Shown piece after piece: positions 1-32,682 of a DNA stretch of 32,682 nt. The translations under genes and the position numbers were made by a program. The notes beneath the pieces are model-generated. The model searched no databases. It saw nothing but the letters and a program-made list of their open reading frames with translations, and was not told the DNA's origin. Location: assembly GCA_027021335.1 (NCBI GenBank), contig JALUUO010000078.1:1-32682 (forward strand). The letters run 5' to 3'. Positions within the stretch are counted from its first letter, which is position 1, and each line of letters starts with the position of its first letter. This DNA is from Nitrospirota bacterium (GTDB lineage Bacteria; Nitrospirota; Thermodesulfovibrionia; SZUA-242).

Positions 1-1686
1 CGGGCCCAGGTGAAGATAGGCGAGCAGTTGAAGGTTGGTTTTACACATGTGAGCGAGGGCCGCTTGGGCGGAACATCGAACCTTGGTGGAGTTGATATGG
101 CTTATAAGTTTAGCGAGGAAACAAAACTCCGACTGGAATATGCCCGAACATCTGTAAGCGACAACATTCAAGGCAATTCCGGCAGCGCCTACCTGGCCGA
201 AGTTGAACATCGTTCGAAGAGCCTGAATACCACCGTCTACCTGCGCGAAAACGGTGAGGGGTTCGGCTTGGGCCAGATTAATGCTTCCGAGTCCGGCACG
301 CGCAAGATCGGGGCGGATGGAACTTACCGCATCACGGACTCTTTGGACCTGCGCAGCCAGGTTTACCGCCAGTCGAACCTGGCAACCGGTGCCGACCGTA
401 ACCTGATGGAGGCGGAAACAAGATATCAGATTAACAGCACCAGCCTGCGTGCCGGTCTTCGCATCGTGCGTGACGAGCTGGGAAATGGCGAGACTCTATC
501 TTCCGACCTTATTACAGCCGGGGTGGCTCAAAAAGTCATGAAAGACAAACTCAATCTGCGCCTTGATCGTGAACAGGCTCTGGGCGGTTCGGATGAAAGT
601 ACTGATTTTCCCTCACGCACACGCCTTGGAGCGGACTACCTGTTTTCCTATAAAACATCTCTGTTTGCAGAGCAGGAGTGGACCGACGGCGCTTCAACCA
701 GTACCCGGAACACCTTGGTGGGAGTTAAAACAACCCCGTGGAGGGGCGCTGATGTCTCCACATCGGTCAGCCGGAATCTCACTGACAATCACGAAAGTAC
801 AGCAGCCGGGATCAGCCTCAGGCAGCAGTGGACTATCAACCCGCAATGGAGCCTGGATGCAGGCATCGAGCAGAGTATAAACATAAGCAGCAAAACCGCT
901 GCGCCGATGAACGTCAACGTGCCGCCTGCAAGCGGCCCGGGAAATGACAATGATTTCACTGCAACCTCTTTGGGAGCCACTTACCTCAGTCCAGATAAAT
1001 GGATATGGAACGGCCGCGCGGAATACCGCGATGCCGCAACCGAGGATAGGTGGAATCTTTTTACATCAGCACAAAGCAATCCACGGGACGACCTCGGGTT
1101 GCTGCTCTCACTGCAACTCTCCGATAATAAGAGAGTAACCGGCGAAGATTCTTTGGACAGCAACCTGCGTCTGGGCCTGGCCTACCGGCCCCTGAAGAGC
1201 AGGTGGCTGGTGCTGAACAAACTCGACTGGATACAGGAGCGCAGCACAGGTACGGACCTGAGTTTCGACAACTGGCGCATCGTGAACAACCTTAACGCCA
1301 ATTACCGGCTTAACCACAGGTTGCAGACATCATTTCAATACGGAGCTAAATTTGTGCGTGACACCATAGATAATATCAGCTACGAGGGCTACACCGATCT
1401 GGTCGGCCTGGAGAGCCGTTATGACATCACCAAAAACTGGGATTTCGGCCTGCGGGCTAGCGTTCTGCACGCATGGGAGCTGAACCAGTATAATTATTCC
1501 TACGGAGCTTCTATTGGCCATAGCTTTATAAAAAATATATGGATAAGCGCAGGCTATAATTTTGAAGGATTCATGGATAATGATTTCACGGCAGCCCGCT
1601 ACAGCAGCAAAGGCCCGTTTGTACAATTCAGAATGAAGTTCGACCAGCAATCGGTACGCGAGGTGGTGAGTTGGGTGAGCAGATGA
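1..1686 (+). CDS. Outer-membrane beta-barrel protein, C-terminal part (5' end outside window)
   Basis: The reading frame is open from the first base, so this is the C-terminal part of a larger protein; the GTG at position 10 is probably internal. The roughly 560 visible residues show amphipathic beta-strands throughout, with alternating polar and hydrophobic residues, many Tyr/Trp/Arg, and repeated turns rich in Asn, Asp and Gly. This is the pattern of a large outer-membrane barrel. No enzyme motif is seen. The last clear strand (GPFVQFRMKF) lies close to the C terminus, as expected for a barrel closed by its last strand. The TGA stop overlaps the ATG of the next gene, so the two are translationally coupled. 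It may be the barrel of a surface protein whose extracellular or DUF11-like domains lie upstream. The barrel fold is well supported; its substrate or partner is unknown. Confidence 0.7.
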   Translation, partial: RAQVKIGEQLKVGFTHVSEGRLGGTSNLGGVDMAYKFSEETKLRLEYARTSVSDNIQGNSGSAYLAEVEHRSKSLNTTVYLRENGEGFGLGQINASESGTRKIGADGTYRITDSLDLRSQVYRQSNLATGADRNLMEAETRYQINSTSLRAGLRIVRDELGNGETLSSDLITAGVAQKVMKDKLNLRLDREQALGGSDESTDFPSRTRLGADYLFSYKTSLFAEQEWTDGASTSTRNTLVGVKTTPWRGADVSTSVSRNLTDNHESTAAGISLRQQWTINPQWSLDAGIEQSINISSKTAAPMNVNVPPASGPGNDNDFTATSLGATYLSPDKWIWNGRAEYRDAATEDRWNLFTSAQSNPRDDLGLLLSLQLSDNKRVTGEDSLDSNLRLGLAYRPLKSRWLVLNKLDWIQERSTGTDLSFDNWRIVNNLNANYRLNHRLQTSFQYGAKFVRDTIDNISYEGYTDLVGLESRYDITKNWDFGLRASVLHAWELNQYNYSYGASIGHSFIKNIWISAGYNFEGFMDNDFTAARYSSKGPFVQFRMKFDQQSVREVVSWVSR

Positions 1687-2663
1687 TCAGGCGGCGCTTC
1701 ACGCGTTACACATTGATTTTATTTTTTATGCTGTTTCTAACGCTAGCCCATGTCCTACCTGTTTACGCCGCTACCCTGACACTGCATCCATCCGGCTCTG
1801 CCGCCAGCGACAACGCTACCTACTATGGAGGCACTGCGGCCGATGCCCTGGACAGTAGTGACGGCGATACATCCTACGGACAATCTGTAAATGACAGTAC
1901 CGATTTATACCTGGAAGTAGACGATAGTTCAAAGACCAACCCCATCAATTCAGTCACGGTCTACGCTGTGGCTAAGAGGTCCGGCGGCAACTCGACAAAT
2001 AATGCTTTTAGAATAGGTATAACAACCAACAGCTCCAGTTATTTCGATAGCGGCCATGATCTAACAGGTACGAGCTACGTTACATTTTCAGGAGACACTT
2101 ACACCACCAACCCTCAGAGTAGCGCTGCATGGACATGGAGCGAAGTAAACAGCCTTGTGGCCATTGTAAATAGCCTCACCAGCACCGACTTCAACGTAAC
2201 CGAGCTGTATGTGGTGGTGGATTACACACCAGTGCCATCTATCACCATAGCCAGGTCTATGAGCACGATATCCGACCCCGTAAACAACACAACCGCCCCC
2301 CTGGCCATTCCAGGGGCTGTTATGGAGTACAGCGTAGTTGTGGCCAATGACGGTGATGCATCACCTGATGCGGATTCAGTCTACGTTACCGCCCCTGTTG
2401 ATAGTGTTAACGAAGCATACGATGTCAACACCGGGGTCAGTTTTACCGATGGCTCAACAAGCTCCGCCCTTTCTCTTGGAACAGTGACGTACTCATCTAC
2501 AGCGGCTCCCGGACCCTATGTTTACGATTACACACCTGTCCCTGACGGCCAGGGCTACGACGGCAGCGTTACGAGTATTAAAATCAATACCACCGGCACG
2601 ATGGCTTACGGCGGATCACCATCTCCCAGTTTCACGGTTAAATTCAGGACCAAGGTTGAATAA
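1683..2663 (+). CDS. Exported protein with a C-terminal DUF11-like (conserved repeat) domain
   Basis: I chose the ATG at 1683, which overlaps the upstream TGA by four bases; a TTG at 1671 would add four residues. The product is about 326 residues. It opens with a classical signal peptide: an Arg-rich n-region (MIRRRFTRY), a Leu/Phe-rich core and a likely cleavage after VYA. The middle is a Ser/Thr/Asn-rich beta region. The last ~140 residues resemble DUF11-type Ig-like repeats: a stretch around IPGAVMEYSVVVANDGDA followed by short beta segments. Such domains are common in large surface proteins of Deltaproteobacteria. It is exported and probably works on the cell surface or in the periplasm with the adjacent barrel protein. 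No Cys lipobox, LPXTG or PEP-CTERM tail is seen. Its molecular function is unknown. Confidence 0.72.
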   Translation: MIRRRFTRYTLILFFMLFLTLAHVLPVYAATLTLHPSGSAASDNATYYGGTAADALDSSDGDTSYGQSVNDSTDLYLEVDDSSKTNPINSVTVYAVAKRSGGNSTNNAFRIGITTNSSSYFDSGHDLTGTSYVTFSGDTYTTNPQSSAAWTWSEVNSLVAIVNSLTSTDFNVTELYVVVDYTPVPSITIARSMSTISDPVNNTTAPLAIPGAVMEYSVVVANDGDASPDADSVYVTAPVDSVNEAYDVNTGVSFTDGSTSSALSLGTVTYSSTAAPGPYVYDYTPVPDGQGYDGSVTSIKINTTGTMAYGGSPSPSFTVKFRTKVE

Positions 2664-2696
2664 TAGGCGCTTTTTTGTCGATCTGATTTTGACGAT

Positions 2697-4331
2697 ATGT
2701 CAGAAAAAATAAAATCAATAAAAACTTGCATCTTCTGTACCATATTTTTGCTATGCTTGACTTCGCTGCCGGAGGCCCGAACTTTCAAGCTTGCGAGCTA
2801 TAATGTCGAGAACCTATTTGATCTTTATAAGGATGGAACGGAATATACCGAATATATTCCGAATACCGGTTACGGCTGGACCAGTAAGGTATTCGAGATC
2901 AAGGTTGCCAACACTGCCGAAGTCATAAAGGATTTGCAGGCAGATATTATTGCTTTGCAGGAGATCGAGTCAAGAACCGCTCTTATTGCACTTAAAAACA
3001 GATTGAAAGACTTGGAAGTGGACTATCCTTACTGGCAAATCGCCGACTCAAAAAGCACCGCGGTAAAATGTGCTGTTTTATCTAAATTTCAGATTACTGA
3101 AAAAAAAGAGTTACAGATCAGTGGCGAATTTGCAAGAAGTATTCTCAGGGTGACTATTGATATTGATGGTAATCCTCTTGTTCTGTTTATCAATCACTGG
3201 AAATCAAAACGAGGTCCTGAGAGCCTGAGAATAGCTTACGCTAAAAAACTTAAAGAGGAGATTGATAAATTAAAAACAGATGTTGACTTCATACTGCTAG
3301 GCGATTTTAATTCTAATTACAACGAATACCAAACCTTCAAAAAATCAAGTAGATTAAACGATACCGCAGGTATTACCGGAATCAATCATATTTTAAAGAC
3401 TGTTAAAGACTCCAAAATGGTTGACGAAACGGTTCTTACAAAACAGTCTTCAAATGAATATCTTTATAACCTGTGGCTTGAAATAAACAGGGTGAGACGC
3501 TGGTCTTACAACTTTTTTGGTGACAAAAACAGCTTGGATAATATAATTGTATCCAGAGGACTTTACGATAATATGGGAGTTTCCTATATCGATAATTCGT
3601 TCGACAAGTTCGACCCGGATTATCTTTTTAAAAAAAACGCCCTCTACCGGTGGCAAAGAGCAAAAAACGGCAGAGGTAAACACCTGGGTGAGGGATACTC
3701 GGATCATCTTCCTGTTTTCGCTTTTTTTTCGACGGATCCATTTAGTTTCAGCACTGACAGCATTTCTGAACCGGATAGAACTTTTTCAGAAGTTCAGAAA
3801 AAAAATATTGCCGATCTTTATACATCACAGATCGGAAATGTTAACTACCGCCTGGAAAATTGCGCTGTTATCTACAAATATAAAAACAATGCAATAATTA
3901 AACAGAAAAACGGCCGTGCTGTTTTTATATACAAGGCAGGAGAAGAGCTTGAATACGGCAAACTTTATAATTTAACCATAACAGAGCTTTACGATTTTTA
4001 CGGACTTCGTGAAATAACTGAGATCAGCCGTATAGATCAAACAGGCAACGCTGTTGATGTTGCCTCTTACCTGCTTGATAGTGCTTTTGTGGATTTGTCC
4101 GATCATGCTCTTCAAAGCGAGGTTATATCAAAAGCCGAAGGCGTTTATAAAAGAGGATATTTTTATTACGGCGATATTTTTAAGATTAAACTGTATTTCA
4201 AAGATAAAAAACTAAAGCCAAAAAGCGGGTCAACAGTCAGGCTTGAAAATGTAGCAATAGGCTATTACAGACGTCCTCAACTTGTTATAGAAAAACCCGG
4301 GCAGATCAATACTCTTAGGGAAGCTGAATAA
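2697..4331 (+). CDS. Exported endonuclease/exonuclease/phosphatase-family protein with C-terminal OB-like region
   Basis: The 544-residue product has a signal peptide (hydrophobic residues ~10-26, ending near LPEA). An EEP (DNase I-like) fold follows, with all its signature blocks in order: YNVENLFD, IIALQEIE (catalytic Glu), FINHWKSKRGPES, LLGDFNSN (catalytic Asp and Asn), LDNIIVS and YSDHLPVF (catalytic Asp-His). The active site therefore looks intact. Residues ~375-500 form a beta-rich unit resembling the OB-fold found at the end of secreted nucleases of this class. It is probably a periplasmic or secreted nuclease or phosphodiesterase, but a phosphatase on lipid or sugar phosphates cannot be excluded. 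It sits 33 nt after the DUF11-like gene on the same strand. No good Shine-Dalgarno precedes the ATG. The gene is strikingly AT-rich compared with the barrel gene, which suggests a different history. Confidence 0.82.
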   Translation: MSEKIKSIKTCIFCTIFLLCLTSLPEARTFKLASYNVENLFDLYKDGTEYTEYIPNTGYGWTSKVFEIKVANTAEVIKDLQADIIALQEIESRTALIALKNRLKDLEVDYPYWQIADSKSTAVKCAVLSKFQITEKKELQISGEFARSILRVTIDIDGNPLVLFINHWKSKRGPESLRIAYAKKLKEEIDKLKTDVDFILLGDFNSNYNEYQTFKKSSRLNDTAGITGINHILKTVKDSKMVDETVLTKQSSNEYLYNLWLEINRVRRWSYNFFGDKNSLDNIIVSRGLYDNMGVSYIDNSFDKFDPDYLFKKNALYRWQRAKNGRGKHLGEGYSDHLPVFAFFSTDPFSFSTDSISEPDRTFSEVQKKNIADLYTSQIGNVNYRLENCAVIYKYKNNAIIKQKNGRAVFIYKAGEELEYGKLYNLTITELYDFYGLREITEISRIDQTGNAVDVASYLLDSAFVDLSDHALQSEVISKAEGVYKRGYFYYGDIFKIKLYFKDKKLKPKSGSTVRLENVAIGYYRRPQLVIEKPGQINTLREAE

Positions 4332-4345
4332 GTGCTGTTGATCAA

Positions 4346-5674
4346 TCAACTCTGGTTATGAAGGAAATAAAACTGATTTTGATAAAAATGCTTAGCAGCA
4401 GCCTGTTTTTCTGTTACATATGAAAAAATTTCTTCATAATTATCAAAAAGTAAATTAACAATTTTACTATCCAGAAGACGACGGTCAGAGAGACCTTTAA
4501 GTATTTCAACAACACCGTTTTTCGACATGCCTTTTCTGTATGGCCGACCTTCGGTCAGTGCTGTAAATATATCTGCCACCATCATAATTCGGGCTCCTGT
4601 GCTTAGCTCTCCTGCTGAACAGTGAAAAGGATAACCTGATCCGTCAAGTTTTTCGTGGTGATAAGCGGCCCATTCGGCGATCTGCTGAAGACCTTTGATT
4701 GTATTAATCACATAATAGGTGTAGTATGTGTGTGATTTGATAACTGCCATTTCTTTTTTTGTCAGTTTATCCGGTTTATCCAGAATACTGTTAGGAATTG
4801 CCAGTTTACCTATGTCGTGCAGATTTCCTGCAACTTCCATAAGCCCTATTTCTGTTTCTGTCAGGCCGAAGGCTTTTGATATCATAGATGCGGATGCTGC
4901 AACTCCTGAAGAATGAGTTGAAGTGAAACGAGAACGGAAATCAATTATATTTCTAAAAAGTTCTGATATTAAAGACAGATCCGAAAAATCTATTTCCACT
5001 TTTCTGAAGGGACCCTCATTAAGGAGAAGAGCATATAACCTCGGAGAGACCAGGTCCAGCCAGAATTCCTCACGTTTGGAAACTTTTAGAAAAAGATCTA
5101 TAATTCCTGGATGAAATAATGTCCCGGATAAAGATGTTATCTTCGAGATAATCTCTTCATGTTGGTGAAGAATATAATGATCTCGATCTATTTCACGCTC
5201 GAGGTAGTCGGCAAGGGATAGTAGTTGCGATTCGAAGACAAGGGGATCTTCAATCGACTTATCCCAGTGCTGCCATTGCCTATGATGAAATCTTATTATT
5301 TTAGATGAGTCCTTCAACCATGGTATGTTGCTAAGCAGGATTTCACCGCGTATGCAGTGATTTTCGACGCTTTTGACCTCAAAGTTCCGAAGGGAAATTT
5401 TTTCTTCCAATGAAAAAGCGCCAATGTCATGAAGCAGAGCTGCTATGAAAATCTTTTCCAGCCTTTCAGCTGAAAAACCCACGGCCTTTCCCATTTCCCA
5501 TACGACAAATGCGGTTCTTTGCTGATGCTGAATTAATGAAGAATCAGCCAAATCCATAGCATCGGAGAGTGAAAGAACAAGGTTTCCTAGATTAACTGTA
5601 ATTTGCCGTTGCATATCATTTCCCTGAAAAAAGACTAAAGAGTTAAGTAGTGAGACCTTAGGTTCAATATTCAC
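4346..5674 (-). CDS. HD-GYP domain protein with a degenerate N-terminal HD half (probable c-di-GMP phosphodiesterase)
   Basis: Up to 442 residues. Two HD-type halves are visible. The first, residues ~30-190, has LLHDIGAF and later FHHRQWQHWD, where the GYP signature is lost. The second, residues ~245-420, is canonical: NLHDIGKLAIP, HHEKLDGSGYP and a VADIFTALTEGRPYR block. HD-GYP domains hydrolyse cyclic di-GMP, so the C-terminal half is likely active and the first half is probably structural or regulatory. The longest frame starts at GTG 5674. The ATG at 5614 has a better ribosome site (AGGGA, 6 nt spacing) and begins MQRQITVNLGN, so 5614 may be the true start. No signal peptide or sensor is seen, so it is cytoplasmic. 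It is transcribed alone from a strong promoter and ends 14 nt from the convergent nuclease gene. Confidence 0.88.
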   Translation of the reverse strand: MNIEPKVSLLNSLVFFQGNDMQRQITVNLGNLVLSLSDAMDLADSSLIQHQQRTAFVVWEMGKAVGFSAERLEKIFIAALLHDIGAFSLEEKISLRNFEVKSVENHCIRGEILLSNIPWLKDSSKIIRFHHRQWQHWDKSIEDPLVFESQLLSLADYLEREIDRDHYILHQHEEIISKITSLSGTLFHPGIIDLFLKVSKREEFWLDLVSPRLYALLLNEGPFRKVEIDFSDLSLISELFRNIIDFRSRFTSTHSSGVAASASMISKAFGLTETEIGLMEVAGNLHDIGKLAIPNSILDKPDKLTKKEMAVIKSHTYYTYYVINTIKGLQQIAEWAAYHHEKLDGSGYPFHCSAGELSTGARIMMVADIFTALTEGRPYRKGMSKNGVVEILKGLSDRRLLDSKIVNLLFDNYEEIFSYVTEKQAAAKHFYQNQFYFLHNQS

Positions 5675-5736
5675 TACATCTTTTTAATAAGTTTTGCTTT
5701 TTATTTAGGCTTTCCGACTAACTAAATTTATGGAAA

Positions 5737-5765
5737 AATATACTGACACCCCTGAGCTTTGTCAA
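5737..5765 (-). promoter_or_regulatory. Sigma-70 promoter for the HD-GYP gene
   Basis: On the minus strand, TTGACA (5760-5765) is separated by exactly 17 nt from TATATT (5737-5742). Transcription should start near 5730, giving a 55-115 nt leader depending on which start codon is used. Confidence 0.75.
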
Positions 5766-5890
5766 GTTTCTATAATTCAGTTTTGATGATTTATATTTAA
5801 TTAAGCTGCTTGTTTTATTCGTACCCCGTTTGAAATGCCTTGTCGATTGATCTTGGTACGCGTATTTGTGACAAGCGGTTCAACGTGGGT

Positions 5891-5917
5891 AAAAAAAGGC
5901 CGGCTTAAAGCCGGCCT
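5891..5917 (-). terminator. Rho-independent terminator after flgE
   Basis: On the minus strand a near-perfect GC-rich stem, AGGCCGGCT pairing with AGCCGGCCT (5897-5917), is followed by seven T (5891-5897). It lies about 60 nt past the flgE stop and ends the fliK-flgD-flgE transcript. Confidence 0.9.
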
Positions 5918-5979
5918 AATTAAGCAGTATATCGGGGGATACCTGCTTGCGGATATAGAATCAGTCTGTTCAATTACCA

Positions 5980-7581
5980 TTAACGTGTCATATTAACAAG
6001 TTCCTGCATTATTTCGTCTGTTGCCGTTACAACCCTGGAGTTGGCCTGGAATCCACGTTGGGCCGAGATCATTCCCACGAACTCGTTGGCAAGGTCTACG
6101 TTCGAGAGTTCTAATGTTGAAGACAGCACGCTGCCCTGTCCCGCTGATTCCGGTTCACCAATGACCGGAGGACCGGAATCGTAGGATTCTGTAAACAGGT
6201 TGTTTCCCTGCTTGGTGAGTCCTTCCGGAGCGACAAATTTTGCCAGGGCTATCTGTCCCACACCACGTGTTTGGCCGTTGGTGAATACACCGGTAATAAT
6301 ACCGTTGGAACTTATTGATACACTTTGAAGCGCACCGGAGCCGAAGCCGTCCTGATTTTGAAAGACTGTTGCGGAGGTGGAGCCATACTGAGTAAGGGCT
6401 GTCAGATCCATATTAATGGCCTGCCCTTGTGCGGCGCCGCCGATAAAATCAAAACTCGGGGTGGATGTCGTCATGCCTGCGTATGCACCGCTGGAAGAGA
6501 AATTGATAGTTCCTTGTGAACCAATGGTATTGATTCCTGACGTGGCCTCTGATGCCGGAATAACTGCAAACCATTCCCATTGATTACCGGTGCTTGATAC
6601 ACTATCTTTTCTGAAGTACACAGTGACTTGATGAGCGTTTCCCAGTGAATCGTACACTGTTATTGATGATGAAAAGTTGGAGGTGTTTGAGGGGTTGGCA
6701 ACATCGAATGCCGGCTGATACAAAGGAACTGCTTCGTCACTTGTGGTGGATGCCGCAACAGCTATAGCCGGGTGATCGAGGCTTGTGAATCCTAGTATGG
6801 CGGTGGCTGTCGTTCCGGCGTTTTCCCACTCGATATCTATACTGTTTGTATTGCCGGTATCGTTGACGATTGTGAATCTCTGGGTATCGGAATCAAAGCT
6901 GACGGTATAGGTATCCGTACCGCCGTTTGCAGCCTCCATCTGTGTGGTTATCTCGGTAGCTAGTTGATCTGCTGTATAAGTGCCTGGTGTAAGAGTTGCG
7001 GTTCGTGTGGCGCCGTCGTTAAAGATGATTGTATTGTTGGTGGTATCCACGATTATACTGTTTCCGCCTGACCTGGAGTCCAGGTTGGCTGTAATCCTTA
7101 TGTTACCTGTAGTACTTGGTGAGCTGGACAGCGATGCTATATTCAGTGTGTCAATAACTCCTGTGGATGCGCCGGTGGCGTCAAACTGGTAACCAAGCAG
7201 AGACAATCCCTCAGGGTTAACGATGAAACCATCCCTGTCAAGGCGCATGCTTCCGGCACGAGTGTAATTTCTTGTTCCGTCTGCGGCCTGTACTATGAGA
7301 AATCCGCTGCCGTCCACGGCCAGGTCCAAGCCGTTGGCTGTTGTCTCGAATGATCCCTGTGAAAACTGTGGACTGACAGAGCTAAGAAACGAGCCACGGC
7401 CTATCTGGGAGGCGCCCGACCCGCCTGAAAAGGTTGAACTTAAGACATCCCCGAAGTTTGCTTTTGCCGCTTTAAAGCCGGTTGTGTTCATATTGGCTAT
7501 ATTGTCGCCTATAACGCTCAAGGCTGCGCCGTTTGAGTTCAACCCGCTTATTCCGGTATAAAGAGATGTTAATATGGCCAT
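5980..7581 (-). CDS. flgE: Flagellar hook protein FlgE
   Basis: The 533-residue product builds the extracellular flagellar hook. The N terminus has the conserved D0 helix and motif of hook and rod proteins (LYTGISGLNSNGAALSVIGDNIANMNTTGFK). The C terminus has the matching end (ELSNVDLANEFVGMISAQRGFQANSRV... and a final QELVNM). Between them are a D1 region and a FlgE_D2-like segment (SSSITVYDSLGNAHQVTVYF). It is longer than the ~400-residue enteric FlgE. The extra length is largely an insert at residues ~170-280 that reads like the IN-type domain of flagellin and hook-associated proteins. The ATG at 7581 has a good Shine-Dalgarno (GGAGG) embedded in the last codons of flgD. No signal peptide is present, as expected for a substrate of the flagellar type III system. 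Confidence 0.96.
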   Translation of the reverse strand: MAILTSLYTGISGLNSNGAALSVIGDNIANMNTTGFKAAKANFGDVLSSTFSGGSGASQIGRGSFLSSVSPQFSQGSFETTANGLDLAVDGSGFLIVQAADGTRNYTRAGSMRLDRDGFIVNPEGLSLLGYQFDATGASTGVIDTLNIASLSSSPSTTGNIRITANLDSRSGGNSIIVDTTNNTIIFNDGATRTATLTPGTYTADQLATEITTQMEAANGGTDTYTVSFDSDTQRFTIVNDTGNTNSIDIEWENAGTTATAILGFTSLDHPAIAVAASTTSDEAVPLYQPAFDVANPSNTSNFSSSITVYDSLGNAHQVTVYFRKDSVSSTGNQWEWFAVIPASEATSGINTIGSQGTINFSSSGAYAGMTTSTPSFDFIGGAAQGQAINMDLTALTQYGSTSATVFQNQDGFGSGALQSVSISSNGIITGVFTNGQTRGVGQIALAKFVAPEGLTKQGNNLFTESYDSGPPVIGEPESAGQGSVLSSTLELSNVDLANEFVGMISAQRGFQANSRVVTATDEIMQELVNMTR

Positions 7582-7586
7582 AACTG

Positions 7587-8252
7587 TTAACCTCCTTCGA
7601 TTTGAACTATTGCGTTCATCGGCAGACTGCTGCCGTTTACTGTTACATACAGTGCATCTCCCTCAAAAGAGACCCTTTCCACTGTTCCTCTGGTCATTGT
7701 GACGGCTCTAACATTATTGCCCATAGCATCCATGCCGCTTACATTGAAACTGTAGTTTCCTGCAGGAACAGGATTACCGTTCATGTCTGTGCCATCCCAG
7801 TGTGTTTTCTGTCTTCCGCTCCCCTGGGCTAAAGAACTTATGGTTTTTACCAGATCTCCGGAAGCGTTGTATATGTCGACATCCACTCTCACCGCCTCAC
7901 CTTCCATTCGGTAATCAAGGTCGGCCCCGAGGCTGTCGGCTGCTATGGATACGGAGCTTCCGTTTGCAAGGACATTTTTGCCTATAAGGGATGAAGCCTG
8001 TAATTCGACCTGTGTGCCCTGAAGCTCAAAAAGATTTTCGAGAGTATCGTTTGTATTGAACAACTGCTCCAGCGAACTGAATTGGGCAAGTTGTGCGGTA
8101 AAGTCAGTGCTATCCATCGGCTTTAATGGATCCTGTGCTTGTAGCTGTGACAGAAAGAGCCTTAGAAACTCCTCTTTACCCAACTCATCCTTGGCTTTGG
8201 TTTGTTGTGTAGATAGGGTTTCAATCCCGCCTATTCCCGATATATCTATCAA
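7587..8252 (-). CDS. flgD: Flagellar hook-capping/assembly protein FlgD
   Basis: The 221-residue product has the FlgD N-terminal signature (GKEEFLRLFLSQLQAQDPLKPMD, then FTAQLAQFSSLEQL at residues ~25-70). A C-terminal FlgD Ig-like/Tudor region includes VRVDVDIYNASGDLVKTI and WDGTDMNGNPVPAGNYSF. FlgD caps the growing hook and lets FlgE polymerise. The start is TTG 8252, supported by AAAGGAGG about 10 nt upstream. It lies between fliK and flgE in the usual order and ends 5 nt before flgE, so it is co-transcribed and translationally coupled with it. Confidence 0.95.
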   Translation of the reverse strand: MIDISGIGGIETLSTQQTKAKDELGKEEFLRLFLSQLQAQDPLKPMDSTDFTAQLAQFSSLEQLFNTNDTLENLFELQGTQVELQASSLIGKNVLANGSSVSIAADSLGADLDYRMEGEAVRVDVDIYNASGDLVKTISSLAQGSGRQKTHWDGTDMNGNPVPAGNYSFNVSGMDAMGNNVRAVTMTRGTVERVSFEGDALYVTVNGSSLPMNAIVQIEGG

Positions 8253-8312
8253 TGCAGGTATACCTCCTTTGAAAAGTACGAGTTAGATGTCAATAGTTCG
8301 TAATTCCACTTT

Positions 8313-9845
8313 TTACGCAAAGTATTCACGGAAACTCTGATTCTCCTTCTTTTTATTACTTTTGTCATGAGCCTGACCGTCTTTTTGTCCTTCATGGTTT
8401 TTATCCCCGCCTTTTCCGTCGTCATATTCAATATTTGTATTGCCCACAGATATACCGCTGTCTGAAAGCTGACCCTTAAGGTCTGGGAGTCCGAACTCCA
8501 GAGCCTGCCTTGTTGTAAAGTTGTCGGTGATAATTTGCATATTAAGCCTGCCGCTTTGGACCCGCAGGTCGATACGCAGTTCGCCCAGGCCATCAGGCTT
8601 CAAACGTAGTTGAATATGGTCGACTCCTTTTTTCAGTGCCTGTATCATGGGTTCGCGCACCTGCTCGATAATTTTGGTGCTGACCTCATGTATTGGTTGT
8701 GGTTGTTTTGCATCGATCCTGGACGTTTCCACCGTGGATGCATTTACCTGATGCTCCGCACCTGTTTTTCCTCCATGTGCCGCAGTTTTCAGTAGGGAAA
8801 GTTTTGATTCATCTCCAGTATTTCCGCCTTCTGAATCATCAAGCATTCCTCCTGTCTCTCCTTGGGCAAAAGCGGTTGAGAGTTGAACCTGACGGGCATC
8901 AATGGGTTTGGTCCCTTCACCTTGAGGTCTCTCGCCTTCGGTGGTCTGGATGCTTAGTTTTCCTAGGGTATTTACAGGCTTAAGTTCACCTTCGCCTTGG
9001 CTTACTTTGGCAACTATGGAGGCCGATTCATGACCGGCCCGCAATAGTTCTAATGAGTTTTCGCCCCTAAATACCGCTGCCTGTTGTCTTTCTTCTTTTG
9101 TAAGAGCGCTTTGCTGTTCTGTTTTTGAGGGAATCAACAGGTTGCTGATGTTCAATGTTTCGTTTTTGTTGACTCCAGCCGCCTTTTCAGCGGGGTTTAT
9201 ACCTTCTTTCGTGCCTTTTGGACTACTAATTATCGGAGCGTTAGTTAAAGGCGTACCGAGTGTGGGGAGACCGGGTTTTCCGGTGCTGCCACCTGGAATA
9301 TCGTCAGCCGGAGATATTTGAATAAGAAGGTTTGGTGAAACTCTAGGGCTGTTGTTTTTTATGTTGATTTTATCAACATAACCTCCATTGCCGTATGCCG
9401 TGTTTTCTTCCAAGCCTGGTGTTGCGGATGTAGCAAGGCCCTGGAACCATGCATTAACAGAAACCGGTGAGTTTTTGCTGCCGGTTTCTGATGTTGTCAG
9501 ATCGGTAATAATAGGTATAAAAACAGGTGATGAAAGTTCACTTTCGGTTTCCTTTGAGTTGGCACTCTGTTCTTTGGAGCTGTTTGATGCGGTAGGTGCC
9601 TCTTTTTCTGATTCTGGTGTTTTATCCCTCTTAGATTTTTTAATTTCTTTAGTTTCGTCATTTATGTCACTGGAACTTTCGCTTCCGGAAACCTTGGCGT
9701 CTTGTTTTTCGAGCTCTTCTTTAAAAGATTTTAATGACCCCTGTTCTATTTTGGTTTCTTTTGAAGACTGAGATACGTATGTGTTATTTACGTCTATTTC
9801 GTCAAAAACTGAAGTGCCTGAAAATAAAACGTTTGATGTGTTCAT
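8313..9845 (-). CDS. fliK: Flagellar hook-length control protein FliK
   Basis: The product is about 510 residues from ATG 9845; the open frame could extend to 9935, but that N terminus looks unlike FliK and lies upstream of the sigma-54 promoter. The first ~350 residues are low-complexity and Ser/Glu/Lys-rich. They form the flexible ruler region typical of FliK and are poorly conserved. Residues ~400-490 form the conserved C-terminal hook-length domain (QLRLKPDGLGELRIDLRV, followed by a short NMQIITDN block). A Lys/Gly/Asp-rich charged tail follows. FliK is secreted during hook growth and switches the export apparatus from hook to filament substrates. It is the first gene of fliK-flgD-flgE. 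No Shine-Dalgarno is seen before ATG 9845. Confidence 0.88.
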   Translation of the reverse strand: MNTSNVLFSGTSVFDEIDVNNTYVSQSSKETKIEQGSLKSFKEELEKQDAKVSGSESSSDINDETKEIKKSKRDKTPESEKEAPTASNSSKEQSANSKETESELSSPVFIPIITDLTTSETGSKNSPVSVNAWFQGLATSATPGLEENTAYGNGGYVDKINIKNNSPRVSPNLLIQISPADDIPGGSTGKPGLPTLGTPLTNAPIISSPKGTKEGINPAEKAAGVNKNETLNISNLLIPSKTEQQSALTKEERQQAAVFRGENSLELLRAGHESASIVAKVSQGEGELKPVNTLGKLSIQTTEGERPQGEGTKPIDARQVQLSTAFAQGETGGMLDDSEGGNTGDESKLSLLKTAAHGGKTGAEHQVNASTVETSRIDAKQPQPIHEVSTKIIEQVREPMIQALKKGVDHIQLRLKPDGLGELRIDLRVQSGRLNMQIITDNFTTRQALEFGLPDLKGQLSDSGISVGNTNIEYDDGKGGDKNHEGQKDGQAHDKSNKKKENQSFREYFA

Positions 9846-9855
9846 GCCACTGCTA

Positions 9856-9873
9856 TAGCAATGACAGTGCCAA
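9856..9873 (-). promoter_or_regulatory. Sigma-54 (RpoN) promoter for fliK-flgD-flgE
   Basis: On the minus strand the sequence reads TTGGCAC-TGTCA-TTGCTA. It matches the -24/-12 consensus with the required 10-nt gap between GG and GC. Class-II and class-III flagellar operons of many Proteobacteria are RpoN-dependent. The predicted start of transcription falls at about 9846, directly against the fliK ATG at 9845. Confidence 0.85.
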
Positions 9874-9978
9874 CCACGTACAGCTCTCAAACAGGCTCTT
9901 TTGCCGTAAAACAGGGAGGAAACTATTGCCCGCAAAGGAAAGTTTTTCCTATAGACGGAGGATTATTTAAGCCTTTTT

Positions 9979-10782
9979 TCAGGTTTTTCCGTAATAGTTT
10001 TTAAAACATGGTGGAATGTAAAAAACTCGCTCAAGAAAAAGTCCGCATGCCGGAGCAGTAGGCCCGCAGTACCGGCGGTCACGCATCTCAATAATTCTAT
10101 TAACCTCTCCTGGAGCTATTTTGCCGCGTCCTATTTCCACGGCCAGGCCGGCGATATTTCTTACCATATGGCGAAGGAGTGCATCAGCCTCAACCGTTAT
10201 TTTAATAATCCTGGCAGCAAATGTAAGGCCCATCATTGAAATTATGGGTTTTCTGTCAACGCTTATTTTAGTGATGGTTCTCACTGGATGCTTGGAAGCG
10301 CAGCCCGCAGCTCGGAAGGAAGAAAAATCATGTCTGCCTACAAGATGGCTCAAGCCTGTTTGCATGGTCTCCGGGTCAAGAGAAGTGGGTATAGACCAGG
10401 TCCACCTCTTAAGAAAAACCGATGGACGGGGCTGGTTTTGTATGAGATATGTATAACGTTTGCCGTCAGCTCCATGGCGGGGATGGAAATCCTCGGGTGC
10501 CGGCTCAATTCCAAGGATACGGATGTCTGAAGGCAGATTGGCGTTCAGAGCCCGCAGGAGTACATCTTCCGGCAGTATGCTTTGTGTATGAAACGCTGCA
10601 ACCTGGCCAAGAGCGTGTACGCCTGCATCAGTGCGTCCGGCTCCTATAACTTTGGTTTGCTCTCTGGTTACCCGGAATATGGCTGCTTCGATGAGTTGCT
10701 GAATCGAAAGACCGTTTGGCTGTATCTGCCAGCCGACATAACGGGTGCCTTCGTATTCCGTAAGAAGCCTCAGGTATCTCAT
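9979..10782 (-). CDS. truA: tRNA pseudouridine(38-40) synthase TruA
   Basis: The 267-residue product is the normal length for TruA, which isomerises uridines 38-40 in the anticodon arm of many tRNAs. It has the N-terminal YEGTRYVGWQ block and the catalytic motif GAGRTDAGVHALGQ, where Asp52 is the nucleophile. Later it has FHPRHGADGKRYTYLI, the HDFSSFRAAGC block and LLRHMVRNIAG near the C terminus. All are hallmarks of the family. The ATG at 10782 has no evident Shine-Dalgarno and sits about 7 nt after an extended -10 element. It precedes the flagellar genes on the same strand but is separated from them by the fliK sigma-54 promoter. Its placement next to flagellar genes is probably incidental. 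Confidence 0.96.
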   Translation of the reverse strand: MRYLRLLTEYEGTRYVGWQIQPNGLSIQQLIEAAIFRVTREQTKVIGAGRTDAGVHALGQVAAFHTQSILPEDVLLRALNANLPSDIRILGIEPAPEDFHPRHGADGKRYTYLIQNQPRPSVFLKRWTWSIPTSLDPETMQTGLSHLVGRHDFSSFRAAGCASKHPVRTITKISVDRKPIISMMGLTFAARIIKITVEADALLRHMVRNIAGLAVEIGRGKIAPGEVNRIIEMRDRRYCGPTAPACGLFLERVFYIPPCFKNYYGKT

Positions 10783-10789
10783 GCGTTAG

Positions 10790-10798
10790 AATATAACA
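10790..10798 (-). promoter_or_regulatory. Candidate extended -10 promoter element for truA
   Basis: The minus strand has TGT-TATATT (10790-10798), an extended -10 form, with no convincing -35. It ends 7 nt before the truA ATG, so the transcript would begin at or next to the start codon. Confidence 0.35.
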
Positions 10799-11052
10799 CA
10801 AATATGTACTCGCTCAGAACTCACATTATTGTTTTTAATATTTGATAAGCTTGAAAAATAAGGTGATAACCGATAATAATTATAGGTATCTTTTATTAGA
10901 AACACTTAAATTAGAAAACTCCATGTAAGCCTTTCTAGTATTTTCTCTGGATGTTGAAATAAAAAATTTGTTGTAGAAATTGTAAAAACTGCAAAACTCT
11001 TAGGCGGCGATCTCTTTCAACACTATGTACGCCGATCTCCAGGAGCCGGATA

Positions 11053-12402
11053 ATGCCCGACGAATTAAAGAACCATCAGGAATATAATCCAACGTTTCAT
11101 ATTCGCACCTTTGGATGCCAGATGAATGTACATGATTCTGAGCGGATGGCCGGGCTGCTGGAAGAGAAAGGATACAGTTTTGTAACCAGTCAGGACAGTG
11201 CCGATCTTGTTGTAATTAATACATGCAGCGTCCGGGATAAGGCCGACCAGAAGTTTTTTAGTGACCTGGGCCGCCTGAAAAAAGTGAAGGCCTTACGGCC
11301 TGAAATGAAGATAGCTGTGGCCGGCTGTATAGCTGAGCAGCAGGGACGTGAAATACAATCCAGGTTTCCATACGTGGATGTGATTATAGGCCCTCAAAAT
11401 ATAGCCAGACTTCCTGAGCTGCTTAGTAAAACTCGTTCTTGTGTCGTGGCTACCGGTAAAAGCCGGGCTTATCATCTGAAGAAAACTCCGTCTGCCAGGG
11501 CAGGGGGCTGCAGAGCCTGGGTGCCTGTCATGTATGGCTGTGATAATTTCTGTTCTTACTGTATTGTGCCGTACACGCGCGGACGTGAGCTAAGCAGGCC
11601 GGTCAAGGATGTTGTCGATGAGGTTCGCTCTCTTGCGGATCAAGGCTATAGCGAGATAACCCTTCTTGGGCAGAATGTGAATTCTTACGGAAAGAGTCTT
11701 ACCGGTGAAGTTGATTTTTCCGATCTTCTCGAACAGGTCCATACGGTAGATGCGATAAAGAGAATTAGGTTTGTCACATCGCATCCAAAAGATCTTTCCG
11801 AGAGATTGATGGAGGCATTCAAAGATCTGCCCAAACTCTGCAATCATATGCATCTGCCTGTTCAATCCGGTTCGGACAGAGTGCTTGAGCGCATGAACAG
11901 GGGATATAGCTCGTCAGAATACCTGGATAAAATCGAACGTCTTAGAAGGCTTGTACCGGATATGGCTTTTACCACGGATATTATTGTCGGTTTTCCCGGC
12001 GAGGAAGAATTTGACTTTGAGCAAACGCTAAAAGTGATTCGATCCGTTGAGTACGACGGTATTTTTGCTTTTAAATATTCAAAGCGACCGCATACAAGGG
12101 CCAGGCTTTTTAATGACCAGGTGCCTGATGATAAAAAAGGCAGAAGATTGAGCACGGTACTGTCTATTCAGGATGAGATCAGTAGGCGGAAAAACAGGGA
12201 TTTGGTCGGAACGGTTCAAGAGATTCTTGTTGAAGACACAGAACCAAGCTGCGAAGGTTCCGGCAATCATCAAATGGGCAGAACAAGCACGAACAAAATT
12301 GTACACTTTGAGTCTAAAAATAATCTTACAGGCAAGCTGCTTCCAATATTGATTACTGAAGGATTGCAACATTCTCTTAAGGGTGTAATGTTAGGTAATT
12401 AA
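11053..12402 (+). CDS. miaB: tRNA-2-methylthio-N6-dimethylallyladenosine synthase MiaB
   Basis: The 449-residue radical-SAM methylthiotransferase adds the methylthio group to i6A37 of tRNAs reading UNN codons. The N-terminal domain holds the auxiliary cluster ligands Cys22 (FGCQMN), Cys58 (NTCSVRDKA) and Cys92 (AGCIAEQ). The radical-SAM cluster ligands are Cys163, Cys167 and Cys170 (GCDNFCSYCIVPYTRGRE). Later family blocks include LLGQNVNSYG, RFVTSHPKD, MHLPVQSGSDRVL and TDIIVGFPGE. A C-terminal TRAM-like segment has EILVEDTE. GRTSTNKIVHF and RTFGCQMNVHDSE favour MiaB over MtaB or RimO. The ATG at 11053 follows AGGAG by 7 nt. A 270-nt spacer upstream (10783-11052) holds no gene. Confidence 0.96.
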   Translation: MPDELKNHQEYNPTFHIRTFGCQMNVHDSERMAGLLEEKGYSFVTSQDSADLVVINTCSVRDKADQKFFSDLGRLKKVKALRPEMKIAVAGCIAEQQGREIQSRFPYVDVIIGPQNIARLPELLSKTRSCVVATGKSRAYHLKKTPSARAGGCRAWVPVMYGCDNFCSYCIVPYTRGRELSRPVKDVVDEVRSLADQGYSEITLLGQNVNSYGKSLTGEVDFSDLLEQVHTVDAIKRIRFVTSHPKDLSERLMEAFKDLPKLCNHMHLPVQSGSDRVLERMNRGYSSSEYLDKIERLRRLVPDMAFTTDIIVGFPGEEEFDFEQTLKVIRSVEYDGIFAFKYSKRPHTRARLFNDQVPDDKKGRRLSTVLSIQDEISRRKNRDLVGTVQEILVEDTEPSCEGSGNHQMGRTSTNKIVHFESKNNLTGKLLPILITEGLQHSLKGVMLGN

Positions 12403-12502
12403 AACCTGATGATTTATATATTTTTAATAAATCTTGCCTTTTATCTTCAACATGTTAGAGTTTTATTAACGATAAGGAATCAACAACGATTTTTTCCCGG
12501 CT

Positions 12503-14050
12503 ATGACAGAACAAACTATTGAAACAAAACAATCGCATCTTGATGTTTTGATCAACCGTATGCGAAAGGATAAGGATTTCCCGTCACTGTCGGAAAGTAT
12601 CTCTTCTATTTCTCATCTGACTTCTAAGGAAGATATCTCTATAACAGAGTTAGCTAATGCCATACTTGCAGATTTCTCGTTGACAAATAAACTCTTGAAA
12701 CTGGTGAATTCAGCTTACTACTGTCAGTTTGGAGAGAAAATCAGCACAATTTCCAGAGCCATAGCAGTGCTAGGCTTTGAGCAGGTCAGAAATGCCGCTA
12801 CAAGTCTTCTGTTGTTTGAGCACCTGAAGAATAAGGGGCAGGCAGGTGAACTTCTTGATGCGGTATATCGTGCAATTTTTAGTGGCGCTATTGCCAAAGA
12901 GATTGCCGAGAAAGCGGGAGTCGATCAGGAAGAGGCACGGATTTGTTCCATGTTTCATAACCTGGGCAAGTTGCTGGCTCTGTTTTATTTCCCGGGCGAA
13001 TCTTTTCGTATAAGGGAGCTTGAGATAAAGGAAGGCTTCTCTACCAAAAGAGCCTGTTATGCCGTATTGGGACTTACTTATGACGAGCTTGGAGCGGGTG
13101 TGGCAAATATCTGGAAATTTCCCGAAAGTATGGTTTTCAGTATGCGTGAGGCTCCGGCAATAATAACCGAAGAACCACGGTTAAAAGAGGATAAGCTCAT
13201 GGTGCTCTCGACATTTTCGAATGAGGTTTGTAGTGTGATTACGCAATCCACTGTTCAGGACAAAAGTAAAGTTCTGCAAAAAATAAGTGCTCGTTTTAAA
13301 AAATGCTACGATTTATCGGAAAGACAAATAACAGAGGTTTTAAAAACATCTCTTGAAGAAATATCAAAGAATTCAAGCATGTTTGATAGGAAGATGCAAA
13401 AAAGCAGCTTTTTTAAAAATGTTAGAATTTGGAGTGGTTTATCGACTGTTGAGGAAAATTTAGAGGTAATAAGTAAAGAGCCTGTTGATTATTATACGGC
13501 ACCGGATGAGCCGGATAAAAACCAGGTGGATTCCCAGGCAGTTTTTCTTAAGGGGCTTCAGGAAATCACTAAAACTCTTCTTTCATCCTTTGTCATGGAT
13601 GATGTTTTCCGTATGATCTTAGAGACCATGTACCGGGCGCTGAATTTTTCTCACGTTCTTCTGTGTGTAAAGGAACCCGGTAACCAGATAGTCGGGGCCA
13701 GGTTCGGATTCGGCCTGAATATAGACAGGCTTATCAAGCTGTTTGGTATCCCACTTAATAATAGTGGAGATATATTCACTAAAGCATTTGTGGAAAGACA
13801 TGATCTCATTATAAATAATATAAGCGCCACCGATGCAAAGCAGCGGATGCCGTTTTGGCATCGACGCCTTGTCGGTGCCGAATCCATTGTTATTCTTCCT
13901 ATTGTTGTGGATGATGTTAACTTGGGTCTTTTATATGCTGACTACATCAGGGGCGGTTCGGCTAAGGTCATAACTGAAGAAGATCAGGTGTATTTAAAAC
14001 TGCTTAGAGACCAGGCTGTTCTTGCGATAAAACAAAGGAGGAAATCTTGA
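12503..14050 (+). CDS. HDOD domain and GAF domain signalling protein
   Basis: The product is 515 residues. Residues ~25-230 form an HDOD domain: FSLTNKLLKLVNSAYY, IARAIAVLGFEQV-like (here ISRAIAVLGFEQVRN) and MFHNLGKLLALFYFP. HDOD is related to HD phosphohydrolases but usually lacks their catalytic residues. Residues ~345-510 form a GAF domain (LQEITKTLLSSFVMDDVFRM at its start, AESIVILPIVVDDVNLGLLYAD near its end), a likely small-molecule sensor. No output or transmembrane segment is seen. The TGA stop overlaps the TTG start of the next gene within TTGA, and AAAGGAGG for that gene lies inside this one, so the two are tightly coupled. Such proteins often control c-di-GMP, motility or stress signalling; the specific role here is unknown. 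Confidence 0.88.
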   Translation: MTEQTIETKQSHLDVLINRMRKDKDFPSLSESISSISHLTSKEDISITELANAILADFSLTNKLLKLVNSAYYCQFGEKISTISRAIAVLGFEQVRNAATSLLLFEHLKNKGQAGELLDAVYRAIFSGAIAKEIAEKAGVDQEEARICSMFHNLGKLLALFYFPGESFRIRELEIKEGFSTKRACYAVLGLTYDELGAGVANIWKFPESMVFSMREAPAIITEEPRLKEDKLMVLSTFSNEVCSVITQSTVQDKSKVLQKISARFKKCYDLSERQITEVLKTSLEEISKNSSMFDRKMQKSSFFKNVRIWSGLSTVEENLEVISKEPVDYYTAPDEPDKNQVDSQAVFLKGLQEITKTLLSSFVMDDVFRMILETMYRALNFSHVLLCVKEPGNQIVGARFGFGLNIDRLIKLFGIPLNNSGDIFTKAFVERHDLIINNISATDAKQRMPFWHRRLVGAESIVILPIVVDDVNLGLLYADYIRGGSAKVITEEDQVYLKLLRDQAVLAIKQRRKS

Positions 14051-14721
14051 AAGCTATAATTCTAGCAGCCGGAACCGGTACCAGGATAGGAAATCAACTG
14101 CCAAAGTGTTTAATGAGGCTGCCTATGGGTAATACTATAATGGAAAACCAGGTATCGTTACTTCGAGATAACGGTATAAAAGAAATAATAGTTGTTGTAG
14201 GTTTTAAGAAAGACGTCATTATGGAGGAGTTTCCGGATCTTATCTATCGATACAACACTTTCTATCATATTACAAATACATCCAAGAGTTTAATGATGGC
14301 TCTTGAAAGCATTGATGAGGACGATATCATATGGATTAACGGTGATGTTTTTCTTGAATCAGAGGTCATAAGAAGGCTTCTATCCGAACCTGGGAATGTT
14401 ATGGCGGTTAATATCTCCAAGTGTGGCGAGGAAGAGGTAAAGTATAAGACAGGTAAAAATGGAGAAATTATTGAAATATCAAAAAGTGTGCTGGATGCAG
14501 AGGGCGAATCTGTTGGTGTAAACAAGATTACAGCCGAGAATGTAGGTGTTTTTTACGAAAGTTTAAAAGAATGTGATGATGATGACTACTTCGAAAAAGG
14601 CGTAGAGATATGTATTTCCAAGGGAATACGGTTTTATCCGGTTGATATTTCCGCATGTAAGTGTGTAGAGATAGATTTTAAAGAAGACTACGAAAGGGTT
14701 AAAGAGATTGCAGCTGATTAA
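14047..14721 (+). CDS. Nucleotidyltransferase, LicC-like phosphocholine/sugar-phosphate cytidylyltransferase family
   Basis: The 224-residue product begins with the nucleotide-binding loop of NTP transferases (KAIILAAGTGTRIGNQLPKCL), where Lys of PKCL is the usual catalytic lysine. VVGFKKDVI, YNTFYHITNTSKSLMMAL and INGDVFLESEVI follow. The YN...TNTSKSL and GDVFL blocks are those of the LicC-like cytidylyltransferases that make CDP-choline or related CDP-alcohols. GDVFL supplies a metal-binding Asp. The start is TTG 14047, chosen because AAAGGAGG lies 5 nt upstream; it overlaps the HDOD stop. The neighbour at 14766 is a CDP-glycerol glycerophosphotransferase-like enzyme. I infer that this gene makes the CDP-activated donor it uses. 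The substrate could be glycerol-phosphate, choline-phosphate or a sugar phosphate; sequence reading cannot separate them. Confidence 0.83.
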   Translation: MKAIILAAGTGTRIGNQLPKCLMRLPMGNTIMENQVSLLRDNGIKEIIVVVGFKKDVIMEEFPDLIYRYNTFYHITNTSKSLMMALESIDEDDIIWINGDVFLESEVIRRLLSEPGNVMAVNISKCGEEEVKYKTGKNGEIIEISKSVLDAEGESVGVNKITAENVGVFYESLKECDDDDYFEKGVEICISKGIRFYPVDISACKCVEIDFKEDYERVKEIAAD

Positions 14722-14765
14722 TCCGCTTCAGAGTTTTGTTCTAAAGGGTTGAAGCTACGAAACCA

Positions 14766-15995
14766 GTGATAAAATTAAACCGGTTAAAAACAAAACTACG
14801 GGAAGAGAAATTCTTTAATCCTTATATTCGCACAATATTAAATTCCGTATACCGGGTTACTGTCAGGAAAGAGGCTGAAGCTGTAAAAGAGTACTGCAAC
14901 AGTAACTCCCCAAAATCATTGGTGGCGTTTGCCCTGTCGCAGCTTTATTCTCTTGAACATGTTAGGGGATTGGTGGAACGTCTTAAAGACGATGAAAAGA
15001 TGCATCCCATGCTGTTTTGTCCGACAAAATGGGTTCCGGGTTCTAAGTTAAAAAAAGTCGAATTATTTAAATTCCTTTCATCAAGGTATGGGATTATCTA
15101 CAATGAAAACCTATTCGCTTATCCATGGTTGAAGTCGTCCAGTATTAAACTGTTTTTCGAACTCAGCCTGTCTTCGTACGGTTCTGAGCTTAAGTGCCCC
15201 AAGGTGCTCTACACTCACGGTATGGCGGGCCTGAATTTTTCTAAAGATCTGCAACATATAAAGTTTGTAGGTAGGTATAACGCCATTTTTTTAAATGGCC
15301 CGTTACATAAAAAAGCTCTTCTTGTCGCCCAAAAAAAATACGGTGTTGAATTACCCCGAATGTATGAGATCGGTTACCTTAGAGGAGACAGACTTCTTGA
15401 GCGGCAAGAGATGTTTAATAAAAAAGATTTTCTGAAAGACATGGGGCTTCCGGATCTTCCGACAGTTATATACGCGCCTACGTGGGGGGACTTTTCCTCA
15501 ACCGTGGAATGGATAGACGATGTCGTAGCCGTTTGTGGAGATATAGGAGTAAATCTGCTGCTTCGGCTGCACCCGATTATGCTGACCGGGGAAGCAGCCT
15601 GGAAAACCGGTGGTGTTGATTGGAGCAAACGGCTTGTTGATATTGAAAAAAATCATAGCCATGTCACAGTAGCAATGAGCCATGATATAGATGACATTAT
15701 GCTTGCTGCCGACGTCATGATTACGGATGTAAGCGGCCTGGCCCTTGAATTTATGTCGATAGACAAGCCGGTGGTTTTTCTGCCTGCGCCAAGATATTTT
15801 AAAATTTACGGCTCAGATAGACCTGAAAAATGGTGTAAACCTGATTATGAAATACAGAGTAAAAACGATTTGAAACATGAATTAAACAAGGCTGTTCGTG
15901 GAGAAATCAATCTATTTCCGGCTGACAAGCTGGTCTACAACAGGGGGAAAACCCTGGAGGTGATGCTTAAAACAGTAGAAGAACTCATGATATAA
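14766..15995 (+). CDS. CDP-glycerol glycerophosphotransferase-family protein (TagB/TagF-like)
   Basis: The 409-residue product has the C-terminal signature of CDP-glycerol:poly(glycerophosphate) transferases: TVIYAPTWGDFS, LLLRLHPIM and MITDVSGLALEFMSIDKPVVFL. The second and third carry the conserved His and the Asp-Ser donor-site motif. HGMAGLNFSKD in the middle matches the HG(x)G block. The enzyme would transfer a glycerol-phosphate-type unit from a CDP donor to a surface glycan or lipid carrier, probably at the inner face of the membrane. No transmembrane helix is seen; the basic N terminus could bind membrane. The start is GTG 14766, without a strong Shine-Dalgarno. It follows the cytidylyltransferase by 44 nt. 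Similar genes occur in capsule or O-antigen loci, but no other glycan gene is present here, so the acceptor is unknown. Confidence 0.82.
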   Translation: MIKLNRLKTKLREEKFFNPYIRTILNSVYRVTVRKEAEAVKEYCNSNSPKSLVAFALSQLYSLEHVRGLVERLKDDEKMHPMLFCPTKWVPGSKLKKVELFKFLSSRYGIIYNENLFAYPWLKSSSIKLFFELSLSSYGSELKCPKVLYTHGMAGLNFSKDLQHIKFVGRYNAIFLNGPLHKKALLVAQKKYGVELPRMYEIGYLRGDRLLERQEMFNKKDFLKDMGLPDLPTVIYAPTWGDFSSTVEWIDDVVAVCGDIGVNLLLRLHPIMLTGEAAWKTGGVDWSKRLVDIEKNHSHVTVAMSHDIDDIMLAADVMITDVSGLALEFMSIDKPVVFLPAPRYFKIYGSDRPEKWCKPDYEIQSKNDLKHELNKAVRGEINLFPADKLVYNRGKTLEVMLKTVEELMI

Positions 15996-16030
15996 CAGTT
16001 CTGTGTAATCTCAGGGATTTAAAAGCGGAA

Positions 16031-16627
16031 CTACTTCGTACTCATAAATTTATCGAGACTCTTTTTGACCTCTACCACAGTGCTGTTTACAATGTCCGTA
16101 AATAGCAATACCTTTGAACCGTCGGCAAGTAACAGGTTTAATTTAAACAGGGGCAGCGGCGTTGCATGAACACCGGGTTCAGCCATTTTTTGCCATGCTA
16201 TTATATCAGCAAGATCACTTTCATCCAGAGGTTCAAGCTCTTCAGCTTCCAAACCTGTAACGTCTTTTAAAAGGATCTCTTTTCGGTTTTTTCCGGAGAT
16301 TCTATCAGTGGTTATAACTACTGCTCCGTTCCCCTTGTCAACTATCATCTCGAGACTTCTTTCCTTTAGCAGCCAGAACCTGACAAGCAGATAAAAAGGT
16401 AAAAACAGGGCTATCGGCACTACCCAGCTATGCCACCCTGGAGAAGAGGCTCTCAACCAAAAAAGCAGGTAATAAACTGCACCTGCAGCACTGCCTGCAA
16501 GAAGAATCGATGCAAGGTCTCGGTTGTAAACCATCCGATTCAGAGCGCTTCTGTCTCCGCTTCTGTAGAGCACGGTTTTGAAGCTCAACTTGTCTCCATC
16601 TATACTGAGTGTATAAGCCTCTTTCAA
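16031..16627 (-). CDS. Unknown two-TM membrane protein at the end of the pyr operon
   Basis: I do not recognise this 198-residue protein. Residues ~39-58 (ILLAGSAAGAVYYLLFWL) and ~67-87 (VVPIALFLPFYLLVRFWLL) are two transmembrane helices with a short loop between. About 110 cytoplasmic or periplasmic residues follow, rich in beta-like strands (IVDKGNGAVVITTD, LLLADGSKVLLFTD). This resembles a PH-like or DUF-type membrane-anchored domain, but I cannot name it. The ATG at 16627 overlaps the carA TGA by four bases, so it is translated with carA and belongs to the pyrR-pyrB-pyrC-carA unit. The coupling implies co-expression, not a role in pyrimidine synthesis. No terminator is seen after it. Confidence 0.7.
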   Translation of the reverse strand: MKEAYTLSIDGDKLSFKTVLYRSGDRSALNRMVYNRDLASILLAGSAAGAVYYLLFWLRASSPGWHSWVVPIALFLPFYLLVRFWLLKERSLEMIVDKGNGAVVITTDRISGKNRKEILLKDVTGLEAEELEPLDESDLADIIAWQKMAEPGVHATPLPLFKLNLLLADGSKVLLFTDIVNSTVVEVKKSLDKFMSTK

Positions 16628-17757
16628 TACCTCTTTTTCTCCATCATCTTGGTGAATTTTTTGAAGATGTCGCGTGAATCGTTCGGTCCAGGCCCGGCCT
16701 CGGGATGGTACTGGACCGAAAAAAGTGGATATTCACGGTGTCTCATACCTTCCTCTGTATCGTCATAGAGGTTTTTGTGTGTCATGATTACGCTGTCACC
16801 GATCGAGTCCACAGAGACGCAGTAGTTATGGTTCTGCGAGGTAATTGCAATCTCTCCGGTTTCCAGGTCCTTAACCGGATGATTTCCGCCGTGATGGCCG
16901 AATTTAAGTTTGTAGCTTTTCCCGCCAAGGGCCAGCCCCAGTATTTGGTGCCCGAGGCAGATTCCGAATATTGGTTTTTTGCCTATCAGCGCTGCGGCGT
17001 TATCCACTCCATATGATACGGACTGGGGATCACCCGGGCCGTTACTGAAAAAAATTCCATCCGGGTTTAATTCCAATATTTCTTCAGCAGAAGTTTTAGC
17101 CGGGACCACGGTAACGTTGCACCCAGCCTCGACCAGAAGACGCAGTATATTTAGTTTTATTCCAAAATCATAGGCAACTACGTTCCAGGTTCCAGGCTTA
17201 GATGGTTGTTTATATCCTTCCGGCCATTTCCAGATGCGTCCGTTCCAGTTATAGCGCTCGCCTGTGGTTACTTTGCCGACCAGGTCAAGGCTTGAAATAC
17301 CCGGAGCGGATCTAACCTTTGAAAGCAGGTTTTCCGGTTCAAGGTCTACTGTAGATATAATTGCCATCTGCGCGCCTTTGTTGCGGATATGTCTTGTGAG
17401 CATTCGTGTGTCTATACCCTGTATTCCTACGATCCCTTTTTTCTCTAGATAAGCATTAAGAGAGTTTCCGGCCCGCCAGTTGCTGTAATGGTCAAAGGAT
17501 TCTTTTACGATAAATCCTTCAAGTTTTTTACTTGAGTCGTCTGCTGATTCTATATCTTCACCATTAACCCCATAGTTCCCCATCTGGGTATAAGTCATTG
17601 TAACAATCTGTCCTTTGTAAGAGGGGTCGGTCAGTATTTCCTGGTATCCCGTCATCGACGTGTTAAAGACAACCTCGCCGATGGTTTCGCCTTCAGCGCC
17701 GAAACTTCGTCCGGTAAATACCAGTCCGTCTTCAAGAACAAGGCAGGCTTTTTTCAT
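16624..17757 (-). CDS. carA: Carbamoyl-phosphate synthase small (glutaminase) subunit CarA
   Basis: The product is 377-379 residues, the normal size. CarA hydrolyses glutamine and channels ammonia to CarB for carbamoyl-phosphate, the substrate of PyrB and of arginine synthesis. The N-terminal domain has LVLEDGLVFTGRSFGAEG, FNTSMTGYQEILTDPSY and GIDTRMLTRHIR. The C-terminal class-I glutamine amidotransferase has SNGPGDP, the nucleophile elbow GICLGHQILG (Cys near residue 270) and the His-Glu pair in VQYHPEAGPGP. The start is ATG 17757, which overlaps the pyrC TGA; ATG 17763 is an alternative two codons upstream. It is downstream of pyrC in the pyr operon. carB is not in this window, so it must be elsewhere. 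Confidence 0.96.
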   Translation of the reverse strand: MKKACLVLEDGLVFTGRSFGAEGETIGEVVFNTSMTGYQEILTDPSYKGQIVTMTYTQMGNYGVNGEDIESADDSSKKLEGFIVKESFDHYSNWRAGNSLNAYLEKKGIVGIQGIDTRMLTRHIRNKGAQMAIISTVDLEPENLLSKVRSAPGISSLDLVGKVTTGERYNWNGRIWKWPEGYKQPSKPGTWNVVAYDFGIKLNILRLLVEAGCNVTVVPAKTSAEEILELNPDGIFFSNGPGDPQSVSYGVDNAAALIGKKPIFGICLGHQILGLALGGKSYKLKFGHHGGNHPVKDLETGEIAITSQNHNYCVSVDSIGDSVIMTHKNLYDDTEEGMRHREYPLFSVQYHPEAGPGPNDSRDIFKKFTKMMEKKRY

Positions 17758-19052
17758 AAACATTCGATCACATCTCCGTAAACTATCGTTTTAACCACGC
17801 GTCCTTTGAGGCGCAGGCTTTCAAACGGGGTGTTTTTCCCAAGGGAAACGAACAGGTCAGGGGCTACCTCCCACTCGAGTTCCGGGTCTATAATCACAAG
17901 GTTGGCATCAACTCCCTTTGCGATTTTTCTTGTTGGTATCGACATTATACCGCATGGATTGACAGACATAAGTTCTACAAGCCGATTCAGGTCGATGACT
18001 CCTTTAGAAACCAATCGTAAGGAAAGTGAAAGGGCGGTCTCCAGCCCTGATATTCCAGGCGGTGCGTTATCAAAGCCCATGGCTTTTTCTTCGCGGTGAT
18101 GGGGAGCATGATCTGTTGCAATCACGTCTATGGTGCCGTCGGTCAGCCCTTCGCAAACTGCTGCAACATCCTGCTTGCTCCGAAGCGGAGGATTTACTTT
18201 GGCTGCCGTGTTAAAACCGGCCACAGCTTCCTCGGTGATCGTAAAGTAATGCGGACAGGTTTCTGCCGTAACAGGCAAACCTCTTGATTTTGCCTCGCGT
18301 ATCAGCCTGATCGACCCTCTGGTCGATACATGGGCTACGTGTAACCTGCCCTTTGTAAGTTCGCAAAGAGCTATGTCACGGGCGACCATTACGTCTTCGG
18401 CGGCGTTTGGAATTCCGCGCAAACCAAGGCGGGTGGCAGTGATTCCTTCGTTCATAACCCCTTCTTCTGAAAGCCTGGTATCTTCGGCATGTGAAACAAT
18501 AGGAAGTCCGAAAATGCGCGAATATTCAAGTGCACGTCTCATAATAAGACTGTCCATGACAGGATTTCCGTCATCGGAAAACGCTACACAGCCGGCCTCT
18601 GCAAGAGCCGCCATTTCAGCCAAGGTTTCGCCTTTCTGGCCTTTTGTTATTGCCCCTACCGGATAGACTCTGCATGCCCCGTCAGCGTCGGCCTTTTTAA
18701 GTATGTAGCGGGTGATAGCAGGTTCATCGTTTACCGGCTGGGTATTGGGCATGCAGCAGACAGCGGTAAAACCACCTCTTACGGCTGCTTTTGTTCCGGT
18801 GGCTATTGTCTCTTTGTATTCGAAGCCCGGCTCGCGCAGGTGGGTGTGGATATCCGCCAGGCCGGGTAAAACCCATAATCCGGTGGCGTTTATCTCCTCA
18901 TAATCCGGTGGTGTGTTCTGGCCATTTTGAGGGGAAATATCCTCGATCCTGCCGTCCTGAACAAGAAGGTCCATAACGCCGTCCAGGCTGCTGGATGGAT
19001 CGATAACATGTCCGCCTTTTATAAGTATGCTTTTCTTTTTGCTAGTACTCAT
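17754..19052 (-). CDS. pyrC: Dihydroorotase PyrC (class I type)
   Basis: The 432-residue zinc amidohydrolase cyclises carbamoyl-aspartate to dihydroorotate. The metal site motif [15 protein letters not shown] lies near residues 65-80, followed by [43 protein letters not shown] and [28 protein letters not shown]. These are the full set for class I dihydroorotases, and the length also fits that class rather than the ~345-residue class II. The Zn-bridging lysine position is replaced by an Asp-containing DDGNPV block, as in other bacterial class I enzymes. The ATG at 19052 lies inside the end of pyrB (its stop is at 19042-19044). carA overlaps its own stop. It is the third gene of the pyr operon. 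Confidence 0.96.
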
Positions 19053-20082
19053 TTTTTTGTCGCCTGTCTTTTGTCCCTTGCCGCCTTTCTTGTGCAGGCA
19101 TAAGTTTGTGGTCTGTTTTCTGTCTTCTGTCTTCTGTCCTTTGCCTTCTTTCTTCCATCATTCTTGATGTTTTTTCTCCAGAAAGAAGGTATACAACAGC
19201 CATACGAACGGCGACCCCGTTGTTAACCTGGTCTAGAATCACGGACCTCTCTCCATCCGCAACTGCAGAGGATATTTCTACACCACGGTTTATTGGCCCC
19301 GGATGCATAACAATGGCGTCATCCTTTGCCATCGACAGCCGTCTGCCATTTAATATGTAAAGCTTTGCGTACTCGTGAATGTTCGGAAAAAAGCCGCCCT
19401 TCTGCCTTTCCCGTTGAACGCGAAGCTGCATTACCACATCAGCTCCTGATATTCCCTCTTCCATCCTGTGAAATACTTTAACTTTCGGCAAACTATCCAT
19501 CCCGGCCGGAATAAGTGTTGGCGGCCCGATCAGACGTACGTTAATTCCCAGCTTTCCCATGGCGTAAATATTGGACCGAGCCACGCGGCTGTGAGCGATG
19601 TCTCCAACAATAGCCACATCCAGGCCCTCCAGCCGTCCTTTGTGCTGGCGTATAGTGAAAATATCAAGCAATGCCTGGGTGGGATGCTCGTTAAAACCAT
19701 CGCCTGCATTTATTAACGAAGCTGTTACGTTATCAGCCAGTAGATGTGGAATGCCTGATGAAGAGTGTCTTATCACCACAATATCAGCGCCGTATGCTTC
19801 CATTGTTCGGATGGTGTCAAGCAGGGTCTCACCTTTTGTAACGCTTGAGGCTGAGATGGATACGTTGGTCACGTCCATGCTGAGCCTTTTGCCGGCAAGT
19901 TCGAAGGACATGCGGGTTCTGGTGGACGGCTCAAAAAACAGGTTCACCATCGTCTTGCCGCGAAGGGTCGGCACCTTTTTTATATCTCTTTCAAGAACGC
20001 CCTTGAATCCGGATGCAGTATCCAGTATCCGGATAATGTCATCCTTATCCAGCTCTTTTATGCCAAGGAGATCTTTTGTCAC
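19042..20082 (-). CDS. pyrB: Aspartate carbamoyltransferase catalytic subunit PyrB with repeat-derived C-terminal extension
   Basis: PyrB condenses carbamoyl phosphate and aspartate, the committed step of pyrimidine synthesis. The product is 346 residues, while the family is usually ~305-310. Residues 1-~304 are a complete enzyme: [19 protein letters not shown] (carbamoyl-phosphate site), [60 protein letters not shown] and [12 protein letters not shown]. The last ~42 residues are an unusual Arg/Gln/Lys/Glu-rich tail with a seven-residue period ([14 protein letters not shown], later [14 protein letters not shown]), encoded by DNA heptad repeats. The start is GTG 20082, five nt past the pyrR stop; GGAGG lies 12 nt upstream. 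Because pyrI is not adjacent, it is probably a trimeric enzyme without regulatory chains, but this is inference. Confidence 0.94.
19063..19153. repeat. Heptanucleotide tandem-repeat block inside the pyrB 3' end
   Basis: Two runs of 7-nt units are visible on the plus strand. Units at 19112-19153 read TCTGTTT, TCTGTCT, TCTGTCT, TCTGTCC, TTTGCCT, TCTTTCT. Units at 19063-19090 read CCTGTCT, TTTGTCC, CTTGCCG, CCTTTCT. The last four of the first run match the four of the second in order, so a 28-nt group looks duplicated. The repeats encode the tail of PyrB. Such heptads resemble the short tandemly repeated sequences known from intergenic DNA of cyanobacteria and some Deltaproteobacteria. Confidence 0.85.
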
Positions 20083-20086
20083 AAGA

Positions 20087-20641
20087 TCAGATATCCTCCT
20101 CTGTCTGCTCTCCCTCTTTTAGAAGCATAACAAGGTCTGTCTGCTCCTCTTCGGTGTAGTACACCTTTACATTCTCCTTGCGTGCTGTCGAAATGTTTTT
20201 ACCTACGTAATCTGCTTTTATAGGCAGCTCTCTATGCCCTCTGTCTATAAGAGCTGCGAGCTGGATTCGAGCCGGCCGGCCGAAATCCATCACGGCATCC
20301 ATGGCTGCACGGATGGTTCTGCCTGTAAAAAGCACATCGTCCACAAGCACAACCTTCATGTTGTTAAGCGAGAAGGGGATATCGGTTTCTTTTATTACCG
20401 GAGGATCTTTTCTGAGAGAAATATCATCACGGTAAAGAGTTATATCGAGTGTGCCCACAGGCGGGCGTTCGCCTTCGATGGTTTCTATTTTTTCGGCAAG
20501 CCGACCGGCTAGGTAGACGCCGCCCCTGTGTATTCCCACAAGACAGAGGTCTTTGCTTCCTTTGTTACGTTCGAGAATTTCATGAGCCATACGGGTGATC
20601 ACCCGGCTTATCTCTTTTTGGTTTAGAATCTCAGCAGGCAT
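20087..20641 (-). CDS. pyrR: Bifunctional pyr operon regulator/uracil phosphoribosyltransferase PyrR
   Basis: The 184-residue product has the phosphoribosyltransferase fold with the PRPP loop [21 protein letters not shown] near residues 95-115, [17 protein letters not shown] near 37-53, DITLYRDD, and the PyrR-type end [21 protein letters not shown]. PyrR binds UMP and a conserved RNA loop and lowers pyr operon expression when pyrimidines are ample. It also makes UMP from uracil and PRPP. It is the first gene of the operon. The ATG at 20641 follows a GAGGAGG Shine-Dalgarno that sits inside a terminator hairpin, and the leader has a matching PyrR-binding loop. This makes autoregulation by attenuation the likely control. 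Confidence 0.95.
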
Positions 20642-20675
20642 AAAAAAGCCTCCTCACCGTGACCGGAAAGAAGGC
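20642..20675 (-). terminator. Attenuator terminator hairpin overlapping the pyrR ribosome-binding site
   Basis: On the minus strand the 5' arm GCCTTCTTTCC (20675-20665) pairs with GGTGAGGAGGC (20658-20648). One T-T mismatch and two G-U pairs interrupt the stem, and the loop is 6 nt. Six T (20642-20647) follow immediately and the ATG comes next. The 3' arm contains the Shine-Dalgarno GAGGAGG, so the same hairpin would stop transcription and hide the ribosome site. Confidence 0.85.
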
Positions 20676-20731
20676 GCATACAGGTAGTAAAGTTCTGCAG
20701 TTTCTACTACCATACTTATGTCCACCTTTCC
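20665..20731 (-). promoter_or_regulatory. Antiterminator pairing for the pyr leader
   Basis: On the minus strand GGAAAGGTGG (20731-20722) can pair with CCTTCTTTCC (20674-20665), nine of ten positions counting one G-U. It uses the 5' arm of the terminator and the 3' side of the PyrR loop, so it excludes both. The enclosed segment holds a 7-bp hairpin (20683-20689 with 20705-20711). Confidence 0.75.
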
Positions 20732-20746
20732 CGCCTCTCAGGACGA
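20718..20746 (-). promoter_or_regulatory. PyrR-binding RNA loop (anti-antiterminator)
   Basis: On the minus strand GTCCTGAGAGGCGGG matches the Bacillus PyrR site core (GUCC-N-G-N-GAGGC). GTCC (20744-20741) pairs with GGAC (20723-20720) to form the stem. When PyrR-UMP binds, this structure should hold the antiterminator strand and let the terminator form. The element is known mainly from Firmicutes. Confidence 0.85.
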
Positions 20747-20767
20747 AGAATTAAAGGTACTTCTCTA

Positions 20768-20797
20768 ATTTAACCAGAGGAGAGGATTGACTGTCAA
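20768..20797 (-). promoter_or_regulatory. Sigma-70 promoter for the pyr operon
   Basis: On the minus strand TTGACA (20792-20797) is followed after 18 nt by TTAAAT (20768-20773). Transcription should begin near 20760 and produce a leader of about 120 nt that contains the whole PyrR switch. Confidence 0.75.
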
Positions 20798-20818
20798 CCC
20801 GAACTCTCTATAAAAATT

Positions 20819-20848
20819 TTGCAAGGGGTTCTTTAGATACGTTATAAT
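20819..20848 (+). promoter_or_regulatory. Candidate sigma-70 promoter for the HDDC2-like gene
   Basis: TTGCAA (20819-20824), 18 nt, then a consensus TATAAT (20843-20848). It is divergent from the pyr promoter and would give a leader of about 85 nt before GTG 20941. I see no gene in the 20642-20940 spacer beyond these control elements. Confidence 0.55.
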
Positions 20849-20940
20849 TTGACCTTCTCTACAGTTTCATAAAAACCTGCTTGTTTGGCATCAAGAAAAA
20901 TAACTTCCTTGTTAATGTTTTTAGTAATGGGCGATAACTC

Positions 20941-21525
20941 GTGGTAAAATTAGCAAATTTTCTATTCGAAGCCGGAATGCTTAAGCGTACTCCGCGCTCT
21001 GGATTCCAGTTTTTGGGCTCTGGAGCCGAGTCTGTTGCAGAGCATATATTCAGAACAGTATACATAGGCTATGTTCTTGGTAATATGGATGGTGGGGTCG
21101 ATACCGACAGAATTATAAAGATGTGTTTATTTCATGACCTGCCTGAGGCGAGAACAGGTGATATGAACTATGTAAATAAGAAATATGTGACTGTGGATGA
21201 AAAAAAAGCTGTTGATGAACTGACAGGTTCACTTCCATTTGGAGAGGAAATAAAGACGCTGATCGAGGAATTTAATGCCTGCGAAACTCGTGAGGCGCGG
21301 TTAGCCGGTGATGCCGACCAGCTTGAGTTGATTTTAGCTCTTAAAGAGTACAAGGACCTTGGTAATGCGTATGCTGATGAGTGGCTTGAATTTGCCATTA
21401 AGAGGCTGAAAAGCGATGTGGCTATAGATCTGGCCAAAAGCATTCTCAGCACTGATTCCTCACTCTGGTGGTTCTCTGACAAGAGTGACTGGTGGATTAA
21501 TGCAAAAAAAATGTTAAAAAACTAG
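20941..21525 (+). CDS. HDDC2/YfbR-like HD-domain phosphohydrolase
   Basis: The 194-residue product matches the HDDC2/YfbR family of metal-dependent 5'-deoxynucleotidases. It has FLFEAGMLKRTPRSGFQFLG, ESVAEHIFRTVYIGYVL, CLFHDLPEARTGDM (the HD metal pair) and AGDADQLELILALKEY (the third Asp). All metal ligands of the HD fold are present. It probably dephosphorylates deoxynucleoside 5'-monophosphates in the cytoplasm, but substrate preference varies. The start is GTG 20941, chosen because it keeps the family N terminus (KLANFLFEAGML); the next Met is at residue 13, inside a conserved block. No convincing Shine-Dalgarno is present. It is divergent from the pyr operon, which would fit a role in nucleotide balance; that is inference. 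Confidence 0.85.
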   Translation: MVKLANFLFEAGMLKRTPRSGFQFLGSGAESVAEHIFRTVYIGYVLGNMDGGVDTDRIIKMCLFHDLPEARTGDMNYVNKKYVTVDEKKAVDELTGSLPFGEEIKTLIEEFNACETREARLAGDADQLELILALKEYKDLGNAYADEWLEFAIKRLKSDVAIDLAKSILSTDSSLWWFSDKSDWWINAKKMLKN

Positions 21526-21570
21526 ACGCTTATAACCTGTAAACTAATAAAAATGAGTTTAGAATTTATG

Positions 21571-21599
21571 TTGTTCTTCCTTTTACTTGTTGATATAAT
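21571..21599 (+). promoter_or_regulatory. Candidate promoter for the small CPFC protein
   Basis: TTGTTC (21571-21576), exactly 17 nt, then a consensus TATAAT (21594-21599). The -10 touches the ATG at 21600, so if used it places the transcription start inside the first codons and argues for translation from ATG 21612. Confidence 0.5.
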
Positions 21600-21611
21600 A
21601 TGAGTATAGCT

Positions 21612-21806
21612 ATGAGAAAAAAACTACCGGCGCCAAAGCAGATGGTCTGTATCTCTACAGATGAGGCTGAACTTCTGGGAATAAAGGTCTCTCACCAGTG
21701 CAAGGTTGCTAAGCGTGAAGTGGAGCTTGAGTTGACCCGGAAGGCAAAATGCCCGTTTTGTGAGATAATCTTCCAGATGGAGACCGAAAAAGTTGCTCAA
21801 AAATAA
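21612..21806 (+). CDS. Small uncharacterised CPFC-motif protein
   Basis: The product is 64 residues from ATG 21612, or 68 from ATG 21600. I favour 21612 because a TATAAT element ends at 21599, so the first ATG may not be transcribed. I do not recognise a family. The sequence is basic at the N terminus (MRKKLPAPKQ) and has four cysteines, two in CPFC near the end and single ones in MVCIS and HQCKV. Two widely spaced Cys plus a CxxC could make a small zinc site. No signal peptide or membrane helix is seen. There is no clear Shine-Dalgarno. Codon use looks like that of a real gene, and it stands alone between the phosphohydrolase and a convergent signalling gene. Confidence 0.55.
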   Translation: MRKKLPAPKQMVCISTDEAELLGIKVSHQCKVAKREVELELTRKAKCPFCEIIFQMETEKVAQK

Positions 21807-21872
21807 CTTCCTATTTTAACATCAGGTAAACTATAGTCCTAAGCAGATAGTTACAGGATTTTTAATTACTAA

Positions 21873-23981
21873 TTACAGATCAGACATCTGTGACTCTCTC
21901 CACGATCCGAAAAAACTTACAACTTTTCCTGCCGGTATTGGTCGGCTTATAAGGTATCCCTGTGCTATATCACACCCCAGGTTTTTAAGAGTTGCAAGTT
22001 GTTCTTTTGTTTCTACCCCCTCTGCAACAACCTTCAGGTTCAGGCTGTGAGCCATGGTGGTAACAGCCTTTACTATTGCAGCATCGTCAGGGTCCGTGTT
22101 GATATCATGTACAAATGATCTATCAATCTTCAGTGTATCAATCGGAAAACGTTTTAGATAACTGAAAGACGAGTATCCTGTCCCGAAGTCATCAATGGAT
22201 AGGTGGACGCCCATTCGGTTTAGCTGGTCCAAAGTGTTTATGCTGGTCTCCGCATGTTCCATAAGAATGCTTTCGGTCAGCTCGAGTTCGAGGGAATCTG
22301 CATTAAGCCCTGTTTCTTCCAGAACGTTTGCTATCAATTCAAGCAGATTGTGGTTTTTGAACTGACTTGCCGAGAGGTTCACGCCTATCCGTATATTTGT
22401 ATTTTTTCCCATCTGCCACGCCTTGTTCTGAGCGCAAGCCGTTCTAAGAACCCACTCTCCTATTGACGTAATAAGACCGCTTTCTTCTGCCAACGGTATA
22501 AACTCCATGGGAGAGATTAGGCCCATGTCCGGATGGGCCCATCGCACCAGGGCTTCAACACCTATGACCATGCCGGAGGTCAAGTCCACCTCTGGTTGGT
22601 AGTGCAGCAGAAGTTCGTTGCGTTCAACAGCTTTTCTAAGGCCTGTCTCCAGGGCGAAGCGCTCAAAGGCCTTTGCGTTCATATCTGCGGTGTAAAACTG
22701 GTATGTGTTTTTACCCAGTTCTTTTGCCCTGGACATGGCTGCATCGGCGTTTCTCATCAGCATCTCTACGTTATTGCCGTCTAAGGGGTATACGCTGACT
22801 CCTATGCTTGTATTTGTGTAGAACTCGTTGCCGTCAATTACAATAACCTGTTTCATAGTCTCAAGAATTCTTCTGGCAACTAGGGCTGCGTCCTGCAAAT
22901 TATGTGTTTCTTCAATTATTATTCCGAAATCATCCCCTCCCAAGCGTGCAGCAGTATCGTTGTTCCGAAGGCAGTCGCCTATTCGTTTGGCGGCTATTTT
23001 TAACAGCTTATCTCCGGTATAGTGACCAAAGGTTTCATTTATATGTTTAAAATTATCCAGGTCAAGGAAGATGATGGCACCGCTTCTACCATGACGATTG
23101 GCATCTGCGATAGCTTTACCTAGGCGCTCTTTAAAGAGGAGACGATTTGGCAGTTTGGTCAGGCGATCGTAGTAAGCCAGAAATTTTATTTTCTGCTCAG
23201 CCTTTTTTCGCTCGGTAATATCCTGGATTGTTCCGACCACCCTGATAGCTTCGCCGTCTTCATTAAAAATAGTCCTGCCTTCCTGATATATTGTGCGTTC
23301 AAAATCTCCTGGAAGCAGAATGTTGTACTCTATACCACACTGTTTATTTTTAAGCAGGTCATTATTTATTGTCTTTTTAACCATTTTTCTGTCGTCAGGA
23401 TGGACCAGGTCCAGGAAGGTTTTGTATGGGTCGGTCAGGCTTTCAGGTTCGATGACAAAGATGCGGTACACTTCATTCGACCAGTGAAGCTGCCTTGTCT
23501 TTATATCCCACTCCCAGGTTCCCATTCGTGCTATTTGCTGGGTTCTTGCTAGTTGGTCTTTGCTTATATCCAGGTCATCGATTGCCCGGTTTGCACGCAG
23601 CATATAACGTATCCGGTGACGTAGAATAAGCAGATTAACCGGTTTTGTTACAAAGTCCGTGGCTCCTGCATTGTATGCCTTATCAATGGAGTCATGATCA
23701 TCGAGTCCGGTCACCATCAGTATAGGAACTTTACCTCCACCGGGTAATTGTCGCAGTTTTTCACAGGCGGCAAAACCATCCATTACCGGCATGGTTACGT
23801 CCATAAGTATGATATCCGGCTGTGTTTGCTCAAAAACATCAAGAGCTTCTTTCCCGTTTTCCACTTCATTTACAGCAAAGCCCTCTTGCTCCAAAGCCTT
23901 GCGCACAAGAAGGCGTAAGTCATCATCATCATCTACGACAAGCACTAACGGCCTTTTTTTCTCTGAGGTGTCTATTGGCAT
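21873..23981 (-). CDS. Response regulator with REC, PAS, GGDEF and EAL domains (c-di-GMP turnover)
   Basis: The 702-residue protein has, in order, four domains. The REC domain covers residues ~10-130, with the acidic patch DDDDD at 17-21, the phospho-acceptor Asp61 in LMDVTMP, and a Lys in VTKPVN. A PAS/PAC unit follows at ~145-260, ending QDITERKKAEQ. The GGDEF domain lies at ~265-430, with active-site variant GGDDF and an RxxD inhibitory site (RNND) five residues before it. The EAL domain lies at ~440-695, with EALVRW, NLSASQF, ELTES, DDFGTGYSS, LKIDRSF and AEGVET. Both active sites look intact, so it may make and degrade c-di-GMP, with phosphorylation and a PAS signal as inputs. No partner histidine kinase is adjacent. 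It follows rpiA by 48 nt on the same strand. No Shine-Dalgarno is evident. Confidence 0.95.
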   Translation of the reverse strand: MPIDTSEKKRPLVLVVDDDDDLRLLVRKALEQEGFAVNEVENGKEALDVFEQTQPDIILMDVTMPVMDGFAACEKLRQLPGGGKVPILMVTGLDDHDSIDKAYNAGATDFVTKPVNLLILRHRIRYMLRANRAIDDLDISKDQLARTQQIARMGTWEWDIKTRQLHWSNEVYRIFVIEPESLTDPYKTFLDLVHPDDRKMVKKTINNDLLKNKQCGIEYNILLPGDFERTIYQEGRTIFNEDGEAIRVVGTIQDITERKKAEQKIKFLAYYDRLTKLPNRLLFKERLGKAIADANRHGRSGAIIFLDLDNFKHINETFGHYTGDKLLKIAAKRIGDCLRNNDTAARLGGDDFGIIIEETHNLQDAALVARRILETMKQVIVIDGNEFYTNTSIGVSVYPLDGNNVEMLMRNADAAMSRAKELGKNTYQFYTADMNAKAFERFALETGLRKAVERNELLLHYQPEVDLTSGMVIGVEALVRWAHPDMGLISPMEFIPLAEESGLITSIGEWVLRTACAQNKAWQMGKNTNIRIGVNLSASQFKNHNLLELIANVLEETGLNADSLELELTESILMEHAETSINTLDQLNRMGVHLSIDDFGTGYSSFSYLKRFPIDTLKIDRSFVHDINTDPDDAAIVKAVTTMAHSLNLKVVAEGVETKEQLATLKNLGCDIAQGYLISRPIPAGKVVSFFGSWRESQMSDL

Positions 23982-24029
23982 GTAAACTAAACTGTCTGTA
24001 GCTCTGCTTAGGTCAGGGGGCGGGATGTT

Positions 24030-24713
24030 TTATTTTTTTAGTATTTCTATACCGTTTTCATGCCCCACTAATACCTCATCGGCCAAATTAATGAAAAGTC
24101 CAGTGCAGAGCACGCCGGGGATTTTGGTTAAACGCAGTTCCAGCTCTTCCGGTTCTTTAATTCCTTCAGGAAAACGGCAGTCCAGAATATAGTTGCCGTT
24201 ATTGGTCAAAAATGGAACAGATCCATTCATGATACGCAGCCAAGGAGTACAACCCATCTCCTCGATGCGTTTTTCGCATAGTTTCCAGCCAAAAGGTACG
24301 ACTTCCACCGGAAGTGCAAAGGTCGTTCCCAGGCGGTTTACCACCTTGGATTCATCCACAATTATCACTTTGTAGGCAGAGCATGAAGCTACCATCTTCT
24401 CTCTAAGTAATGCGCCGCCACCTCCTTTGATCATCCTGAAGCAGGGATCGATCTGGTCTGCGCCGTCAACGTAAAGGTCAAGCGTCTGTATTTCATCAAA
24501 AGTTGTAAGTGGAATTCCAAACTCAATAGCTTTTTTTTCTGTTTCGATTGATGTGGGGATGCCAACAACATTTAGTCTCTCATCCTTAATGCGTTGCCCG
24601 AGGCGCTCAAGGTAGTACTCTACAGTGGAGCCGGTGCCAAGGCCGAGCTTCTTACCGTCTGTTACTTTTTCTGCAGCTTTATATCCAACGGCTTTTTTTG
24701 CTTCATTTGTCAT
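24030..24713 (-). CDS. rpiA: Ribose-5-phosphate isomerase A
   Basis: The 227-residue product interconverts ribose 5-phosphate and ribulose 5-phosphate in the pentose phosphate pathway. It has the phosphate-binding GLGTGSTVEYYLERLG near residue 21, IPTSIETEKKA, LYVDGADQIDPCFRMIKGGGGALLREKMVA (catalytic Asp and Lys region) and VEVVPFGW. Length and motifs are standard for RpiA. The ATG at 24713 has a good ribosome site (AGGAGA, 5 nt before). It lies 27 nt after the DUF721 gene and 48 nt before the GGDEF-EAL gene, all in one direction, and probably belongs to the operon starting with the aldolase gene. Confidence 0.96.
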   Translation of the reverse strand: MTNEAKKAVGYKAAEKVTDGKKLGLGTGSTVEYYLERLGQRIKDERLNVVGIPTSIETEKKAIEFGIPLTTFDEIQTLDLYVDGADQIDPCFRMIKGGGGALLREKMVASCSAYKVIIVDESKVVNRLGTTFALPVEVVPFGWKLCEKRIEEMGCTPWLRIMNGSVPFLTNNGNYILDCRFPEGIKEPEELELRLTKIPGVLCTGLFINLADEVLVGHENGIEILKK

Positions 24714-24740
24714 AAGTTCTCCTATTCATCAAGAGGACAA

Positions 24741-25190
24741 TCATTTTGTTGGATATTGCAACGCTTTTCGGAGCAGGCGTTCAATGTGTTTTTTGAGGTC
24801 TGTATTTTCCACTTCAGTCGCGCAGTTATCGATAAGTTGCAGATCCGGAGCGCTTAAAATACGCTTTTCCCGCTTGTCGTAGAAGTTTTTCCTCTCAATA
24901 TTTCCATATTTTTTTTCTACTTTGCCAAGACGAAGTATTATATCCGCTACTTCGTACATGGATAGTTTTTTAAGCATCTCCGCTTTTAAAAAGCTGAGTT
25001 GCTGCATCCAGACAGGGCTGTCAACCATAAGGAAAAGAATTCCGTCCCTCAGGTCGTTGGGGGAGGTGTGGGATGAGATTGCCTGGCCCATTAGGGAAGG
25101 CCAAGAATCTGTCAGTTTTCCTAGTTTGGATACCTTTGAGATATCATGTTTTTTAAGTATATCTCCAAGGATTTGGCCTGCTTTTTCCAT
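24741..25190 (-). CDS. DUF721 family protein (DciA-like)
   Basis: The 149-residue product has the DUF721 core in its first ~95 residues: LGDILKKHDISKV, LTDSWPSLMGQAISSHTSP, DGILFLMVDSPVWMQQLSFLKAEML. The tail is basic and charged. DUF721 includes DciA, the ancestral loader of the replicative helicase DnaB in bacteria without DnaC or DnaI. Assignment to that role is by family, not by any direct evidence here. The start is ATG 25190, 23 nt after the FmdB-type gene, with no clear Shine-Dalgarno. It is cytoplasmic and part of the aldolase-led group. Confidence 0.82.
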   Translation of the reverse strand: MEKAGQILGDILKKHDISKVSKLGKLTDSWPSLMGQAISSHTSPNDLRDGILFLMVDSPVWMQQLSFLKAEMLKKLSMYEVADIILRLGKVEKKYGNIERKNFYDKREKRILSAPDLQLIDNCATEVENTDLKKHIERLLRKALQYPTK

Positions 25191-25213
25191 TAATAGTTGG
25201 TTTATTGCGAACT

Positions 25214-25708
25214 CTAAAGGCTGTAAAGTTCTTCATCGTACTCCAACCGCCGTGCCTTTCCGGCTTTTATACTTTTGCCGCCAGTAGTTAGAAAGGGCTC
25301 TTCCTGTTCTAGAATATCCCCCATTTCGGCCTCGATTTGTTCGGGATCTTCACCCTTCTCCAGCCGGGTCAACGCCTCTTCCATGCCACCTCCAAGGTTT
25401 AGGCCTGTCATATCTGTAAGTTTGCGCATTAGGCTTGCGGCTTGCCTCGGGTCATTCTCGTCAATTTTTTCCACTTCGCCTGCAAGCACGGTCATGGCTT
25501 TTTCTAGCCGTGACTCATCAATGTCAGGCATGTCGTCGTCTGGGTTGCTATTGCCTCTGTTTAAACAGGCAGAGAACAAGGACACCTGCCGTTCAAGCTT
25601 TACTTTGCCGCACCTTGGGCATGTAGGTTTTTTTTCCGTGTTTACACGGTTGGAGAAAAAATTAAAGATTCTGTGACATTTCTTGCAGTAGAATTCATAA
25701 ATCGGCAT
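25214..25708 (-). CDS. FmdB-type zinc-ribbon protein
   Basis: The 164-residue product begins MPIYEFYCKKCHRIF and has a second CPRCG motif about 20 residues later, together a four-Cys zinc ribbon of the FmdB/CxxC_CXXC_SSSS family. Residues ~50-164 are acidic and probably helical, with no second domain I recognise (EALTRLEKGEDPEQIEAEMGD). FmdB proteins are small and their role is unclear; some were proposed as regulators. It follows the aldolase gene by 35 nt. A GGAGG precedes the ATG, but at about 15 nt it is distant. Confidence 0.8.
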   Translation of the reverse strand: MPIYEFYCKKCHRIFNFFSNRVNTEKKPTCPRCGKVKLERQVSLFSACLNRGNSNPDDDMPDIDESRLEKAMTVLAGEVEKIDENDPRQAASLMRKLTDMTGLNLGGGMEEALTRLEKGEDPEQIEAEMGDILEQEEPFLTTGGKSIKAGKARRLEYDEELYSL

Positions 25709-25743
25709 ATTTGAACTGCAGATCCTCCCTGTTTTTTTTCATC

Positions 25744-26724
25744 CTAGACCCGGTTTGCGGAGCCGAGTACTTCTTTGTTTTTTCGCATGAAAAGTTCTTT
25801 AAGGGCCTCTCTGGCAGGACCGAGATATTTTCTGGGATCGAATTCACTAGGCTTTTCATTAAGGGTTTTTCGGATTGCTGCTGTAACTGCAAGCCTGCCG
25901 TCGGAGTCTATATTAATTTTGCATACGGCTGACTTCGCTGCTTTTCTCAGGTCGGGTTCTGGAATGCCTACTGCGTCCTGCAGACGGCCGCCGTTGTCGT
26001 TTATTATTTTTACCAGCTCAGGAGGCACAGACGATGATCCGTGCAGGACAATTGCGAAGCCTGGTATTCTTTTTTCGATCTCCTCAAGAATATCCAGCCT
26101 GATGGTCTGCTCCTGCCCCGGTTTGAACTTGTAAGCGCCGTGGGATGTCCCTATTGCTATGGCAAGAGAGTCAACGCCGGTTCCTTCAACAAACTCTTGT
26201 ACTTCTTCGGGACGGGTATAAGTGTGTTGTTCAGCTGAAACATCATCCTCCACGCCGGCAAGAATGCCAAGTTCACCCTCCACTGTAACATCGAATGGAT
26301 GGGCGTACTCCACAACCTGCTTTGTAAGGGCGATGTTTTCATTAAAAGGCAGGTGTGAACCGTCTATCATGACCGATGAAAATCCCGATTCAATACATGA
26401 TTTGCATAGTTCGAAGGTATCGCCGTGGTCAAGATGAAGAGCTATCGGAATCTCCTTTAGCCCCTTTTCTGATGCCATTCTTTTCATCATTTCAACCGCG
26501 CCCTGTCCCATGTAGCGAAGCAGTGTTTTGTCTGCATATTTTCTCGCTCCGGACGAAATTTGCAATATAACAGGTGACTGTGTCTCAAGACAGGCGGAAA
26601 CAATAGCCTGTAACTGCTCCATGTTGTTGAAATTATAGGCAGGAACAGCATACCCCTCTGCCATGGCCTTTTTGAACATTGCCCTTGTGTTTACAAAACC
26701 GAGATCCTTGTAGCTTACAGCCAT
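25744..26724 (-). CDS. fba: Class II fructose-bisphosphate (ketose-bisphosphate) aldolase
   Basis: The product is 326 residues from ATG 26724; GTG 26730 is possible but only 2 nt from the GGAGG, whereas ATG is 8 nt away. The protein splits fructose 1,6-bisphosphate into dihydroxyacetone phosphate and glyceraldehyde 3-phosphate using zinc. Zinc and catalytic blocks are AYNFNNMEQLQAIV, ALHLDHGDTFELCKSCIESG, SVMIDGSHLPFNENI, VEGELGILAGVEDD, GTSHGAYKF and IVLHGSSSVP. Tagatose-bisphosphate aldolases share them, so the exact substrate is inferred. It has a strong promoter of its own and opens the group aldolase-FmdB-DUF721-rpiA-GGDEF/EAL, which links two central-carbon enzymes. Confidence 0.93.
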   Translation of the reverse strand: MAVSYKDLGFVNTRAMFKKAMAEGYAVPAYNFNNMEQLQAIVSACLETQSPVILQISSGARKYADKTLLRYMGQGAVEMMKRMASEKGLKEIPIALHLDHGDTFELCKSCIESGFSSVMIDGSHLPFNENIALTKQVVEYAHPFDVTVEGELGILAGVEDDVSAEQHTYTRPEEVQEFVEGTGVDSLAIAIGTSHGAYKFKPGQEQTIRLDILEEIEKRIPGFAIVLHGSSSVPPELVKIINDNGGRLQDAVGIPEPDLRKAAKSAVCKINIDSDGRLAVTAAIRKTLNEKPSEFDPRKYLGPAREALKELFMRKNKEVLGSANRV

Positions 26725-26761
26725 AGACACTCCCTCCGAGATAAAGTAGATTACACAACAG

Positions 26762-26789
26762 ATTATATCACCTTTCGGCCTCTAGTCAA
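26762..26789 (-). promoter_or_regulatory. Sigma-70 promoter for the aldolase operon
   Basis: On the minus strand TTGACT (26784-26789), 16 nt, then a consensus TATAAT (26762-26767). Transcription should begin near 26755, about 30 nt before the ATG and its GGAGG. Confidence 0.85.
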
Positions 26790-26840
26790 TAACAACTCTG
26801 AAATGATATCGTAAAAATCATAAGTGAAGGTTGCAGGAGA

Positions 26841-27812
26841 ATGAATCTCGACCTGGAACTCCATACAGGCAAACCTGGAAAAGCGGCTGTTATCCTGATA
26901 CACGGTCTTGGTATGAATAAGTATTTCTGGACAGATCCGGAGAAATGCTACGCTCTTGGAGGTCTTGCTCCGGTAACGGTTTTTCTATCTGGAGCACCTG
27001 AAATTAAAGGTAGGCGCAGAATTGCGACAGGCAAATTCGATCATAGTTTGTCAGGGTTGGGTCGATTTCTTGTCGATAAAGGCTTTTCTGTAGCTTTGTG
27101 GAGTCAACGCCGGCCGGTAGGGCCGGCCTCGGCAGCACTGGAAGAACTTGATATGGTTATGAAAGAAGTCGGTAAGATATGGCCGAAAAAACCGGTTTTT
27201 CTTGCGGGCCACAGCAGAGGCGGACTGATTGCACGAATGTTTACGTTGAAAAAAACAGGTACAGAAGTAGAAGGGTTGATTACGCTATGCAGTCCCCATG
27301 CAGGAACAACAATGGCTGGCTTTGCCAGGTATCTGCGCTCTGTTGTTCCGGTTTTGGAAAAGATGATTCCAAAAAACTCCAGAGGTGCAATGACGACAGC
27401 TTTGCAGCGTCTTGCTAAGTTCCTTCAAAGCCATGCGATGCAAGAACTTATGCCCGGTTCCAATTTGCTCAGATTAATCGGGTCGTTAAGTTGTCGGTCT
27501 GAACAGGCAGACTTTAAATATACACTGCGCAAGCTTTCTTTTGGCGGTACCGACCCGTCACTGTTTAGCCTTTATCTCAGAATACGGCCGGAAAATAAAT
27601 GGAAAATAGTGAGTTTTCCTTCTTTTCCACTTAAAGCCCTGCCGGCCAACAGTCTTCCTGACGAGCTTGTTGCCGGAAAGGGTGACTCTCTTGTATCTGC
27701 TGGAAGCTCTGTCCTGCCAGGTGGAACACACTACGACTTTCCGTTAAACCACGTAAGGGTTCCATTTGATCCAAGTGTTCAGAAAATTATTCTGGAATTT
27801 ATGAAAGAGTAG
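26841..27812 (+). CDS. Alpha/beta-hydrolase, lipase/PGAP1-like esterase
   Basis: The 323-residue product has the oxyanion region VILIHGLGMNKYFW (residues ~17-30) and the nucleophile elbow FLAGHSRGGLIARMF, with Ser near residue 122. It next has LITLCSPHAGTTMAGFARYL, as in triacylglycerol lipases and PGAP1-like hydrolases. A C-terminal GTHYDFPLNH block may provide the catalytic His. No signal peptide is seen, so it is probably cytoplasmic; the substrate is unknown. The ATG at 26841 abuts an AGGAG that is closer than usual. It is transcribed alone and ends with a clear terminator. Confidence 0.85.
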   Translation: MNLDLELHTGKPGKAAVILIHGLGMNKYFWTDPEKCYALGGLAPVTVFLSGAPEIKGRRRIATGKFDHSLSGLGRFLVDKGFSVALWSQRRPVGPASAALEELDMVMKEVGKIWPKKPVFLAGHSRGGLIARMFTLKKTGTEVEGLITLCSPHAGTTMAGFARYLRSVVPVLEKMIPKNSRGAMTTALQRLAKFLQSHAMQELMPGSNLLRLIGSLSCRSEQADFKYTLRKLSFGGTDPSLFSLYLRIRPENKWKIVSFPSFPLKALPANSLPDELVAGKGDSLVSAGSSVLPGGTHYDFPLNHVRVPFDPSVQKIILEFMKE

Positions 27813-27854
27813 GTTGAGACCGGGTTGTTTGCTCCCGGTTATGTAGAGAAGTTG

Positions 27855-27891
27855 ACACCCCGCAGCAAAAGCTGCGGGGGTGTTATTTTTT
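27855..27891 (+). terminator. Rho-independent terminator after the hydrolase gene
   Basis: ACACCCCGCAGC (27855-27866), loop AAAA, then GCTGCGGGGGTGT (27871-27883) with one bulged G, followed by TATTTTTT. A smaller ACCGGG/CCCGGT hairpin (27819-27839) precedes it. The T-tract faces the plus strand. metK converges from the other side. Confidence 0.9.
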
Positions 27892-27920
27892 GCCTTTCGT
27901 CTTTTTGTGTTTTTCTAATG

Positions 27921-29078
27921 TTACAGTCCGGCTGCCTTTTTCAGTGCATCGGCCTTGTCGGTTTTCTCCCAAGTGAACTCCGGAAGTTCTCTTCCAAAAT
28001 GGCCGTAAGCAGCTGTTTTTTTGTATATGGGGCGCCTTAAATCAAGAGACTTAATGATACCGGCCGGTGTCAACTCAAAATGATCCCGTATGAGGCCGGC
28101 TATGACATGATCCTCCACTTTACCTGTTTGAAAGGTATCAATATATACTGATACCGGTTCAGGTACTCCAATAGCATAGGCAAGTTGGACTTCCAGTTTG
28201 TCGGCTATACCTGCCGCCACAAGGTTTTTGGCTATATAGCGCGCCATATAGGAAGCCGACCGGTCCACCTTGGAAGGGTCCTTGCCGGAAAAAGCCCCAC
28301 CTCCGTGACTGCCAACGCCACCGTAGCTGTCAACAATAATTTTTCTGCCTGTCAGACCGCAGTCTCCCTGAGGTCCTCCTATTACGAATCTGCCGGTCGG
28401 ATTTATATGATATTTCACTGATTCTTCATCAAGAAGTTCGGGCGGAATAACAGGTTTGATAACCTTCTCTATAAGATCTTCCCGTATTTCCTTCAGCGTT
28501 ATATCAGGACTATGCTGGGTTGATATCACAACGGTATCTACTTTCACCGGCCTGCCGTCCCTGGTATACTCTATGGATACCTGTGTTTTTCCATCTGGCC
28601 GAAGATATTCCAAAACATCTTGTTTTCGTACATCCGTAAGTTTCATCGACAATTTATGGGCTAAGCTGAGCGGCAGAGGCATAAGTTCCGATGTTTCATT
28701 GCAGGCATAACCAAACATAAGTCCCTGGTCGCCGGCGCCTCCGGTGTCCACGCCCATTGCAATATCTCCTGATTGTTTATCTATAGAGGTGATCACGGCG
28801 CATGTTTCGTAATCGAATCCATACTTGGCTCTTGTATATCCAATATCCCGGATTGTCTGCCTGACCAGGCCGGGAATGTCCACGTAGGTCTTGGTTGTAA
28901 TCTCACCGGCGATGAAAACCATACCAGTGGTCACAAGCGTTTCGCATGCGACTCTGGAAAGAGGGTCCTCAGCCAACATGCTGTCAAGTATTGAGTCGGA
29001 AATCTGATCGGCTATCTTATCTGGATGCCCCTCGGTTACAGACTCTGACGTAAAAAGGTAGTTTTCAGACATTTTCAA
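27921..29078 (-). CDS. metK: S-adenosylmethionine synthetase MetK
   Basis: The 385-residue product makes S-adenosylmethionine from methionine and ATP. It has [20 protein letters not shown] (ATP-binding His), a flexible-loop region, [42 protein letters not shown] and the P-loop-like [23 protein letters not shown]. All are hallmarks. The start is TTG 29078, supported by AGGAGG 6 nt upstream; ATG 29072 is possible but 12 nt away. It is transcribed divergently from rpsL across a 342-nt spacer. No SAM riboswitch resembling the S-box, SAM-II or SAM/SAH types is seen in its leader. Confidence 0.97.
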
Positions 29079-29165
29079 TAGATACCTCCTGGGGAATTAG
29101 GTGCTCTACAGCATTAAGAAACAAGTACGCTGAGGCGTGAGGCTATAGTAATGTATTAGATATAT

Positions 29166-29195
29166 ATTGAACAGGCTTTAGGTAGTATTTGTCAA
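29166..29195 (-). promoter_or_regulatory. Candidate sigma-70 promoter for metK
   Basis: On the minus strand a consensus TTGACA (29190-29195), then 18 nt, then TTCAAT (29166-29171). The -10 is weak. The leader would be about 80 nt. Confidence 0.45.
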
Positions 29196-29322
29196 GGAAA
29201 TTTCAAAAAATGTAATATCTAAGTTGCTCGTTTTTGGCCCAGTCTGAAGTTGTTATGATTTTTAAAAATTTGTGAGATAATGCGCTATTTTGTTTATATT
29301 TTTGATGAGGAAATTCGGCCTC

Positions 29323-29349
29323 TTGACAAAACTGACGGACTCGTGTAAT
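29323..29349 (+). promoter_or_regulatory. Promoter for the str operon (rpsL-rpsG-fusA-tuf)
   Basis: A consensus TTGACA (29323-29328), 15 nt, then TGTAAT (29344-29349). The spacing is short but both boxes fit well. It would give a leader of about 65 nt ahead of the rpsL GTG. Confidence 0.6.
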
Positions 29350-29420
29350 CTTGCTGGGTTGCCCAAATTATTAAACAGAAACTTAGGGCGCTGAACTTAA
29401 AGAACTTTGATGGAGGAATC

Positions 29421-29792
29421 GTGCCGACAATCTCTCAGCTTATAAGACACGGAAGGAAAAATATCCTGGCCAAGAACAAGGCTCCGGCTCTTAAACAGTG
29501 TCCGCAGAGAAGGGGTGTTTGTGTTAGGGTTTACACGACAACACCGAAAAAGCCGAACTCGGCGCTTAGAAAGGTGGCCAGGGTCAGATTGACCAACGGT
29601 ATGGAAGTTACTACTTATATTCCTGGCGTTGGGCATAATTTGCAGGAACACTCTATCGTTTTGATAAGGGGAGGCAGGATTAAGGACCTTCCCGGTGTGA
29701 GATATCATATAGTCCGGGGCGCCCTTGATACGTTGGGTGTTACAGACAGACGAGTTAGCCGTTCAAAGTACGGTACAAAGCGGCCTAAGTAA
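29421..29792 (+). CDS. rpsL: 30S ribosomal protein S12
   Basis: The 123-residue S12 sits at the decoding centre of the small subunit. It has [36 protein letters not shown] and [24 protein letters not shown]. The lysines and Asp of KKPNS and RIKDLPG that surround the decoding site are normal, so no streptomycin-resistance change is seen. The start is GTG 29421 behind GGAGG 4 nt upstream. It is first in the str operon, with its own promoter and no rpoBC next to it. Confidence 0.98.
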
Positions 29793-30284
<492 letters not shown>

Positions 30285-30329
30285 GGATCCTGGAGCCTTA
30301 AAAACCTTATAAAATTTAAGCTCCTTCCT

Positions 30330-30365
30330 CGCCACTCTGGCGGGGCTGGATTCCGCCAGTAGCGA
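30330..30365 (+). other. Structured RNA element in the rpsG-fusA spacer
   Basis: A perfect 7-bp stem, CTGGCGG (30337-30343) with CCGCCAG (30353-30359), is extended by an outer CGC (30330-30332)/GCG (30363-30365) pairing across small bulges. CGCCA and TGGCG at 30330-30342 offer an alternative fold. No T-run follows, so it is not a simple terminator. It could modulate fusA translation or mRNA processing, but this is inference. Confidence 0.45.
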
Positions 30366-30460
30366 TTAGGTTTCGGTCTGGACGAATCAATTTAGTTTGC
30401 TTGATTTATTAAGGCTATAATAATGATCAGTCTAAGTATAGTTTTAAAGGAGAAGCGGGG

Positions 30461-32539
30461 TTGTCTAACAAAAAGCTTAAAGACACGCGTAACATCGGCA
30501 TAATGGCTCATATTGATGCCGGTAAGACGACCACAACAGAGCGTGTTTTGTACTATACCGGTATCACCCATAAAATAGGGGAGGTCCATGATGGTAATGC
30601 TGTTATGGACTGGATGGTTCAGGAGCAGGAAAGAGGTATTACCATAACGTCAGCGGCTACCACCTGCAGCTGGCGGGGTCATACTATAAACATAATTGAT
30701 ACCCCCGGTCACGTGGATTTCACTGTTGAAGTGGAACGTTCTCTGCGTGTCCTGGACGGTGCTGTGGCTGTCTTTGATTCTGTTGCCGGTGTTGAGCCGC
30801 AATCCGAGACTGTATGGCGTCAGGCTGATAGGTATGGTGTGCCGCGTATAGCCTTTATGAACAAGATGGATCGTGTAGGCGCCGACTTTTTTGCTGGTGT
30901 CAATAGCATGCGTGACAGGCTTGGCGCCAGCGCAGTGCCTGTACAAATACCCATAGGTTCTGAGAGCAACTTTCGTGGTTCTGTTGATCTTGTAACAATG
31001 AAAGGTGTCTTTTTTGACGACGAAACCTTGGGTGCCAAGTATGAAGTTGGAGATATACCGGAAGACTTGGTTGATAGTGCCAAACAGTTTCGTGAAGAGT
31101 TGATCGAGGCCTTGGCGGATGTTGATGATTCCTTGATGGAGAAGTACCTGGGTGGTGAAGATATAAGCGAGGCAGAGGTCATGGCTGCTATACGTAAGGG
31201 AACTGTTGAAATGAAGATATTTCCGGTCTTTTGCGGTTCAGCTTTCAAAAACAAAGGCGTACAGCTTCTTCTTGACGCTGTTGTGGATTACCTGCCTTCT
31301 CCCCTGGATGTTGATCTGATAGTAGGAAAAAGCCTGAAAGATGATTCAGAGATTGAACTGAAGGTTGATGAGAACGAACCTTTTTCCGCTTTAGCCTTTA
31401 AAGTTATGACCGACCCGTTTGTAGGACAGTTGACATATATGCGTATATATTCAGGCAAGGTATCGGCAGGTTCCTACATATACAATGCCAGCAAAAAAAC
31501 AAAAGAACGTGTGGGGCGTCTTCTTAAAATGCACGCAAACAAGCGTGAAGAGATAAAAATATGCAGTGCGGGTGATATTGTTGCTGCGGTTGGACTTAAA
31601 AACACACTTACTGGAGATACTCTATGTGATGAGAATCGTCCTATTTTGTTGGAATCCATCGAGTTTCCTGATCCTGTAATCTCGGTTGCCATAGAGCCGA
31701 AGAGTAAAGCTGCCCAGGATAAGCTTTCCCAGGGTCTTGGAAAGCTTATGCAGGAGGATCCTTCTTTCAAAGTTTCTTTCGATGATGAGACCGGCCAGAC
31801 GATTATTTCAGGAATGGGCGAGTTGCACCTGGATATTATCGTAGACAGGTTGCTGAGGGAGTTTAGCGTTGAGGCGAATGTCGGCAAACCGCAGGTTGCC
31901 TATCGTGAAACCATAAGAAATAAATTTACTGCTGAAGGTAAATTTGTTCGCCAAAGTGGAGGACGTGGCCAGTACGGTCATGTTGTGATGGAGTTTGAAC
32001 CTCTTGACATGGGATCAGGCTTTGTTTTTGAAAGTAAAATTGTCGGAGGCGCTGTACCTAAAGAATATATAAAACCGGTTGAAAAAGGAGTAGTTGAGGC
32101 ATTAGATGCCGGGATACTAGCCGGATATCCTGTTGTTGATATAAAGGCTACACTTGTTGATGGATCCTACCATGAGGTAGATTCTTCGGAGATTGCGTTT
32201 AAAGTGGCTGCATCCATGGCCTTCAAAGATGGCGCTGGTAAAGGAAAACCTGTTATTCTTGAGCCTGTTATGAGTGTTGAGGTTGTTACTCCTGAGGATT
32301 TTATGGGTGATGTAATAGGCGACCTGAATTCACGGCGTGGACGTATACAGCTTATGGAGCAGCGTGGAAAGGTCCAGGTTGTAAAGGCCCAGGTTCCGCT
32401 TTCAGAAATGTTTGGATATTCCACTGATTTAAGGTCCAAGACTCAGGGACGCGCAACATACACTATGCAGTTTGAGCATTATGAAGAAGTGCCAAAGAGC
32501 ATTTCTGAAACAATAATAGCTAAAGTAAAGGGAGTTTAA
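30461..32539 (+). CDS. fusA: Elongation factor G
   Basis: The 692-residue GTPase moves tRNA and mRNA after peptide transfer. It has the G1 P-loop [15 protein letters not shown], the switch region [12 protein letters not shown], the G3 DTPGHVDFT, the G4 [11 protein letters not shown], domain IV blocks ([33 protein letters not shown]) and a domain V end ([13 protein letters not shown]). The full length and motif set match standard EF-G. The start is TTG 30461, chosen because AAAGGAGA lies 7 nt upstream and the protein begins as the family does ([19 protein letters not shown]). It is third in the str operon, and tuf follows 20 nt after its stop. Confidence 0.98.
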
Positions 32540-32547
32540 TTTTTTAA

Positions 32548-32682
<135 letters not shown>

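Follow-up and report, generated by a model that had tools for sequence, protein, structure and literature searches.

PyrR is a textbook RNA-binding regulator on which work has been done almost entirely in Bacillota, and in Bacillus its switch sets an RNA-only antiterminator against a terminator. The pyr leader of a bacterium from Nitrospirota, a phylum on which little work has been done, raises the question of whether this Gram-negative lineage uses the same logic, as an earlier note on this DNA had proposed. Within the window, by which we mean the whole analysed stretch of 32,682 nucleotides, the leader probably attenuates the pyrR-pyrB-pyrC-carA operon in a manner that is gated by PyrR and depends on a ribosome. 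Across Nitrospirota, the main route of the switch seems to be a ribosome that translates a tiny leader ORF through the terminator, and not an RNA-only antiterminator.

The Nitrospirota pyr operon is encoded on the minus strand in the order pyrR-pyrB-pyrC-carA, with an Rfam RF00515 element directly upstream of pyrR (Table 1). As judged from its sequence, the pyrR product is a genuine PyrR, with best phmmer matches to solved PyrR chains at E-values from 1e-57 to 1e-63. The closest named relatives are Nitrospirae MAGs, with PyrR identities of 72% and 70%. Some further observations concern the surroundings of the leader. The 3′ end of pyrB contains a seven-base tandem repeat (TCTGTCT, 6.3 copies, 19112-19155), which encodes an unusual arginine- and glutamine-rich tail of RRQ repeats past the enzyme domain. 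An ORF of 198 aa with an apparent membrane segment (16031-16627, minus strand) overlaps the end of carA in the operon, and searches of NCBIfam and Pfam gave no match for it. A divergent gene for an HD-domain protein (20941-21525, plus strand; Pfam HD_3, YfbR-like 5′-deoxynucleotidase) adjoins the pyr promoter and is possibly another nucleotide-metabolism gene.

Table 1. Features of the pyr leader and operon in the window (all on the minus strand).
Feature	Positions	Strand	Basis
sigma-70 promoter	20768..20797	-	TTGACA 20797-20792, 18-nt spacer, TTAAAT 20773-20768
Rfam RF00515 PyrR element, full length	20641..20761	-	56.7 bits, gathering score 54
PyrR-binding hairpin	20724..20758	-	Rfam alignment, covariation
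Shine-Dalgarno-like AAGGTGG of the leader ORF	20722..20728	-	overlaps P1 3′ strand
leader ORF, MVVETAELYYLYAPSFRSR then stop, 19 codons	20654..20713	-	translation; phylum-wide enrichment
possible antiterminator	20665..20731	-	20731-20722 with 20674-20665 plus inner pairs, -20.5 kcal/mol
intrinsic terminator	20642..20675	-	stem 20675-20648, -18.1 kcal/mol by folding; T6 20647-20642
pyrR, bifunctional pyr mRNA-binding regulator / uracil phosphoribosyltransferase	20087..20641	-	NF003549, 246 bits, cut-off 138
pyrB, aspartate carbamoyltransferase	19042..20082	-	NF002032, 411 bits
pyrC, dihydroorotase	17754..19052	-	TIGR00857, 430 bits
carA, carbamoyl-phosphate synthase small subunit	16624..17763	-	TIGR01368, 497 bits

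The leader is compact, with promoter, PyrR hairpin, linker, terminator and pyrR ATG all located between positions 20800 and 20639 of the minus strand. The sigma-70 promoter of the earlier note is present and its -35/-10 pair is conserved: at most two mismatches to TTGACA-N16-19-TATAAT were found in 70 of 79 leaders from relatives and in 0 of 79 shuffled ones. Its position is conserved as well, the end of the -10 box being located most often 3 nt upstream of the PyrR element in relatives, and transcription is expected to start a few nt 5′ of the PyrR hairpin.

A search with the Rfam covariance model, which had been proposed as a check, returned a match to RF00515 above the gathering score, and this is the sole such site found in the genome. 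The hairpin consists of P1 (ACCUUU/AAAGGU, 20758-20753 paired with 20729-20724) and an upper stem (UUCGUC/GGCGGG) that closes the hexaloop CUGAGA. These two are the consensus stems of the Rfam alignment. The postulated PyrR site is thus retained, while the GTCC/GGAC stem that had been assigned to it is not a consensus stem and was rejected. For the upper stem, 46 distinct Nitrospirota hairpins were aligned without using structure. It is paired in 94.9% of the cells, double changes occur in five of its six pairs (54 double-changed cells, compared to 12.6 in shuffles), and none of 500 shuffles matched its covariation score. Of the four pairs in the P1 core (CCUU/AAGG), the inner three are found in all 79 leaders and the outer one in 75 of them. 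Of the elements detected in relatives, 111 of 113 stand before pyrR and the other two are within 50 nt of a sequence end. The strong covariation of the hairpin bears out the proposal of a PyrR-controlled attenuator, and by sequence and structure the element of the window is a member of RF00515, with the binding of PyrR-UMP itself being predicted.

The earlier note had PyrR switches as described chiefly in Firmicutes and a few other groups. However, RF00515 was found in 31 of 61 relatives and in 208 of 296 genomes sampled across Nitrospirota (99 of 135 genera), so that a PyrR site is no exception in this Gram-negative organism and is ordinary for its phylum. Additional sites occur in Omnitrophota, Desulfobacterota-type and other lineages.

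A feature that is absent from the earlier note is the leader ORF. It runs from an ATG at 20713 to a TGA stop codon (20656-20654) that is part of the 3′ arm of the terminator and precedes the ATG of pyrR by 12 nt. Its Shine-Dalgarno sequence is moderate, with AGGTG as the longest exact match. Both AAAGGTGG and a leader ORF are common to the three members examined of the family to which the window belongs (L001, L015, L253).

We analysed 113 Nitrospirota leaders, of which 111 could be parsed and 79 are non-redundant. A leader ORF was counted when a start codon occurs 4-16 nt past the AAGG of P1 and its frame is open to the terminator; the expectation was derived from dinucleotide shuffles of the linker with P1 kept. 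With terminator coordinates chosen by folding, leader ORFs were found in 102 of the 111 leaders (39 expected) and in 73 of the 79 non-redundant ones (29 expected). Because related leaders are not independent, the count was also made with one leader per family, which gave a mean of 27.1 of 30 with a leader ORF against 10.1 expected, the maximum of the null being 18 in 2000 draws. The openness is specific for the frame of the start codon: the frame of the first ATG at Shine-Dalgarno spacing stays open as far as the terminator in 44 of 48 leaders, compared to 22 and 25 for the other two frames (p = 1.7e-6 and 2.5e-5). Shine-Dalgarno matches of at least 5 nt precede 61 of 73 leader starts, while only 3 of 79 are found at a control position.

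The Nitrospirota leader ORFs show no codon-position bias (substitutions 38/39/38 by position), so that no selection on the peptide is visible, and they do not keep to one frame with respect to the terminator. Taken together, it appears to be the translation of the leader ORF, not its peptide, that is kept. The lack of a codon bias fits a role of the ribosome as a roadblock and gives no independent sign of translation. A peptide-sensing mechanism was also considered and found unsupported, the codon-position test of selection on the leader peptide being without signal. A variant of the layout is seen in L005, L006 and similar Thermodesulfovibrionia leaders, which have an AAGGAG of their own right after P1 and a GTG start. 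Their ORFs, often with a VSCK- or VKH-like start, extend across the entire terminator and come close to the start of pyrR.

We propose the following mechanism. The leader RNA opens with the PyrR hairpin, the 3′ strand of which would double as the Shine-Dalgarno sequence of the leader ORF. When UMP is low, PyrR would be off the RNA and a ribosome would start on the leader ORF, enter the terminator 5′ arm and stop inside the terminator, which could then not form. This ribosome would also open the pyrR Shine-Dalgarno sequence and, upon termination, would be delivered just upstream of the pyrR ATG, allowing translational coupling. When UMP is high, PyrR-UMP would clamp the hairpin and hide the start of the leader ORF. 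With no ribosome starting there, the terminator would form and most transcripts would end just before the pyrR ATG. Binding of PyrR and UMP, ribosome loading, read-through or termination, and coupling are all computational predictions.

The strongest competitor of this ribosome-dependent reading is an attenuator of the Bacillus type, in which, without PyrR, the pairing of 20731-20722 with 20674-20665 would on its own block the terminator and the leader ORF would be incidental. The pairing of 9 out of 10 bases described before is indeed present, an inner CAUA/UAUG helix adds to its stability, and it cannot coexist with the PyrR hairpin or with the terminator. The duplex (-18.6 kcal/mol) is one of the more stable ones among Nitrospirota, but it is no better than expected from composition (87 of 1000 shuffles were as good). 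For a test of covariation, the energy of each leader's matched duplex was compared to that of swapped duplexes. In Bacilli, whose leaders have the same hairpin, the use of such pairings is clear (-17.5 matched versus -14.3 kcal/mol swapped, p < 0.0005), whereas no significant difference was seen in Nitrospirota (-13.0 versus -12.7 kcal/mol, p about 0.1). Of the helices for which covariation had been called for, the upper stem of the PyrR hairpin covaries in Nitrospirota and no significant covariation is seen for the antiterminator, which we rejected as a conserved mechanism of this phylum. As it is the leader ORF that is conserved instead, the claim that the logic is the same as in Bacillus has become doubtful. 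A Bacillus-type attenuator would also leave the phylum-wide leader ORFs unexplained, and we consider it unlikely as the main account of the window. The pairing may nevertheless be an additional antiterminator in this species, and both mechanisms could act together in the window. The Bacillus mechanism could even dominate here, since the Shine-Dalgarno sequence of the leader ORF is moderate and the antiterminator is comparatively good.

Four leaders of family f4 (L008, L009, L017 and L026, three of them non-redundant) are without a leader ORF, which counts against the ribosome-dependent reading. Here all or most of the PyrR loop (TGAGAGG) can pair with the loop of the terminator (CCTCTCA), so that the antiterminator strand would be the PyrR loop. 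On this small sample, a few f4 genomes may have shifted to an RNA-only switch, which would be a change of mechanism within one family.

The same two tests distinguish phyla. In other non-Bacillota phyla (Omnitrophota, 'Deltaproteobacteria', Aerophobetes, Dictyoglomus and Actinomycetota), 19 of 20 leaders carry a leader ORF against 7.0 expected, and their antiterminators show no covariation (-10.9 matched versus -11.0 swapped, p 0.57). Five Desulfobacterota-type leaders are Nitrospirota-like, with leader ORFs in 4 of 5 against 1.6 expected. There is no excess of leader ORFs in Bacilli (10 of 29, 11.5 expected), in a second class of Bacillota (4 of 24, 5.9 expected) or in Bacillota overall (14 of 53, 17 expected), and in the second class the antiterminator test gave p 0.007, as in Bacilli a significant result. 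Chloroflexota are mixed, with leader ORFs in 14 of 15 leaders (8.3 expected) and p 0.08 for the antiterminator. We see about an even chance that, outside Bacillota, PyrR generally gates the entry of ribosomes to a short leader ORF with no constraint on its sequence, that Bacillota with their RNA-only antiterminator form a branch of their own, and that in relatives of the window the gate has moved from termination to pure translational coupling.

The end of the leader is closely packed. The terminator folds as had been described and is followed by its T tract. Its 3′ arm contains the pyrR Shine-Dalgarno sequence (GGAGG, 20653-20649), and the T tract touches the ATG of pyrR (20641-20639), both as claimed. 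A single hairpin controlling transcription as well as translation is anatomically possible and such a dual output is plausible in the window. A T tract in contact with the start of pyrR is, however, a minority layout, seen in just 12 of 108 leaders, most of them from families f1, f4 and f11. Among genomes of families f1, f4 and f14 without an RF00515 match, most retain the PyrR hairpin and a leader ORF, while the T-tract terminator is eroded in most. When near relatives are pooled with window-like leaders, all 15 leader ORFs are open in frame 0 up to the pyrR start, compared to 7 and 8 for the other frames (p 0.002 and 0.006). In 11 of the 15, the stop codon overlaps the pyrR AUG, an arrangement that is partly favoured because pyrR often begins with ATGNCTAA. 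This ORF layout in relatives supports coupled translation of the leader ORF and pyrR as the second output. Five leaders upstream of pyrR (L261, L262, L258, L260 and L264) retain the hairpin, have an eroded T-tract terminator, and have a leader ORF whose stop overlaps the pyrR start (AUGNNUAA). Their layout suggests purely translational coupling.

It could be argued from this packing, and from the relatives in which the T-tract terminator is lacking while the hairpin persists and leader ORFs overlap with the start of pyrR, that the window has mainly a translational switch of the kind described in mycobacteria, in which PyrR or the terminator stem governs access to the pyrR start and termination of transcription is minor. 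However, the window has a strong GC-rich hairpin with T6, nearly all leaders that match RF00515 keep a terminator, and the pyrR start is downstream of the terminator in most of them, so we give such a switch only a small chance, smaller than that of the Bacillus type. It is highly improbable that the excess of leader ORFs is a by-product of PyrR binding, with P1 requiring AAGG(AG) and any nearby start codon mimicking an ORF: AAGG is near-invariant in P1, so that a Shine-Dalgarno-like motif is given anyway, and codon-position bias is lacking, but Bacilli have AAGG too and yet no leader-ORF excess, and, relative to shuffles with an unchanged P1, there is an excess of start codons and of open frames that is confined to the frame set by the start codon.

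Should the leader-ORF form hold true for Nitrospirota and further phyla, the picture of antiterminator versus terminator would account for part of the family only, and PyrR would be added to the proteins that control transcription via a ribosome. A natural series that leads from termination to translational coupling would then be available in the related genomes. A search of open-access papers for PyrR in Nitrospirota, in Thermus or together with leader peptides gave nothing relevant and no report of the leader-ORF form throughout Nitrospirota or in further phyla, which is weak evidence of novelty.

Compared to known systems, the Bacillus pyr attenuator (RF00515) is alike in P1, the upper stem, the conserved loop, the location directly before pyrR and the intrinsic terminator. 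The Nitrospirota leaders differ in that a leader ORF which is begun at the hairpin enters the terminator and in that no significant covariation was seen for the antiterminator. In mycobacteria, PyrR binding limits the start of translation from the pyr leader, and this is translational repression; in the window, the start that would be occluded is that of the leader ORF, and the output would be termination or coupling. The pyrBI attenuator of E. coli also uses a leader-peptide ribosome, which prevents the terminator by following closely behind RNA polymerase. There, coupling is set by UTP-sensitive pausing of RNA polymerase and PyrR is not known to be involved, while the switch of the window would involve PyrR. 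Closest by mechanism is the ribosome-dependent attenuator that was reportedly proposed in 1997 for Thermus strain ZO5. It reportedly combines PyrR and a terminator with no antiterminator, and a ribosome translating a leader peptide would keep the terminator from forming. Beyond what is described for Thermus, the leader in the window has a possible antiterminator and, inside its terminator, a Shine-Dalgarno sequence for pyrR.
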